From: Streptomyces sp. SLBN-31
Lineage (GTDB): Bacteria > Actinomycetota > Actinomycetes > Streptomycetales > Streptomycetaceae
Assembly (NCBI RefSeq): GCF_006715395.1
Contig: NZ_VFNC01000001.1
Span: 3,286,001 to 3,350,000 of the forward strand
Length of the DNA: 64,000 nucleotides
Direction: 5' to 3'
The notes beneath the pieces were generated by a model. The model had not been told where the DNA came from, ran no database searches, and worked only from the letters and a program-made list of their open reading frames with translations. This document shows, in pieces, positions 1-64,000 of this stretch (its first letter is position 1; each line of letters opens with the position of its first letter). Made by a program: the position numbers and the translations under genes.

Positions 1-1002
1 GGTGTTGCGCAGGCCGCGCACCGGCCTGCGCCACAGCCGGTGTGCCGCCGCCACCGGGCTGGCGCGGTACGCGAGGCCTTCGCCGACCCGCAGCTCACGG
101 GTCTTGAGCCAGTTCTTGTACTCCATGTCGCCGCGCCCCAGGTCCACGAGCCGCACCCCGTGACGGCCCGCCGCCTCGATCATCCGCAGATGCATGATCA
201 GGCCGGGGGAGTAGCGGCTGAACGCGGGATCGTAGGCGGTGAACCAGCCCGCCAGCACCGTCTGCGACCTCGGCCCGAAGTGGGCGGCCACCGGACGGTC
301 GCCGGCGTACAGCACGGACAGCATGCCGGTGAGGTGCCGCTCACGGACGGCGAAGAGGTCGTCCACCAGGTCCACGATCCACGGCCGGGCGAAGCGGTCC
401 ATCCGCCCCGTCCGCCGGTACTGGGCGGACTTCCACTGCATGAGCGTGCGCAGCCCCCGACGATCTCGCTCGTCGAGCACGAAGCGCACCTCGCCCGCGT
501 CACCGCGCAGGCGGCGCTCCTTGGCCAGCGTCGTCTTGGTGTGCCGCGGGGAGGTCCGCCGCAGCCACTCCACGTAGCCGTTCCCCTCCTCTGGAAGATC
601 GACCACCGGCGAGGCGAACGTCCCCGTGAGATACCTGTCGAACGGCTTCTGATCCTCGACGAGATGGTCGAACTCGAACACCGAAAGGCCGCAGGCCCGC
701 AACAGCTCCGGCGGGTCCCAGGTGACGCCGGGACGGTGCACGACGGCCTGACAGTCGGACAGGCCGTACCCGATGGCCCGCCCCACGCCGAGGGCACTGC
801 GCTGGTGGGGGAAGAAACCGACGGGCTCCGTCTGCTCCCGCAGGACCGCCACCACGCCGCCACGCCGGTGACGGGCCGTCGCCGCCGCGAACTCCGGTGC
901 CAGGAACGGGTTGGCGTACTGCGGCGACTCGTCCATCGCACGGTGCCAGGCCCGGACCAGCGCGGGGCTCAGCTCATCTGCCGCGTGCATCGAGACGTCC
1001 AT
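1..1002 (-). CDS. GNAT-family (CelD/BcsL-like) N-acetyltransferase, 3' end cut by window edge
   Basis: The reverse strand stays open with high GC3 from an ATG at 1002 to the left edge (334 residues, no stop), so the C-terminus is missing. The N-terminal half has the NPFL-PEFA and EPVGFFP pattern typical of the Acetyltransf_6 group. The C-terminal half has a GNAT-like stretch: SVLYAGDRPVAAHFG, then a conserved AYDPAFSRYSPG and LGRGDMEYKNW. In actinomycetes this group sits in polysaccharide or cell-surface loci, and its substrate is generally unknown. The frame remains open upstream of 1002, but the family usually begins near here. A second in-frame ATG lies at 990. Family call is confident; function is not. 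Confidence 0.8.
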   Translation of the reverse strand, partial: MDVSMHAADELSPALVRAWHRAMDESPQYANPFLAPEFAAATARHRRGGVVAVLREQTEPVGFFPHQRSALGVGRAIGYGLSDCQAVVHRPGVTWDPPELLRACGLSVFEFDHLVEDQKPFDRYLTGTFASPVVDLPEEGNGYVEWLRRTSPRHTKTTLAKERRLRGDAGEVRFVLDERDRRGLRTLMQWKSAQYRRTGRMDRFARPWIVDLVDDLFAVRERHLTGMLSVLYAGDRPVAAHFGPRSQTVLAGWFTAYDPAFSRYSPGLIMHLRMIEAAGRHGVRLVDLGRGDMEYKNWLKTRELRVGEGLAYRASPVAAAHRLWRRPVRGLRNT

Positions 1003-1250
1003 GTCGGACCTGCCGTCCTGCTGATGGCGGAAGGGGACGTGCAACAGGGTGTGCCACCTACCAGGGTCGAGGCGGCCGCACTCCGCGCGCTTGGGCTGGA
1101 CGGGCCCTGAAGAAGGCCGCACAGCCCCTACGCCGCGGGTGCGGGACCCCGGCGCGCCTCGCCGACCATGGCCTGATTGATCATTGTGCGACCGACGCCC
1201 GGAACCGAGACTGCTGTGGGCCGACGGCGACGCGGAGGACGGGACGCTCG

Positions 1251-2254
1251 GTGAAACGCATCCATTTCACGGCGGAGGACCTGGCGCGGACCCGGGTGGC
1301 CACGACGATCGGCGTGGCGGCGGAGACGTTCGACACGGTGAAACTGCTCAAGGACCGCGACGCCTCCCTGGCCTTCCGCCGCTGGCAGGTGTCGGTGCGG
1401 GGGCGCCTCGGCGAACAGGCGGGCCCGCTGGCCGCGTTGATGCCCTCGCACGGGCCGCTGGTCGACATCGCGAGCCTGACGGGGCACACGGCGTCCATCG
1501 ACGAGGCGGTGGACAACCTGCTGACCGCTCCCCTACCCCTGCTGCGCCTGGAGTTGGAGAACATCGACTTCCACCCCAGCCACCGCTCCTGGGCGCGCAA
1601 CCTGGTCGCCGGGGACCGGGAGGCCCGCCTCCAGGTGGCCGCGGCGCTCCGCGCCTGCCACCGGGTGACCGTCGCGCCCTACTGGGGACGCGTGCGCTCC
1701 CGCCTGAGCGAGGTACGCGCCTCGTACGTGGGCGCGATGGCCGACGGCGGGGTCGAGCGGCTCCTCTCCACGCTCTCCGGTCCCTTGGTGCGCTGGCGAC
1801 CGCCCGTGCTCGAAGTCGTCCATCCGCGCGAGGCGGACATCCATCTGAACGGTCGCGGACTCGTCATCGCGCCGACCATGTTCTCCACCGGGCAGGCCGA
1901 ACTCCTGCAGGCGCCGCTCGACCCGGGCCGGCCACCGGTTCTCGCCGTGCCCACCCTCGACGGCGCCTTCCTCGACCCGACGCTGTGGGCAGCCGATGGC
2001 GAGAGCACCGACCGGTCGCTCGATGACCTCCTGGGACGCACCAGGGCTGCCGTGCTGCGGGCGACCGTCGGTGGATGCGGCACACCACCGACCTGGCCCG
2101 CCGCCTGGACATCTCGCCGGCTACCGCCAGCCATCACGCGACGGTGCTGCGCAACGCCCGCCTGATCACCACCCGGCGCGAGGGCCGGGCGGTCCTGCAC
2201 ACCATTACGTCACTGGGCCTCGCCCTGCTGGAGCACGGGCACCCGCACGCCTGA
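1251..2254 (+). pseudogene. DUF5937-type winged-helix regulator, frameshifted near its HTH
   Basis: A GTG at 1251 opens a frame starting VKRIHFTAEDLARTR, the usual opening of this regulator family. The alpha-helical middle region and the signature READIHLNGRGL are intact. At about 2065-2080 the frame changes. The winged helix continues in another frame (TTDLARRLDISPATASHHATVLRNARLITTRREG) and ends at the TGA at 2252-2254. Without the shift the product would be about 334 residues, normal for the family. A second family member lies at 35453-36501 and is also frameshifted. ArsR-like DNA binding is expected; targets are unknown. A real mutation and a sequencing error are equally possible. Confidence 0.75.
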
Positions 2255-2268
2255 CAGGCCCCAGAAGG

Positions 2269-2631
2269 CTATGCGGTTCCGGCCTCGCCCAGAAAACGCA
2301 GCAGCACGTCGGCCTCCGCGCGGAGCCGCGCGGCCCGTTCGGCATGCGCGGGAGCGGTCAACCGCGCCGCCACCTCCAGCCGTTCGGCGGCCTCGGCGCG
2401 TACGACGTCCACCACCAGGTGCTCGCTCAGCTCACGCCGCGCCGCTTCGGTGACGCCCACACCGACCGGAGACTGCTCAAGGGCCGAGCCGCGCGGTGCC
2501 ACCTCGTCCACGGGCACCGCCTCCGCGTTGTCCAGCGCGGCGAGGGTCGAACGCAGTGCGCTCACCGCCGCCTTGTCGCGGGCGCGCATCGCTTCGGGCA
2601 GGGCCTGACGCATACGAAGTCGGATGGACAT
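2269..2631 (-). CDS. YqeY-like GatB/YqeY domain protein
   Basis: A 120-residue protein starting MSIRLRMRQALPEAMRARDK. It continues with SALRSTLAALDNAEAVP, the typical start of GatB/YqeY-domain proteins, which resemble the tail domain of the tRNA-dependent amidotransferase GatB. The C-terminal helices are rich in Ala, Glu and Arg as in the family. The start at 2631 is chosen because family similarity begins exactly there; the frame stays open upstream without similarity. The cellular role of stand-alone YqeY proteins is not settled. It is divergent from the AfsR-like regulator, with the palindromic element at 2644-2720 directly in front of its start. Confidence 0.85.
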   Translation of the reverse strand: MSIRLRMRQALPEAMRARDKAAVSALRSTLAALDNAEAVPVDEVAPRGSALEQSPVGVGVTEAARRELSEHLVVDVVRAEAAERLEVAARLTAPAHAERAARLRAEADVLLRFLGEAGTA

Positions 2632-2643
2632 GCCCGTGATCCT

Positions 2644-2720
2644 AGGCCCTGTCGTCAGATCCCCGCCTGCCCGGAAGGCCCGCCCTGCGGGCGGACGACG
2701 GGAATGTGACGACAGGGCCT
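2644..2720. mobile_element. 77-bp MITE-like palindromic element with perfect 14-bp inverted ends
   Basis: AGGCCCTGTCGTCA at 2644-2657 is repeated as its exact reverse complement at 2707-2720. The interior is GC-rich, contains a further small hairpin (GCCC-GC) and has no coding capacity. Short size, perfect terminal inverted repeats and an intergenic position fit a non-autonomous miniature transposable element or a long regulatory hairpin between the divergent YqeY-like and AfsR-like genes. I saw no other copy in the window. Confidence 0.5.
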
Positions 2721-2933
2721 GGAGGCGGTACGCCGCGAACACCTCCGCGAATTGCGGTGCATGGGCAGCGCGACCCCCGTGCGCCCTGCCCATGCACCAC
2801 GCCGTCGGCGAGGCGGGCCGGCCCGATGAGCGGGCCGACCCCTCGCCGCGGTGGACGGTACGGCCGTCCGCCCGGCGACCGTTAGTGTGAGGATCCGGAT
2901 CGCGTCTTGCGAAAACCTTGTGACGGAGGACCG

Positions 2934-5900
2934 TTGAAGCTCCTTGTGCTCGGTCCGCTGGAACTGCGCCTCGAGCGAGGCGCGTCGGACCTGGGACAGC
3001 CGCGAAGGCGAGCCGTCCTCGCCGCGCTGGCGGCGGACGCCGGACGCCCGGTGTCCATGGAGACGCTGCTCGACCGGCTGTGGGACGGCGATCCGCCCGA
3101 CGGCGCACGCTCCGTCGTCTACTCGCACATCAGCCGCTTACGCCGGCTCCTCGAAGAGGCCGCGGCGCAGGAGAACCGCGGGACGGCGACGCAGCCGTCG
3201 ATCAGCCTGGGCAAGGTGTCCGGCGGGTACGTGCTGCGGGCGGACGAGGACGCGGTCGACCTCACACGGTTCCGCGCCCTCGTCGAGCGTGGCCGCGAGC
3301 CGGCCTGCCCGGACGCGGAGCGCACCGGAATGCTGGAGGAGGCGCTGCGGCTGTGGCGGGGCACCCCGCTGGCCGGACTGCCCGGAACCTGGGCGGACCG
3401 CACCCGTACCGCCTGGACCCGGGAACGGATCGACGCGGCACTGGCCTGCGCTCAGATCCATCTACGGCGGCGCACCCCGGAGAAGGTGCCCGAACTGCTG
3501 CGGCCCCTGCTGGTCGACCACCCCCTGAACGAGCAACTGGCCGCGTTGCTGATGCGATCGCTTGCGGCCACCGGTTCGACCGCCGACGCACTGCACGTCT
3601 ACACCGAGACCCGCAAGCATCTCTCCGACGAGCTGGACTTACCCCCCGGCCCCGAACTGCGGTCCCTGTACGAGGAGTTGTCGCGGGGCGCCGACCTCCG
3701 CCGACCGTCCGCCCCGCGGCGGCCCGCAACTCCCGTCCCCGCCCAGCTCCCCATGGACGTACGGCCCTTCATCGGCCGGAGTGAGCAGCTCGTCGACCTG
3801 ACCCGGGCTCTGACACCGGCCGACAGCGGCGCCGGGGCCACGGCGGCGGTCGTCTCCGCCGTCTCCGGCACCGCCGGCGTGGGCAAGACCGCGCTCGCGG
3901 TGCACTGGGCCCACCGGTCGAGGGAGGCCTTCCCCGACGGGCAGTTGTACGTCGACCTCCGGGGCTACGACGCTCGTTCGCCGCTGTCCGCGGCCCAGGC
4001 CCTGGTCGGGTTCCTCACCGCCCTCGGCGTGCCCCTGCAGGAGATACCGCTGCGCCTGGAGGACCGTGCCGCCCGCTACCGCACGGCCCTGAACGGACGC
4101 CGACTCCTGGTGATCCTGGACAACGCCGCGTCCGCCGCCCAGGTCAGGCCGCTGCTGCCGGGCAGTCCGGAATGCCGGGTACTGATCACCAGCCGGGACT
4201 CGCTGAGCGCGCTCGTCTCGGTGCACGGCGCCCACCGCGTGGTGCTCGGCGCGCTGTCCGGCGCCGACTCCCTCGCCCTGCTGCGCGCCCTGATCGGGGA
4301 ACGCGTCGACGCGGAGCGCTCCTGCGCCGAGGACCTGGCGCGGCAGTGTGCGTGGCTGCCGCTGGCCCTGCGGGTGGCGGCGGAGCTGGTCCTGTCCCGG
4401 CCCACCGAGCCCCTCAGCGGTCTGGTCGCCGAACTCCACGACCACCAAAGGCGGTTGGACCTGCTGGCCTCCGGCGACGACCCCCGGGCCGCCGTCCGCG
4501 CCGTCTTCTCGTGGTCCTACGCCCGCCTGGCCGACCTGCCGGCCCGCCTCTTCAGGTTCCTGGGCCTGCACCCCGGGCCCGACGCCGACCTCCACTCCGT
4601 CGCGGCACTGGCCGATGAGTCCGTGGACGCCGTACGACGGGCGCTCGACGTGCTCGTCCGAGCGCACCTGGTGAACCGCAGCGGCGGCGGCCGGTACGGC
4701 ATGCACGACCTGCTGCGGGTGTACGCGGCGGAACTGGCCGAGCGGCACGATCCGCAGGCCGACCGCGATGCCGCGCTCACCCGACTGCTCGACCACTGTC
4801 TGGCGGCCGCGGCAGCGGCCATGGGCGTCCTCTACCCCGCCGAACGGCACCTGCGACCCGCCGTCGAACGGCCGGCCACCGGGCTGCCACCGCTGCGGAC
4901 CGCGGAGGAGGCCCGCGCCTGGCTGACCGCCGCACAGCCCACACTGGTCGCGCTGTGCTCACGCACCCAGGAGCCCGGCCCGTCCCGGCACACCGTGCGC
5001 ATCGCCACCACGCTGCACCGCCACTACGAACGCACCGGCCACTACACGGACGCCCTGACCGTCCACACCCATGCGCTGCGGGCCGCACGGTCGGTGGGGG
5101 ACCAGCGGGGCGAGGCCGACGTCCTGGCCTTCCTCGGCGCCGTCCACCGGCGCCTCGGTGACTACGACACGGCTCGGCGACTGCACGACACCGCCCTCGC
5201 GCTGTGCCGCCGCACCGGCTACGCGGCGGGCGAGGCCCGTCACCTGACCAACGTGGGAGTCCTCCTCGAACTGCGCGGCCGTTACCGGGAGGCCGCCGAA
5301 CAGCACGAGCGGGCGGTCGCGCTGTTCCGCTCGGTCGGTGACGCGCACGGTGAGGCCGATGTGCTCAACAACCTCGGTATCGTGCTGGAGTTGGTGGAGG
5401 ACTTCAAGGCCGCAATCGAACGCTACGAACGCGCCCTGACGTTGTACCGGACCATGGACCACGCCTTCGGGGAGGCCAGTGCCCTCGGCAACCTCGGCAT
5501 CCTGCTCGCCCGGCTCGGCGGCCACACCGCGGCGGCAGGCCACTTCGAACGCGCCCTGACCCTGTTCCGGCGGCTCGGCAACGCCTCCGGAACAGGGCAC
5601 GCGCTGACCAACCTGGGCAACGCGCTCAGCGGCCTGGACCGGCACGCGGAAGCGGCCGGTCACCAGCGCGAGGCACTGGAACTGTTCCGCAGGATCGGCG
5701 AGCGCTACGGCGAGGCCGGGGCCCTCAACGGTCTGGGAGAGGCCCTGCACGGCCTCGGGCGGCCCGCCGAGGCTCTGGAGGCGTACGCGAACGCCCTTGA
5801 AGTGGCCCGCGAGATCGACGAGCAGGAGGAACAGGCCCGCGCCCACGTCGGAACCGCCGTCGTGCTGCGGGCCGGTGAGGACCCGGCCGGAGCCGCCGGT

Positions 5901-5984
5901 CACCTCCGCGAGGCCCTGGAGCTCTACACGGCGCTCGAATCCCCGCGCGCACAGGAGGTCACGAGGATGCTGAACGGCGACTGA
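2934..5984 (+). CDS. AfsR/SARP-type regulator: winged helix, BTAD, NB-ARC, TPR
   Basis: A 1,016-residue protein. Residues 1-100 form an OmpR-type winged helix (LKLLVLGPLELRLERG start; QPRRRAVLAALA). Residues 100-250 are a bacterial transcriptional activation domain (VDLTRFRALV, LWRGTPLAG, LLVDHPLNEQL). An NB-ARC ATPase follows, with P-loop GTAGVGKTAL near residue 315, DNAAS Walker B-like and CRVLITSRD. From about residue 690 there are eight or so tetratricopeptide repeats (for example EADVLNNLGIVLELV). AfsR family members activate secondary-metabolite or global genes from direct repeats near promoter -35 elements. The TTG at 2934 is chosen because GGAGGA stands 4-9 bases upstream and similarity begins there. 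No biosynthetic cluster adjoins it, so its target is unknown. Confidence 0.92.
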   Translation: MKLLVLGPLELRLERGASDLGQPRRRAVLAALAADAGRPVSMETLLDRLWDGDPPDGARSVVYSHISRLRRLLEEAAAQENRGTATQPSISLGKVSGGYVLRADEDAVDLTRFRALVERGREPACPDAERTGMLEEALRLWRGTPLAGLPGTWADRTRTAWTRERIDAALACAQIHLRRRTPEKVPELLRPLLVDHPLNEQLAALLMRSLAATGSTADALHVYTETRKHLSDELDLPPGPELRSLYEELSRGADLRRPSAPRRPATPVPAQLPMDVRPFIGRSEQLVDLTRALTPADSGAGATAAVVSAVSGTAGVGKTALAVHWAHRSREAFPDGQLYVDLRGYDARSPLSAAQALVGFLTALGVPLQEIPLRLEDRAARYRTALNGRRLLVILDNAASAAQVRPLLPGSPECRVLITSRDSLSALVSVHGAHRVVLGALSGADSLALLRALIGERVDAERSCAEDLARQCAWLPLALRVAAELVLSRPTEPLSGLVAELHDHQRRLDLLASGDDPRAAVRAVFSWSYARLADLPARLFRFLGLHPGPDADLHSVAALADESVDAVRRALDVLVRAHLVNRSGGGRYGMHDLLRVYAAELAERHDPQADRDAALTRLLDHCLAAAAAAMGVLYPAERHLRPAVERPATGLPPLRTAEEARAWLTAAQPTLVALCSRTQEPGPSRHTVRIATTLHRHYERTGHYTDALTVHTHALRAARSVGDQRGEADVLAFLGAVHRRLGDYDTARRLHDTALALCRRTGYAAGEARHLTNVGVLLELRGRYREAAEQHERAVALFRSVGDAHGEADVLNNLGIVLELVEDFKAAIERYERALTLYRTMDHAFGEASALGNLGILLARLGGHTAAAGHFERALTLFRRLGNASGTGHALTNLGNALSGLDRHAEAAGHQREALELFRRIGERYGEAGALNGLGEALHGLGRPAEALEAYANALEVAREIDEQEEQARAHVGTAVVLRAGEDPAGAAGHLREALELYTALESPRAQEVTRMLNGD

Positions 5985-6031
5985 TCACGGCGGGCCCCCC
6001 TTCGCACGGCGGGCCGGTCCGGGGTTCCTGA

Positions 6032-6850
6032 TCAGGGCTTACGGGCCAGTCCGGCGGCGATGAGGCGTTCCCAGAGGGTGAGTTCCCGTTCCCCGTCGGC
6101 CGTCCACGGGTTGTCGTTCTTGTCGGGGCGCCACAGGGACGCGGGCACGATTCCGGGTTCGAGGATCTCCAGGCCGTCGAGCAGGGAGGCGATCTCGTCG
6201 TCGGTGCGCCACCGGCCGCGGCCGAAGGTCTGCTGGAGGACCTTCTCGGCCTCCTCCGTCTCCGGGTTGTTGCCGGAGCGGAAGTGGCTGACGAAGAAGT
6301 AGCTTCCGGAGGGCACCTGTTCGCGCCAGAAGCGGACTATGCCGGCCGGGTCCTCCTCGTCGTTGACGTGGTGCAGGATGGCGCTGAACATGACGGCGAC
6401 GGGACGAGTGAAGTCGATCATCTCGACGGTGTCCGGGTGGCTGCGGACGGCCTCCGGGTCGCGCACGTCGGCCGCGACGACGCGCGTGAACTCGTTGTTC
6501 TCCAGCAGGGCACGGCCGTGCACCAGCACCTGGGGATCGATGTCGACGTAGACGACGCGGGACTCGGGGGCGTGGCGCTGGGCGACCTGGTGGACGTTGT
6601 CGGCGGTCGGCAGACCGCTGCCCAGGTCTATGAACTGACGCACCTCTGTGGTCTGCGCGATCTCCCTGACCGCACGGGTCAGGGCCGCGCGGTTGGCGAA
6701 GGCGATGGCCACCGAGCCGGGCAGATCACGCTTGAACACATCGCCGATCTCGCGGTCCACGGCGTAGTTGTCCTTGCCGCCGAGCAAGTAGTCGTACACG
6801 CGGGCGATGCTGGGCTTGTTCGGGTCGATGGAGGAGCCTTCGTACGTCAT
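6032..6850 (-). CDS. DUF574-family SAM-dependent methyltransferase
   Basis: A 272-residue protein of the actinobacterial S-adenosyl methyltransferase family (PF04672 type). It begins MTYEGSSIDPNKPSIARVYD and has the family signature DYLLGGKDNYAVDRE. Motif I for SAM binding reads FIDLGSGLPTADNVHQ, followed by VVYVDIDPQVLVHGRALL and the acidic ADVRDPE. The ending WTADGERELTLWERL is also typical. Two ATGs nine bases apart are possible. The one at 6850 is preferred because GGGGAAG lies ten bases upstream, whereas it is too close to the ATG at 6859. Streptomyces carry many copies; substrates are mostly unknown. Confidence 0.9.
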   Translation of the reverse strand: MTYEGSSIDPNKPSIARVYDYLLGGKDNYAVDREIGDVFKRDLPGSVAIAFANRAALTRAVREIAQTTEVRQFIDLGSGLPTADNVHQVAQRHAPESRVVYVDIDPQVLVHGRALLENNEFTRVVAADVRDPEAVRSHPDTVEMIDFTRPVAVMFSAILHHVNDEEDPAGIVRFWREQVPSGSYFFVSHFRSGNNPETEEAEKVLQQTFGRGRWRTDDEIASLLDGLEILEPGIVPASLWRPDKNDNPWTADGERELTLWERLIAAGLARKP

Positions 6851-6956
6851 GGCGCACATTCTTCCCCGCAACCTGCCCTGACGACCGCCTTTTTGAAATC
6901 CTCCGAGGCTCACGGGGCGAGGCCGGTCCTCGGACGTCGTCCGGCGGATGCGTGGC

Positions 6957-7316
6957 TCAGGCGTTCCTCTGGGCGGCGGCGCGGCGTTGCCGTTTGCCAA
7001 GGGGCGCCTGAGAGAGGTCCTCCGCCTGGGACCGGAGATTCTTGTAGCCGTACCCGCGCTCGGTCAGCCACGCCCTCGCCGCCTCCTCGGCGCGTTCGGA
7101 GGCCTCCAGGATGTCCTCCTCTTCCTCTCCGGAGTCCAGGAACCGGAAGGTGAAGGCGGTACGCGCCGCCAGGTCGTAACTGAGGTGCCCCTCGGGCGTG
7201 AAGGCCGCGCGCAGAACGTCGTGCTCCGCGGCGCGGCTCAGGAGTTCGGCTCGCTGGCCGGCGTCCAGCCCGTCGAAGACACCGCGGACCGTGATCCGGA
7301 AAGTGCGAGTACTCAT
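6957..7316 (-). CDS. DUF6204 family protein
   Basis: A 119-residue protein, MSTRTFRITVRGVFDGLDAGQRAELL, with a compact alpha/beta pattern and the acidic segment FLDSGEEEEDIL before a C-terminal helix. It matches the actinobacterial DUF6204 family in start, length and the F-RITVRG-F pattern. Function is unknown. It is followed closely downstream on the same strand by the DUF574 methyltransferase, with about 107 bp between them, so co-transcription is possible. It lies immediately beyond the ruined GMC oxidoreductase gene. There is no signal peptide or membrane segment, so the protein is expected to be cytosolic. Confidence 0.8.
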   Translation of the reverse strand: MSTRTFRITVRGVFDGLDAGQRAELLSRAAEHDVLRAAFTPEGHLSYDLAARTAFTFRFLDSGEEEEDILEASERAEEAARAWLTERGYGYKNLRSQAEDLSQAPLGKRQRRAAAQRNA

Positions 7317-7325
7317 CCCGCGACA

Positions 7326-8760
7326 CTAGCCAGCGAGACCGGCGCTCTCCACCGAATTCAGGTGCGGCGTCAGCGCCCGGGCGCCGCGGACGGCGAACGC
7401 CACGGACGTCAGGGTCGCATTGCAGGCGGTGGCCGGGGGGAGGACGTTGTGCCGGCCACCCACAGTCCGCGGGTGTTCCGGACGCGGCTGTGGTCGTCGC
7501 AGACGCTGGTGGCGTCGTCGGCGGGGCCCATGCGCGTGGTGCCCTGGTAGTGCAGCGAGCTGCCGGCGGCGAGCAGGACGCGGGAGTCGTCCAGCGGGAC
7601 GCCCAGAGCGGCTCCCGCTTCGGCGACGGCCTTCTTGGCCCGTTTCATGGCGGCCAGGTCCCGGTCGGTGTAGCGGTAGTGGATGCGCGGCGCGGGCAGG
7701 CCGTACGGGTCCGTCCGGAGTCGGCGAATCGACACGGTCCTCGGCCGTGACGTCCTTGGCGCAGAACCAGCCAGTCCCACGACGGCTCCGGGCTCGATGT
7801 CCGTGTCGTCGGTGAGCGGGACGGGCGAGGCGTCCAACTGCGTGACCTGGCCGTGGAAGGGCTGCTCGTCGGTGCAGGGCACCCAACTCACCCCGCTCCG
7901 CGGGACGATGGCGCCGTCGGTGTCGCGCGTGCGGCCGGTGACCGCGCGGTGTGCCGCGACGACCTCGTCGGGCGAACGAACGGCGAAGACGACCTGCGGC
8001 TGGTCGTTGAGGTAGCGGCCCAGTGCGGGCGGGCGGACGCCGGAGGCGTGCAGGAGTTGCGGCGTGCGCAGGGCGTCTGCCGCCACGACGACCGCGCGTG
8101 CGCCGACCTCGGCCTCCGTGCCGGTGCCCAGGTCGCGTACGACGACCCCGGTCACCGTGCCCCCGTGCAGGACGACGCGCAGGCACAGGCAGCGGTCGGC
8201 GATCTCGACGCGCTCGTCGTGTGCGGCCGGACCGAGGACGACGCCGGTTCCGCTCCAGGCGTGCGCCCCGTCCGACCGTGTGGTGACGGCCAGGGGCATC
8301 GGGGCCACGCGCCGGTCGAGCGGGCGGCCGCTGTAGAAGAGGGCGGCCAGCCGGCCGCCTACCTCGTCCGCGAAGGGCGCCCGGTCGAAGGCGTGCGCGT
8401 CGACATGCAGGAGCCGTTCGGCGCGGGTGAGGTCGGCGTCCATTCCGGCGTCGGGGATGAAGCGGATGCGCTCGCCGTCGCCGGGACGGGGGCAGGCGCC
8501 GGTTCAGTGCGCGCCGATGCCGCCGACGTTGGTGGACAGGGCGGCGGCGGGCAGATCGGGGGGCGCCGAGCAGGCGGGTGCCGGGGCGGCCGGCCGGGCG
8601 GGGGCCCTCGGAGGCGCGCTGGGCCCGGGCCCGTTCGCCGGGATCGGTGATGTTCTTGACGTTGGTGCCGGGTGACGGCGTCAGCCGGGGTCCGGCGTCC
8701 AGGAGCAGGACGCGGGCGCCGGGGTGCTGGTCGTACAGGAGATCGACGACCGCCTCACCG
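7326..8760 (-). pseudogene. GMC-family oxidoreductase, 5'-truncated with several frameshifts and a nonsense codon
   Basis: Pieces of one GMC (FAD-linked glucose/methanol/choline type) oxidoreductase can be read across two reverse frames. They run in order: LLYDQHPGARVLLLDAGP and PGTNVKNITDP (dinucleotide-fold side), STNVGGIGAH-stop-TGACPRPGDG, a long central block ending VRNTRGLWVAG, and the C-terminal NVLPPATACNATLTSVAFAVRGAR. The stop in GIGAH-stop-TG replaces an expected Trp codon (TGG to TGA). The frame changes near 8560, near 7700-7770 (two compensating shifts) and near 7450. The glycine-rich FAD motif that should precede LLYDQHPG is absent, so the 5' end is lost at about 8750-8760. No functional enzyme can be made. 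Confidence 0.8.
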
Positions 8761-8924
8761 ACCTGCACCTCCCCTGGCACGACATCCTCGCCACCCAGCG
8801 GGCGGCCGACTGGCAGGGCCGGCTGTCCAGCGAGTACGAGGGCCGGCGCGAGCCCTGTCGAGGACGCGACCAGGTCCGCCGCCGGCACGCCCTGCTGCGG
8901 ACACTGGGCACGCCGGGCACCTGA
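8760..8924 (+). pseudogene. Possible gene-tail remnant beside the GMC pseudogene
   Basis: A short forward frame with very high GC3 reads LTDLHLPWHDILATQRAADW and then SSEYEGRRE, ending at a TGA at 8922-8924. Its left part collides with the truncated 5' end of the GMC pseudogene on the other strand. No start codon of its own is convincing. It looks like the 3' end of a gene whose front was removed by the same event that beheaded the GMC gene. I do not recognise the family. Confidence 0.35.
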
Positions 8925-9047
8925 GCCCTGGGTGGGGGCGGTTGTCGCGCGGAGTGGGCTGGCCGGCGGCGCGAGGGGTACCGGTGGACCCTACGCCCGG
9001 GTTCACCGCAGGGCGCACCGTGGTGTCGTACCCCACGGGAGGCCGCC

Positions 9048-9314
9048 ATGACGAACCTCGACACCGTGGCCGAAGGTCTTGTCGATCAGTTCTTCGCCCA
9101 AGGCCAGGCGGCCACCGCCCAGGCGCAGCGCTGGACGGACACCGGAGAGCTGGACCGGCTCACGGTCAGCCAACTGCGCCTCTGGGCAGCGAACCGCGTA
9201 CTGGACGCGCTGGCACGGCCCACCAGCGCCGGCCCGGCGCGAGCCACGGCCCTGAAGGAGAGAGACGCACTGATCGACTGGCTGGAGGCACACGGATACC
9301 GCGCCCTGGCCTGA
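9048..9314 (+). CDS. Small hypothetical protein upstream of a SpoIIE phosphatase
   Basis: An 88-residue, mostly helical protein (MTNLDTVAEGLVDQFFAQGQ) with GGAGG six bases before the ATG. It has no signal peptide, membrane segment or metal-binding motif. The sequence QLRLWAANRVLDAL followed by KERDALIDWLEAHGYRALA suggests a small helical bundle. Its stop codon is four bases before the GTG of the downstream phosphatase, so the two are almost certainly co-translated and may act together. I do not recognise a named family. Confidence 0.7.
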   Translation: MTNLDTVAEGLVDQFFAQGQAATAQAQRWTDTGELDRLTVSQLRLWAANRVLDALARPTSAGPARATALKERDALIDWLEAHGYRALA

Positions 9315-9318
9315 CCTC

Positions 9319-10677
9319 GTGAGTGGGAAGAGGCGCCGGACGGGGAAGTCGGAGACGGTGGACGACTTCGAAGTCGATGATGTGGTGCAGCGGGCCCTGG
9401 ACCGGCTGACGCTGCTAGCCGAGGCGACGACCGCGCTGTCCAGCACGCTCGATTCGCACAAGGGCCTGAGCCGGGTGTGCCGCATCCTGGTTCCGCAGTT
9501 GGCGGACTGGGCCGCGGTGGACCTGATCGAGGACGACGGCAGGCCGCGGCGCGTCAGCGTCGTGCACCACGATCCCGAGGTGCTGCCGGTCGGCGGCCTG
9601 ACCGGTGAGCTGCCCCCCGTTCCCGAAGTGCCCGTGGGGCCGCTGGCCAGGGTGCTGGGCGGGGCCGGGCCGCTGCTGCTGACGTCCGCGGACATGCCCC
9701 CCGTCACGCAGGCGGCGGATGCGCTGCACGCGCGGCAGCTCGAACTGTTCGCGCAGTTCGGCACGGACACCGCGGTCGTCGCTCCGCTACGGGCCCGCCG
9801 CCAGGTGCTGGGCGCGGTGACCGTCGGCCGCAGCGCCGGGCGGGCGCCGCTGACCAGCAGTGACCTGGCGATGGTGGAGGACCTGGCGCATCGCATGGCG
9901 CTGGGGGTGGACAACGCGCGGTTGCACCGGGAGACACAGCACATCGCCGAACGCCTCCAGCGTTCACTGCTGCCGACGCTGCCCGAGACCGGCCCGCTGC
10001 GGCTGGCCGCCCGCTACATGCCCGCCGCGACCACCGCCGAGGTCGGCGGCGACTGGTACGACAGCTTCACGCTCCCCACCGGCCACACCACGATGATCAT
10101 CGGCGACGTCACGGGCCACGATCTGCGGGCGGCGGTCACCATGAGCCAGCTGCGCAACATGCTGCGCGGCATCGGCTGCGACCGCGAGGAGCCTCCCGGG
10201 AGCATCCTGCGCCGTCTGGACCTGGCTCACCACACGCTGTATCCGCAGGCGACCGCCACCTGTGTGTACGGCCTGCTCGGCGAGCGCGAGGACGGGGCCT
10301 GGACGCTGGACTTCTCCAGCGCCGGACACCCACCGCCGCTGCTGATCACCCACGACGGCGACACCCGCTATCTGACCGGAGGCCAGGGCCTCCTCCTCGG
10401 CGTCGACCCCGACGAGCCGCGCCCGCACGCCGTCGAGGTGCTGCCCGCCGGCTCGACCGTGCTGCTCTACACCGACGGCCTGATCGAGCGCCGCGGCGAG
10501 GGCCTGGACGCCGGCATGACCCGGCTGCGGCAACACGCGGCCGCCCTCGCCCGTGAGCCCCTGGAGATCTTCTGCGACGAGCTCCTCACCGGGCTTGCCA
10601 CCGATCACGCCGACGACGTCGCCGTCCTCGTCGCCCGCCTGCCCGAGCGTTCCAGGCGCGCGGTGCCCGACGCGTGA
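9319..10677 (+). CDS. GAF-domain SpoIIE/PP2C-type serine phosphatase
   Basis: A 452-residue protein. Residues 25-205 form a GAF sensor domain (CRILVPQLADWAAVDLIEDD; PLRARRQVLGAVTVGRS). A short coiled linker, IAERLQRSLLPTLPE, leads into a complete PPM/SpoIIE phosphatase. All metal-binding motifs are present: VGGDWYDSF, IGDVTGHD, SAGHPPPLL, LYTDGLIERR and ADDVAVLVARL. Such enzymes dephosphorylate STAS-domain anti-anti-sigma factors in partner-switching pathways and so release sigma factors. Its cognate STAS protein is not adjacent. The GTG start follows the preceding gene by four bases. Confidence 0.92.
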   Translation: MSGKRRRTGKSETVDDFEVDDVVQRALDRLTLLAEATTALSSTLDSHKGLSRVCRILVPQLADWAAVDLIEDDGRPRRVSVVHHDPEVLPVGGLTGELPPVPEVPVGPLARVLGGAGPLLLTSADMPPVTQAADALHARQLELFAQFGTDTAVVAPLRARRQVLGAVTVGRSAGRAPLTSSDLAMVEDLAHRMALGVDNARLHRETQHIAERLQRSLLPTLPETGPLRLAARYMPAATTAEVGGDWYDSFTLPTGHTTMIIGDVTGHDLRAAVTMSQLRNMLRGIGCDREEPPGSILRRLDLAHHTLYPQATATCVYGLLGEREDGAWTLDFSSAGHPPPLLITHDGDTRYLTGGQGLLLGVDPDEPRPHAVEVLPAGSTVLLYTDGLIERRGEGLDAGMTRLRQHAAALAREPLEIFCDELLTGLATDHADDVAVLVARLPERSRRAVPDA

Positions 10678-10700
10678 CGTGCGTCGAAGCCGTGTCCCTC

Positions 10701-11021
10701 TCAGGTCCGGTACTGCGCCAGGACGTCGTGCAGGGCGTCGCTCACGTGGTCGGGAACGGGCTTTCCCTGCACCAGATTCAGGATGTGTTCCGCCACCACG
10801 TGCAGGTGCATGGTGAGAGCGCGCGAGAGATCCACAAGGCCCCGGCCCGCGTCGTCGAGCCGCATGGGACCGAGCACCATCAGCGCGCCCTCCGCCATGT
10901 GAATGGTGGACCGTGCGGCCAGCACGCGGCTCAGCTGGGTGTGCTCAGCCTCGGTCAACTCCGGGTGGACGATGGCCGTCGACAGTGCCGTGAAACGGGA
11001 CCGCGGCGTTGGCGACTGCAT
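10701..11021 (-). CDS. ANTAR-like small RNA-binding regulator
   Basis: A 106-residue protein, MQSPTPRSRFTALSTAIVHPELTE. Its helical core ARSTIHMAEGALMVLG, then LVDLSRALTMHLHVVAEHIL, resembles the three-helix ANTAR fold that binds twin hairpins in nascent RNA to prevent termination. There is no GAF or receiver domain, so it would be a stand-alone ANTAR or a sensor whose input domain is lost. The start at 11021 is chosen because AAGGCGG stands just upstream; the frame stays open further with no family similarity. It is convergent with the GAF-SpoIIE phosphatase. Confidence 0.65.
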   Translation of the reverse strand: MQSPTPRSRFTALSTAIVHPELTEAEHTQLSRVLAARSTIHMAEGALMVLGPMRLDDAGRGLVDLSRALTMHLHVVAEHILNLVQGKPVPDHVSDALHDVLAQYRT

Positions 11022-11212
11022 GTGACCGCCTTGTCGTGAAGCAGAGAACACTTGTCCCACCCGACTTGCGCGGGCCGACATCGAGGGTGCAAGCAGTGTC
11101 GCACGACGCCCGCGCGTACGGGTTCCAACGCCTCTTCTCGCTGACCCTTGCTGCCTTGGATGCACCCATATTGATCAGCTCTTGATCCACCTGTGCTCCA
11201 CCCCGCACACGG

Positions 11213-12169
11213 TCATGCGGAGAGCCGGCGGGCGAGCCAGTCCGTGCGGGTGCGACGGGCCGTGGTCGAGATGCGTGCCTGGGGGAACAGGGCGTCGAAG
11301 CCGTGGAAACCGCCTGCCCAGACGTGGAGTTCGGCCTGACCGCCGGCCGCCCAGATGCGGGAGGCGTAGTCCGCGTCCTCGTCGCGGAAGACCTCCGCCG
11401 AACCGGTGTCGATGTAGGCCGCCGGCAGGCCCGAGAGGTCGTCGGCGAGCGCGGGTGAGACATACGCGGGTATCTCGTCCTCGGTGAGGTCACCGAGGAC
11501 GGCACGCCACCCGAAGGCGTTCATCTCGCCGGTCCACACGCCCGGCACGCCGGTGTACTGACGGCTGGAGGGCGTGGTGGCGCGGTGGTCGAGCATGGGA
11601 CAGATCAGCACCTGGGCGACGATGGCCGGGGCGCCGAGATCGCGGGCCAGCAGGGCGACTCCGGCGGCGAGGCCTCCACCCGCGCTGGCGCCCGCGACGA
11701 CGATCCGGTCGGGGTCGATGCCGAGTTCGGTGGCATGCTCCGCGATCCAGAGCAGTCCCTGGTAGCAGTCGTCCACGAGGGTGGTGCCGGTGGCCTCGGG
11801 GGCGAGCCGGTACTCGACGCTCACCACGACCGCGCCGAGTTCGTCGAGCCATTCCAGGGGGATGTCGATCTGGGAGAACCGGTCGCCCATGACCATTCCG
11901 CCGCCGTGCATCCAGTACACGCAGGGCGCGGCCTCGGGCCGTTCGGCGCGTGCGGACCGATAGACCGACAGGGGGATGGCAACTCCGTCCTCGGCCGGCA
12001 CGGTGATCTCGCGACGGTCGACCTGCCGGCGCGCGAGGAGAGTGTCGACGGGCGTCGAGGGCAGCTGACGCAGCATCCTGAGGACTTCCGGGTCGAGCCG
12101 CGACATGAGCGGCATGTCGGCCAGCAGCTCACGGAGTTCGGGGTCGAGGGCCGGGCGTGCGCTGGTCAT
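11213..12169 (-). CDS. Alpha/beta hydrolase of the hormone-sensitive-lipase family
   Basis: A 318-residue cytosolic esterase. The HGGG oxyanion motif reads YWMHGGGMVMGD, the nucleophile elbow is VVAGASAGGGLAAG (GxSxG), and the end carries WAGGFHGFD with the catalytic His. DTGSAEVFRDED supplies the likely catalytic Asp. These features are diagnostic of the HSL/AB_hydrolase_3 family acting on small acyl esters. The ATG at 12169 is preferred, with an AAAGG-type site just before it. An upstream in-frame GTG region would add an Ala-Leu repeat encoded by the hexanucleotide repeat at 12195-12278 and is unlikely to be translated. It is probably co-transcribed with the monooxygenase gene at 12311. Confidence 0.9.
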   Translation of the reverse strand: MTSARPALDPELRELLADMPLMSRLDPEVLRMLRQLPSTPVDTLLARRQVDRREITVPAEDGVAIPLSVYRSARAERPEAAPCVYWMHGGGMVMGDRFSQIDIPLEWLDELGAVVVSVEYRLAPEATGTTLVDDCYQGLLWIAEHATELGIDPDRIVVAGASAGGGLAAGVALLARDLGAPAIVAQVLICPMLDHRATTPSSRQYTGVPGVWTGEMNAFGWRAVLGDLTEDEIPAYVSPALADDLSGLPAAYIDTGSAEVFRDEDADYASRIWAAGGQAELHVWAGGFHGFDALFPQARISTTARRTRTDWLARRLSA

Positions 12170-12194
12170 GAGGTGCTGCCTTTCGTTCTGTGCT

Positions 12195-12278
12195 GCAAGG
12201 GCAAGGGCAAGGGCAAGGGCAAGGGCAAGGGCAAGGGCAAGGGCAAGGGCAAGGGCAAGGGCAAGGGCAAGGGCAGGG
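12195..12278. repeat. Hexanucleotide tandem repeat GCAAGG x14
   Basis: Fourteen perfect head-to-tail copies of GCAAGG occupy 12195-12278. They are followed by shortened copies (GCAGG, GCAGG, GCAAGG) to about 12289. The array fills almost the whole gap between the monooxygenase gene (12311-12628) and the start of the downstream hydrolase (12169), ending 25 bases before its ATG. Read on the reverse strand in the hydrolase frame it would encode Ala-Leu dipeptides. Such an array is prone to slippage in 6-bp steps, which would change the leader length between the two genes. Confidence 0.95.
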
Positions 12279-12310
12279 CAGGGCAAGGGGAAGCGCGGCA
12301 GGTCGGGATC

Positions 12311-12628
12311 TCAGAAGGCGGCCTTGCCGAGGACCGGGACATGGTCGGTGTACTCGGACTCCTTGGCGAGCAGCCCGCCGATCCGCCCCACGATGGCCTG
12401 GGCGGCCTCGCCGGCGAAGAGCCGGTGGTGGTCCTCCTCGCTGGTCCAGCCCTCGACCACCTGCACCACGTCGGGGTCGGACGCGGAGCGGGAGACGAGA
12501 TAGACGAGGCAGTGTTCGCTCGCCCCGGGGCTGCCCTCGTCCAGGCCTGTCAGCAGGAGTTCGACGAGCCGGTCGCCCATGCCCGGCCGGGCGGTCAGAG
12601 TGGCGTGGAAACCATAGGTGGCGATCAT
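12311..12628 (-). CDS. Antibiotic biosynthesis monooxygenase (ABM) domain protein
   Basis: A 105-residue single-domain protein: MIATYGFHATLTARPGMGDR, then CLVYLVSRSASDPDVVQVVE and GWTSEEDHHRLFAGEAAQAI. This is the ferredoxin-like ABM fold, with the usual E-W and H positions. Members are cofactor-free monooxygenases, heme-degrading enzymes or simple dimeric stress proteins, so the substrate cannot be named. The start at 12628 has GAAGAGG nine bases upstream. It is first in a likely two-gene transcript with the hydrolase downstream and is divergent from the AraC regulator, which probably controls it. Confidence 0.88.
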   Translation of the reverse strand: MIATYGFHATLTARPGMGDRLVELLLTGLDEGSPGASEHCLVYLVSRSASDPDVVQVVEGWTSEEDHHRLFAGEAAQAIVGRIGGLLAKESEYTDHVPVLGKAAF

Positions 12629-12783
12629 GGATGCCTCTTCTCGGTCGATGGAGTGGCGTTGTCTGCTCACTGATGCCAGTCAACCGCTCTGACCTGCGTA
12701 AACGATAGAACGAAGCTCTCCGTGACTTGCACGATCCTCGCGACCCAGGGGGTGAAGGTGTCGGTCGGTGCTGCAATGAGGGC

Positions 12784-13689
12784 ATGTGCCTCGAAGAGAT
12801 CCGCACCTTGCTGGCGCGGCATGTCCGCCCCGACTGGACCACGGCCGTCGACGGCGTCCTGATCTCGAAGGTGGACCGGCCGGATCCGCCGTCGCCGTCG
12901 ATGTCCGGGACGGTCCTCGCCGTCATCGCGCAGGGCGCCAAACGCCTCGCCCTCGGCGACCGCGTCTACGAGTACGGTCCCGGCCAGTACCTGGTCGCCT
13001 CCGTCGACCTGCCCGTCACGGGGGAGTTCCTCCAGGTCGCCCCCGGGCGGCCGGCCCTCGGCTTCGGCCTCACACTGGAGGCGTCCGCCATCGCCGAACT
13101 GCTGTTGCAGGCGGGGCCCGGAGACATTCCCCGCGCCGGTGCGGCCGCGCCCTCGGGCATCGCGGTCAGCGATGCGCCGGCACCGCTGCTGGACGCGTTG
13201 GTCCGGCTGCTGCGCCTGCTGGACGAACCCCGGGACCGGGCAGTGCTGGCACCCCTGATCAAGCGCGAGATCCTGTGGCGGCTGATCACCGGCGAGCAGG
13301 GGGCGACGGTGCGTCAACTCGGCCTGGCCGACAGCGGCCTGAGCCACATCTCCCGGGCCGTGCGCTGGATCCGCGAGCACTTCGCGGAGCCTTTCCGGGT
13401 CGAGGACGTCGCGCGCATGTCCGGCATGAGCGCCTCCGCCTTCTACCGCAACTTCCAGGCGGTGACCGCGATGAGCCCGATCCAGTTCCAGAAGCAGATC
13501 CGGCTGCAGGAGGCCCGCCTGCTGCTCGCCACCCACCCCGGCGACGTCACCGGGGTCGGCCGGCGCGTCGGGTACGACAATCCCTCACAGTTCAGCCGGG
13601 AGTACCGCCGCCAGTTCGGCGCACCCCCCAGCCGGGACGCGGCCCGCATCCGCAACTCCGAACGCACCCCCGCGACCGCCCTGCCCTGA
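12784..13689 (+). CDS. AraC-family transcriptional regulator (AraC_N type)
   Basis: A 301-residue protein. The N-terminal AraC_N cupin-like domain (MCLEEIRTLLARHVRPDW; YGPGQYLVASVDLPVTGEF) is followed by the C-terminal double helix-turn-helix. The latter has EPFRVEDVARMSGMSASAFY and RRVGYDNPSQFSREYRRQFG, with the standard P-S-F-R signature. Regulators of this subtype commonly control neighbouring short-chain dehydrogenases or hydrolases. Here they are divergent from the monooxygenase/hydrolase pair and upstream of an SDR gene. The ATG at 12784 has GAGGG four bases away and coincides with the usual family start. Confidence 0.92.
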   Translation: MCLEEIRTLLARHVRPDWTTAVDGVLISKVDRPDPPSPSMSGTVLAVIAQGAKRLALGDRVYEYGPGQYLVASVDLPVTGEFLQVAPGRPALGFGLTLEASAIAELLLQAGPGDIPRAGAAAPSGIAVSDAPAPLLDALVRLLRLLDEPRDRAVLAPLIKREILWRLITGEQGATVRQLGLADSGLSHISRAVRWIREHFAEPFRVEDVARMSGMSASAFYRNFQAVTAMSPIQFQKQIRLQEARLLLATHPGDVTGVGRRVGYDNPSQFSREYRRQFGAPPSRDAARIRNSERTPATALP

Positions 13690-13845
13690 GGGAGACGAAC
13701 GGGCAGAATCGTGCACGGAGCAGCGAGGATGGTTCTACCGTCTGCCCAGGTCAGACCGGTGAAATGGGATCCGTAACCCCCCACGGTCCCTCCGCGAGGC
13801 GAGAATCCCGCCCCGTGGATCCCATCCCGTCATGAGGACTCCGCC

Positions 13846-14593
13846 ATGAACACGCTTCTGATCACCGGCACTTCGTCCGGCTACGGACAGCAGACCGCCC
13901 GCCACTTCCACGCGCAGGGGTGGAACGTCGTCGCCACCATGCGCACCCCGCGCCCGGGGCTCCTCCCCGAGTCGGACCGGCTCCGCCTCGTCGCACTCGA
14001 CGTGACCGACCCCGACAGCATCGCCGCGGCGATCGAGGCGGCGGGGCCCGTCGACGTCCTGGTCAACAACGCGGGCGTGCCCTCCATGGGCGTGTTCGAG
14101 GGCACACCCATGGCCCGCGTACGCGAGGTCTTCGAGACCAACACCTTCGGCGATGGCGACGACGCAGGCGGTGCTGCCGCAGTTCCGGGAGCGCGGTTCC
14201 GGAGTGGTGGTCAACGTGACCTCCAGCGTGGTGCTGGGGCACATGCCGCTGTCTGCCGTCTACAAGGCGAGCAAGATGGCCGTCGAGGGGTTCACGGCGT
14301 CCCTCGCCCTCGAACTGGAGCCGTTCGGCGTGCGGGCCAGGACGGTCGAGCCGGGCGCCTGTCTGACGACGAACTTCGCCGCCAGGGCGACGGACGGCGC
14401 CTCACCGGACGAGCTGGTGCCGGAGCCCTACCGCGCCTTCGCGAAGAAGGCCATGGACGAATTCGCCGGCCAGGACCTCTTCACCCGGGAAGGCGACGTG
14501 GCCGAGACGGTCTGGCGCGCCGTGCACGACACGACCGGGCAGCTGCGCTTCCCCGCCGGCCCAGACGCGGTCCGCCTGGCCCAGGCGAAGTGA
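13846..14593 (+). pseudogene. Short-chain dehydrogenase/reductase with one frameshift
   Basis: The first frame reads MNTLLITGTSSGYGQQTARHF (TGxxxGxG cofactor motif) and VLVNNAGVPSMG (NNAG) up to FETNTFG near 14150. The remainder continues in another forward frame: MATTQAVLPQFRERGSG, then NVTSS and the catalytic YKASK, ending at 14593. Two bases are apparently missing, because FETNTFG-x-MATT is the expected junction. Repaired, the protein would be about 250 residues, the usual SDR length, with all catalytic residues. It lies downstream of the AraC regulator in the same direction. As written it would yield only a truncated Rossmann half. Confidence 0.85.
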
Positions 14594-14757
14594 CGGACAA
14601 ACGGCAGCAGTTGACGCAAGTGCCGCCCCGCGCAGGGCAACGGTCGACCGGGTTCGGCAGTCGTACGGGGTGACACACGTCCGTTCACAGCTCTCACCGT
14701 CAAGCGCCGCCGCTCGTGGGGTGGTTGGCAACAGGGCCTTTGTTCCGGGGAGGAATC

Positions 14758-15546
14758 ATGATCCGTAGACCTGTTGCCGGGGTGATACGTACAGGCGCGG
14801 TGGTGGGGGCCGCCGCCGGCCTTCTGGTGGGGGCCGGCGCCTCGGCCGACGCCGCGTCCGACAGCACACCGAGCGATCCCGTGGTCAGCGGTGTCACCGT
14901 CAACTCGGGGCACGACGTGATCGTGGGCATCACGCACAACGTGTCGTTCCCGGTGACCGTCACCGGGTCGGACGACTCGGGCCTGCTCTCCGCGGACGTG
15001 GATCTGAAGGGGCCGCACGGCGGCTTCTACACCACCGATGCCATGTGCGAGAGCGGTACGGCGTGCACCATGGTGTTCACCGTCAACGCGCACCCGGCCC
15101 CGGGAAGCGACGACCCGGTGGACCTGGCGAACGCCAACGCGGGCACCTGGTCGGTCGACACCTTGGTCGACGCCAACGACGGCGACTCCGTGTTCGCCCC
15201 GAGCGTGGGGTCCTTCGGCCTCAAGCGAGCGGCGCAGCTGACCGTGAACGCCGCGCCGGAACCCGTCTCCAAGGGCGCCTACATCACCGTCACCGGCAAG
15301 CTCGTCCGGGCCAACTGGGACACCTACCGGTACGCGGGATACGCGGGCCGGGCCGTGAAACTCCAGTTCCGTCCGAAGGACAGCAGCACCTACACCACCG
15401 TCGCCACGGTGACCACCAGTAACACCGGCACGCTGTCCACCAAGGTCAAGGCGGTCCGGGACGGCTACTGGCGCTGGAACTTCGCGGGCTCCACGACCAC
15501 CGGTCCCGCCAAGGCCGCCGGCGACTACGTCGACGTACGCCCCTGA
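14758..15546 (+). CDS. Secreted DUF5707-like protein
   Basis: A 262-residue protein with a Sec signal peptide (MIRRPVAGVIRTGAVVGAAA, then small residues to ASADA at about residue 32). A mature part begins SDSTPSDPVVSGVTVNSGHD, a stretch typical of Streptomyces DUF5707 secreted proteins. Two beta-rich segments follow, and the second (ISVT-GKLVRANWDTYRYAGYAGR, VKLQFRPKDSSTYTTV) resembles an extracellular Ig-like module. GGGGAGG just before the ATG fixes the start. No catalytic motif is seen; a cell-envelope role is likely. It is convergent with the GH6 gene across a strong hairpin terminator. Confidence 0.75.
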   Translation: MIRRPVAGVIRTGAVVGAAAGLLVGAGASADAASDSTPSDPVVSGVTVNSGHDVIVGITHNVSFPVTVTGSDDSGLLSADVDLKGPHGGFYTTDAMCESGTACTMVFTVNAHPAPGSDDPVDLANANAGTWSVDTLVDANDGDSVFAPSVGSFGLKRAAQLTVNAAPEPVSKGAYITVTGKLVRANWDTYRYAGYAGRAVKLQFRPKDSSTYTTVATVTTSNTGTLSTKVKAVRDGYWRWNFAGSTTTGPAKAAGDYVDVRP

Positions 15547-15575
15547 CCCGCGAGTCCGGCACCTGCTCGATCCAT

Positions 15576-15605
15576 CGGGGCCGGCCTCAACGAGGACCGG
15601 CCCCG
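15576..15605. terminator. Bidirectional hairpin terminator
   Basis: CGGGGCCGG (15576-15584) pairs perfectly with CCGGCCCCG (15597-15605) across a 12-base loop. It stands between the convergent DUF5707-like gene and the GH6 cellulase gene and can serve both. Confidence 0.8.
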
Positions 15606-15637
15606 ACGGGTACTCACCACTTCACGGCGTCACCGCG

Positions 15638-17467
15638 TCACGACAGAGGCGGGTAGGCGTTCTGCATGAGTTGCCGGAACTGGGCGGAGAACCAGTGCCC
15701 GGCCAGCGGCGCGTTCGGCAGGGCGCCGGTGGGGTTGTTGCCGTTGAGGACGTTGCCACCGTAGGTGGGGTCACACATGCGGTCGAAGCCCTTGCCCTCG
15801 TCGTTGGAGACGGCGGAGCTGGCACCGTCGGACTCGCCCGGGGGCTTGACCCACACGTAGGCGTCGATTCCGGCGGCCGGAGAGGCGGTCGGCCGCTGGC
15901 CGAGGCCGGCACCGCTCTGGTTGCACCAGTTGCCGGCGTGGATGCGCCGGTCGATGCGGCCGCCGTTGACGTAGTCGTCGACCGAGGTCAGCGGTCCGGG
16001 GCCGGTGGGCCGGGCGGAGCCGCCCCAGCCGTTGCGGGAGGTGTCGATCAGCATGCCCAGACCGGAGTTGAACCCGGCCGCGACCAGCTTGTCCCGCAGC
16101 GCGACGGCGTACGACTGCTCGTCCACGTACTGGTTCCAGTCGACCCACTTCGACTGGCGCACGGTCTGCCCGTTGACCGTGTCGGTGACCTTGAAGTTCG
16201 GTTCCTTGGTGGGGCTGTAGTTGGCGGTGTTGACGATGAACCCCGTCACGTCGTTCACGCTCGCGCCGTTGGTCGTGGCGACCTTGGCGAACTCCTGCAC
16301 GGCCGGCCCGAGGTTGCTGTCCCAGCCGAGCCACCCGTGGTGACCGGCGTCGATGTAGTTGTAGACGTTGGGGATGGCCCCGAGCTTGTCCAGGGCGTAG
16401 GAGACGCCCTTCTCGTAGTTGCCGTTGCTCTTCATGGTCACGCAGGCGGCGGTGGTGCTGTTGGTGCCGCCGGCGTTGGTGACCAGGTTGGGCAGCGAGT
16501 CGGGTTCGATGACCGTGGCGATCCGCAGGCCCGCGTACTTGGAGTCGGACAGGATGGTGGCGATGGGGTCGATGTACTGGGACTTGTACTTGTCGATGTC
16601 GTCCGGCCCGAGTTCGCCATTGGAGGCGAGGGCGGCGCAGTCGCGGCCGGGCAGGTCGTAGATGACCAGCTGGACGACGAGTTCGCCGGAGCCCTTCTGC
16701 TTCAGCGCTTCGTCGAGGTGGGCGCGCAGGCCCATGCCACCGTTCACGCCGTTGATGGCGGCGATCCGGTCGAGCCATACGGCGGTGGACTGGTCGGCGA
16801 TCCGGCTGCCACCCGGCTCGGCGGCGGCGTGCGCAGACCACTCGGGGTTCACATAACCCTTGGCCCCGGCATAGGGATTGTCGACCCGGCCGCCGCTGCC
16901 GCCACCGTTGTCTCCGCCCGTGCTGCCGCCCGTGGTGCCGCCTGTGCTTCCACCGGTGGTGCCGCCTGTGCTTCCACCGGTGGTGCCACCGGTGCTGCCG
17001 CCTGTGCTTCCTCCGGTGGTGCCACCAGTGCTGCCACCCGAGCCGCCGTCGTCGACATTGCAGGTGACGCCGTCGAGGGTGAAGGTCGCGGGCACGGCGT
17101 TGGTGCCGCTGTAGGACCCGTTGAAGCCGAAGCTCACCGAACCACCGCTCGCCAGCGCGCCGTTGTAGCTCTCATTGGCCGCGGTGACGGCGGCACCGCT
17201 CTGGGTGAGCTTCGCATTCCAGAAGTTCGTGACCTTCTGGTTGCCGGAGTACGACCACTTGACGGCCCAACTCGACTTGGCCGTGCCGTTGTTGGTGACC
17301 GTGACGGCCGCGGTGAAGCCGGTGTCCCACTGGTTCTGCACCTTGTAGTCCACGGTGCAGGGGGTCGAGGCGGTGGCGGCGCCGGCCGGCAGCGTCAGGA
17401 GCGCCGTCCCGGAGGTGCCGGCGACCAGCGCAAGCGCGGCGACGAGCGACATTCTCGTACGACTCAT
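15638..17467 (-). CDS. Secreted CBM2-GH6 cellobiohydrolase/cellulase
   Basis: A 609-residue exported enzyme. The signal peptide MSRTRMSLVAALALVAGTSG ends near AGAATA. An N-terminal CBM2 cellulose-binding domain (residues 35-140) has CTVDYKVQNQWDTGFTAAVT at its start and a Cys near its end. Next is a long Gly-Ser-Thr linker, then a GH6 catalytic domain (about residues 200-609). GH6 motifs include VIYDLPGRDCAALASNGEL with the catalytic Asp, NVYNYIDAGHHGWLGW, and the ending AYVWVKPPGESDG. GH6 enzymes cut cellulose with inversion, here probably from chain ends. The ATG at 17467 has AAGGA ten bases upstream. An imperfect cellulase operator lies about 360 bp upstream. Confidence 0.93.
   Translation of the reverse strand: MSRTRMSLVAALALVAGTSGTALLTLPAGAATASTPCTVDYKVQNQWDTGFTAAVTVTNNGTAKSSWAVKWSYSGNQKVTNFWNAKLTQSGAAVTAANESYNGALASGGSVSFGFNGSYSGTNAVPATFTLDGVTCNVDDGGSGGSTGGTTGGSTGGSTGGTTGGSTGGTTGGSTGGTTGGSTGGDNGGGSGGRVDNPYAGAKGYVNPEWSAHAAAEPGGSRIADQSTAVWLDRIAAINGVNGGMGLRAHLDEALKQKGSGELVVQLVIYDLPGRDCAALASNGELGPDDIDKYKSQYIDPIATILSDSKYAGLRIATVIEPDSLPNLVTNAGGTNSTTAACVTMKSNGNYEKGVSYALDKLGAIPNVYNYIDAGHHGWLGWDSNLGPAVQEFAKVATTNGASVNDVTGFIVNTANYSPTKEPNFKVTDTVNGQTVRQSKWVDWNQYVDEQSYAVALRDKLVAAGFNSGLGMLIDTSRNGWGGSARPTGPGPLTSVDDYVNGGRIDRRIHAGNWCNQSGAGLGQRPTASPAAGIDAYVWVKPPGESDGASSAVSNDEGKGFDRMCDPTYGGNVLNGNNPTGALPNAPLAGHWFSAQFRQLMQNAYPPLS
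16885..17055. repeat. Tandem repeat encoding the Gly-Ser-Thr linker of the GH6 enzyme
   Basis: Degenerate copies of a 12-24 bp unit encode repeated GGSTGGTT-type segments between the CBM2 and GH6 domains. Linkers of this kind commonly vary in copy number between strains, and the DNA repeats here are near-identical and could recombine. Confidence 0.85.
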
Positions 17468-17829
17468 GAGTGCGGGTTCCTTCTCCCTGAAGTGGTCATG
17501 CGGGTTGAGGACGTGCGGAGTTCGCGCAGCCCGAAGGGACGCGCAGGGCGCGCGTGGCCGTGCCGTTGGCAGCACGGAGCAGACTCGCCTGGTGCTGGTG
17601 GGCCGACTCTCAGGCCGGGGGAGGAGTTGATCGCCGTGCCGTCCGCGTGCCGGCCGAGGAGACGGCGGCGGCCCGGGCGACGGTGGCGGTCGAGGAGACC
17701 GGCAGGACCGGCCGGCCCCGGCTCACGTGGGACCCGGCTTCGTCGGCGATGGTAAAAGTGCTGAACGCGGGGGGTGTCGCATGAGCGACTCCTTGCAGCT
17801 TGGCGCATCGTGACGGATGCGTCGACTGA

Positions 17830-17843
17830 TGGAACCGCTCCCA
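17830..17843. promoter_or_regulatory. Imperfect cellulase operator (CebR/CelR type)
   Basis: TGGAACCGCTCCCA matches the palindromic operator TGGGAGCGCTCCCA at 12 of 14 positions; the right half is perfect. It is the only operator-like site between the GH6 gene start and the next operator at 17972, so it may serve the GH6 gene. The distance to the GH6 start (about 360 bp) is long. Confidence 0.5.
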
Positions 17844-17971
17844 CTGGTGCAACGGACGGTAGCGCCAACACAACTGATTGCACAGGGGTGTTGCTCGATT
17901 TTTCGAGCTCGTTCGCTTCGAACGATTCAACTTCTTAACGTCTTGACCGGAGCCGCCCCCTTCCCCACTAT

Positions 17972-17985
17972 TGGGAGCGCTCCCA
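17972..17985. promoter_or_regulatory. Perfect cellulase operator TGGGAGCGCTCCCA
   Basis: The exact 14-bp palindrome is known as the binding site of LacI-family cellobiose-responsive repressors (CebR, CelR) in front of actinobacterial cellulase genes. Downstream on the forward strand are a strong ribosome site and the short reading frame at 18041-18193 rather than a cellulase. Confidence 0.9.
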
Positions 17986-18040
17986 CTGGTTCAAGCCTTG
18001 ACCCCCCTCGAGCCGCTCTCGCAAGGAGGGAACCAGAAAC

Positions 18041-18193
18041 ATGAATTCCGGACGCGTGCACGGAGTCGGGCCCCGGTCCGCGCCGAACGCCGGCCGGGGC
18101 GGACCATGGCCCGAAGGTTACGATCCGCCACGCAGACGCCTCGTCGGTGGCCGCCGGCTCGTACGCGGAGCCTCTCCAACCGCCCCCCTCTGA
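18041..18193 (+). pseudogene. Orphan start and short frame behind a cellulase operator (probable remnant)
   Basis: A textbook ribosome site (AAGGAGGG, 18023-18030) stands ten bases before an ATG at 18041. The site lies 38 bases downstream of the perfect cellulase operator. The frame gives only about 50 residues (MNSGRVHGVGPRSAPN...), with no signal-peptide hydrophobic core, before a TGA at 18191. The layout is that of a cellulase leader, so this is best read as the front end of a deleted or frameshifted secreted-enzyme gene. A genuine small leader peptide is possible. The rest of the 17468-18388 stretch shows no convincing gene. Confidence 0.45.
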
Positions 18194-18325
18194 AGCTTTG
18201 CGTGCGCGACTCCGTCGCAAGCCGACGGGGTCACCCCGCCGGGCGGTCCTCACCCCCCGAGGGTCGCCCGGCACCCGATCTTGTCAGGGGCATGATCTTC
18301 GACTCCTGCCCCTGTGAGATTGCAT

Positions 18326-18339
18326 TGGGAGCGCTCCCA
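18326..18339. promoter_or_regulatory. Perfect cellulase operator upstream of GH12 gene
   Basis: A second exact TGGGAGCGCTCCCA lies 50 bases before the GH12 start codon, the usual position for repression by a CebR/CelR-type protein. A degraded half-site, TGGGCGCTCT, follows at 18346. Cellobiose is the expected inducer; the cebR gene is not in the window. Confidence 0.92.
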
Positions 18340-18388
18340 AGCAAATGGGCGCTCTCGCCGTCCCCTCACACCCCTGCGGAGGAACCGC

Positions 18389-19513
18389 ATGCAACATTCG
18401 AAACCGCGAGCCAGGGTGCGAGCCCTGCTCGGCACGCTGCTCACGTCACTTCTCGCGCTGACGGCGCTCCTGACCGCGACTTCGCCGTCGCATGCCGACA
18501 CGACCATCTGTGAGCAGTTCGGCTCGACCACGATCCAGGGCCGGTACGTCGTTCAGAACAACCGCTGGGGGACCAGCGCCACCCAGTGCATCACCGCCAC
18601 GAACTCCGGTTTCAGGATCGCCCAGGCGGACGGCTCGGTCCCGACCAACGGCGCCCCGAAGTCCTACCCTTCGGTGTTCAACGGCTGCCACTACACCAAC
18701 TGCTCGCCCGGAACCAACCTCCCGGCCCGGCTGAGCTCGATCTCGAGCGCGCCCTCGAGCATTTCCTACAGCTACGTCAACAACGCGGTCTACGACGCCG
18801 CGTACGACATCTGGCTGGACCCCACACCCCGCACCGACGGCGTGAACCGCACCGAGATCATGATCTGGCTCAACCGCGTGGGATCCGTCCAGCCGGTCGG
18901 CTCGCAGACCGGCACCGCCACCGTGGCCGGGCGTTCGTGGCAGGTGTGGTCCGGCAACAACGGCTCCAACGACGTACTGTCCTTCGTCGCGCCGTCGGCG
19001 ATCGACAGCTGGAGCTTCGACGTGATGGACTTCCTCCGGCAGGCCGTCTCCCGTGGACTCGCTCAGGACAACTGGTATCTGACGAGCGTTCAGGCGGGCT
19101 TCGAGCCCTGGCAGAACGGCGCCGGACTGGCCGTGACGTCGTTCTCCTCGACCGTGAACCTCGGCGGCGGCACCCCCGGCGGCCCCGGTGGCTCGTCGGC
19201 CTGCAAGGTGACCTACGGCACGAACGTGTGGCAGGGCGGCTTCACCGCCGACGTCACGGTGGCCAACGGAGGTTCCTCCCCGGTGAACGGCTGGAATCTG
19301 GCCTTCACCCTGCCCGCGGGACAGAAGGTCACGAGTTCGTGGAACGCGAACCTCTCCGGCTCCTCGGGGGCGGTGACGGCCGGCGGTACGCAGTACAACG
19401 GGAACATCGCGGCCGGCGGACAGGTGTCCTTCGGGTTCCAGGGCACCTACGACGGGACCTTCGCCAAGCCGGCCGGCTTCACCCTGAACGGAACGGCCTG
19501 CACCACGGCCTAG
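18389..19513 (+). CDS. Secreted GH12-CBM2 endoglucanase
   Basis: A 374-residue exported enzyme. A signal peptide (MQHSKPRARVRALLGTLLTS to SPSHA) is followed by a GH12 beta-jelly-roll domain (residues 37-255). NRTEIMIWLNRVG contains the catalytic nucleophile Glu, and QAGFEPWQNGAGL contains the acid/base Glu. A Gly-Pro linker (GGGTPGGPGGSS) joins a C-terminal CBM2 (CKVTYGTNVWQGGFTADVTV to NGTACTTA) with its paired Cys. GH12 enzymes cut beta-1,4-glucan internally with retention. GGAGG six bases before the ATG sets the start, and a perfect cellulase operator lies 50 bp upstream. Together with the GH6 gene it forms a cellulose-degrading pair. Confidence 0.94.
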   Translation: MQHSKPRARVRALLGTLLTSLLALTALLTATSPSHADTTICEQFGSTTIQGRYVVQNNRWGTSATQCITATNSGFRIAQADGSVPTNGAPKSYPSVFNGCHYTNCSPGTNLPARLSSISSAPSSISYSYVNNAVYDAAYDIWLDPTPRTDGVNRTEIMIWLNRVGSVQPVGSQTGTATVAGRSWQVWSGNNGSNDVLSFVAPSAIDSWSFDVMDFLRQAVSRGLAQDNWYLTSVQAGFEPWQNGAGLAVTSFSSTVNLGGGTPGGPGGSSACKVTYGTNVWQGGFTADVTVANGGSSPVNGWNLAFTLPAGQKVTSSWNANLSGSSGAVTAGGTQYNGNIAAGGQVSFGFQGTYDGTFAKPAGFTLNGTACTTA

Positions 19514-19548
19514 AAGCGCCGGCACGCGTCGCCTGACGGCCCCCCACC

Positions 19549-19576
19549 GGGGCGGGCGGGAGGAACCGCCCGCCCC
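19549..19576. terminator. Hairpin terminator after the GH12 gene
   Basis: GGGGCGGGCGG (19549-19559) pairs perfectly with CCGCCCGCCCC (19566-19576) over a 6-base loop, 36 bases after the GH12 stop codon. It separates the cellulase gene from the LacI gene. Confidence 0.85.
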
Positions 19577-19714
19577 GCCCGGCGACGACCACCACCCCCA
19601 CGACGGTCTTCGATCCCGACTTCCTTCGGCCAGGCCTCAGTTGATGACGCGCCGAAGAGTCGTGTGCCCCGTACCTCGGGCCGTAGGATCGGTGATCTCG
19701 TGGGGGAGGTGGTG

Positions 19715-20737
19715 ATGGGCAAGCGACGCCCTGGGGCGCCGACGCTGGAAGAGGTGGCCGCCCACGCCGGGGTGGGGCGGGGCACGGTCTCCCGAGTCGT
19801 CAACAACGCGGCCGGAGTCAAGGAGTCGACACGCCGTGCCGTGCAACGCGCCATCGAGGAACTGGGGTACGTGCCCAACCTCGCCGCCCGGTCCCTGGCC
19901 GGGAGACGGGCCGACGCGGTGGCGCTGGTGCTCACGGAGCCGGACTGGAGGATGTTCGCCGAGCCCTTCTTCTCGGAGATCGTCCGCTCGCTCGGCGACG
20001 CGTTGGCGGACACCGGGATGCAACTGCTGCTGACCCTGGTCCGTTCGGAGGACGAGCGCCAACGCTTCCTGGAGTACGCGCGGGGCGGCCGGGTCGACGG
20101 GGTCCTGATGATGTCCGTGCACGCCGACGATCGACTGCCCGACATGCTGGCCGAGGCGCGGTTGCCGACCGTGCTGTTGGGACGCCGCTCGGGCGACGAG
20201 TACATCAGCTACGTGGACGCGGACAACGTCGGCGGTGCCCGCAACGCCGTGTCCCGTCTGCTGAAACAGGGCCGCAGGACGATCGCCACGATCACGGGCC
20301 CGCTGGACATGTACGTCGCCCAATGCCGGCTGCGCGGCTATCAGGACGCCCTGGAATCGGCCGGTCTGAAAGGCTCGCGGTCCCTGGTCGCCGAGGGCGA
20401 CTTCACCGAGGACAGCGGGCGCCGCTCCATGGCGGAACTCCTGCGACGACACCCGGAGATCGACGGCGTCCTCGCCGCGTCCGACACCTCGGCGGCGGGG
20501 GCGCTGCAGGCGCTGCGGGCGGCCGGACGGCGGGTGCCGGAGGACGTCGCCGTGATCGGATTCGACGACTTCTCACTGGCCCAGCGCACCGAGCCACGCC
20601 TGACGACCGTGCGTCAGCCGGTGGAGGACATGGGACGAGCCATGATCAGACTGTTGCTGGAGGAGATGGAGGAGCCCTTCGTCGCCTGGCGGCACGTCAT
20701 CCTGCGTACGGAACTGATCGTCCGCGAATCGGCCTGA
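19715..20737 (+). CDS. LacI-family transcriptional regulator
   Basis: A 340-residue protein. The N-terminal HTH reads APTLEEVAAHAGVGRGTVSRVVNNAAGVKEST, and the hinge helix LGYVPNLAARSLAG follows. The periplasmic-binding-like effector domain (residues 62-338) ends with FDDFSLAQRTEPRLTTVRQPV. Such repressors bind sugars or oligosaccharides and leave palindromic operators with a central CG. The ATG at 19715 has GGGGAGG upstream. It lies between the cellulases and the eight-gene glycosidase run on the same strand, and candidate palindromes lie downstream at 20783 and 21117. It is therefore the obvious candidate regulator of the arabinosidase genes. Confidence 0.93.
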   Translation: MGKRRPGAPTLEEVAAHAGVGRGTVSRVVNNAAGVKESTRRAVQRAIEELGYVPNLAARSLAGRRADAVALVLTEPDWRMFAEPFFSEIVRSLGDALADTGMQLLLTLVRSEDERQRFLEYARGGRVDGVLMMSVHADDRLPDMLAEARLPTVLLGRRSGDEYISYVDADNVGGARNAVSRLLKQGRRTIATITGPLDMYVAQCRLRGYQDALESAGLKGSRSLVAEGDFTEDSGRRSMAELLRRHPEIDGVLAASDTSAAGALQALRAAGRRVPEDVAVIGFDDFSLAQRTEPRLTTVRQPVEDMGRAMIRLLLEEMEEPFVAWRHVILRTELIVRESA

Positions 20738-20782
20738 GCCGCACGTGTGTTCCGCCTTCCGGCAAAGACCGTGAACCGTAGG

Positions 20783-20794
20783 CGAATCGGTTCG
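20783..20794. promoter_or_regulatory. Candidate LacI-type operator, copy 1
   Basis: CGAATCGGTTCG, one base from a perfect palindrome with central CG, lies 46 bases after the LacI stop codon. It is close to a separate AAGCGCTT palindrome (20799-20806). A perfect version occurs at 21117-21128. Confidence 0.35.
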
Positions 20795-21116
20795 ACGTAA
20801 GCGCTTCGACGGGAGGTCGGGACCGGCTGTCCGCGGAGTCACTGGCGTACCGCCGGAGGGGGCTCCGAAGCCGACGTACCGTCAGAAGAGCATCGCATGG
20901 GTCGCTTTCTGCGTGCTGGCCTTTTTGGTGCGACGCACCACCACGCCCCAGCTCATGGGCGTAATGAGGAGTCCTCAGAGGGCCGGGCCCCGCCGTCGGC
21001 CTCACCCGCGTGGCCCGCGGCATCCACGGCGCAGGCGACCGCGTTGTCGTCCGTCCGCCGCCGCACCGCAACTTTTCGACGCTGCAAACGCCTTGCGAAC
21101 CGCGTGAATCAGCAGT

Positions 21117-21128
21117 CGAATCGATTCG
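21117..21128. promoter_or_regulatory. Candidate LacI-type operator, copy 2
   Basis: CGAATCGATTCG is a perfect 12-bp palindrome with central CG, in the roughly 570-bp non-coding stretch between the LacI gene and the first GH54 gene and 178 bp before that gene's start. Apart from these sites and the repeated GAGCGCTTCGAC at about 21236, I see nothing in 20738-21305. Confidence 0.4.
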
Positions 21129-21296
21129 CGACGAGGTTCACAGCAGGGGACTCCGCACGCTTTACCACCCCGCAAGACCCGGAGCATCGTCTCCCCCGGA
21201 ACCTCTCTGCAATCCCACTGCACCACGGCACGTTCGAGCGCTTCGACACTCGTCAGCGCCACCACCACACCCCGCGCGGGTTGCGCCGGCACGTAG

Positions 21297-22874
<1,578 letters not shown>

Positions 22875-22930
22875 CCGATTCGTGTGTTCGTTCGCCCCCA
22901 CCCACTGTCCCGCACCAGTGAGGAACGCTC

Positions 22931-24061
22931 ATGAAGAAGTACCTCTTACCTCTGGCCGTGGCGTTGACGGCCGCGCTGGGCATCGGCGCCGCGTCACCCG
23001 CGACGGCCGCCACCGGCAGCGGGTCGCCGCCTTCCGCGGACCGTGCCGCCGCAGCGCCCGCCGCCCTGCGGCTGATGCCGTTGGGTGACTCGATCACCTG
23101 GGGCGTCGGCAGCCCGTCCGGAAACAGCTACCGCAGCTTCCTGTGGAACCAGCTGGCGTCCGAGGGGCACACGCTGGACTTCGTCGGCTCGGGCCGCAAC
23201 GGCGGCATGTCCGACCCGGACAACGAAGGCCACTCCGGCTGGCGGATCGACCAGATCGCCGGCATCGCGGACTCCGTGCTGGCCCGCTACCGCCCTAACG
23301 TGGTCACCCTGGAGATCGGCACCAACGACCTCAACGGCAACTACCAGATCCCGACCGCGCCCGACCGGCTGCGTGCGCTCATCGACCAGATCGTCCGCGA
23401 CGCCCCCGACGCCACCGTCCTGGTCGGCACGGTGATCGTCTCCACGAGCGGCACCGAGGAAGCCAACCGACCCGCATTCAACGCCAAGCTGCCCGGGATC
23501 GTCCAGGCGGAGCAGGCCGCCGGCAAGCACGTACGCCTGGTGGACATGAGCGCCCTGACCAGCGCTGACCTGTCCGATTCCCTGCATCCCAATGACAACG
23601 GCTTCCGCAAGATGGCGGACGCCTTCAACACGGGGGTACAGGCCGCGGACGCGGCGGGCTGGATCAAGTCACCGCCATCGGCGGACGGCCAGGTCCGCTC
23701 CGGAATCGCAGGCAAGTGTCTTGACGTGAGCGGCGGCAACAGCGCCAACGGGACCGCCGTGGACATCGCGACATGCAACGGCTCCGCCGCGCAGCAATGG
23801 TCCGCCCGCTCCGACGGCACGCTGCGGGCGCTCGGCAAGTGCCTCGATGCCACCGGCCGCGGCACCGCCAACGGCACCAGGATCGGGATCTGGGACTGCA
23901 ACGGCGGCAGTAACCAGCAGTGGCAGTCCTACGGCGGCGGCTACCGCAATCCTGCCTCCGGCCGCTGCCTCGACGATCCCGAGTCGTCCACCGCCGACGG
24001 CACCCAACTGGTCCTGTGGGACTGCAACGGCGGCGCCAACCAGCAGTGGAACCTCATGTGA
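22931..24061 (+). CDS. Secreted SGNH/GDSL esterase with CBM13 module
   Basis: A 376-residue exported protein: signal peptide MKKYLLPLAVALTAALGIGA ending near ATAA, then an SGNH hydrolase domain (residues 45-245). Block I is MPLGDSITWGVG, block III carries EIGTNDLNGNY, and block V is DSLHPNDNG with the catalytic Asp and His. The C-terminal 130 residues are a three-fold ricin-type CBM13 (SAQQW, SNQQW, ANQQW). Secreted SGNH enzymes with carbohydrate modules usually remove acetyl or other acyl groups from polysaccharides. It lies 57 bp after the first GH54 gene and probably shares its transcript. A hairpin terminator follows. Confidence 0.92.
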   Translation: MKKYLLPLAVALTAALGIGAASPATAATGSGSPPSADRAAAAPAALRLMPLGDSITWGVGSPSGNSYRSFLWNQLASEGHTLDFVGSGRNGGMSDPDNEGHSGWRIDQIAGIADSVLARYRPNVVTLEIGTNDLNGNYQIPTAPDRLRALIDQIVRDAPDATVLVGTVIVSTSGTEEANRPAFNAKLPGIVQAEQAAGKHVRLVDMSALTSADLSDSLHPNDNGFRKMADAFNTGVQAADAAGWIKSPPSADGQVRSGIAGKCLDVSGGNSANGTAVDIATCNGSAAQQWSARSDGTLRALGKCLDATGRGTANGTRIGIWDCNGGSNQQWQSYGGGYRNPASGRCLDDPESSTADGTQLVLWDCNGGANQQWNLM

Positions 24062-24082
24062 GGTGACCGGGGTCCGTGAACA

Positions 24083-24116
24083 CCGCGTCCGGCACGGCGG
24101 TCGTCGCCGGACGCGG
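24083..24116. terminator. Hairpin terminator after the SGNH esterase gene
   Basis: CCGCGTCCGGC (24083-24093) pairs with GCCGGACGCGG (24106-24116) over a 12-base loop, followed by a short T run. It splits the glycosidase run into two likely transcripts. The remaining 250 bp before 24366 hold only weak promoter-like sequence (TTGACA at 24196). Confidence 0.75.
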
Positions 24117-24365
24117 CTTTCGGCATGCCCTCGAACGGCCTCCATCGAGCGTCAGACATGGGATGAATAGCGTCTTCGATTACCTGGACAGCGCTATTGA
24201 CACGGCTGCGAGCCTGTGAGATCACTATGCGTCATGGGATGTCTGAGTGTTCCTTGTGGGCGCTCTCGGGCGAACTGACGGGAGCGGTCGACACCCCTTT
24301 TCGAGCCCTTTCGGGCAGGCACAGCACTTTCCGTCCCCTTCCCCCCCGCACACCGAGGACACGGA

Positions 24366-25871
24366 ATGCAGCCTTCATCCGCTCCGCCCTGCCGCCCCGC
24401 GGCTCGCACGCCACGCTTACCGGCGGCCGCAGCCGTATGCGTGCTGGCCATGCTGGCCATGTTGCTGGCCGGCGCGCCGACGTGGTCGGCACCGGCATCC
24501 GCGGCGTCCCTGGTGAGTTCCGCGTCGGGACGCTGCCTCGATGTCAGGGGCAACGTCGACACGTCGGGCACCGCACTGCAGATCTGGGACTGCAACGGCC
24601 AGGCCAACCAGGCGTTCGAGCTCACGGCTGCGGGCGAGCTGAGGACAATGAACGGCACCAGGTGCGTGGACGCCTACGACAACCGGACGGCGCCCGGGGC
24701 CCCAGTGGTCATCCGCCCGTGCGACGGATCGGCGACCCAGACGTGGCGCGAGAACTCCGACGGGTCCGTCACCGGCACCGCGTCCGGGTTCTGCCTGGAC
24801 GTCAACGGGGCGGCAACGGCCAACGGCACGGCGGTCATCCTGTGGACCTGCAACGGCCAGAGCAACCAGAAGTGGACCACGGCGACGGCTCCGCCCCCGC
24901 CCGGCAGCCCGGGGCCGTGCGACATCTACGCCGCCGGCGGCACGCCGTGCGTGGCCGCGCACAGCACGGTGCGGGCGCTGTACGCCTCGTACAACGGCCC
25001 CCTGTACCAGGTCAGGCGCGCCTCGGACAACGCGACGAAGGACATCGGAGTGCTGGCGACGGGCGGGTTCGCGAATGCGGCCGGCCAGGACGCGTTCTGC
25101 GGGGGCACCTCGTGCGTGATCACGGTCGTCCGCGACCAGTCCGGACACGGCAACGACCTCTGGTACCAGGGGTCGGCACAGGTCCCCGGATCGAGCCAGA
25201 GCAGTCCCGCGAAGGCGACCTCGGAGTCACTGACCGCCGGCGGCACCAAGGCGTACTCGTTGTACATCAACCCCGGCAACAGCTACTGGCGGGACGGCCA
25301 TCTGACGGGCGTGCCGACCGGTTCGGCGCCCGAAGGGGCGTACATGGTGACCAGCGGCACCCACGTCAACGGTGGCTGCTGCTTCGACTACGGCAACAGC
25401 GAGACGACCAGGAAGGCCGACGCCGCCGGGGCGATGGACGCGATCAACTTCGGTACCGAGTGCTGGTTCGGCGGCTGCTCCGGCAGCGGTCCCTGGGTGC
25501 AGGCCGATCTCGAGTGGGGCCTGTACCCGGGCGGCAGCCAGTCCTGGAACCCCAACCAGCGGGCGTTTCCGAGCAAGTTCGTCACCGCGATGCTGAAGAA
25601 CAACGGCACCTCGAGGTTCGCCCTCAAGGGCGGCAACGCCCAGTCAGGGGCCCTGACCACGCTGTGGGACGGCGGACTTCCCGGCGGATACAGCCCGATG
25701 AAGAAACAGGGTGCCATCGTCCTCGGCAGCGGCGGCGACTGCTGCAAGCCCGGCGGCGGCGCCAACCTGAGCGCCGGCACCTTCTACGAGGGCGCCATGG
25801 TCGCCGGCTACCCCTCCGACGCGACCGACAACGCCGTGCAGGCCAACATCACCGCCGCCGGCTACCGCTGA
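24366..25871 (+). CDS. Secreted GH54 alpha-L-arabinofuranosidase with N-terminal CBM13 (paralog 2)
   Basis: A 501-residue exported protein in which the module order is reversed. After the signal peptide (ending PASA) comes a CBM13 (residues 47-175; ANQAF, TQTW, SNQKW), then PPPPGSPG, then GH54 (residues 182-501). GH54 signatures are [43 protein letters not shown] (nucleophile Glu) and GSGGDCCKPGGG (acid/base Asp). The last contains an extra Cys pair not seen in the other two paralogs. It first follows the terminator and heads a run with the GH27 gene 40 bp downstream. It acts on arabinofuranosyl side chains; linkage preference may differ from paralogs 1 and 3. Confidence 0.92.
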   Translation: MQPSSAPPCRPAARTPRLPAAAAVCVLAMLAMLLAGAPTWSAPASAASLVSSASGRCLDVRGNVDTSGTALQIWDCNGQANQAFELTAAGELRTMNGTRCVDAYDNRTAPGAPVVIRPCDGSATQTWRENSDGSVTGTASGFCLDVNGAATANGTAVILWTCNGQSNQKWTTATAPPPPGSPGPCDIYAAGGTPCVAAHSTVRALYASYNGPLYQVRRASDNATKDIGVLATGGFANAAGQDAFCGGTSCVITVVRDQSGHGNDLWYQGSAQVPGSSQSSPAKATSESLTAGGTKAYSLYINPGNSYWRDGHLTGVPTGSAPEGAYMVTSGTHVNGGCCFDYGNSETTRKADAAGAMDAINFGTECWFGGCSGSGPWVQADLEWGLYPGGSQSWNPNQRAFPSKFVTAMLKNNGTSRFALKGGNAQSGALTTLWDGGLPGGYSPMKKQGAIVLGSGGDCCKPGGGANLSAGTFYEGAMVAGYPSDATDNAVQANITAAGYR

Positions 25872-25910
25872 CCCACCTCGCCCTCAACTCGGCCCAGGAG
25901 TCGATGACTT

Positions 25911-27560
25911 ATGCCCACGACCACACCGGGAACCAGACGCTTACGGCCCCTGCCCCCGCTCCCGTCCCTGCGCAGAATCCTGGCGCTCGTCTTCTCGACC
26001 GTGCTGCTCACGGCGGCCGCCCCGCTCCTCTTCCTCGGCACGGCGCAGCCCGCCGCCGCGCTCGGCAACGGGCTCGCGCCCACCCCGCAGATGGGCTTCA
26101 ACGACTGGAACGCGTACGGCTGCAATGTCTCCGAGTCGCTGATCAAGTCCACCGCCCAGGCGATGCACACCAACGGCATGCAGGCGGCGGGTTACACGTA
26201 CGTCAACATCGACGACTGCTGGATGACCCACAACCGGGACTCCGGCGGACACCTGGTGCCGGACCCGGCCAAGTTCCCCGACGGCATCAAGGGCACCGCC
26301 GACTACGTCCACTCGCTGGGGCTGAAGCTGGGCATCTACGAGGACGCGGGCACCGCGACCTGCGCGGGATACCCGGGCAGCCTCGGACACGAGACCACGG
26401 ACGCGCAGTCCTTCGCGTCGTGGGGCGTGGACTACCTCAAGTACGACAACTGCAACAACAACGGCGTCCCCGCGCGCACCCGCTACACCACGATGCGGGA
26501 CGCCCTGGCGGCCACCGGGCGGCCGATCCTGTACAGCCTGTGCAACTGGGGCCAGGAGAACGTGTGGACCTGGGGTGCGAGCGTGGGAAACAGCTGGCGC
26601 ACCACCGGAGACATCAGCCCCACGTACTCCAGCATGCTGTCGATCTTCCACAGCAACGTCGGACTGGCCTCCTACGCCGGACCGGGCCACTGGAACGACC
26701 CGGACATGCTGGAGATCGGCAACGGCTCGATGACGGCCACCGAGAACCGCAGTGAGTTCAGTCTGTGGGCGGAGATGGCCGCACCGCTGATCGCCGGCAC
26801 CAACATCCCGCAGGCCAGCGCCTCCACCCTGTCCGTCCTCACCAACTCCCGCGTGATCGCGGTCGACCAGGACCCCCTCGGCAAGCAGGGCACCCTCGTG
26901 TCCTCCTCGGGCGGCCTGGACGTGCTGGCCAAGCCGCTGGCCAACGGGGACGTGTCGGTGGCCCTGTTCAACGAGACGGGCTCCACGGCGACCATCACCA
27001 CCACCGCGGCCGCCATCGGCAAGACCGGGGCGACCTCCTACACCCTCACCGACCTGTGGTCGGGCGCCACCTCGACCACCTCCGGCACCATCAGCGCCTC
27101 GGTGCCGGCCCACGGCACCGTGATGTACCGGGTCGCGGGCGGCACCGGCGGCGGTACGACCGCTGTGACCGGCCCACTGCACGCCGTCGGTTCGGGCAAG
27201 TGCCTGGACGTACCGAACTCGACCACCACCGCGGGCACCCGGGTGGAGATCTGGACCTGCAACGGCGGCGCCAACCAGACCTGGACGCACACCGCCTCCG
27301 ACCAGCTCACCGTCTACTCGGGCAGCGGTCAGCTGTGCCTGGACGCCTACGACAACCAGACCACGCCGGGCACGAAGGTGGAGATCTGGCAGTGCAACGG
27401 CCAGAGCAACCAGCAGTGGTCGCTGAATTCCGACGGCACGGTCACCGGCCGCCAGTCCGGCCTGTGCCTGGGCGTCGCCGCGGGCGCCACGGCCGACGGA
27501 GCCCTCACGGAGCTCCAGACGTGCAACGGGAGCAGCAGCCAGCGATGGACGCTGGGCTGA
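25911..27560 (+). CDS. Secreted GH27 alpha-galactosidase or beta-L-arabinopyranosidase with CBM13
   Basis: A 549-residue exported enzyme. The signal region ends near QPAAA; GH27 spans residues 50-415 and CBM13 residues 420-549. GH27 signatures are PQMGFNDWNAYGCN, VNIDDCWM, DYLKYDNCNN with the nucleophile Asp and GHWNDPDMLEIG with the acid/base Asp. ENRSEFSLWAEMAAPLIAGTN is also typical. GH27 enzymes remove terminal alpha-galactose, and some Streptomyces members prefer beta-L-arabinopyranose. Among arabinofuranosidases the second activity is attractive, but sequence alone does not decide it. The ATG at 25911 has AGGAG ten bases upstream. The next gene starts 40 bp after its stop. Confidence 0.93.
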   Translation: MPTTTPGTRRLRPLPPLPSLRRILALVFSTVLLTAAAPLLFLGTAQPAAALGNGLAPTPQMGFNDWNAYGCNVSESLIKSTAQAMHTNGMQAAGYTYVNIDDCWMTHNRDSGGHLVPDPAKFPDGIKGTADYVHSLGLKLGIYEDAGTATCAGYPGSLGHETTDAQSFASWGVDYLKYDNCNNNGVPARTRYTTMRDALAATGRPILYSLCNWGQENVWTWGASVGNSWRTTGDISPTYSSMLSIFHSNVGLASYAGPGHWNDPDMLEIGNGSMTATENRSEFSLWAEMAAPLIAGTNIPQASASTLSVLTNSRVIAVDQDPLGKQGTLVSSSGGLDVLAKPLANGDVSVALFNETGSTATITTTAAAIGKTGATSYTLTDLWSGATSTTSGTISASVPAHGTVMYRVAGGTGGGTTAVTGPLHAVGSGKCLDVPNSTTTAGTRVEIWTCNGGANQTWTHTASDQLTVYSGSGQLCLDAYDNQTTPGTKVEIWQCNGQSNQQWSLNSDGTVTGRQSGLCLGVAAGATADGALTELQTCNGSSSQRWTLG

Positions 27561-27600
27561 CTCCGTGCCGCCCCTCCGCACCGCCACAGAGGAGGTCTCC

Positions 27601-29133
27601 TTGCCCGGATCAGCAACCGATCGCCGCCGAGGTCGACTCCCGGCCGCGTTCCTGATCGCCCTGGCTATGGCCCTGGCCGCACTGGGCACGCCGGCGTTCG
27701 CCACGTCCCCACGGGCCGGCACGAGTACGGCCGTCCACGCCTCGGCCCCTGCCGCCGCGGGCTCTTCCCTTCCCTGCGACATCTACGCCGCGGGCGGCAC
27801 GCCGTGCGTGACGGCGCACTCCACGACCAGGGCGCTCTTCACGGCGTACAACGGGCCGCTGTACCAGATCCAGCGGTCCTCCGACCACGCCTACCGCGAC
27901 ATCGGGGTGCTCGCCGCCGGTGGATACGCCGATGCCGCGTCCCAGGTGTCGTTCTGCGCGGGCACGTCGTGCACGATCACGAAGATCTACGACCAGACCT
28001 CCCGGCACAACGACCTGCCGATCTCCTGGGGCGGTTACTGGAAGGGCCCCGGCCCCAACGGATCCGACGTGGGCGCGGACGCCATGGCCCTGCCGGTGAC
28101 CGCGGCCGGACATCAGGTCTTCGGCGTGAAGGTCACCCCAGGTGTCGGCTACCGGCTCGACCACGCGAGCGGCGTGGCCACCGGCTCCCAGCCCGAAGGC
28201 ATCTACATGGTGACCTCGTCGAACTACACCAACCAGTGGTGCTGCTTCGACTACGGCAGCGGCGAGAACACCCACACCGACACCGGCAACGCCACCATGA
28301 ACGCCATCTACTGGGGCAACGCCTGCTGGTTCGGCGGCTGCACCGGCAGCGGTCCGTGGGTCGAGGCCGACCTGGAGAACGGCATGTTCCACACCAACAC
28401 CGGCTCCAACAAGGACCCGAACAACCAGGGCGTGCACTATCCGTTCGTCAGCGCCTGGCTGAAGAACAACGGCACCACCAACTTCACCCTCAAATACGGC
28501 AACGGGGCGAGCGGGGGCCTGACCACCACCTTCTCCGGACCCTTGCCCAACGGCTACTCGCCGATGAAGGTGGACAGTTCGGTCCTGCTCGGCACCGGCG
28601 GTGACAACAGCCCATCGGGGCAGGGCGAGTTCTTCGAAGGCGCGATGACGGCGGGCTACCCCTCCGACGCCACCGAGAACGCCGTACAGGCCAGCATCAC
28701 CGCCGCCGGCTACGGGACGGGCAGCGGTGGGGGAGGCACGCCGGGTCCGCTGCGTGCGGTGGGGGCGGGCAAATGCCTGGAGGTGCCGGGCGGTTCCACG
28801 ACGCCGGGAACGCAGACGCAGATCCGTGCCTGCACCGGCGCGGCGAACCAGACCTGGTCCCAGACGGCCTCCCATGAGCTGACCGTCACCGTGGGCGGCA
28901 GCCGCCTGTGCCTGGATGCCTCGGGACAGGGCACCAGCCCCGGCATCAAGGTCATCACCTGGACCTGCAACGGCCAGTCCAACCAGCAGTGGACGCCCAA
29001 CGCCAACGGCACGATCACCAGCACCCCGTCCGGTCTGTGCCTGGACGTCACCGGCGCCGCCACCGCCGACGGCACCCCCGTGCAGTTGTGGGCCTGCAAC
29101 GGCCGGTCCAACCAGCAGTGGACGCGCAACTGA
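27601..29133 (+). CDS. Secreted GH54 alpha-L-arabinofuranosidase with C-terminal CBM13 (paralog 3)
   Basis: A 510-residue exported protein. The start is the TTG at 27601, because GAGGAGG stands five bases ahead of it. The frame opens earlier but without a ribosome site. The signal peptide ends near PAFA. GH54 (about residues 55-375) shows LPCDIYAAGGTPCVTAHSTT, the pocket cysteines WCCFDYGSGE, EADLENGMFH (nucleophile Glu) and TGGDNSPSGQGEFFEG (acid/base Asp). CBM13 follows (ANQTW, SNQQW, SNQQW). Domain order is as in paralog 1, but the protein is clearly divergent, so this is an old duplication rather than a recent copy. Confidence 0.92.
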   Translation: MPGSATDRRRGRLPAAFLIALAMALAALGTPAFATSPRAGTSTAVHASAPAAAGSSLPCDIYAAGGTPCVTAHSTTRALFTAYNGPLYQIQRSSDHAYRDIGVLAAGGYADAASQVSFCAGTSCTITKIYDQTSRHNDLPISWGGYWKGPGPNGSDVGADAMALPVTAAGHQVFGVKVTPGVGYRLDHASGVATGSQPEGIYMVTSSNYTNQWCCFDYGSGENTHTDTGNATMNAIYWGNACWFGGCTGSGPWVEADLENGMFHTNTGSNKDPNNQGVHYPFVSAWLKNNGTTNFTLKYGNGASGGLTTTFSGPLPNGYSPMKVDSSVLLGTGGDNSPSGQGEFFEGAMTAGYPSDATENAVQASITAAGYGTGSGGGGTPGPLRAVGAGKCLEVPGGSTTPGTQTQIRACTGAANQTWSQTASHELTVTVGGSRLCLDASGQGTSPGIKVITWTCNGQSNQQWTPNANGTITSTPSGLCLDVTGAATADGTPVQLWACNGRSNQQWTRN

Positions 29134-29177
29134 CGCGTGAGACGCCCCCGGACCCCACCTGCGAAAGGAACCCGACC

Positions 29178-30241
29178 GTGTCAGCATTCAGACGGCTGCT
29201 GCGGCGCCTGCGTGCCTCGACGGCCGTGCTCACGGGCCTCGTCCTGGCCGCCGGCGGCCTCGTGGGAACGGCCGCCGCCCCGGCCCGGGCCGCCACCTCC
29301 ATCACCGTCGACGGCACCTCGGGCGGCCGGACCTTCGACGGCGTCGGCGCGATCAGCGGCGGAGGCGGCAACAGCAGACTCCTGATCGACTATCCCGAAC
29401 CTCAGCGCGGGCAGATCCTCGACTACCTCTTCAAGCCCGGCTACGGCGCCTCCCTGCAGCTCCTCAAGGCCGAGATCGGCGGAGACACCAACTCCACCTC
29501 GGGCGCCGAGCCGAGCCACCAGCACACCCGTTCCGACCTGAACTGCGACCGCGGCTACGAATGGTGGCTGATGGAGCAGGCCAAAGCCCGCAACCCGAGC
29601 ATCAAGCTGTACGGGCTCGCCTGGGGCGCCCCGGGATGGATCGGCGGCGGGAACTTCTGGTCCACGGACATGGTCAACTACCTGGTCTCATGGCTGGGCT
29701 GCGCCAAACAGCACGGACTGTCCATCGACTACCTCGGCGGTTGGAACGAGCGCGGCTACAACGTCTCCTGGTACGAGCAACTGCGCAGCGCGCTCAACAG
29801 CAACGGGTACGGCAGCGTCAAGATCGTCGCGGCCGACTCGGACTGGGGCGTGGCGAACGACGTGAACTCCAACCCTGCGTTCGCCGCCGCGGTGGGCGTC
29901 ATCGGCACGCACTACCCCTGCGGCTACCGCTCTGCCCAGTCCAACTGCTCGGTGCCGTCGGCCGCCACGTCGTCCGGCAGGCCCCTGTGGGCAAGCGAGA
30001 ACGGCTCGGACGACTACAACGGGGGAGCGACGGCCATGGCCCGCGGGATCAACCGCGGATACATCGACGGCCGGATGACCGCTTATCTCAACTGGCCGGT
30101 GGTCGCGGCGATCACGCCCAACCTGCCGTATCCCACCATGGGCCTCGCCCTGGCCCCACCGGCGCGGCAACGGCCAACGGCACCCTGCTGGAGCTGTGGA
30201 CCTGCAACGGCGCCGGCAACCAGACCTGGACCCGCAACTGA
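29178..30241 (+). pseudogene. GH59 galactosidase catalytic domain, 3' deleted and joined to a CBM13 tail
   Basis: From a GTG at 29178 (GAAAGGA upstream) the product has a signal peptide (to APARA) and a GH59 barrel. The barrel matches galactocerebrosidase-type enzymes: FDGVGAISGGGGNSRLLIDY, GYGASLQLLKAEIGGDTNST, GYEWWLMEQAKARNP, GWNERGYN with the acid/base Glu and LWASENGSDDYN with the nucleophile Glu. After PYPTMGLALA (about 30155) the beta-sandwich and lectin domains expected in GH59 are missing. The DNA continues as the last repeat of a CBM13 (TANGTLLELWTCNGAGNQTW, stop at 30241), but in a different frame. The GH59 frame instead runs on through this tail into the fucosidase gene without a stop. 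Confidence 0.85.
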
Positions 30242-30272
30242 CCTTCGTCTCGCAGACGTTGAGAGGCTCCGC

Positions 30273-32255
30273 ATGACTTCCTCCCCCCACCCGATCAGCC
30301 GCCGCGGCCTGCTGGCGGCGGCCGGCGCGGCCACGGCCTTCGGCCTGCTGCGGTTCGCCCCCGAGGCAGCCGCGACCGACGGACCCGCGAGCTACACCGC
30401 GACCTGGTCCTCCGTCGACCAACACCCCCCGGCCCCGGCCTGGTTCCAGGACGCCAAGTTCGGCATCTACTACCACTGGGGCGCCTTCAGCGTCCCCGCG
30501 TTCGGTAACGAGTGGTATCCGCGCAACATGTACATCGGCGGCTCGAACGAGAACAAGCACCACATCGCCACCTACGGCGACCCCTCGGTGTGGCCGTACC
30601 ACAACTTCATCGACGGCGCCCGCGACAAGGCGGGCAACCACGTCCAGTTCGCGCCCAAACCGGTGTCCCAGGGCGGCAGTTGGGATCCGGAGGCCTGGGC
30701 CCGTCTGTTCAAGTCGGCGGGTGCCCGGTTCGCCGGACCGGTCGCCGAGCACCACGACGGCTTCTCCATGTGGAACAGCCGCGCCAACCCGTGGAACTCC
30801 GTGCAGCACGGGCCCGGACTCGACCTCGTCGCCCTGCACGCGCAGGCCATCCGCGGGCAGGGCCTGAAGTTCATGGCCTCGCTGCACCACGCCTACCACT
30901 TCAACGGCTTCTACGACCACGTCCCGTCCCAGTCGGACCCCGCCCTGCGCGTCCTGTACGGACAGCAGGGCTCGGCGGCGGAGAACAAGCTCTGGTACGA
31001 CAAGCTGGTCGAGGTCATCGACGGTTACCGCCCCGACCTGCTGTGGCAGGACTTCGACCTGAACCTGGTGCAGGAGTCCTACCGGCTGCAGTTCCTCGCG
31101 CACTACTACAACCAGGCGGTCGCCTGGAACAAGGACGTGGTCGCGACCTACAAGGACGGGCTCGACAACAAGGGCGAGGTCTACGACTTCGAGCGCGGCG
31201 GCCCGGCAGGACTGCTCACCCCGTACTGGCTGACGGACGACAGCATCTCCTCCTCCAGCTGGTGCTACACGGTGGGCATCGGCTACTACTCGACGCAGGC
31301 GCTGCTGCACTCGCTGATCGACCGGGTCAGCAAGGGCGGCACCATGCTGCTCAACATCGCTCCGACGGCCGACGGCACCATCCCCTCCGGGCAGCAGTCG
31401 ATCCTGCTTGCCATGGGGGACTGGCTCGGCCGCTTCGGAGAGGCTGTCTACGGCACGCGTTCGTGGTCCAGTTACGGCGAGGGCCCCACCAAGATGGGCG
31501 GCGGCTCCTTCAGCGGACCGGTGGCCGGCAAACCACAGGACATCCGCTTCACCCGCAGCCAGGACAACAAGGTCCTCTACGCCACCGCGCTGGGCTGGCA
31601 GGGCGCGACGATGACCGTCACCACGCTGAACTCCGGCCAGATCAACCTCAGCAGCCTGACCGGCGCCCAACTGCTCGACAACGCCGCCGGCAGATATGTC
31701 GACCTGCCCGCCCCGACCCAGGACGCCTCCGGCCTGCACCTGGCCATGCCTTCGTCGAACCCGCCGTTCAGCGCCCTCGCCTACACCGTCAAGCTGACCT
31801 TCTCCGGCGAGATTCCCGTCCTCGGCGCACCGGGCGGCTCCACGACCTGGGTGAAGATCGCCAATGTGACCAGCGGGCTGGTGCTCGACAGCGGCGGCAA
31901 CGTCGCCTCCGGCTCCAACCTCAAGCAGTGGAACTACGACGGCAGCCCCAACCTGCAGTGGCGGCTGATCGACCTCGGCAACGGCTACCACCGCATCATG
32001 AACCGCGCCAACGGCATGGCCGCCGACAGCTGGGGCAACTCCGCCAACGGCGCGACCGCCCGGCAGGCGGTCTGGAACGGCGGCACCAACCAGCAGTGGT
32101 CGCTGAACAGCCTCGGCAACAACCGCTACCAGATCATCAACCGCGGCACGGGCACCGCACTCGACGGCAGCGGCAGCACCACTGCGGGCTCGACCGCGGT
32201 CATGTGGACCCCGAACGCCAGCGGCAACAACGCATGGACCATCACCGGCACATGA
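30273..32255 (+). CDS. Secreted GH29 alpha-L-fucosidase with C-terminal CBM13-like module
   Basis: A 660-residue exported enzyme with a twin-arginine-type leader (SRRGLLAAAGAATAFGL). The GH29 domain (residues 45-350) has PAWFQDAKFGIYYHWGAFSV, AKYHDGF-like AEHHDGFSMW and the nucleophile region PDLLWQDFDLNLV. GTMLLNIAPTADGTIP is also typical. A beta-sandwich and a ricin-like module (residues 525-660; NLQWRL, NQQWSLN, NNAWTI) follow. It removes alpha-linked L-fucose, for instance from arabinogalactan-protein or xyloglucan side chains. The ATG at 30273 has GAGAGG upstream and a complete export signal. The upstream GH59 frame is continuous with it, so a 1,025-residue fusion could also be produced. 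Confidence 0.92.
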   Translation: MTSSPHPISRRGLLAAAGAATAFGLLRFAPEAAATDGPASYTATWSSVDQHPPAPAWFQDAKFGIYYHWGAFSVPAFGNEWYPRNMYIGGSNENKHHIATYGDPSVWPYHNFIDGARDKAGNHVQFAPKPVSQGGSWDPEAWARLFKSAGARFAGPVAEHHDGFSMWNSRANPWNSVQHGPGLDLVALHAQAIRGQGLKFMASLHHAYHFNGFYDHVPSQSDPALRVLYGQQGSAAENKLWYDKLVEVIDGYRPDLLWQDFDLNLVQESYRLQFLAHYYNQAVAWNKDVVATYKDGLDNKGEVYDFERGGPAGLLTPYWLTDDSISSSSWCYTVGIGYYSTQALLHSLIDRVSKGGTMLLNIAPTADGTIPSGQQSILLAMGDWLGRFGEAVYGTRSWSSYGEGPTKMGGGSFSGPVAGKPQDIRFTRSQDNKVLYATALGWQGATMTVTTLNSGQINLSSLTGAQLLDNAAGRYVDLPAPTQDASGLHLAMPSSNPPFSALAYTVKLTFSGEIPVLGAPGGSTTWVKIANVTSGLVLDSGGNVASGSNLKQWNYDGSPNLQWRLIDLGNGYHRIMNRANGMAADSWGNSANGATARQAVWNGGTNQQWSLNSLGNNRYQIINRGTGTALDGSGSTTAGSTAVMWTPNASGNNAWTITGT

Positions 32256-32308
32256 ACCGACCGCCGAACGAAGACCCTGCCCATCCCCGACCACGGAAGA
32301 AGGAACGT

Positions 32309-33232
32309 ATGAAACGCATGCCACTGTTAAAGTCGCTCGCGGCTGCGGTACTCCTCGTCCTGACAGCAGCGAGCACCTCGTACGGCAGCGCCCTTGAGAC
32401 GCCCTCGACGACCAAGGGTGCGGTACAGGCGACCGCCGGCTGCGGCAAGGCACCCGCGCTGACGAGCGGCACGCACACGATCCAGAGCGGTGGCCAGACC
32501 CGCAGCTACATCCTGCGCGTCCCCGCCGGTTACGACAGGAACCACCCCCACCGGCTGATCTTCGGCTTCCACTGGCGAGGCGGAACGGCGGGCGACGTCG
32601 ACTCGGGCGGCACGGACGGCTACAACTGGTCCTACTACGGCCTGCGTCGCCTGGCGGACGGCGCGAACAACGGCACGATCTTCGTCGCCCCGCAGGGCAT
32701 CGGCAACGGCTGGGCCAACTCCGGCGGTCAGGACCTGGCCTTCGTCGACGCCATGGTCAGCCAGATCGAAGCGGGCCTGTGCGTCGACACCACCCAGTTG
32801 TTCGCCGCCGGCTTCAGCTACGGCGGCGCCATGTCCTACGCCCTCGCCTGCTCCCGTGCGACGGTCTTCCGTGCGGTCGCGGTCTACTCCGGCGCGAACC
32901 TCAGTGGATGCAACGGCGGCAACCAGCCCATCGCGTACATGGGTCTGCACGGCATCCGGGACAACGTGCTGCCCATCTCGCTGGGACGGCAACTGCGTGA
33001 CACCTTCGTCCGGACGAACGGCTGCACCCCGCAGAACCCGCCCGAGCCGGCCTACGGCAGTCTGACGCACACCATCACCGCCTACTCCGGATGCAGGTCC
33101 GGATACCCCGTCGTCTGGGCCGCGTTCGACGGGGCGGGCCACGACCCGGGCCCCATCGACGGTTCCACCGGCGACGGTTGGCGTACCTGGACATCCGCGG
33201 TCGTGTGGCAGTTCTTCACACAACTCCGGTGA
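32309..33232 (+). CDS. Secreted CE1-like feruloyl/acyl esterase (PHB-depolymerase fold)
   Basis: A 307-residue exported protein (signal MKRMPLLKSLAAAVLLVLTA to about residue 27). The polyhydroxybutyrate-depolymerase/CE1 esterase features are RSYILRVPAGYDRNHPHRLI, FGFHWRGGT (oxyanion region), IFVAPQGIGNGW and the nucleophile elbow AAGFSYGGAMSYALAC. A GLHGIRDNVLPIS segment carries the acid Asp, and GAGHDPGP carries the His. Secreted proteins of this type remove ferulic or other acyl groups from arabinose-containing hemicelluloses, though chitin- or PHB-linked roles exist. It is the last gene of the run, 53 bp after the fucosidase, with GAAGGA before the ATG. Confidence 0.88.
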   Translation: MKRMPLLKSLAAAVLLVLTAASTSYGSALETPSTTKGAVQATAGCGKAPALTSGTHTIQSGGQTRSYILRVPAGYDRNHPHRLIFGFHWRGGTAGDVDSGGTDGYNWSYYGLRRLADGANNGTIFVAPQGIGNGWANSGGQDLAFVDAMVSQIEAGLCVDTTQLFAAGFSYGGAMSYALACSRATVFRAVAVYSGANLSGCNGGNQPIAYMGLHGIRDNVLPISLGRQLRDTFVRTNGCTPQNPPEPAYGSLTHTITAYSGCRSGYPVVWAAFDGAGHDPGPIDGSTGDGWRTWTSAVVWQFFTQLR

Positions 33233-33385
33233 ACCAGCAGCCTCCGCCGCACTCTGCCGAGGCGCAACGGCGATAACTATCTCGTCGGACAAGCACATGG
33301 CCCCGAACGAGGGACACCGTCTCATCCGATGGGGCCATACCCGACCGAAGACGTACCACTTTCCGCGCGGACGCGTTGCCTCAGC

Positions 33386-33682
33386 ATGGACCGCACCGTG
33401 ACCACCGGAGTCCTCGCCCCAGAGGACGAGGAACAGCAGACGTCCTACGGCACACATCTCGCGGCGCCGCAGGAGGATCCGCCGATCTACGCCGCTCTGC
33501 TCAGGGAGTGGCGCGCTCGCGGCCGCATGGTCCCGGGGGTCCGGGACCCCCAGTGGATGCTGCTCACGGCCATCGGCCCCACGGTCACGGCGCAGTTCGC
33601 CGGTCCGCCGCGCGCGGGTCGCAGGGAGCGCGCCGCCGAGCTGCCCGCAAGGCATCGTACCGACAAGCTGTCATGGCGCTGA
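33386..33682 (+). CDS. Small hypothetical protein
   Basis: A 98-residue protein, MDRTVTTGVLAPEDEEQQTS, with a central segment EDPPIYAALLREWRARGRMV. That segment recurs, as far as I recall, at the C-termini of short Streptomyces proteins of unknown function. The last 30 residues (after LLTAIGPTVT) look less protein-like, so the 3' end could be altered. No signal peptide or membrane segment is present. An inverted repeat ATGGCCCC/GGGGCCAT (33297-33338) lies in front of it. Confidence 0.45.
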   Translation: MDRTVTTGVLAPEDEEQQTSYGTHLAAPQEDPPIYAALLREWRARGRMVPGVRDPQWMLLTAIGPTVTAQFAGPPRAGRRERAAELPARHRTDKLSWR

Positions 33683-33703
33683 CACTGCCGGACGCCCGCG
33701 ACG

Positions 33704-34264
33704 TCACGGCCCTGCCGGGTCCTGCGTCGCGGTCGGCCGGTGTCCGACGACCGTATCCGCGGAAGGGAGACGGCCTTCGGGCGTCGACGCTCCGCACGTC
33801 GGGCATCTGCGTCTCGTAGGGGCTTGCGAGGAGAGTCGGCCGAGGGCCAGTTGCAGGGCCAGTTCCACGGCGGCCGGCACGAAGAGGGCGCCGGTGCCGT
33901 TGGGCGGGATCAGCCAGCGCAGCCGCCCGACGGTACGGTTCGGCGCGGGGACCGCGATCCAGGCGCCCTTGCCCGAGTAACGGATACCCGCACCGATCCA
34001 GCGGCCCGTGGGATCGGGCGGCAGGAAGAAGGCCACCCGGCGGGCACAGGCGTCCGCGAGCGCGGGGCCGGGTGGCTGTGGGATGCCCAGCAGTGCGTCC
34101 AGGGCAGGCATGGCGAGTTCCTCGGGCACGCTCAGTACGTCCCAGAACCGGCCGCAGGCCAGCACGGCGATGCCTGTCTCGCTGTGCCACTGGCGCTTGC
34201 ACTCGCGTGGATCTGTCGCAGCGGCCGCGAGCCACTCCGTGGCCTGCCGCATGGCGGTCTGCAT
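33704..34264 (-). CDS. Conserved Streptomyces hypothetical protein
   Basis: A 186-residue protein, MQTAMRQATEWLAAAATDPR. The pattern CKRQWHSETGIAVLACGRFWDVLSVP is followed by RVAFFLPPDPTGRWIGAGIR and WIAVPAPNRTVGRLRWLIPP-GTG. Similar proteins are frequent in Streptomyces and lack a firm function; the core resembles the N-terminal part of bifunctional primase-polymerase-like domains only weakly. The last 40 residues include a CPTCG pair. GGAGG six bases before the ATG at 34264 supports the start. The following 345 bp up to 34609 show no gene. Confidence 0.65.
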   Translation of the reverse strand: MQTAMRQATEWLAAAATDPRECKRQWHSETGIAVLACGRFWDVLSVPEELAMPALDALLGIPQPPGPALADACARRVAFFLPPDPTGRWIGAGIRYSGKGAWIAVPAPNRTVGRLRWLIPPNGTGALFVPAAVELALQLALGRLSSQAPTRRRCPTCGASTPEGRLPSADTVVGHRPTATQDPAGP

Positions 34265-34608
34265 GGTCGTCCTCCGAGTTTCCTCCGCCACGCAAGCGGG
34301 CGGACATCCTCCACGCAGCCGGGGCGGCCAGGCCCGGCACATTCATGCTGGTCGATATTTGCACCTGGCGGAAGGGGTGGCGAACCGTGGCGAATTGTTC
34401 TCGAACCTTCGCGCGGACGGCGTTTCCTCGAACGATAAGGATCCGCCCATCGGTGTCGGGAGCCGGAGTCGGTCCGGGCGAGCAGACCTCGCCGCTGTGC
34501 GAGCGCCCCCGCGAAGATCCGGATTCGCGTTCCCGAACACGAGCGCCCCGCCGGATGCGACGCTGAACCCGTGATCAGTGCGTGCCGGCGGGGTGGGAGG
34601 AATGCGCG

Positions 34609-35311
34609 GTGTCTCTGACGGACAAGGCCATCGAGCAGATCCGGGAACTGATCCGGAGCGGTGCCCTGCCCCCCGGGGTCGAAACTGCCACCGGAGCCGG
34701 ACCTGGCCGCCCGGTTGGGGCTCTCCCGCAACCTCGCCCGTGAAGCGGTCAAGGCGTTGGCCGTCGCCCGGGTGCTGGAAGTGCGGCGCGGTGACGGCAC
34801 GTATGTGACGAGCCTTCAGCCGAGCCTGCTCCTGGAGGGGCTCGGTGGTGCGGTGGAACTGCTGCAGGGCGACTCGGTGGCCCTGCGGGACCTCATGGAG
34901 GTGCGGCGGCTTCTGGGGCCGGTCGCCACGGCACTGGCGGCCACCCGGATCTCCGACGACCAACTCGCCGACATCGAGCGGCATTCGAGCGCAATGCGTG
35001 AAGCCCGAGACGACGTCGAACAGCTCAACGCCCATGACGCCGCCTTCCACCGCGCGGTCATCTCGGCCACCGGCAACGAAACCCTCCTCACCCTGCTGGA
35101 AGGCATATCCGGCCGTACCCTGCGCGCCCGCGTCTGGCGGGGTCTGGTCGACTCCCGGGCCGCGGACCGTACCCTCGCCGAGCACGAGGCGATCTTCAAC
35201 GCCCTGTCCGCCCGTGACATCGCCCTCAGCCAGGCCGCGGCACTGCTGCACTTCAGCAACACCGAGCAGTGGCTGAAACAGCACCTGCGCGCACGCGAAG
35301 CGGCACAGTGA
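34609..35311 (+). pseudogene. FadR/GntR-family regulator with a single-base frameshift in a C/G run
   Basis: A GTG at 34609 (GGAGG seven bases upstream) starts VSLTDKAIEQIRELIRSGAL. The winged helix then continues only in another frame: SKLPPEPDLAARLGLSRNLAREAVKALAV and RGDGTYVTSL. The shift lies in the run of C and G residues at about 34668-34680, and one extra base would explain it. The C-terminal FCD effector domain (VALRDLMEVRRLLGPVATAL to HLRAREAAQ) is intact. Repaired length is about 233 residues, normal for FadR-type regulators of carboxylate or sugar-acid metabolism. Homopolymer context makes sequencing error plausible. Confidence 0.8.
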
Positions 35312-35452
35312 GCGCCGTGCGCGACGGCGTCCCGCGCCGACACCCGCTGTGACGGCAGGCGCCGTCCGAATAGGTGCGTTGCCTTCTGTGGCCGGCGTCG
35401 CAAGGCTGCTTACCGAGGAGGGTGACGGCCGACGGGGGAGAGGGACAAGAAC

Positions 35453-36501
35453 ATGCTGCGCATTCACTTCGCGCCCGAGGATTCGCGCGCATCCGGCTGA
35501 CGAGGACCCCCGATCCTCTCTGGGAGATCGTCGGCAGCCTGCACCGCTTCCAGACGACGCGCGGACGCTGGGCCTACGCGGACTGGTACCGCGGCGCACG
35601 GGAGGCCCTGATCGGCAGAGGGCTCGACGCGGCCGTACGCAGACTGCTCATCCCCGTACTGCCCAGAGCCCGCTACTTCCCCGACTTCCTGACCCCGCTG
35701 GAGTCCTCGGACGGACTTCAGCGGGGCCTGGAGGCGATCCGTGACGCCCCGCCCGCCCGGGTGGCGCGGGAGGTGCAGCGGCTCGACGAGGTCAACGGCG
35801 CCCCCGACTGGGTCGGTAGGCTGCCGGAACGTCACACCCGCGACGAGTTCGTGAAACTGCTCGGCGCCTATCACGAGGCCGTCATCGCGCCGCACCACGA
35901 CACCATCTCCGCCCGGCTCGCCGGTGAGCACGCGCTGCGCGCCCGCCAGACCCTCGACGCCGGCATCGACGGACTGCTGGGCGGGCTGACGCCCGCCGTG
36001 CGCTGGGACCCGCCCGTTCTGCGGATCGACTACGTCGAAGATCGCGACATCCATCTCCGGGGCCGCGGCCTGCGCCTGATCCCCTCCTATTTCTGCTGGC
36101 AGATGCCCGTCACCCTGGTCGACGACAGCCTGCAGCCGGTCCTGGTCTACCCACTGCACCGCTCCCGGTCACCGGCCTTGGCGGCTCCGTCCGACGCCTC
36201 CCTGGTCGCGCTGCTGGGCAAGACCCGCGCCGCCGCTCTCCGCGCCCTCGCCCTGGGCGCGACGACGTCCGAACTGGCCCGGTTCCTGGGGGTCTCGCCC
36301 GCCACCGTCACCCACCACACGTCCGTACTGCGCGACGCGGGTCTGACGACCAGCCGGCGCTACCGCAACACCGTGCTGCACACGCTGACTCCTCTCGGCG
36401 CCGCGGTGCTCCGTCCCGGGTTCCAGCCAGGCGCCCGGCGCGCCTCGGCGGCACCGGACGGCCCTGCCTCTTCCCGGTCATCACAGCAGCCCCACCGGTA
36501 G
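35453..36501 (+). pseudogene. DUF5937-type winged-helix regulator, frameshifted near its start
   Basis: An ATG at 35453 reads MLRIHFAPED, after which one base appears missing at about 35480 (expected FARIRL, found a stop within a few codons). From there the other frame carries a complete protein: ARIRLTRTPDPLWEIVGSLH, the family signature DYVEDRDIHLRGRGLRL, and the winged helix TTSELARFLGVSPATVTHHTSVLRDAGLT. It ends in a Ser/Pro-rich tail. About 349 residues if repaired. It is a paralog of the regulator at 1251-2254 and may still be translated from a downstream start. DNA-binding function is expected and target unknown. Confidence 0.78.
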
Positions 36502-36668
36502 CGACGGAGTAGCGGCTTCCACAGCCCTGCCACGGATTTTCGAGCTTGTTCGAAGGTGATGGCCCGGTTCTGTACGGCTCTGCGAGCGTGTGCCGCGTAC
36601 CACTTCTGAACCGATGTCACCGGGCGGACCGACCTTTCCGTCCCGGGGCAACCACAGTTGGGGGATTC

Positions 36669-37082
36669 ATGAAACGAGCCATCGTCGCGGCCGCGCTCGC
36701 CCTCGCCTCCGCGGGGACCTACGTGGCCTTCGCACCCGCCGCGTCGGCCGCACCGCAGGCCTGCGTGACCTCGACGCTGACCACGGGTGCCTACGAGGGC
36801 GTCGGCACGATCCGCTACAAGTCGTCCACCAGCAGCTGCGGCGACCTCAACCTCACCTACTCCGACGACTCCACGTCCACTCTCGGCGACCGTTACGCCG
36901 GCCGGCTCCGCAACTCCAGCGGTGTCTGGAACACGTGCAACAAGGGCTACGTCTGGGCTTCCGACGGCAGCCACAGCGTCAGCGACTCCACGTACTGGCT
37001 GTGCACCGATGTCCGTGACAACACCCCGTTCACGGTGGCCAGTTACTACGACGGCGGCGACACGGTCCACATCACCCACTGA
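36669..37082 (+). CDS. Small secreted protein, function unknown
   Basis: A 137-residue protein with a clear Sec signal peptide (MKRAIVAAALALASAGTYVA to SAAA). A mature part of about 110 residues holds four Cys (ACVTSTL, SSCGDLNL, TCNKGY, WLCTDV), probably two disulfides. Many Tyr, Ser, Thr and Asp suggest a small extracellular beta protein. No enzyme motif is visible. A perfect hairpin terminator follows at 37100-37132. The ATG at 36669 is the only start that leaves a complete signal peptide. Confidence 0.75.
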   Translation: MKRAIVAAALALASAGTYVAFAPAASAAPQACVTSTLTTGAYEGVGTIRYKSSTSSCGDLNLTYSDDSTSTLGDRYAGRLRNSSGVWNTCNKGYVWASDGSHSVSDSTYWLCTDVRDNTPFTVASYYDGGDTVHITH

Positions 37083-37099
37083 GTACGCCGTCGCCACGC

Positions 37100-37132
37100 G
37101 GGGGTGCCGGGGCATGCGCCGACGGCACCCCC
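37100..37132. terminator. Hairpin terminator
   Basis: GGGGGTGCCG (37100-37109) pairs perfectly with CGGCACCCCC (37123-37132), 18 bases after the small secreted protein's stop codon. Confidence 0.85.
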
Positions 37133-37158
37133 GCCGGCCAAGGAGAGGACAGTTCCGG

Positions 37159-38049
37159 ATGGCCCGCCCGACGCACCGACTCCGGCTCCCGATCCGCGCC
37201 GCGGTCGCGGTCGCCGCGGTCCTGCTCACCGCCTGCTCGGCCGACCCCGCCCCGCACTCGGCCGACGTGGCGGCGGCCGGCGGTCCGGCGCGGTCCGTCA
37301 CCCCTGCCCACCTCAGCCTCACCCTGCCCGCCGACCCCGTCCGCCTGGCCCTGCCGGCGACCGGTGCCGAAACACGCTGGACCCAGGGGCTGGACGTCTT
37401 CGTGCAGCAGGTGTCGCGTGCCGCCACGGCCTCGTGTGCGGCCGAGCGCGGCGCCGCCGTGCCCCGGCAGGTCCCGCTCGCGTTCATCCGGTTCTTCGAG
37501 ATCCCCGACCTGGACTTCATCGCCCGGCACGGCACCAGCGAGAGCGCCGCCGTGCCCACCCCGACCCCGGACGCGTCCGCGACCCGGCCCGCCGGCCCCG
37601 CCGTACTGCGCGAATGCGGCGCCGAGGGGAAGTCCGCGGCCGGCGCCCTGCGCGACCTGTACGCCCCGCTCCAGCAACGGTGGTTCACCGAACTCGTCTC
37701 CCTGCGCCACGACCCGGCCACCGTCAAGGCCCTTCGCGCGCTGCCGACCTGTCTCGCCGGACACGGCATCCGGGTCCGTGACGAGAACGGCTTCTTCGCC
37801 CTCGCCGACGCTCGGATGCAGACCGCCGCTCCCTCCCAACTGTCCCGCGAGAGCCGCGAGCTCGGCCGTGCGTACGCGACGTGCATGCGTCCGGTCGAAG
37901 CCGTCCGCGAACCCGCCCGTGAACGACTGCGGACTCAGTTCCTCAAGGCCCACGCCCGCGAGATCCGCGTCCTGCGGCGCACGCTCGTCCCGGCCCTCCG
38001 GCACGCCGAGACCCGCTACGACGTACGCCTCGCCTTCCCTGCTCCCTGA
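37159..38049 (+). CDS. Putative lipoprotein, function unknown
   Basis: A 296-residue protein with a lipoprotein signal: MARPTHRLRLPIRAAVAVAA followed by the lipobox LLTACS, with the modified Cys at about residue 26. The mature part is rich in Arg, Glu and Ala with several Cys (TASCAAERG, LRECGAEG, LPTCLAGHG, YATCMRP). Its spacing resembles actinobacterial lipoproteins that recur as paralog families. GAGAGGA lies just upstream of the ATG. It probably sits on the outer face of the membrane. No ligand or enzyme motif is recognised. Confidence 0.75.
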   Translation: MARPTHRLRLPIRAAVAVAAVLLTACSADPAPHSADVAAAGGPARSVTPAHLSLTLPADPVRLALPATGAETRWTQGLDVFVQQVSRAATASCAAERGAAVPRQVPLAFIRFFEIPDLDFIARHGTSESAAVPTPTPDASATRPAGPAVLRECGAEGKSAAGALRDLYAPLQQRWFTELVSLRHDPATVKALRALPTCLAGHGIRVRDENGFFALADARMQTAAPSQLSRESRELGRAYATCMRPVEAVREPARERLRTQFLKAHAREIRVLRRTLVPALRHAETRYDVRLAFPAP

Positions 38050-38055
38050 CGAAGG

Positions 38056-38297
38056 TCAGAAGGCGTAGCGCACGCGCAGCCAGGGCGCGTGGGTGGAGAT
38101 GAGCCGGCGCAGGGTGTGCAGGGCGTCCGCCTTGATGCGGTTGCGGTAGCGGACGTTGTGGGCGCCGTTCTGTGAGCGCTTGCCCTGTTGCAGGTCGGGC
38201 TGCCACAGGAGGTCCTCGGCGTTCACGGCCCCGACGGGGAGGTCGTGGTCGACGGCGAACTCAACGGCATGGGCACGGTGATCGCCCCCGGCTAGCC
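38056..38297 (-). pseudogene. 3' remnant of an unidentified gene
   Basis: A reverse frame without any start codon reads GDHRAHAVEFAVDHDLPVGA, then NGAHNVRYRNRIKADALHTL and WLRVRYAF, ending at a TGA (38058-38056). GC3 and amino-acid texture are those of real coding sequence. The frame loses coherence at about 38297, where the GH1 tail on the opposite strand begins. I do not recognise the family; it is clearly the back end of a longer protein. Confidence 0.5.
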
Positions 38298-38304
38298 GAG
38301 GCAG

Positions 38305-38498
38305 GGACCGGAACGCCCTCCCTCGGCTACTGCCGCTGGATCCTTCTGGACAACTTCGAGTGGATCTTCGGCTACGGCGCTCAACTGGGCCTGTACGAGG
38401 TGGACCGCGCGACGTTCCAGCGCCACCCGAAGCCGGGCGCGAGGGTGTACGCCGACGTGGTGCGCGACCATCGAGGCGCGCTCACGGCGTCCCGCTGA
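38305..38498 (+). pseudogene. C-terminal remnant of a GH1 beta-glucosidase
   Basis: The forward frame reads GYCRWILLDNFEWIFGYGAQ, then LGLYEVDRATFQRHPKPGAR and VYADVVRDH, ending at a TGA at 38496-38498. GY-W-LLDNFEW-GY followed by (F/Y)GL-VD is the C-terminal signature of family GH1 (BglA-type) enzymes. About 400 upstream residues, including both catalytic Glu motifs, are absent. A lost intracellular beta-glucosidase would have matched the cellulase genes 20 kb away. Confidence 0.75.
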
Positions 38499-38517
38499 GC
38501 CGTGCTCCACACCCTCG

Positions 38518-39525
38518 TCAGGCGAGTTCCAGCACGAGCTTGCCGACGTTCTCCCCTCGGAAGAGCATCTGCAGGACCTCGGGGAAGTCGTCCACTGTTC
38601 CGCCGACCACGTGTTCCTTGACCTTGACGCGGCCGGTGCCGATCCAGGCGGCGATGTCCTGGGCGGCCTGCGGGAAGCGCTTGGCGTAGTCGAAGACGAC
38701 GAAGCCCTCCATGCGGGCGCGGCGCACCAGCAGCGAGAGGTAGTTGGAGGGGCCCTTGACCGGTGCGGTGTTGTTGTACTGGCTGATCGCTCCGCAGATC
38801 ACGACGCGCCCGTGCATCGCCAGGCGGGTCAGGGCGGCGTCGAGGATGTCGCCTCCGACGTTGTCGAAGTAGACGTCGATGCCGTCGGGAGCGTGCTGCT
38901 TCAGCGCCTTCCTGACGTCCTCGGCGCGGTAGTCGATCGCCGCGTCGAATCCGAGCTCGTCGACGAGCAGGGCGCACTTCTCCGGGCCTCCGGCGATGCC
39001 CACCACCCGGCAGCCCTTGGCCTTGGCGATCTGGCCGGCCATGGTGCCGACGGCTCCGGCCGCTCCGGACACCACGACGGTCTCGCCCTCCTTCAGTTCA
39101 CCGACGTCCAGGAGCCCGAAGTAGGCGGTCATACCGGACATGCCCAGTGCGCCGAGGTATGTCGAGGGCGGGGCGAGGGAAGTGTCGATCCGCATGGCGC
39201 CCTTGCCGTCGGAGACGACGTACTCCTGCACGCCGAAGGTGCCGACCACGTGGTCGCCCGGCTGGAAGTCGGGGTGGTTCGAGGCGGTGACCTCGATGAC
39301 CGAACCGGCCCGCATCACCTCGCCGATGCCCACGGGTGGCAGGTAGGAGGGGCGGTCGTCCAGCCAGCCCCGCATCGCCGGATCCAGCGAGATGAAACGC
39401 GTACGGCCCGCGAAGCGGCCGGGGCCGGGCTCCTCGACGGGGGCGGAACGGTGCTCCCAGTCCTCAGCCTTGACGTCACCCGTCGGGCGGGCGGCCAAGC
39501 GGATCTGGCGGTTGGTCGCGGACAT
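38518..39525 (-). CDS. NADP-dependent MDR oxidoreductase (leukotriene/curcumin reductase type)
   Basis: A 335-residue zinc-independent medium-chain dehydrogenase: MSATNRQIRLAARPTGDVKA, FISLDPAMRGWLDDRPSYLPPV, the cofactor motif VVVSGAAGAVGTMAGQIAKA and the NADPH-side segment FDAAIDYRAEDV. DGIDVYFDNVGGDILDAAL and ICGAISQYNN are hallmarks of the 2-alkenal/15-oxoprostaglandin 13-reductase group. These enzymes reduce activated double bonds of enones and quinones and often respond to electrophile stress. The start at 39525 is 33 bp from a TetR-type operator (39558-39575), so an unlinked or lost TetR repressor probably controls it. Confidence 0.92.
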   Translation of the reverse strand: MSATNRQIRLAARPTGDVKAEDWEHRSAPVEEPGPGRFAGRTRFISLDPAMRGWLDDRPSYLPPVGIGEVMRAGSVIEVTASNHPDFQPGDHVVGTFGVQEYVVSDGKGAMRIDTSLAPPSTYLGALGMSGMTAYFGLLDVGELKEGETVVVSGAAGAVGTMAGQIAKAKGCRVVGIAGGPEKCALLVDELGFDAAIDYRAEDVRKALKQHAPDGIDVYFDNVGGDILDAALTRLAMHGRVVICGAISQYNNTAPVKGPSNYLSLLVRRARMEGFVVFDYAKRFPQAAQDIAAWIGTGRVKVKEHVVGGTVDDFPEVLQMLFRGENVGKLVLELA

Positions 39526-39557
39526 CGCGCCTCCTGTCGTGTGCGGCTCGAGGCAGC

Positions 39558-39575
39558 ATACCGACCAGTAGGTAT
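39558..39575. promoter_or_regulatory. TetR-type operator upstream of the MDR oxidoreductase
   Basis: ATACCGACCAGTAGGTAT has 5-bp inverted arms (ATACC/GGTAT) and near-symmetric interior GACC/AGTA. This is the shape of operators bound by many actinobacterial TetR repressors of detoxification genes. No tetR gene adjoins. Confidence 0.65.
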
Positions 39576-39816
39576 GAGAGGGGGGTGACGGTGGTCACAC
39601 CGGCGTCCCGACCTCACGGTCGGCGCCCATTCACGGGCCTTCTCGAGTTGTCCTATCTCTTTCGGCCGATAGCGCAAGGTGAAGCAAGTCACCGTCTGTT
39701 GACGTTGGCCGGTGCTCGTCCGACGGGTTAGGTTCCAGCGATCACGGGGCAGGACGTCGTAACCCCCCGAGCGCAGATCTCCCTTTCGCACCCTCCCTTG
39801 ACGAGAGATACAGGAC

Positions 39817-41373
39817 ATGTCTGCTCAAGAACGCTCACACCACCCCCCGCGCCGCGTCGGCGTCGTGGCCGAGTCCGTCTCCGGGGAGACGCGGGTCGCG
39901 GCGACCCCGGCGACGGTACGGCTGCTGCTGGGCCTCGGCTACGAGGTCGTCGTCGAGTCCGGGGCAGGCGAGGCCTCAGGCTTCGACGACCAGGCCTACG
40001 CCGATGCCGGCGCGGGGATCGGCGAGGCCTGGGACGCCGACGTCGTCCTGAAGGTGAACGCCCCCTCCGACGCCGAGATCCGCCGGCTGCGGCGGCACGC
40101 GACCGTGGTGGCCCTGCTGAGCCCCGCTCAGAAACCCGAACTGCTCCAGGCGCTCGCGGGCGCCGGCGTGACCGCTCTGGCGCTGGACGCGGTGCCCCGC
40201 ATCTCGCGGGCCCAGTCGATGGACGTGCTGTCGTCGATGGCGAACATCGCCGGCTACCGCGCGGTCATCGAGGCCGCGCACGTTTTCGGACGGTTCTTCA
40301 CCGGCCAGGTCACCGCGGCCGGCAAGGTGCCGCCGGCCAAGGTGCTGGTGGCCGGCGCGGGCGTGGCCGGCCTCGCGGCGATCGGCGCCGCCTCCAGCCT
40401 CGGCGCGGTCGTCCGCGCCACCGACCCGCGGCCGGAGGTCGCCGACCAGGTGAAGTCGCTGGGCGGCGAGTACCTGCCGGTGAACGTCGACCAGGAGGCG
40501 AGCACCGACGGCTACGCCAAGGCGACGTCCGCCGACTACGACCGCGCCGCCGCCGAGCTCTACCACGAGCAGGCCAAGGACGTGGACATCGTCATCACCA
40601 CGGCGCTGATCCCGGGCCGCCCGGCGCCGCGCCTGCTGACGGCCGCGGACGTGGCCGCGATGAAGCCGGGCAGCGTCGTCGTCGACATGGCCGCCGCGAT
40701 GGGCGGCAACGTCGAGGGCACGGTGGCGGGGCGGACGGTGGTCACCGACAACGGCGTCACCATCATCGGCTACACCGACCTCGCCTCCCGACTCCCCGCC
40801 CAGGCCTCCCAGTTGTTCGGCACCAACCTGGTGAACCTGCTGAAGCTGCTCACCCCCGACAAAGACGGGCAGCTGACGATCGACTTCGACGACGTCGTGC
40901 AGCGGGCCGTCACCGTCGTACGCGACGGTGACGTCACCTGGCCGCCGCCGCCCGTCGCGGTCTCCGCCGCCCCCGCCGCGCAGCCCGCTCCCGCCCCCGA
41001 AGCGCCCGAACCGAAGCGGTCCGCGCTGACGCCCGCGCGGCGCTTCGGCCTGATCGGGCTCGGCATGCTCGCGATGTTCCTCCTGGTCGCCTTCGCACCC
41101 GCTCAACTCGCCGGGAACTTCACGGTGTTCGCACTGGCGGTGGTGATCGGCTACTACGTCATCGGCAAGGTGCACCACGCGCTGCACACCCCGCTGATGT
41201 CGGTGACCAACGCGATCTCCGGAATCGTCGTGATCGGCGCCCTGCTGCAGATCGGCCACGAGAGCTGGATCGTCACCACGCTGTCCTTCGTGGCGATCCT
41301 GCTGACGAGCGTCAACATCTTCGGAGGCTTCGCCGTCACCCGCCGCATGCTGTCCATGTTCTCGAAAGGCTGA
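39817..41373 (+). CDS. pntA: NAD(P) transhydrogenase, alpha subunit
   Basis: A 518-residue subunit. The NAD(H)-binding domain I (residues 10-380) has [61 protein letters not shown] dinucleotide motif and [14 protein letters not shown] Pro/Ala linker and four membrane helices (residues 410-515: [33 protein letters not shown] and others) complete it. The unsplit alpha arrangement matches the E. coli type rather than the split PntAA/PntAB form. With PntB it couples proton entry to hydride transfer from NADH to NADP+, supplying NADPH. The pntB start is seven bases beyond this stop. Confidence 0.96.
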
Positions 41374-41379
41374 GCCGAG

Positions 41380-42846
41380 ATGACCTCCCTGACGGCCTCC
41401 CACGCGGCCGACCTGGTCGCCGCCCTGCTGTTCATCCTGAGCCTGGCCGGCCTCTCCCAGCACCGCACCTCCCGCGCCGGCGTCGTCTACGGCATCGCCG
41501 GCATGGCCCTCGCTTTGGTCGCCACCGTGGTCGTGGCGGCGCAGAGCATCACCGCCGGAGCGGTCGCGCTGATCGTGCTGGCGATGGCGCTCGGCGCGGC
41601 GACGGGCCTGTGGCGGGCCCGCCGCGTCGAGATGACGCAGATGCCCGAACTGATCGCCGTCCTGCACAGCTTCGTCGGCCTCGCCGCGGTGCTGGTGGGC
41701 TGGAACAGCTACCTGGAGGTGGAGTCCCACGGATCGGCGCAGACCGAGGTCGGCGCCGACCTGCTGGGCATCCACCACGCCGAGGTGTTCATCGGCATCT
41801 TCATCGGCGCGGTCACCTTCACCGGCTCGATCGTCGCCTTCCTGAAGCTCTCCGCGCGCATCAAGTCCCGTCCCCTGATGCTGCCGGGCAAGAACGCACT
41901 GAACATCGGCGCGCTCGCGGCGTTCGTCGCGTTGACCGCCTGGTTCACCATCAGCCCGAGCCTGCCCCTGATGGTCGCGGTGACCGTGCTGGCGCTGGCC
42001 CTCGGCTGGCACCTGGTCGCCTCGATCGGCGGCGGCGACATGCCGGTCGTCGTCTCGATGCTGAACAGCTACTCGGGCTGGGCGGCGGCCGCGGCCGGCT
42101 TCCTGCTGGACAACAACCTGCTCATCGTCACCGGCGCGCTGGTGGGCTCCTCCGGTGCCTACCTGTCGTACATCATGTGCAAGGCGATGAACCGGTCCTT
42201 CCTCTCCGTCATCGCGGGCGGCTTCGGCATCGAGGCGCCGTCCGGTGGCGAGGAGGAGCACGGCGAGCACCGCGAGGTGCGGGCCGCGGAGGCGGCCGAG
42301 ATGCTCGCCCAGGCCCGCTCGGTGATCATCACTCCGGGCTACGGCATGGCCGTCGCCCAGGCTCAGCACCCCGTCGCGGAGTTGACGCGGCGGCTGCGCG
42401 AGCGGGGCGTCGAGGTCCGGTTCGGCGTCCATCCCGTCGCCGGACGGCTGCCCGGGCACATGAACGTGCTGCTCGCCGAGGCGAAGGTGCCCTACGACAT
42501 CGTCCTGGAGATGGACGAGATCAACGACGACTTCGCCGACACCTCGGTCGTCCTGGTCATCGGCGCCAACGACACCGTCAACCCGGCGGCGACCGACGAC
42601 CCGAGCAGCCCGATCGCCGGCATGCCGGTGCTGCGGGTCTGGGAGGCCGAACAGGTCGTCGTCTTCAAGCGCTCCATGGCATCCGGCTACGCGGGCGTGC
42701 AGAACCCCCTGTTCTTCCGCGAGAACAGCAGCATGCTCTTCGGCGACGCGAAGCAGAGCGTCGAGGAGATCCTGCAGGCGCTCGGCACCGACGGCCGGCA
42801 CGAAGCGGCCCCGGCCACCCGCCAGGCGACGGTTCCGAGCCACTGA
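41380..42846 (+). CDS. pntB: NAD(P) transhydrogenase, beta subunit
   Basis: A 488-residue subunit with about nine membrane helices (residues 8-265). [21 protein letters not shown] carries the conserved His-Ser of the proton channel, followed by a short acidic linker. The NADP(H)-binding domain III (residues 300-470) has [67 protein letters not shown] and MLFGDAK. The membrane partner of PntA. Overproduction of NADPH fits the nearby oxidative-stress functions, but this is a housekeeping enzyme. A strong terminator follows at 42861-42887. Confidence 0.96.
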
Positions 42847-42860
42847 AGAGCCGGTTCCTT

Positions 42861-42887
42861 CCGCGCCTCCCGGTACCGGAGGCGCGG
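42861..42887. terminator. Hairpin terminator after pntB
   Basis: CCGCGCCTCC (42861-42870) pairs perfectly with GGAGGCGCGG (42878-42887) over a 7-base loop, 15 bases after the pntB stop codon. Confidence 0.88.
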
Positions 42888-42895
42888 TCGCCGGT

Positions 42896-43030
42896 TCACC
42901 CGTGCAGCGAGCGGTACGCCGACACCGCCCCGGGGTGCAGGGCGATGCCCCCCGTCCCACGGCGATGGCGCCGCGGTGTCCGGCGGTCAGCCGGTACATC
43001 GTCGCCACCGCCGTCCGGGTCGACCTGTCG
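42896..43030 (-). pseudogene. 3' remnant resembling a TAXI-family TRAP solute receptor
   Basis: Reverse-strand pieces MYRLTAGHRGAIAVG and, after a frame change, GGIALHPGAVSAYRSLHG-stop match the C-terminal pattern of TAXI-type TRAP receptors, which end in LHPGA-YYR. The rest of the gene is missing. The short length keeps the assignment tentative. Confidence 0.4.
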
Positions 43031-43076
43031 CCACAGGTCGCGTCGGCCCGACCGGCGGGCCGGGCCGGCGTGCCGG

Positions 43077-43300
43077 TCATCGGTCCGTCGAGGGTGACAC
43101 CGGGCCGACGGCCACCAGTCGGGCGAAGTAGCCCTCCGGCACGCCCTCTCCCACGGGATGTCCTTCGGCCTCGATCCACGCGTGCGCGGTGAAGGGCGGG
43201 ACGACGCGTACCACGGTGCACCAGGTCGGCCACGTGCCGCCGAGTCGGCACAGCAGAGCGGCCCCCAGGGTGCGCGGCAGGCATCCCGCTTCCCTTCCGT
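43077..43300 (-). pseudogene. 3' remnant of a lasso-peptide B2 (transglutaminase-like) protease
   Basis: The reverse frame reads CLPRTLGAALLCRLGGTWPT, then FTAHAWIEAEGHPVGEGVPE, ending at a TGA (43079-43077). The CLPR Cys and AHAW-EA-G-PVGE His-containing motifs are the catalytic signatures of lasso-peptide B2 leader peptidases. Sequence before the Cys shows no family similarity, and no precursor, macrolactam synthetase (C) or B1 protein is nearby, so this is a dead fragment. The remaining 43300-43798 stretch shows nothing convincing. Confidence 0.65.
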
Positions 43301-43798
43301 GCGGCCGGGCCCGTCGGGAGCCCGGCCGGGAAGCGGCCGTGGCACCTGTTGGCTGCGGCGTGCCAGGGTCGGGCAAGGGCCTGAGCAAAGGTCGGATAAT
43401 GTGCAAACTCCGGCCGCCCGCGGTTGTGCGCTCCCTCGGATCACGGCCGTCTCCCGGAGCCGAGCCTTCTCTGTGCCGAGGTACGGCGACGGCCGAAAAA
43501 TCGTTTCGCGCGCGCCGTCCGGCGGCCGATCGCCTCGTGGGCCGCATCTGCCCGCCGTCCGTCGCGAGCGGGCGGCACCGGCGCGCCCCGCTTCCGGACG
43601 CACTCCTTCGGTCGAGCCGGGTCGGTCCGGCGGGCTCGACGCCGGGAGCGGAGGAGGCGGTATGAAGACCGTGTGCGGATGGGATGGTCCGGTGGAGTGG
43701 CACCGCCGGGGATGTGCTTGTTCGACGGTTCTTCGGGTACCGCGTTTGAATGGGGCTGGAATCCGTATAACCAGGAAATTACTGAAAGTGATGTGCGA

Positions 43799-44302
43799 GT
43801 GACTCGTCTCAGTGGCTGGGGGGACGACCAGACGAGCGGACGGGGTGCTGAACCCCTGTCTGTTGCGCTGGAGATCGCCGATGCCGTGGACGGTCTGGCG
43901 CATCTGTGGACGGTGGCCGCGCAGGGAGCCAGCCTGAGGCTCTCGCCGCACCAGCTGCGGGCCCTGCGGATCCTGGAGGCGGAGCCGGGCCTCAATCTCA
44001 CGGCCCTGGCCGAGGGCATGGACATAGGGCTGCCGACGGCCAGCCGCCTGTGCGACCGCCTGGAAGCGGCCGGGCTGCTGGAGCGCATGCTGCACCCGCT
44101 CAAGCGGCGTGAGGTCCAGCTGGTCCTCACCGGGCGCGGCCGGCAGGTGCTCAACGAAGTGGCCGCGCGCAGGGCGCAGGCGCTCGCCGCGGCCCTCAAG
44201 GCCATGACGTCCGACGAGCGGGCGGCGCTGAGCGCGGGGCTGAGCGCGTTCCGGAGCGCTCAGGAGGGTGTCGACAAGGAGGCCGGCGGCCCCGCCCTGT
44301 GA
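43799..44302 (+). CDS. MarR-family regulator (paralog of the one at 49271)
   Basis: A 167-residue winged-helix protein. The MarR core (residues 40-150) reads LSPHQLRALRILEAEPGLNL, LPTASRLCDRLEAAGLLERM and REVQLVLTGRGRQVL. It shares the SRLCDRL-AAG and RREV-L-L-GR pattern with the second MarR gene. A GTG at 43799 is preferred over one at 43793 because GAAAG is then about ten bases upstream. It is convergent with a SpoIIE phosphatase gene, its stop being ten bases from that gene's end. Stress- or redox-responsive repression of the phosphatase/Rsb block is an attractive but unproven role. Confidence 0.88.
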   Translation: MTRLSGWGDDQTSGRGAEPLSVALEIADAVDGLAHLWTVAAQGASLRLSPHQLRALRILEAEPGLNLTALAEGMDIGLPTASRLCDRLEAAGLLERMLHPLKRREVQLVLTGRGRQVLNEVAARRAQALAAALKAMTSDERAALSAGLSAFRSAQEGVDKEAGGPAL

Positions 44303-44312
44303 CGTGTGGGGA

Positions 44313-45482
44313 TCAGCGGCGGCCGTTCCAGTCGAGACAGACCACGGCGGCGTCGGAGAGCAGATCCTTGCTGCCGTAGTGCTCGATGAGGCCGGCGACG
44401 ACCGCGCGTGCCGCCTCGTGCGGCTCCGTGCTGCGGGTGGCGCCCAGGACCTGGCGCAGGACCCGTTCGCCGAAGAGGTCGCCTGCCGCGGAGCGGGTGC
44501 CGTGCACACCGCTGCTGACGGCGATGAGACGGTCGCCGGGCTCGACGTGGAAGGTCTGCTCCTCGTAGAGGGTCTCCTCGAACATGCCGAGCGGCAGTTG
44601 GGCGTCCAGTTCGATGCGCTCGGTGTGGCCGCCGCGCTGGCGGAACAGCTGGGGGGAGCCCGCGTCCACGGCGTGCACGATGCCGGTGTCCAGATCGAAG
44701 TGCAGCAACAGCGTGGAGGCGTAGGCCTTGCCGCCGTACTGGGCGAAGACGGCCTGGTCGGCCAGGGCCGCCTGATCGGCGAGGCCGATGCCGGCTCGGC
44801 GGGCGTTGCGCAGGGCGCTGACCGTGAGACTGGTGAGCAGGGAGGCGTCTATGCCCTGGCCCATGCCGTCGGTGACGGTGAGGGTGAGGTGGTCGGCGCT
44901 GGTGGACCAGTCGAAGTTGTCGCCGCCGATGGCGTAGGCGGGTTCGAGATGGGCGCCGATGATGTACTCCCGGCGGGCGCAGCCCCGGCCGGGCAGGAGC
45001 TGCCACTGCATCTCGGCGGCGAGCGTGAGGCGCCGGGTGCGGCGGGCCTGGAGGTAGAGGTCGGTGTCGCGGCCGGCGGTGGTGACCTCGTGCCCAAGTG
45101 CCGTGGCGAAGTCGCCGAGTTGGAGCACGGAGTCCGGGGCGACGGTCTGCGCGGGCAGCCGCACCGAGAGGACGCCCATGCGGTCGCCGCGCACGGTGAT
45201 GGGCAGGTGCACCAGATGGCCGGACGGCTCGTCCAGGACTTCGACGACCGGCTTCTGGGTGACGAAGGCGCTGCCCGCGGGCCCCTCGTCGGCCGGAACG
45301 GGCGCGTCGGTGTGCGGCAGGTGGGTGACCGGCTGCAGAACGGTCAGGCCGTAGTCGGCCAGCAGCAGGGTCACCTCCTGGGCGCCGACCCGCTCGGCGA
45401 GCAGACGGCGGGCGGTGGCGACCAGCGCGTGCGGCGGGGCGGCGCGCAGCAGGGCTTCCGCCGACGGTTCAGGTGCGTTCAC
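44313..45482 (-). CDS. GAF-like plus SpoIIE-type phosphatase, one metal-ligand motif altered
   Basis: A 389-residue protein: an N-terminal GAF-like sensor (LLADYGLTVLQPVTHLPHT; HLPITVRGDRMGVLSVRL) and a SpoIIE/PPM domain from MQWQLLPGRGC. Motifs are GGDNFDWSTS (intact Asp pair), VTDGMGQG (intact Asp) and AVDAGSPQL. In place of the usual TDG it has VSSGVHG, losing a predicted metal-binding Asp. The GTG at 45482 with GAGAGG nine bases ahead is chosen; one at 45491 is possible. The start overlaps the end of the chimera gene, indicating an operon. The substrate would be a phospho-STAS protein; reduced catalysis is possible. Confidence 0.88.
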   Translation of the reverse strand: MNAPEPSAEALLRAAPPHALVATARRLLAERVGAQEVTLLLADYGLTVLQPVTHLPHTDAPVPADEGPAGSAFVTQKPVVEVLDEPSGHLVHLPITVRGDRMGVLSVRLPAQTVAPDSVLQLGDFATALGHEVTTAGRDTDLYLQARRTRRLTLAAEMQWQLLPGRGCARREYIIGAHLEPAYAIGGDNFDWSTSADHLTLTVTDGMGQGIDASLLTSLTVSALRNARRAGIGLADQAALADQAVFAQYGGKAYASTLLLHFDLDTGIVHAVDAGSPQLFRQRGGHTERIELDAQLPLGMFEETLYEEQTFHVEPGDRLIAVSSGVHGTRSAAGDLFGERVLRQVLGATRSTEPHEAARAVVAGLIEHYGSKDLLSDAAVVCLDWNGRR

Positions 45483-46122
45483 GGCATTCACCCTCTCGCC
45501 TGGTGACCTCCACGCTACCGCGAGAGGGCCGGTTCCCAGGGGGTTCGTGATGGACGGGGGACCGGTCCGCCCCGGCGGGCCGGCTCGGCGCGGGGGGCTG
45601 CACGGTGTGGCACGGCAGCAGGCAGACGTCGTCGGCGCGTTCGCAGTCGTGCAGGAGGGGCTTGAGCACGGCGTCGGCAGCCGCGTCCGGGTCCTGTTCC
45701 AGCTCGGCTGCGCTCACCGCTTCCAGGGCGTGGCGGAGACGTCGGATCCCGGCGTCGATGCCTTCGCCCCGCCGTTCGACCAGGCCGTCGGTGTAGAGCA
45801 CCAGGGAGGAGCCGGCGGGCAGGTCGGCCCAGTGGTCCGGGTACACGCAGGGCAGGGGGATGCCGAGCATCACGCCGGGCTTGGCGTCCAGGACACGGAC
45901 GATGCCGTGGGCGTCGCGCACGACGGCGGGCGGGTGGCCGGCGGAGATGCGGCCGCCGACGGCGTGTTTGACGAGGTTGCTGGCCAGTTCGGTGGCCACC
46001 AGGGCGGCGACCGCGGTGGCGTGCGGGTCCAGTCCCGCGTGGGTGCTGGCGGCCTCGGCGGCGACGCGGACGTCCCGGATCCTGGTGCTGTCCTGGACCG
46101 GGATGTCCCACACCCTGGTCAT
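45469..46122 (-). CDS. Chimera: HATPase (RsbW/T-like) front fused to SpoIIE phosphatase back, internal deletion
   Basis: A 217-residue product. Residues 1-58 match the start of ATP-binding SpoIIE proteins of stressosome operons (MTRVWDIPVQDSTRIRDVRV; TELASNLVKHAVGGRI, the N-box). The text then jumps directly to the last third of a PP2C domain: SAGHPPAVVRD, LVLYTDGLVERR, ADDVCLL. The ATP-binding G boxes and the first two metal motifs (GGDxYD, GDVxGxG) are missing, so neither activity is likely. Junction at about 45945, in frame. It begins with ATGA overlapping the rsbT stop and normally would be the RsbX-like phosphatase of the operon. Confidence 0.8.
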   Translation of the reverse strand: MTRVWDIPVQDSTRIRDVRVAAEAASTHAGLDPHATAVAALVATELASNLVKHAVGGRISAGHPPAVVRDAHGIVRVLDAKPGVMLGIPLPCVYPDHWADLPAGSSLVLYTDGLVERRGEGIDAGIRRLRHALEAVSAAELEQDPDAAADAVLKPLLHDCERADDVCLLPCHTVQPPAPSRPAGADRSPVHHEPPGNRPSRGSVEVTRREGECRERT

Positions 46123-46562
46123 GGCGCACCCGTCCGGGGGGAGGGCACGCCGGAGACCCAGTCGGTGATCGTCACGGTGGTGCCGTGCCCGGGGCGGCTT
46201 TCGAGGGTGAACTCCTGCACCAGCCGCTTGGCGCCGCTCAGGCCCGTGCCCAGGCCGCCGCCGGTGCTGTAGCCGTCGGTCATGGCCAGCTCCGGGTCCC
46301 GGATGCCGGGGCCGCTGTCGACGAACGACAGGCGGAGTCCACGGGCCAAGCCCTCCCGGAGCGGTGTGGCCTCCATGTGGCCGCCGCCGCCGTGGACGAG
46401 GGTGTTGCGGGCCAGTTCGCTGGTCGCTGTCACCAGTTTCGTCTGCTGGACGAGGTTGAAGCCGGCCTCTGCAGCGGCCTGGCGCACGTGTTGGCGGACC
46501 CAGGCCAGGTCGGAGTCCGAGGTGATGGGCAGGCGGGAGGTCGAGGCGGTTCGGGCATGCAT
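46119..46562 (-). CDS. rsbT: Serine/threonine-protein kinase RsbT (switch protein)
   Basis: A 147-residue GHKL-type kinase. SELARNTLVHGGGGHM is the N-box, FVDSGPGIRDPELAMTDGYS is G1, and GGGLGTGLSGAKRLVQEFTL is G2. HGTTVTITDWV ends the domain. The tight spacing and TGGGLGTGL-GA-RL are diagnostic of RsbT, which phosphorylates RsbS and RsbR in the stressosome and, when freed, activates an RsbU-type phosphatase. Its ATG overlaps the rsbS stop (TGATG) and its stop overlaps the next gene (ATGA), so translation is coupled throughout. Confidence 0.94.
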   Translation of the reverse strand: MHARTASTSRLPITSDSDLAWVRQHVRQAAAEAGFNLVQQTKLVTATSELARNTLVHGGGGHMEATPLREGLARGLRLSFVDSGPGIRDPELAMTDGYSTGGGLGTGLSGAKRLVQEFTLESRPGHGTTVTITDWVSGVPSPRTGAP

Positions 46563-46981
46563 CACGCACCCTCTTCCGGGTGAGAGGGCGGGGCGGCGGA
46601 GGACGTGCGGCCCAGCAGGGCCAGGGCGTCCTCTGCGCTGAGGGCGGTGACCAGACCGGGAAGGGTCAGGCCGAGCTCGACCAGGGTGATGGCCACGGCC
46701 GGGCGCATGCCGGCCAGGACGGTCCGTGCGGCCAGCAGGCGCGCGCTCGCGGCGATCTCGGCCAGGATGCGACCGAGGAAGGAGTCGACGATCTCCACAC
46801 CGGAGATGTCGATCACCACGCCGCCCACCCGCGCGGGGCCGGCGGCGATGCGGTGCGTGATGTCGTGCTGGAGTTGCTCGGCCGCGCCGTCGTACAGGTC
46901 CCCCTGCAGGGTGACCAGGAGGATGTCTCCCAGCGCCAGTACGGGCACCGGCGCCGGGCGGGCGGCGGAGAAGCCGGTCAC
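46562..46981 (-). CDS. rsbS: Stressosome scaffold protein RsbS (STAS domain)
   Basis: A 139-residue single STAS domain: VPVLALGDILLVTLQGDLYDGAAEQ, DISGVEIVDSFLGRILAEIA and VLAGMRPAVAITLVELGLTL. The Ser in VEIVDSFLGR is the site phosphorylated by RsbT in Bacillus RsbS. GTG at 46981 is the start, from family similarity. Upstream the rsbR frame should end in an overlapping GTGA but does not (see rsbR). The stop is shared with the rsbT start. Forms the stressosome core with RsbR. Confidence 0.93.
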   Translation of the reverse strand: MTGFSAARPAPVPVLALGDILLVTLQGDLYDGAAEQLQHDITHRIAAGPARVGGVVIDISGVEIVDSFLGRILAEIAASARLLAARTVLAGMRPAVAITLVELGLTLPGLVTALSAEDALALLGRTSSAAPPSHPEEGA

Positions 46982-46985
46982 CGCG

Positions 46986-47825
46986 GGCTCGCTCCGACGA
47001 CGGCGCGTCGTGCGGGAACGACGGGTCCTGCCGGCCGAGGGCGTGCGCCAGGGCGTCGGCGAGCGTGGCCCGCGTGAGGATCGATCCGAGGTCGATACCG
47101 AGGCGGACGATGGTCTGGGCGATGGCGGGGCGGATTCCGGAGACGATGCAGTCCGCACCCATCAGCCGGGCCGCGGCGACCGTCTTCATCAGGTGCTGGG
47201 CCACGAGCGAGTCGACCGTCGGCACGCCGGTGATGTCGAGGATGGCGCAGGAGGCCCGCTGGTCCACGATCGCTTCCAGCAGACTCTCCATCACGACCTG
47301 GCTGCGGGCGCTGTCCAGGGTGCCGATCTCCAGCAGCTGCTGGCGCTGGCGGGCGATCAGCTCCTGGCCCGCGTGCACGGTCGTGTCCGTCACCACCAGG
47401 CGGAGCGTGCCCATCAGGACCGTCAGGGCGAGCGTGCGGGCGTGGACGTCCGGGTCCGCCGCGTCGGCGAACTCGGCGCGCAGCATGGCGGTCACCGGCT
47501 CACGCAGGCCGACGACCTCGCCGTCGATGTGCACCGGGCCGAATCCGGCCTGAGCGCGGGAGGTGGACATCCGGCCGAGCTGGTCGCGCACGGTGTCGAA
47601 GCCGGGAGCCGCGACGTCCTCCAGCCGACCGGAGCGGGCCACGTCGGCGAGCGCGTCCACCACGGCCTTGCACGCCTCGACCACCTCGTCCCGGGAGATG
47701 GTGAAGACCGTGCGGAACAGGGCGGCGTCCGCCCAGCGCTGGGCGATCTGCTCACGGCGCCGTTCCAGGAAGGCGCCCAGCTCCTTGGCCGCCTCGGGGG
47801 CCGTGTCGTGCTCCGCCACCTGCAT
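46986..47825 (-). CDS. rsbR: RsbR-type stressosome protein with shortened STAS domain and no proper stop
   Basis: About 280 residues. The N-terminal globin-like RsbR domain (MQVAEHDTAPEAAKELGAFL; RREQIAQRWADAAL) is followed by a STAS domain: GTLDSARSQVVMESLLEAIV, LDITGVPTVDSLVAQHLMKT and ADCIVSGIRPAIAQTIVRLG. Two oddities: first, RQRQQLLEI runs directly into GTLDSARS, omitting the roughly 17 residues (STPV-KLWD-VLALPLI) that form the first STAS strand in homologs. Second, the frame has no stop near the rsbS start and remains open to 46119, so an indel near 46985 or readthrough is likely. Senses environmental stress and holds RsbT in the stressosome. Confidence 0.82.
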
Positions 47826-47877
47826 CGTCTCCCTGCTGCCGGGCGCTGCGGCCCGCAGGTCGGCAGGCCACCAGGCA

Positions 47878-47895
47878 ATTATTGCCACATGACAA
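47878..47895. promoter_or_regulatory. Candidate MarR-type operator upstream of rsbR
   Basis: ATTATTGCCACATGACAA lies 53 bases before the rsbR start. A related AT-rich sequence (ATTATTG-CA-A-CAA pattern) occurs at 49899-49916, after the neighbouring MarR gene. In the reverse direction both contain TTGTCA or TTG-TGG-CAA-like arms. AT-rich words this long are unusual in this DNA. Confidence 0.4.
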
Positions 47896-47958
47896 ACATT
47901 AGCGCGAGGAAGTGTCGTGGACCAACAATCGCTCGCCGCCCGTCGGCAGGGCCGCCGG

Positions 47959-49131
47959 TCACCGTTCCGGTGTCCGGCCGCGCCAGTCCAGGCACACGAC
48001 CAGCGCGTCGTCCTTGGCCAGGGCCGCCCCGCGGTGGCCGGTCAGCTCGCGCAGGATGGCGCGCGGCACCTCGGCGGCGGGCAGCAGACGGGTGGCCTGA
48101 ATGGCTCGCGCCAGGGCGGCCTCTCCGTAGGGCTCTCCCTTGGGGTCGGCGACGGCGTGGACACCGTCGCTGACGAACACGAGCCGGTCTCCGGGCTCGA
48201 CGCCGAAGTCCTGCGCCACGTAGTCGGTCTCTTCGAACATGCCGAGCGGCAGCTGCGCGTCGAAGGTGACGCGTTCCACCGTGCCGGCGCGCAGCCTCAG
48301 CAGCTGAGGGGAGCCCGCGTCCACGACGCGCGCGCGACCGCTGGCCAGATCGAAGTCGAACATCAAAACGGACAGATAGCAGCGCCCCTGGTAGTGGGCG
48401 TAGACGGCCTGGTCGGCGAGGGCCGCCTGGTCGGCGAGGGAGAGACCGGCCCGCCGGGCGTTGCGCAGAGCGTTGATGGCGAGGTTCGTCAGCAAGGACG
48501 CCTCTATGCCCTCTCCCATCCCGTTGGTGACGTACAGCATCAGATGGTCCACCGTGCTGGACCAGTCGAAGTTGTCGCCGAAGATCGCGTAGGCGGGCTC
48601 CAGTTGGGCGCCGAGGTCGTACTCGGGGCGCGAGCAGGAGCGGCCGGGCAGGAGCTGCCACTGCATCTCGGCGGCCAGCGTCAGCCGGTCCTTGCGGCGG
48701 GCCTGGAGGTACACGTCGGTGTCGCGCTCGGCGACGATGACCTGGTAGCCCAGTACGTTCGCGACCTCGGCCAGCTCGGACTCCCACTCGGGCGTCGCGT
48801 CGCTCTCGAGCAGGGTCACCGACAGTACGCCGAGCCGGTCGCCGCGGACGCTGACCGGCAGATGCAGACGCACCCGCCCGTCCCGCAGCTGCTCGTGGTA
48901 CGGCGCCTGCGAGCCGAAGGCCCGGCCGGTCGGGCTGCCGTGCACGGGCACCGGTTCCAGGGTGTGCGGCAGGACCGACACCGGCTGCAGCACGGTCAGG
49001 CTGTAGTCGGCCATGAACAGCTCGACGTCCTGGGCGCCGTACTGCTCGATCAGTACGGCGCGGACGGCGTCCAGCAGTGCGTGGGGAGCCGCTGTGCGCA
49101 GGGCGCGCTCAACGGCTACGAATCTCTTCAT
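47959..49131 (-). CDS. GAF-like plus SpoIIE-type phosphatase (paralog of 44313 gene)
   Basis: A 390-residue protein closely matching the 44313-45482 product along its length: FMADYSLTVLQPVSVLPHT, MQWQLLPGRSC, SLADQAALADQAV, VDAGSPQLLRL. The metal motifs read GDNFDWSST (intact), VTNGMGEG (Asp replaced by Asn) and FVSDGVHAV (intact), the reverse of its paralog, which keeps the first and loses the second. Likely an RsbX- or RsbU-like regulator of RsbS/RsbR phosphorylation. Upstream gene of the rsb block (134 bp to rsbR) and divergent from a MarR gene. Confidence 0.88.
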   Translation of the reverse strand: MKRFVAVERALRTAAPHALLDAVRAVLIEQYGAQDVELFMADYSLTVLQPVSVLPHTLEPVPVHGSPTGRAFGSQAPYHEQLRDGRVRLHLPVSVRGDRLGVLSVTLLESDATPEWESELAEVANVLGYQVIVAERDTDVYLQARRKDRLTLAAEMQWQLLPGRSCSRPEYDLGAQLEPAYAIFGDNFDWSSTVDHLMLYVTNGMGEGIEASLLTNLAINALRNARRAGLSLADQAALADQAVYAHYQGRCYLSVLMFDFDLASGRARVVDAGSPQLLRLRAGTVERVTFDAQLPLGMFEETDYVAQDFGVEPGDRLVFVSDGVHAVADPKGEPYGEAALARAIQATRLLPAAEVPRAILRELTGHRGAALAKDDALVVCLDWRGRTPER

Positions 49132-49270
49132 GATGGAAAATGCACCTATCTTTCCCCGGGCACGCGCGGCGTCGCCCCTGTGGGAGCCGCATCGATCGCC
49201 CTGGTGAGCTGTGGCCCGCGGTCGGGCCTAGTACGCTGACAGGCACCCCAGTGCCTGCGAGAGTGTGATC

Positions 49271-49750
49271 GTGACTGCCTTCCGCCGCCGCACCGAGCCC
49301 GATGAGGTCGCGCGTGTGACCACCACGGCCGCCGAGCTGCTGGAAGTGGTGTGGGGCCGGGCCTCGACCGCACCCACCTCCGCGTCGCAGCTGCGCGTGC
49401 TGCACATCCTTGAGCACCATGACGGCATCAACCTGCGCTCGCTCGCCGAGTCCCTCGCCTCGACCCCGCCGTCCACCAGCCGGCTGTGCGACCGGCTCGT
49501 GGCCGCCGGATTCGTCGAGCGGGTGGTGAGCGCGGAGGACCGGCGTGAGGTGCGGCTGCACCTCAGCAGCCGGGGACGCGCGTTCCTCGCCGACCTGCGT
49601 GCCCGCAGGGAGAGGGAGTTGCGGTCGGTCCTGGCGGATATGCCCACCGCCAAGCGGATCGCCCTGCTCGAAGGGCTGGAGGCGTTCTGCGACGCGGCGG
49701 CGGCGCAGATACACGACGACGCTTCCGATCCGCGCAGCCAGACCGCCTGA
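49271..49750 (+). CDS. MarR-family regulator (paralog of the one at 43799)
   Basis: A 159-residue winged-helix regulator: TSASQLRVLHILEHHDGINL, PSTSRLCDRLVAAGFVERVV, RREVRLHLSSRGRAFL. GTG at 49271 is preferred since CGAGAG lies seven bases upstream; GTG at 49265 is in frame. It is divergent from the SpoIIE phosphatase/rsb block with about 130 bp between starts. Local control of that block is likely. The 535-bp stretch to the next gene contains an AT-rich motif (49899-49916) and no convincing reading frame. Confidence 0.88.
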   Translation: MTAFRRRTEPDEVARVTTTAAELLEVVWGRASTAPTSASQLRVLHILEHHDGINLRSLAESLASTPPSTSRLCDRLVAAGFVERVVSAEDRREVRLHLSSRGRAFLADLRARRERELRSVLADMPTAKRIALLEGLEAFCDAAAAQIHDDASDPRSQTA

Positions 49751-49898
49751 GCGATCGCCTGAGCCACCACTCGCGTCCCAGGTGTCTTCATCACCTCGCG
49801 ACAAGGGTGACCAGCACACGGAGTGGTCTCCGTCCACCGGAGCATTCCAGGTCCTTCCCCGCGTACTTCCGCCACGGTCACTTTGTTGCCTCACGACC

Positions 49899-49916
49899 AT
49901 TATTGTCAAACAGCAA
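49899..49916. promoter_or_regulatory. Second copy of the AT-rich candidate operator
   Basis: ATTATTGTCAAACAGCAA, in the non-coding stretch between the MarR and MerR genes, matches the sequence upstream of rsbR at 13 of 18 positions, including ATTATTG and terminal CAA. Confidence 0.35.
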
Positions 49917-50285
49917 CAGTCGGTCTCGTGGCTCCTACTCGCTACCGGTTACCCCGAGGTGGCGGATTTCTGCGGGGGTGTGCGGTTTGTCTCTCGAATG
50001 CCCCACGACGCATGACTGACAGTCACCGGGGAAGAACGCGCGACGCGGCGATCGGAGGGTTCGCGTCCGGCTGTCACCAGAGCGGCGGTCCTTGCGGAGG
50101 AGTCGAGGTGGGGGAGCCTCTCGTACCGTGTACCGCAAGAACCGCCGCTGCGAGGGTCTGCGGCGGGGGGGGGTGCCGCGACCTCTCATCACGCGCTTGC
50201 CCCGCATCGGAGGTCCTAACCCAACCAATTTCAGGGAATGTTGGGCCTAGGTGTCAGGGGCGCACATGTCGCCGTGCGGGGACGG

Positions 50286-50663
50286 TCACTCGGCCATGGC
50301 GGGGCGCAGGGTCTCGCGGTGCCGCCGGGCCTTGGTGATCAGCTCGTCGAGCGAGTCCCGCGTGCGGAGGAGGTCGGCGATGTGCTCGGAGAGCCGGTCG
50401 CGTTCCTGCGCCATCCGCTCCAGCGCGGCGTCGGAATGCTCCTCGCTGGGCAGGTCGACGCACGGCAGCAGTTCGGCGATGGTGCGGCTGGACAGGCCCG
50501 CCGCGTACAGCCGTTGGAGGAAGGCGACCCTGTCGACCTCCTCCTCGGTGTAGTGCCGCTGACCGCTGACACTGCGCGAGCTGTGAAGCAGCCCCTGCTC
50601 CTCGTAGTAGCGCAGGGACCTGACGCTGACCCCTGTCCTTGACGCGAGTTCGCCGATGCGCAC
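50286..50663 (-). CDS. MerR-family regulator
   Basis: A 125-residue protein: VRIGELASRTGVSVRSLRYY (MerR HTH), EEQGLLHSSRSVSGQRHYTEEE, then the dimerising coiled coil AQERDRLSEHIADLLRTRDS. Metal-binding Cys are absent (one Cys only), so a small-molecule or redox effector of the BmrR/SoxR-like kind is likelier. GTG at 50663 with GGAGG six bases upstream is the start; earlier in-frame starts lack a ribosome site. It is divergent from the OYE gene, whose promoter has the elongated spacer and central dyad expected for MerR control. Confidence 0.9.
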   Translation of the reverse strand: MRIGELASRTGVSVRSLRYYEEQGLLHSSRSVSGQRHYTEEEVDRVAFLQRLYAAGLSSRTIAELLPCVDLPSEEHSDAALERMAQERDRLSEHIADLLRTRDSLDELITKARRHRETLRPAMAE

Positions 50664-50678
50664 TGTCGACCTCCCGAC

Positions 50679-50694
50679 TGTGACCTGAGTCACA
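50679..50694. promoter_or_regulatory. Dyad TGTGAC-N4-GTCACA in the merR/OYE intergenic region
   Basis: TGTGACCTGAGTCACA has perfect 6-bp inverted arms, 16 bases upstream of the MerR gene start. It could bind a second regulator or form part of the MerR gene's own control. Confidence 0.45.
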
Positions 50695-50699
50695 CGGCC

Positions 50700-50731
50700 T
50701 TGCCCCTGACATCCATGTGAGGTTTTAGCGT
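50700..50731 (+). promoter_or_regulatory. MerR-type promoter/operator for the OYE gene
   Basis: TTGCCC (50700-50705) and TAGCGT (50726-50731) form -35 and -10 elements separated by 20 bp. The near-perfect dyad CCTGACATCCATGTGAGG (50705-50722, one mismatch per arm) occupies the spacer. This is the signature arrangement of MerR-activated promoters, where the regulator shortens the spacer by twisting DNA. The OYE start is 51 bp downstream. Confidence 0.65.
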
Positions 50732-50781
50732 AACCGCCGTGCCCGAGATCCGGGCACGGCGGACCTTGATGGAGTCATGAA

Positions 50782-51854
50782 GTGACGACCCTTTTCGACA
50801 GTTACCGGTTCGGAAACCTGACCCTGCCCAACCGCGTGGTGATGGCCCCGATGACCCGAGTCCGTGCCGCCGCCGGCGGGCTGGCCACGGCGTCGATGGC
50901 GACGTACTACGCCCAGCGGGCGACGGCCGGACTGATCGTGAGTGAGGGCGTGCAGCCGAGTCTGCTCGGCCAGTCGAATCCGGGAACGCCGGGACTGCAC
51001 ACCGACGAACAGGTCGCCGCCTGGCGCCCGGTGACCGACGCCGTGCACACCAACGGCGGACGGATCTTCGCCCAGATCATGCACGGCGGCCGCGTCTCGC
51101 ACCCGGAAACGACCGGATCGCAGCCGGTCGCACCCTCTGCCGTGGCCGCCGTCGGGGACGTGTTCACCCCGACCGGTCCGCAGCCCGCGCCGGTGCCCCG
51201 TGCCCTGGACACCGCCGAAGTGCCCGAGCAGGCACGGTCGTTCGCCGAGGCGGCCCTGCGCGCGGTCGACGCGGGCTTCGACGGAGTGGAACTGCACGGC
51301 GCCAACGGCTACTTGATCTCGCAGTTCCTCTCCTCCAACGCCAACCTGCGCACGGACCGCTACGGCGGCTCGGTCACCAACCGGATCCGCTTCGCCGTCG
51401 AGGCCGTGTCCGCCACCGTCGACGCCATCGGCGGGGCCCGGACGGGCATCCGCCTCTCGCCGGGCGGAACGTTCTGGGGGTCGAGGAGAGCGACGTACCC
51501 GAGCTCTACAACGCGCTGCTGACCCAACTCGCCCGGCTGGAGCTGGCCTACGTCCACCTGGAGGCCACCGCGGACGACGACGTACTGCTCGGCCTGCGCC
51601 GCACCTGGCCGGGCACCCTCATCGTCAACCCGGTGCTTCCCATGGGCCCCAAGCAGACCGGCCGTACCGACGCCGACCGCTGGCTGGAGCTGGGCGCCGA
51701 ACTCATCAGCTTCGGCCGGGCGTTCATCGCCAACCCCGACCTCGTCGAGCGCCTGCGCACCGGCGTCCCGATCGCCCCGGTCGACGAAGCCACGTACTAC
51801 CAGGGCGGCGACGCGGGTTACCTGACCTACCCGTCGTACCAGCACACGGCCTGA
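50782..51854 (+). pseudogene. Old-yellow-enzyme-type NADH:flavin oxidoreductase, frameshifted
   Basis: The first frame reads MTTLFDSYRFGNLTLPNRVV, APMTRVRA and GRIFAQIMHGGRVSHPETTG. It also has FDGVELHGANGYLISQFLSS with the substrate-binding His-Gly-Ala-Asn. At about 51480, in a run of G, the frame changes after RLSPGGTFWG. The rest (VPELYNALLTQLARLELAYV, GRAFIANPDLVERLRTG, YLTYPSYQ) continues to 51854. One base is apparently missing. Repaired, about 357 residues, the usual length of FMN-containing ene-reductases that reduce electrophilic alkenes. Divergent MerR and a MerR-type promoter suggest induction by electrophiles. Confidence 0.88.
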
Positions 51855-51876
51855 GCCCTCATACGGACGGTGGAGA

Positions 51877-51926
51877 CCACCGGGGCGGGCGGTCGCGGGA
51901 GAGGCGCTCCCGCCCGGCCCCGGTGG
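51877..51926. terminator. Bidirectional hairpin between OYE and catalase genes
   Basis: CCACCGGGGC (51877-51886) pairs with GCCCCGGTGG (51917-51926). The 30-base loop itself contains a smaller hairpin (GCGGGAG/CTCCCGC). Convergent genes end on both sides. Confidence 0.75.
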
Positions 51927-51933
51927 ACACCGG

Positions 51934-54210
<2,277 letters not shown>

Positions 54211-54238
54211 CGATGTACCGATTCCTCTGCTCTGGACC

Positions 54239-54257
54239 GGCCACGGTGACCGTGGCC
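54239..54257. promoter_or_regulatory. 19-bp palindrome in the catalase leader
   Basis: GGCCACGGTGACCGTGGCC has perfect 9-bp arms around one base, 29 bp before the catalase start codon. It may be an operator or an RNA hairpin in the leader. Apart from it, I see nothing in 54211-54562. Confidence 0.45.
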
Positions 54258-54562
54258 AAGCATGTGGGGGATCACAGGACTGGCGGGTGCGCCTCGACGG
54301 GCGAAACATGCCCGAATCCGCTGAGATCGGGCCTACGTCTGTCAACGTCTCACGGCGCGATCACTCGCACACCGGGCGCGTGCCAGGGGAGTGAACCGTC
54401 CGGACGGCACAGGTCGAATCCGGTCCGGCACCATCTCGCTCCCTTCGTCGCCCGCCCGACGGGGCCACCGCCACGACTGCGTACCCAGGTGACGGGACTC
54501 AAGGCATGCGCAATGGTGCCGATTGCATCCAGTGCCTTCAGGCCGCGAGGGATGGTGGAGGG

Positions 54563-55339
54563 TCAGGTCGTGGGTGTGAAGGCCGTGATGGCGGCGACGA
54601 GGCCGTCCGGGGCTTCCAGCGGAATCAGGTGACCGGTGTTCGGGATCACCGTGAAATCGGCCTGGGAGAGGAAGGGCACCAGGTTGTCGCGGAGCACGTC
54701 GACGGGTTCGACACGGTCGTTCTCTCCGGCGATGACGAGGGCGGGGGCGCTGACCATGCGGGTGTACTCGGTGATGTCCTCCGCGATGCCGCGCAGCGGC
54801 CACTCGGTCCGGGCCGCCTCGGCGCCGGCGCGCGAGTCGGTCAGGATCTGTGCCCTTACGGACGCGGGCAGTTCGGTCGCGGTGAGGACGTGGTCCCGGG
54901 CTCCGGCAGCGGACTCGTCGGAGTCGTAGGCGTGCGACAGGGCTTCCCGGTACTCGGGAGTGATCTGTGCGGCGGGCTTCGCCGGACCGGAACCGACGAG
55001 GACGATGCCACACAGGCCCGCGGGCCGGGTCGCCGCGACCAACTGCGCGACCTTGCCACCCATCGAATGCCCGACCAGGACATGGTCGGTGACGCCGGCG
55101 TCGGCGATCACCGCGAGCGTGTCGTCGGCGAGGCGGCGCAGCGTGTAGGGGCCGGCCATACCGCTCGAGCGGCTCCACCCGCGGAAGTCGACCGTGAGCA
55201 CGTCCCGGCCCGGAAGGCGGTCGACGACGAGGTCCCAGGTGCGGGCGGAACCACCCCAGTAGTGCAGGAACACCAGCGTCGGTCCGGCCCCCGGCCGGTG
55301 GTCGTAAGTGGGCAGTGATGTCTGCTGCGTCGTGTTCAT
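54563..55339 (-). CDS. Alpha/beta-fold hydrolase
   Basis: A 258-residue cytosolic hydrolase: PTLVFLHYWGGSARTWDLVV (oxyanion HYWG), VLTVDFRGWSRSSG, and the elbow VLVGHSMGGKVAQL with nucleophile Ser. The acid segment is VIAGENDRVEPVDV, and IPNTGHLIPLEAPD carries the catalytic His. Typical of the broad esterase/lactonase/C-C hydrolase group; the substrate cannot be named. It is divergent from an AraC regulator with about 120 bp between starts, the usual arrangement for a regulator and its target enzyme. Confidence 0.88.
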   Translation of the reverse strand: MNTTQQTSLPTYDHRPGAGPTLVFLHYWGGSARTWDLVVDRLPGRDVLTVDFRGWSRSSGMAGPYTLRRLADDTLAVIADAGVTDHVLVGHSMGGKVAQLVAATRPAGLCGIVLVGSGPAKPAAQITPEYREALSHAYDSDESAAGARDHVLTATELPASVRAQILTDSRAGAEAARTEWPLRGIAEDITEYTRMVSAPALVIAGENDRVEPVDVLRDNLVPFLSQADFTVIPNTGHLIPLEAPDGLVAAITAFTPTT

Positions 55340-55461
55340 CGTGGCTCTCTCAGATCTCGCAGTCGGTCTGCAGGGTGCGGTTGGCCTGTGTGTTCATTGA
55401 AACTTCTCCGCCGGGGCCGGGCATCGGAGTGACTGGACGAGCGATGGTGGAAACTGGACAC

Positions 55462-56289
55462 ATGACCGTGATCCGGCAGATGACCTACAGGCCCCGAGGG
55501 CGTCCTGCCGCCACGGTCGAGACGATGACGTTCGACCGCCTTCGCGAGCTCAACGACGGCGGCACGCAACGTGCCGACTTCCATGTCCTCGCCGTCGTCG
55601 ACAGTGGGCAGGGCTTCGTGACAGTGGACTTTCTCCAGCACCCGCTGGAGGAGCGGTCGGCGGTGTGGGTCCCTCCCGGAGCGGTCCACCGGTGGGACGA
55701 CATCGCCGGCGTGGCGGGGCACCTCGTGCTGTTCGTGCCGACCGCGCCGGTCACCCCCGCCACCCGGCAGCTCGTCGCCTCTCCGGACCTGGCCGCACAC
55801 TGGCGCGTCCCCGATGCCGACTGGCCGTTCGTCGACGCCGCGCGCGGCCATCTCCTCCTGGAGGCATCCGCACCACCGGCGGAGCTCTCGACGGAGCTGC
55901 CCGAGATCCTTCTGTCCGCACTCATCGCCCGGCTCAGGCCACCGCACACCGAAGCACGGTTCACACAGCCGTTGTTCCAGATGTTCCGGGCCGGCGTGGA
56001 AGCGCACTTCCGGCAACACCACGACGCCGGCTACTACGCACGCGCCCTCGGATACGCGCCCCGCACCCTCTCACGAGCGGTGCAGCAGGTCACCGGCCGC
56101 ACGGCGAAGGCGTACATCGTCGACCGGATCGTCCTCGAAGCCAAAAGACTCCTCGCGCACGACCGCCTCACCGCGGCCCGCTGCGCCCACGCCCTCGGCT
56201 TCCCCGACGCGTCCAACTTCTCGGTGTTCTTCACGAAGGCGACAGGCGTGCGACCGGGCGCGTGGCAGGCGGCGATGGCCGTGCGGTGA
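55462..56289 (+). CDS. AraC-family transcriptional regulator
   Basis: A 275-residue regulator with an N-terminal cupin domain (ADFHVLAVVDSGQGFVTVDF; VWVPPGAVHRWD) and a C-terminal AraC HTH. The HTH reads YYARALGYAPRTLSRAVQQV, AARCAHALGFPDASNFSVFF and ATGVRPGAWQ. ATG at 55462 is preferred (GGTGGAAA upstream); ATG at 55444 is in frame. Divergent transcription from the alpha/beta hydrolase gene marks that gene as its likely target. The cupin suggests a small aromatic or sugar-like ligand. Confidence 0.9.
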   Translation: MTVIRQMTYRPRGRPAATVETMTFDRLRELNDGGTQRADFHVLAVVDSGQGFVTVDFLQHPLEERSAVWVPPGAVHRWDDIAGVAGHLVLFVPTAPVTPATRQLVASPDLAAHWRVPDADWPFVDAARGHLLLEASAPPAELSTELPEILLSALIARLRPPHTEARFTQPLFQMFRAGVEAHFRQHHDAGYYARALGYAPRTLSRAVQQVTGRTAKAYIVDRIVLEAKRLLAHDRLTAARCAHALGFPDASNFSVFFTKATGVRPGAWQAAMAVR

Positions 56290-56334
56290 GGAGTCCGTCT
56301 CCCGAGCAAGAAGCGCCGCGACCGCCCTTGTCGT

Positions 56335-56673
56335 TCATTGCCGGGTGGCGGCGTCGGTGCCGGGATAGAGGGGGATGACCTGGTCGAGGCCGACCATGCG
56401 CAGGACGCGCACCGTGTTCGGGGGAACCGCGGCGAGTGCCAGGTCCGCTTGCGCGGCGAGGGTGTGGTTGTGCGCGGTGATGAGGGCGGTGATGCCGCTG
56501 GAGTCGCAGAAGTCCATGCCCGCCAGGTCCAGGACGAGGCGCTGGCCCGGCCGGAGGGTGAGCGTGGTCAGCTGTTCGCGCAGTTCGGGGGCGGTGGTGT
56601 AGTCGAGCGCGCCGTTGATCTCCCAAACGGGACCGGTGCCGGCGTCTCGGACGGATATCTTCAGCGGGTTCAT
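56335..56673 (-). CDS. STAS-domain anti-sigma factor antagonist (RsbV-like)
   Basis: A 112-residue STAS protein: MNPLKISVRDAGTGPVWEIN, LRPGQRLVLDLAGMDFCDSSGITALI, and VPPNTVRVLRMVGLDQVIPL. The Ser in FCDSSG is the regulatory phosphorylation site of RsbV/SpoIIAA-like proteins. Unphosphorylated, it binds an anti-sigma kinase and frees a sigma factor. Its ATG overlaps the stop of the upstream phosphatase gene by four bases (ATGA), so it is the natural substrate of that phosphatase. No anti-sigma kinase gene follows. Confidence 0.93.
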   Translation of the reverse strand: MNPLKISVRDAGTGPVWEINGALDYTTAPELREQLTTLTLRPGQRLVLDLAGMDFCDSSGITALITAHNHTLAAQADLALAAVPPNTVRVLRMVGLDQVIPLYPGTDAATRQ

Positions 56674-57989
56674 GAGTGGCTTCTTCTCGTCGGGAGGGTG
56701 GCGGGGCGGGCGGGCACACCGAGGGCGAGCAGGGCGGTGTCGTCGTCCAGTCCGTCGCCGAAACCGTCGAGCAACGCGGTCAGGGCCTGGACGAGGTCGG
56801 GTGCGGTGGCTCCGGCGTGGCGGGTGGCGAAGCTGAGCAGGGCGTCTTCGCCGTAGAGGCTGGAGCGGTCGGCGCCGGTACGGGCTTCGGTCAGACCGTC
56901 GGTGTAGAGCAGGAGGGTGTCACCGGGGCAGAGCGTGGTGGTGGCCGTGCTGAAGGGGGCCTCGGGAAGGACGCCGACGAGGAGACCGCCCGGGGTCGGC
57001 AGGTACTCGGCCGTGCCGTCGGCGCGCAGGACGAGCACGGGCGGATGGCCGCCCGAGGCCAGCTGTACGAAGACCTGCCCCGTGGTCTCGTCGATTTCGA
57101 GGATGCCGAAGACGGCGGTGCAGTACCGCGGGTCGCCACCGGCCGCGTACCGCTCGTGCAGCACCTTGTTCAGCGTGGTCAGGGCGGACTCGGGGTCGGG
57201 CTCGTGCAGGGCGGCGGCCCGCAGGGTGTAGCGGGTCAGCGAGGTGAGCGCGGCGGCCTGGGGGCCCTTGCCGCACACGTCGCCGAGGAAGAAGGCGAAG
57301 CGTTTGCCGTCCACCGGGAAGACGTCGTAGAAGTCGCCGCCGAGCTGGTCGGGCGAGGCGGTGTGGTAGTACGCGGCCGTGTCCAGGCCCGGGATGAGCG
57401 GGAGGATGTCGGGCAGCAGCGACCGCTGGAGAACGGCGAGGGCGTCCTGCAGCCGGGCGCGGTCGGCCTCCGCCTGCCTGCGGGCCTCTTCGGCGGCCGT
57501 ACGGCGGCGCAGAAGCTCCTCCTCGTAGGCGCGGCGGTCCCGGGCGTCGAAAAGTGTGGTGCGGATCAGGAGCGGCTTGCCCATGCTGCCGTACTTGACG
57601 ACCGAGGAGGTGAGGACCGGTATTCGGCCGCCCGCGGCGTCTCTCAGCTCCAGGGCGATGCCGTTGATCGCGCCCTGCATCTGCAGCAGTGGCGCGAAGT
57701 GCGTCTCGTGGTACAGCTTGCCGCCCACAGTCAGCAGGTCCGTGAACCGCATTCGGCCCACCACCGCTTCACGAGCCATGCCGAGCCAGTCCAGCAAGGT
57801 AGCGTTGATCTTCGCGATGGTGCCGTCCATCAGCGTGGACAGATAGCCGCACGGCGCGGATTCGTACAGTTCCTCGGCGCTGTCCTCCAGCAGTGCGGCG
57901 AACGCCGCGTTCGCCGTCACTTCGTCGTCGGAATCCTGGGAGTCGCGGGGATCGGAAGGGTCCGGTTGGTGTCCGGAGCGGCACATCAT
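56670..57989 (-). CDS. rsbP: PAS-PP2C phosphatase RsbP (energy-stress phosphatase)
   Basis: A 439-residue protein. After a short acidic start (MMCRSGHQPDPSDPRDSQDS) comes a PAS domain: LYESAPCGYLSTLMDGTIAK, DWLGMAREAVVGRMRFTDLL. A coiled coil (YEEELLRRRTAAEEARRQAE) leads to a full SpoIIE/PPM domain: LGGDFYDVFP, LGDVCGKGPQAA, ASGGHPPVLV, LYTDGLTEAR, DDDTALLAL. In Bacillus, RsbP with RsbQ dephosphorylates RsbV during energy stress. The start overlaps the rsbQ stop (ATGATG), and the stop overlaps the STAS gene start. The gene order rsbQ-rsbP-rsbV-like argues strongly for the same pathway. Confidence 0.93.
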   Translation of the reverse strand: MMCRSGHQPDPSDPRDSQDSDDEVTANAAFAALLEDSAEELYESAPCGYLSTLMDGTIAKINATLLDWLGMAREAVVGRMRFTDLLTVGGKLYHETHFAPLLQMQGAINGIALELRDAAGGRIPVLTSSVVKYGSMGKPLLIRTTLFDARDRRAYEEELLRRRTAAEEARRQAEADRARLQDALAVLQRSLLPDILPLIPGLDTAAYYHTASPDQLGGDFYDVFPVDGKRFAFFLGDVCGKGPQAAALTSLTRYTLRAAALHEPDPESALTTLNKVLHERYAAGGDPRYCTAVFGILEIDETTGQVFVQLASGGHPPVLVLRADGTAEYLPTPGGLLVGVLPEAPFSTATTTLCPGDTLLLYTDGLTEARTGADRSSLYGEDALLSFATRHAGATAPDLVQALTALLDGFGDGLDDDTALLALGVPARPATLPTRRSHS

Positions 57990-58789
57990 CGCAGGGCCGC
58001 CAGGAACTCCAGTAGCGCGTGATTGGTGGCCTCGGGCGCCGAGAGGTGCGGGCAGTGCCCGGTGGCATCGAGTGTGACCAGCGTCGAGCCGGGGACCGCG
58101 GCATGGACGAAGGCTCCGACCTCCCGGGGTGCGATGGCGTCCTGGCTGCACTCCAGCACCAGCGTGGGCACCCGCACCTTCTTCAGGTCGTCGCGGGAGT
58201 CGGACAGGAACGTGGTGCGGGCGAAGACGCGCGCCATGTCCGGATCGGTGGCGCAGAAGCTGTTCCTCAGCTCCTCGCCGAGTTCGGGATGTTCCGGATT
58301 ACCCATGATCACCGGGGCCATCACGGCCGACCAGCCGAGATAATTGGACTCCAGAGACTGCAGCAACTCCTCGATGTCCTGTGCACTGAACCCGCCTCGG
58401 TAGCCGTCGTCGTCGATGTAGCGCGGGGACGGGGCGACCATCACGAGTGCGCCGATCCGCTCGGGAGCCATGTCGGCGGCCAGCACGCCGATCATCGCGC
58501 TGACCGAGTGCCCGACGAACACCGCGTTACGCAGGTCGAGTGACTCACACACCTCCGCGGCGTCCTGGGCGTAGCCGTGCAGCGAGGCGTACCGGTCCGG
58601 GGAGAAGGCGGACAGCTCCGAACGGCCCGAGCCGACGTAGTCGAACAGCACGACCCGGTGATCCCGGGCCAGCGCGGGAACCGTCAACCGCCACATGTTC
58701 TGGTCGCAGCCGAACCCGTGGGCCAGTACGACCGTCGGCCCGTCGGGGTTGCCCGTGACGGTGACGTTGTTCCTGCGAGCGATGTCCAT
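57986..58789 (-). CDS. rsbQ: RsbQ-type alpha/beta hydrolase, activator of RsbP
   Basis: A 267-residue protein starting MDIARRNNVTVTGNPDGPTV. It follows Bacillus RsbQ closely: LAHGFGCDQNMWRLTVPALA, HRVVLFDYVGSGRSEL, YAQDAAEVCESLDLRNAVFV, GHSVSAMIGVLA with the nucleophile Ser, NYLGWSAVMAPVIMG, FCATDPDMARVFARTTFLSD and ATGHCPHLSAPEAT with the catalytic His. RsbQ binds or turns over a hydrophobic ligand and is required for RsbP activity in energy stress. The same fold includes the KAI2/DWARF14 receptors. It is upstream of and translationally coupled to rsbP. Confidence 0.94.
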   Translation of the reverse strand: MDIARRNNVTVTGNPDGPTVVLAHGFGCDQNMWRLTVPALARDHRVVLFDYVGSGRSELSAFSPDRYASLHGYAQDAAEVCESLDLRNAVFVGHSVSAMIGVLAADMAPERIGALVMVAPSPRYIDDDGYRGGFSAQDIEELLQSLESNYLGWSAVMAPVIMGNPEHPELGEELRNSFCATDPDMARVFARTTFLSDSRDDLKKVRVPTLVLECSQDAIAPREVGAFVHAAVPGSTLVTLDATGHCPHLSAPEATNHALLEFLAALR

Positions 58790-59030
58790 GCCCGCCAGTC
58801 TCTCAACTTCCGACCAGTGCTTGCACACCACACCGAATCTGCCCACGGTCCGCCTCTCACCTGCATAAGTGCCTGCCGGGCCGCCGCGTCGCTTTGAACA
58901 GGATCGAATTCATGGACCCGGCGGCAGGCGGGTCGCAGGGTTGCTGCGATGACAGCAGGTCGCGGCCCGTCAGCCGGCCTGGTCGTGATGACGGCCGACC
59001 AGGGTCGGCCGCGGACGGAGGGACATCACC

Positions 59031-59405
59031 ATGCGCAGGATCACCAGGGGCGCCGCCGCGCTCGCCGTCGCCACGGCCGCCGTGGCGGCCATCGGCACGA
59101 GCTCGGCGCACGCGAGCGACAGGACCGTCTTCAACTGTCCGGGCGGGGCGGTCTGCATCTACCCCCGGGACGCGGACATCCACTCGAGCACGCCGACGAA
59201 CGTCTACTACAGCTACGGCGCCCACAATCTGAGCAACCAGTTCGGCAACCACTACGTACTCAACAACCAGTACGGCGGCGCCAACGCCACCGCCGACCTG
59301 TGCACCGGCTACAACGGCGTCGACTGCGGCATCACCATCGATATGAACTACTTCAAGCTCGTCAACCTGACGCCGATCAACTCGATCGTCCTCAACCGAC
59401 CGTAG
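59031..59405 (+). CDS. Small secreted protein, peptidase-inhibitor-I36-like
   Basis: A 124-residue exported protein with a signal peptide (MRRITRGAAALAVATAAVAA to AHAS). The mature domain reads FNCPGGAVCIYPRDADI and YYSYGAHNLSNQFGNHYVLNNQ, with four Cys. The CPGG-VC-Y start resembles actinobacterial peptidase inhibitor family I36 proteins. Inhibitory activity is not proven. GGAGGGA upstream of the ATG fixes the start, and a long perfect terminator (59420-59456) follows. Confidence 0.75.
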   Translation: MRRITRGAAALAVATAAVAAIGTSSAHASDRTVFNCPGGAVCIYPRDADIHSSTPTNVYYSYGAHNLSNQFGNHYVLNNQYGGANATADLCTGYNGVDCGITIDMNYFKLVNLTPINSIVLNRP

Positions 59406-59419
59406 CCGCAGGTCTGCGC

Positions 59420-59456
59420 ACGGGCCGGGACTCCCCGCGGGGATGTCCCGGCCCGT
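59420..59456. terminator. Hairpin terminator
   Basis: ACGGGCCGGGAC (59420-59431) pairs perfectly with GTCCCGGCCCGT (59445-59456), 15 bases after the small secreted protein's stop codon. Confidence 0.88.
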
Positions 59457-59580
59457 CGTCGTGGGCGGGCGCGAGAGTGGGCGCGGGCGTGGGCGGAAGA
59501 TTCCTCGCGGTGGATGTCGAGAACGCCCGGCCCGCTCCGTCCCAGGGGTGCGATTGGCACCGACCACGGGAGTGTGGACC

Positions 59581-59783
59581 ATGGAGCAGCAGCAGATCAC
59601 CGAGATCCTGAGCCGCCCGACCAGCCAGGAACTGCTGGCTCGTGACGTGACCCGCCTGGCCTACGTCGCCAAGGACGGGACGCCCCGGAACATCCCGATC
59701 GCGTTCACGTGGAACGGTTCGCAGATCGTCCTGTGCACCACGAAGAACGCTCCGAAGCTCCCTTCGTTGCGCCGCAATCCCCA
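59581..59783 (+). pseudogene. PPOX-class (pyridoxamine oxidase-like) protein, N-terminal remnant
   Basis: ATG at 59581 begins MEQQQITEILSRPTSQELLA, then VTRLAYVAKDGTPRNIPIAF, TWNGSQIVLCTTKNAPKLPS and LRRNP. This is the front of the actinobacterial F420/FMN-dependent PPOX family (usually about 140 residues). After LRRNP the sequence changes abruptly into the tail of an aldo-keto reductase in another frame, and this frame ends at 59820 with a nonsense tail. Barrel strands needed for cofactor binding are lost. Confidence 0.82.
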
Positions 59784-60127
59784 CGGACGGCGCGTACGCG
59801 GACCTGCTCTACGCACCTGAGCAGGAGGCGTCCAACCGCGCGAGTGTCGACGCCGTCGGGCAGGTCGCTAAGGAACACGGCGTCGGCCGCGCCCAGATCT
59901 CACTCGCCTGGCTGCGCCGCCAGGAGGTCGTCACCGCGCCCCTGGTCGGTGCCGGTTCGATCCGGCAGATCGACGAGGCCGTGGCCTCCCTCGAAGTCGA
60001 ACTCACCGAGGACGAGGTGTGGGCACTGGAGGCCCCGTACACCCCCCGGTACGACTGGCAGGGCGTCTCGGACGAGGCCGAGATGGAGGCCATCCGGCAG
60101 CGCGTCCCCGGAATGGCCCTCAGGTGA
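59784..60127 (+). pseudogene. Aldo-keto reductase, C-terminal remnant
   Basis: A frame without its own start reads DGAYADLLYAPEQEASNRAS, VGRAQISLAWLRRQEVVTAP, LVGAGSIRQIDEAVASLEVE and LTEDEVWALEAPYTPRYDWQ, ending at a TGA at 60125-60127. This is the last third of a Tas/YhdN-type aldo-keto reductase. The catalytic Tyr, Lys and His region is missing. Joined directly to the PPOX front end, it marks a deletion between two neighbouring genes. Confidence 0.82.
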
Positions 60128-60165
60128 ATCCCATCGTCCGCTCCGAGCCCGCAGCCAGGAGACAC

Positions 60166-61188
60166 ATGAAACAGGTACTGGTCACCGGAGGCACCGGATT
60201 CATCGGGAGTTGGTGCATCCTGTCCCTCCTCGACGCCGGTCACACCGTCCGCACCACTGTCCGCGACCTGCGCCGGGAACCCGCACTGCGCTCGTGGCTC
60301 CACGCGGCCGCGCAGTTCGACGACGACCGGCTCACCGTCGTACGCGCCGATCTCGAACACCCCGACGGCTGGGACGATGCCGTCGCCGGCTGTGAGTTCG
60401 TCCTGCACGTCGCCTCGCCGACCCTGCGTCACACACCGGCGAACGACGACGAGTTGGTGGCCCCGGCACGGGAGGGCGTCATACGGGTTCTGCGCGCCGC
60501 CCGCGACGCCGGCGTGCGCCGGGTCGTCCTGACGAGTGCCTTCGGTGCCGTCGGGATCGGCCACCCGAGGCGCTCGACGCCGTTCACCGAGGAGGACTGG
60601 ACCGACGTCGACGCCGACATCCCGCCCTACCAGCGGTCCAAGACGCTCGCGGAGCGCGCCGCCTGGCAGTTCGTCGAAGACGAAGGCGGCGGTCTGGAAC
60701 TGGCGGCGGTCCATCCCGTGGGCGTCCTCGGACCGCTGCTCGGCCCGGACGACCCGCCCTCGCTGCGTCTGGTGCGCAGAATGCTCGAAGGCAGGGTGCC
60801 CGCGTGCCCTCCCTTCGCGATGGGTTACGTCGACGTGCGCGACGTCGCGGACCTGCATCTGCGGGCGATGACCGATCCGGCGGCCGCCGGTGAGCGCTTC
60901 CTCGCCATCGCCGGGCACAGCCTGAGCGTCGTCGAGATGGCGCGCATACTCCGTGACCGCCTGGGGGAACGCGCCGCGAAGGCACCCACCCGCGAACTGC
61001 CCGTATGGCTCACCCGTGGCCTGGGCCTCCTGAACCCGGAGCTGCGACTGCTCAGGCACCAGCTCGGGCGGGATCTCGACGCCACGAGTGCCAAGGCCGA
61101 GCGGCTTCTGGGATGGCGGGCGCGTCCCATCGAGGACACCATCACGGAGACCGCCGAGAGCCTCCTCGCCCACGGCGTGGGCGCATGA
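60166..61188 (+). CDS. NAD(P)-dependent epimerase/dihydroflavonol reductase-like protein
   Basis: A 340-residue extended SDR: MKQVLVTGGTGFIGSWCILS (TGGTGFIG cofactor motif), CEFVLHVASPTLRH, VVLTSAFGAVGIGH, catalytic Tyr-Lys in YQRSKTLAERAAW, and GYVDVRDVADLHLRAM. These are features of the 3-beta-HSD/dihydroflavonol-4-reductase/cinnamoyl-CoA reductase-like group acting on ketone or aldehyde substrates. The substrate is unknown. AGGAGA lies just upstream of the ATG. It is convergent with the large SpoIIE protein. Confidence 0.9.
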   Translation: MKQVLVTGGTGFIGSWCILSLLDAGHTVRTTVRDLRREPALRSWLHAAAQFDDDRLTVVRADLEHPDGWDDAVAGCEFVLHVASPTLRHTPANDDELVAPAREGVIRVLRAARDAGVRRVVLTSAFGAVGIGHPRRSTPFTEEDWTDVDADIPPYQRSKTLAERAAWQFVEDEGGGLELAAVHPVGVLGPLLGPDDPPSLRLVRRMLEGRVPACPPFAMGYVDVRDVADLHLRAMTDPAAAGERFLAIAGHSLSVVEMARILRDRLGERAAKAPTRELPVWLTRGLGLLNPELRLLRHQLGRDLDATSAKAERLLGWRARPIEDTITETAESLLAHGVGA

Positions 61189-61213
61189 CCGGCTGGTGAG
61201 AGCGCCGATCCTG

Positions 61214-63637
61214 TCACTCCTCCGGCGATGCCGGCGGCAGGCTGATGTGGAGGGCGCAGACATCGTCGCGATGGTCGGGGCGTGCCATGGACGCGTGCAG
61301 ACGGCTCAGGCTGTCCGGGCTTGTGGTCAGTAGGGTCGCGGAAGTGCCGGCCAGGGCGTCCAGGCCCGTCAGCAGGTCCTGACCGGGGTGCTCGATCAGG
61401 CCGTCGGTGAACAGCAGCAGATGATCGCCCTCCCGCAGCCGGAGGGCGGCCTCGGTGAACCGCGGGGTCGGGGTGGCGCCCAGCAGGATGCCGGTGGGGC
61501 GCTCGACGGTGTGGGCCGCGCCGTCGCGGACCAGGACGGGGGGCAGGTGTCCGGCCTGTGCCCAGGTGAGGGTGTGGTCGGCGGGGTGGTAGCGCGCCAC
61601 GATCATGGTCGCGGTGGTGTGGCGCTCGCCGGGTGCGTGGATGTGCATCAGCAGAGCGTTCAGCCGCGTGAGCGCGTCGGTCAGACTCGAACCGGTGATG
61701 ATCATGCCCTTTGCCGTGAAGCGCAGTTGAGCCATGGTCGCGACGGCGTTGATGCCGTGCCCCATGACGTCACCGATCACGAAGAGCGCGTCACCGTCGG
61801 GCAGTTCGATGGCGCTGTACCAGTCGCCGCCGACGCTGATGCCCCGTTCCGCGGGATGGTAGAAGGCGTTGGTCCACAGTCCGGCGAGCGTGACGGGGCC
61901 GGTGGGCAGAGGCAGCAGGGCCTGTTGCAGGCGGGCGGCCACCTTGCGTTCGGCATGGAGCAGGCCCCGTTGGGTGGAAACGGCGCGCTCGCTGCTGAGC
62001 AGGGCGAGTTCCGCGTCGCGTTGACCGGACAGGTCCTGGAAGAAGCCATGGACCTCCAGCGGTGTGCCGTCGGCGTCGACGATCGCTTCGGCGACGATGC
62101 GGAGGTGACGTACCCCGGTTCGGGTCGTGATGCGGAAGGGCTGGTCGATGGCGGTGCCGTCGCTCAGCAGTTGCTGGGCGGCCTTGGTGAGTTCGGGCAG
62201 GTCCTCCGGCAGGACGCATTCGGGCAGTTGCTCCAGCCGCATGGGGCCGAGGCTCCGGTCCCGGTCGAAGATCGTGAACACGTGCGGTGACCAGGTGATG
62301 GTGTCGGTGACGAGGTTCCAGTCGGCCCATCCGAGGTTGCCCAGGCGTTGCAGGGCGGCCAGGCGCTGTTCCTGCCGGGCCGCGATGTCGTGCCGGATCC
62401 AGGAGACGACGAGGTACTCCCCGAGCCGGGCCACCCGCAAGGAGAAACTGGAGTGCTGTGGGATGCCGGCCACCACCTCCTCGTAGGTGAACGGCTCGCT
62501 GGCGAACGGTCTGCCCGTGGCCAGTACGTCCAGGTAGCCCTTCCACATCTGCGTGCCGGCGAACGTGGGATAGCACTCCAGCACCCGCAGGCCGATCAGC
62601 TGGCGGCCGGTGCGGCCGGCGACGTCCACCGAGTCGGGCGCCGCGGCCTCGATGCGGAAGTCCTCCACCGTGCCGTCGGGCGCGGACAGCGGGGCGAGCA
62701 GGATCACCGATCCCGGCAGGGCGTCGAAGATCTGCTGCACGCTCTCCACGGACGGCTTCCGGCGCGGCACGCCCGAGTCCAGGGTCGCCATCCGTCCGGC
62801 GCACAGTTGCACCGCGCCCACCAGCAGTTCCCGCTCGGTGGGTGTGAAGGTCCGGTCGGTGCTGCGCAGGACCGTGACGACCTCCTCGACCTCCCCGCCG
62901 GTGTCCACCGGCAGCCAGGCGCGCGAAGGCCACCGGGGCAGGGTCTCCTCGGGGACCGCGTAAGCCTCGGGCGCCTCGGGTCCCTCCGACCACAGTGGCC
63001 GGTGGGTGCGCAGCGGGTCGTGGCCGTGGGAGTGGCCGCCGACGGTGAGGCGGTGCCATCGGACGGCTTCCACGCTGTCGATGCCCGCATGCCCGGTCAG
63101 CCGGACGCCGTCATCGGTTCCGACGTAGATCAGTACGGCGCCGACCTCGACGCCGTGGGAGAGGTGCTCCAGCAGGCAGCGGGCGAGATCATGGCGGTCC
63201 GCCACGCTCGCCAGCCCCAGGCCCAGTCTGCCCAGCAGCAGGGTCGCCTCGTGGTCCGTGCCCGGGGTGGCCGTCGGCGGGGTCGACTCCGTCGGCACCA
63301 GGTACTGGGCGGAGGAGAACACCGATCCGCCCCGGCCGCTCTCGCGGCGGCGCCGGCGGCGTCTGCGGGCCGGGCGGATGGCCCCCAGCGTCAGCCAGCA
63401 TTCCTCGACGAGTGTCCGGCCGGCGGTGCCGCTGCGCTCGAGGAGCGTTTCGTAGGCCTCGTGCGCGGAACACCCCTCCTGCACCATGACCGCGCCCTTG
63501 GCGCGCTCCAGCACCGGCATCAGCGCGGCGACCCGCTGCAGGTCGACGATCTCGGCCCGCTGCCGCGCGACCACCTTCGCCAAGGCCGAGGAATCCGATG
63601 CGGCCCCCTGCCCGGGCGACTGTTCCCGTGACGTCAC
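61214..63637 (-). CDS. Multidomain ANTAR-GAF-PAS SpoIIE phosphatase
   Basis: An 807-residue protein. Residues 15-90 are ANTAR-like (ALMPVLERAKGAVMVQEGCS, AHEAYETLLERSG), followed by a run of eight Arg. A GAF domain (130-290), two PAS-type segments (300-440 and 440-560; ITWSPHVFTIFDRDRSLGPM; GFFQDLSGQRDAELALLSSE) and a SpoIIE/PPM domain (580-807) follow. Motifs are VGGDWYSAIEL, IGDVMGHGINA, AGHLPPVLV, LLFTDGLIEHPG and DDVCALH. The second Asp of the usual GGDWYD motif is Ser. A combination of RNA-binding-type and phosphatase output in one chain suggests a stress integrator. GTG at 63637. Confidence 0.9.
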   Translation of the reverse strand: MTSREQSPGQGAASDSSALAKVVARQRAEIVDLQRVAALMPVLERAKGAVMVQEGCSAHEAYETLLERSGTAGRTLVEECWLTLGAIRPARRRRRRRRESGRGGSVFSSAQYLVPTESTPPTATPGTDHEATLLLGRLGLGLASVADRHDLARCLLEHLSHGVEVGAVLIYVGTDDGVRLTGHAGIDSVEAVRWHRLTVGGHSHGHDPLRTHRPLWSEGPEAPEAYAVPEETLPRWPSRAWLPVDTGGEVEEVVTVLRSTDRTFTPTERELLVGAVQLCAGRMATLDSGVPRRKPSVESVQQIFDALPGSVILLAPLSAPDGTVEDFRIEAAAPDSVDVAGRTGRQLIGLRVLECYPTFAGTQMWKGYLDVLATGRPFASEPFTYEEVVAGIPQHSSFSLRVARLGEYLVVSWIRHDIAARQEQRLAALQRLGNLGWADWNLVTDTITWSPHVFTIFDRDRSLGPMRLEQLPECVLPEDLPELTKAAQQLLSDGTAIDQPFRITTRTGVRHLRIVAEAIVDADGTPLEVHGFFQDLSGQRDAELALLSSERAVSTQRGLLHAERKVAARLQQALLPLPTGPVTLAGLWTNAFYHPAERGISVGGDWYSAIELPDGDALFVIGDVMGHGINAVATMAQLRFTAKGMIITGSSLTDALTRLNALLMHIHAPGERHTTATMIVARYHPADHTLTWAQAGHLPPVLVRDGAAHTVERPTGILLGATPTPRFTEAALRLREGDHLLLFTDGLIEHPGQDLLTGLDALAGTSATLLTTSPDSLSRLHASMARPDHRDDVCALHISLPPASPEE

Positions 63638-63853
63638 GTGTCGAGCATCGCACAGTGAGCGTCTTCGGTCAGCCCGGTGCCCGCCTGTCCGTCGTGGTCG
63701 GAGCGGGCGTGGGCGAGGACGGCGGTCCGTCGGTCGTTGATCGTCGTGTTGACGTCCTGCCGGGACCGGACGCCTCGCCGTGGACCTGCGATGCTGGGAG
63801 ATGACGTGGGCCGGCCGGTGTCCGGTGTCGCGGTCTCAGGGGGGAGCTGCAGC

Positions 63854-64000
63854 ATGGTGCGTCAGGACGTCATCGCGCGGGGAGCGGGGCCCGCGGTCGG
63901 CTGGGCCTGGTTCGCGGGCTGGCTGGTGTTGGGTGCGTGCGCAGCTGTCGGACTGGCCGCCATCCTGACGGTGGGGATCGCGCTGCTGGTTCCGGCCGCG
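63854..64000 (+). CDS. Membrane protein, N-terminal part (cut by window edge)
   Basis: ATG at 63854, with GGGGAG nine bases upstream, opens a frame of 49 residues to the right edge: MVRQDVIARGAGPAVGWAWF and two hydrophobic segments (AGWLVLGACAAVGLAAIL; VGIALLVPAA). It is the start of an integral membrane protein of unknown type. The 215 bp between it and the SpoIIE gene start show no other feature. Confidence 0.6.
   Translation, partial: MVRQDVIARGAGPAVGWAWFAGWLVLGACAAVGLAAILTVGIALLVPAA

Follow-up and report, generated by a model that had tools for sequence, protein, structure and literature searches.

What is encoded where a single reading frame of Streptomyces sp. SLBN-31 enters as a GH59 enzyme and leaves at the stop codon of a GH29 alpha-L-fucosidase: a double glycosidase newly made by deletion, or a dead GH59 gene whose frame happens to stay open? 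The initial annotation had allowed for either. The features on which the answer turns are listed below, with coordinates given in the window, that is, the whole stretch of 64,000 nucleotides that was analysed.

29178..32255, + strand: open frame of 1,025 aa that begins at the GH59 start and runs on to the stop of GH29 (ORF listing, Pfam, chance estimates); most likely incidental
29178..30157, + strand: surviving 5′ part of GH59, with signal sequence, TIM barrel to about residue 326 and both catalytic Glu residues, the barrel end missing (PF02057 profile 1-271 of 294; alignments to 10 relatives and to galactocerebrosidase chains 4ccc and 3zr5)
30153..30159, + strand: deletion junction, where full-length relatives have about 1,342-1,345 bp more; the loss shifts the frame (breakpoints scored on 7 relatives)
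30158..30241, + strand: 84-nt remnant of the CBM13 tail of GH59 itself, out of frame with the barrel and ending at the former GH59 stop, TGA 30239-30241 (tblastn of the tail, alignments)
30261..30266, + strand: GAGAGG, ribosome-binding-site-like sequence of GH29 (sequence; an SD-like motif in 47 of 50 relatives by a broad pattern)
30273..32255, + strand: intact alpha-L-fucosidase of family GH29, 660 aa, bearing a leader of twin-arginine type (spotted by eye) and a C-terminal ricin-type lectin domain (PF01120, PF14200, PF00652)

The open frame joining GH59 and GH29

That the GH59 frame remains open through its tail, across the fucosidase ATG and on to the fucosidase stop, as originally noted, is confirmed by the ORF listing: the open frame 28908-32255 (+) contains GTG 29178 and the GH29 ATG at 30273 in register, with 365 codons between them, and from GTG 29178 it stays open for 1,025 codons to the GH29 stop at 32255. 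In the 1,025-aa translation of 29178-32252 Pfam places Glyco_hydro_59 at residues 53-325 (profile positions 1-271 of 294) and Alpha_L_fucos at 399-755, followed by a ricin-type lectin domain; the peptide at the junction is CBM13 sequence translated out of frame.

A critical issue is how often such a frame would stay open by accident. Over the 115 bases from the junction to the GH29 start, a fraction of 0.47 of 20,000 mononucleotide shuffles remained open for the 38 codons, and 64% of positions in the window, counted over both strands and every frame, allow 39 codons without a stop. Relatives with separate GH59 and GH29 genes give the same picture: of 50, the equivalent frame reaches the GH29 start without a stop in 30, is in register with it in 15 and combines the two in 8; the other shifted frame is open in 17, in register in 17 and both in 10. 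These 50 are the loci, among 80 named ones, with GH29 within 300 nt – the remainder have no GH29 in the fetched DNA, some because the contig ends – and for 6 of the 50 the inferred GH29 start is a codon other than ATG and thus approximate. The run-on into GH29 is unremarkable, being no more than chance gives; high GC content combined with a one-in-three chance match of frame would explain an open frame joining the two genes. Considered as the sign of a selected fusion, the long open frame was rejected, given a chance openness of 47% and a frame both open and in register in eight relatives. In GC-rich genomes, as those eight of 50 relatives with separate genes illustrate, little can be concluded about fusion from an open frame that spans two genes, however long.

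A probable deletion in a conserved gene

Comparison with relatives that carry an intact GH59, which the initial annotation had proposed, supports the deletion well: all 10 close relatives aligned first have one GH59, of 801-802 aa and with a CBM13 tail. More broadly, a single GH59 of 790-810 aa is present in 74 of the 80 named loci (those kept out of 417 relatives found), and a full-length GH59 in 48 of the 51 named loci with at least 86% identity. Fifteen further loci (L123-L137), from a search of 392 genomes, all encode 801-802 aa; some of these share a genome with a named locus, as other unnamed loci do (L034 and L064 are one such pair), and the sets are not additive. In 50 of the 80 named loci a separate GH29 gene begins within 200 nt of GH59, and in all 50 of these adjacent pairs the GH59 stop precedes the GH29 start. 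Damage of other kinds does occur: GH59 of L060, at 717 aa, has lost about 85 residues from within CBM13 without a change of frame; the frames of L080 (718 aa), L093 (442 aa) and L107 (675 aa) are shifted, some of these lesions possibly being sequencing errors; and in L108 and L110 the GH59 frame has no stop in the fetched DNA.

The segment missing from SLBN-31 measures 1,345 bp when relatives of 802 aa are the reference and 1,342 bp with those of 801 aa; both lengths leave a remainder of 1 on division by 3, and the deletion is therefore out of frame. Taking the range within one match of the best score, the breakpoint falls at 30153-30159 for five of seven relatives, at 30146-30157 against L035, and at 30164-30181 against L060, which has its own deletion. 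Two earlier observations hold good here: the barrel, said to stop near 30155, loses similarity at about 30157 (residue about 326) by Pfam and alignment, and the CBM13 tail reported in another frame is confirmed by alignment as a remnant reaching TGA 30239-30241. The flanks have at most a few bases in common at the join, on which ground recombination between long repeats was considered and rejected.

No locus examined other than that of SLBN-31 shows the deletion of about 1.34 kb. When the junction was searched against 100 genomes (79 with some match), only SLBN-31's own match, among those listed, spans both sides; listed matches to the barrel end finish by query position 258, and those to the tail and GH29 start begin at about 234 or later. 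Plasmid records yielded one match, 59.7% identical. With the GH59-specific part of L034 as query (335 aa, excluding CBM13), no significant match indicating a moved copy of the lost segment was found in the SLBN-31 genome (best E 0.121). The event we propose would have cost a conserved gene, lying just upstream of the GH29 fucosidase gene in a Streptomyces carbohydrate-enzyme cluster, the last part of its barrel, its beta-sandwich and lectin domain, and most of its CBM13.

Selection on the surviving part of GH59 bears on the age of the loss. Its mean dN/dS to the eight nearest sequences is 0.148, the 11th lowest of 54 (median 0.191); for GH29 the value is 0.192, 9th lowest of 38 (median 0.209), indicating ordinary selection. 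Both samples (54 GH59 and 38 GH29 sequences) comprise complete sequences down to about 86% identity. One change in the GH59 remnant falls at an otherwise invariant column. Private changes in the surviving GH59 number six nonsynonymous and 13 synonymous, a ratio of 0.46 that ranks 18th of 36 (median 0.48) among sequences, SLBN-31 included, with at least five synonymous private changes each; site counting puts the neutral expectation at 2.78. Over the surviving GH59 DNA the nearest sampled sequence differs by 6.9%, and all 89 compared are at least 3% away. Since the surviving part is without relaxed selection and its nearest sampled sequence is 6.9% away, the loss would fall late on the SLBN-31 lineage. 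The deletion thus looks recent, and an assembly error less likely. The same pattern of selection is, however, expected from a protein still in use or from an assembly error, and decay of the GH59 remnant is not demonstrated.

Surviving domains and the explanations weighed

What survives of GH59 is readily recognised: it matches PF02057 at 353.7 bits against a cut-off of 27, and its E191 and E274 align with the catalytic positions of GALC, which in the human enzyme are Glu198 and Glu274 according to PMC13187500. The barrel is nonetheless incomplete, the profile match ending at 271 of 294 as against 294 of 294 in L034, or about 26 residues short by GALC numbering (a hand count on the alignment). 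L034 has PF02057 to position 294 of 294, a GH59 central domain, a GH59 C-terminal lectin domain and a ricin-type lectin domain; PF17387 (beta-sandwich or central domain) and PF21708 (lectin domain), both present there by Pfam, are absent from the SLBN-31 protein. In sum, the barrel is short of some 26 residues, and the beta-sandwich, the lectin domain with its conserved pocket Trp and most of CBM13 are gone.

PMC13187500 describes the human GALC barrel as residues 57-353, with twelve residues building the active site and pocket; the beta-sandwich supplies a pocket loop, the C-terminal part also contributes pocket residues, and the flanking domains rigidify the arrangement. The same three galactocerebrosidase domains are named in PMC5764952. 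By a hand count on alignments, nine of the twelve pocket positions listed in PMC13187500 lie inside the part that SLBN-31 keeps, and Arg396, Trp540 and Ile586 lie beyond it. On the alignment the L034 counterpart of human Trp540 is W524, a residue of the lectin domain that SLBN-31 has lost; Arg396 sits in a stretch without an L034 counterpart and carries no weight here. On this comparison, loss of GH59 activity is likely. Structure prediction gave models too poor to judge folding, the mean pLDDT being 54.3 for the intact protein of L034 and 49.2 for that of the run-on frame; in the L034 model most of 274-340 is below pLDDT 50, so that the helix predicted at 338-349, in the deleted part, counts for little. 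A protein search of the SLBN-31 genome for GH59 returned the copy at 29178 as its sole match; a second PF02057 match passes the Pfam cut-off but is a weak, incomplete one at 36.8 bits (E 1e-8, positions 25-188).

The neighbouring GH29 matches PF01120 over profile positions 7-345 of 345 (293.2 bits), is full length at 660 aa, and is 75-92% identical to the 50 GH29 genes adjacent to GH59 (48 of 50 at 83% or above). An alpha-L-fucosidase activity is predicted for it. Its ATG and ribosome-site-like motif are kept, and expression from its own start would presumably continue; two other GH29 matches occur in the genome.

Our data point, with high probability, to a recent out-of-frame deletion that left a newly dead GH59 – a young pseudogene – beside an intact fucosidase, with the run-on frame as an incidental consequence. 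GH59 would qualify as a pseudogene by its observed loss of sequence and change of frame, together with a probable loss of activity. The joined frame being real, some read-through is conceivable: a ribosome that initiated at 29178 would produce the truncated barrel joined to GH29, the export leader lying inside the chain, and such a product would probably be misfolded, degraded or cut. Of what had first been suggested, then, the deletion stands and the dead GH59 is the best fit, whereas a functional fusion finds against it the chance run-on, the incomplete barrel, GH29's own start and the lack of a fused protein among the matches listed.

We think it unlikely, if worth serious thought, that a full GH59 gene exists in the real genome and that about 1.34 kb was dropped by an assembly or sequencing error. 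Full-length GH59 is the rule in relatives, and the remaining GH59 is free of relaxed selection, just as an intact gene would be; but assembly collapse normally needs a longer shared stretch than the few bases, at most, that the flanks have in common at the join, the genome is in three contigs rated 100% complete and 1.62% contaminated, and no other frame damage was found in the GH59 barrel or in GH29. Very improbable, to our minds, is a functional bifunctional enzyme, in which the deletion-made fusion is produced, exported and active on both sugars. A frame open and in register across the GH29 start, both catalytic Glu residues and an apparently constrained GH59 part are what such an enzyme would show; yet openness and register are expected by chance, the two modules are not both complete (the beta-sandwich and lectin domain being absent along with the barrel end), GH29 retains a conserved ribosome-site-like motif and ATG, the junction peptide is out-of-frame CBM13, and the export leader would sit between the two halves. 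Nor did searches recover a counterpart: from 7,996 candidates scored, none of the best 120 of 3,227 matches to the joined protein is a GH59-GH29 protein, those listed being GH29 without a GH59 domain, as are all 17 matches to residues 318-400. In the literature searched, mostly non-subscription, no publication title was found that reports such a fusion, and a search for pseudogenes, gene fusion or deletion in Streptomyces glycoside hydrolases found nothing. It is equally hard to credit that the 1,025-residue protein is secreted and stably made, its GH59 barrel riding on the fucosidase as a module that binds sugar or has weak activity.

Least probable of all, and by our estimate barely credible, is the idea that the cell makes a truncated barrel and sets it free, perhaps by cutting at the internal leader, and that this fragment keeps some activity. 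The barrel with its catalytic residues is there, and by a rough criterion 37 of 120 listed GH59 matches end near the barrel end; P0139 (378 aa, on a contig of 447,890 bases) stops shortly after the barrel and shows no obvious damage, so that barrel-only GH59 enzymes may exist. P0139 nevertheless retains the barrel end, extending about 36 residues further along L034 than SLBN-31 does, and many of the 37 may be fragments: three of eight sequences inspected (P0205, P0224 and P0131) seem to finish in out-of-frame peptide. Furthermore, in human GALC the beta-sandwich and C-terminal residues help to form the pocket, as PMC13187500 has it.

Genomic setting and comparison with known systems

The GH59-GH29 pair lies within a run of carbohydrate enzymes, whose other members are as follows:

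22931: GDSL esterase, neighbour in the run
24366 and 27565: two arabinofuranosidase B-type enzymes, neighbours in the run
25911: alpha-galactosidase, neighbour in the run
32309: esterase with below-cut-off matches only to PHB depolymerase models, downstream of the pair

Ricin-type lectin domains are found on five neighbouring enzymes of the run, GH29 included (22931-32255), and at the DNA level the GH59 tail is 76-89% identical to other stretches of this region. A LacI-family regulator encoded close to where the run begins (19664-20737, +; NCBIfam matches below model cut-offs) is a candidate for controlling it; just downstream of the regulator gene stands a 674-aa open frame (20897-22918, +) with no Pfam or NCBIfam match at E 0.001. 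Upstream of the run, at 15638-19513, are GH6 and GH12 enzymes, each with CBM2 cellulose-binding domains.

The locus offers a clear case of apparently recent gene loss within a conserved run of polysaccharide-degrading enzymes. Were the fused protein real, it would show the one-step origin of a double enzyme, caught at birth.

Set against known systems, the GH29 of SLBN-31 is like other Streptomyces GH29 enzymes with a ricin-type lectin domain (660 aa) in length, in having its own ATG and in its ribosome-site-like motif; its sole unusual point is the in-register open frame upstream. With GH59 galactocerebrosidases and bacterial GH59 enzymes (PF02057, PF17387, PF21708) the surviving part shares a barrel to 271 of 294, both catalytic Glu residues and nine of the twelve pocket positions, but by comparison with intact L034 it lacks the barrel end, both the central and the C-terminal lectin domain, and the greater part of CBM13. 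Other damaged actinobacterial GH59 genes – those of L060, L080, L093 and L107, and the gene for protein P0224 – resemble that of SLBN-31 in that the frame is shortened or shifted within GH59; their lesions, however, differ from that of SLBN-31, being of other kinds and in other places.
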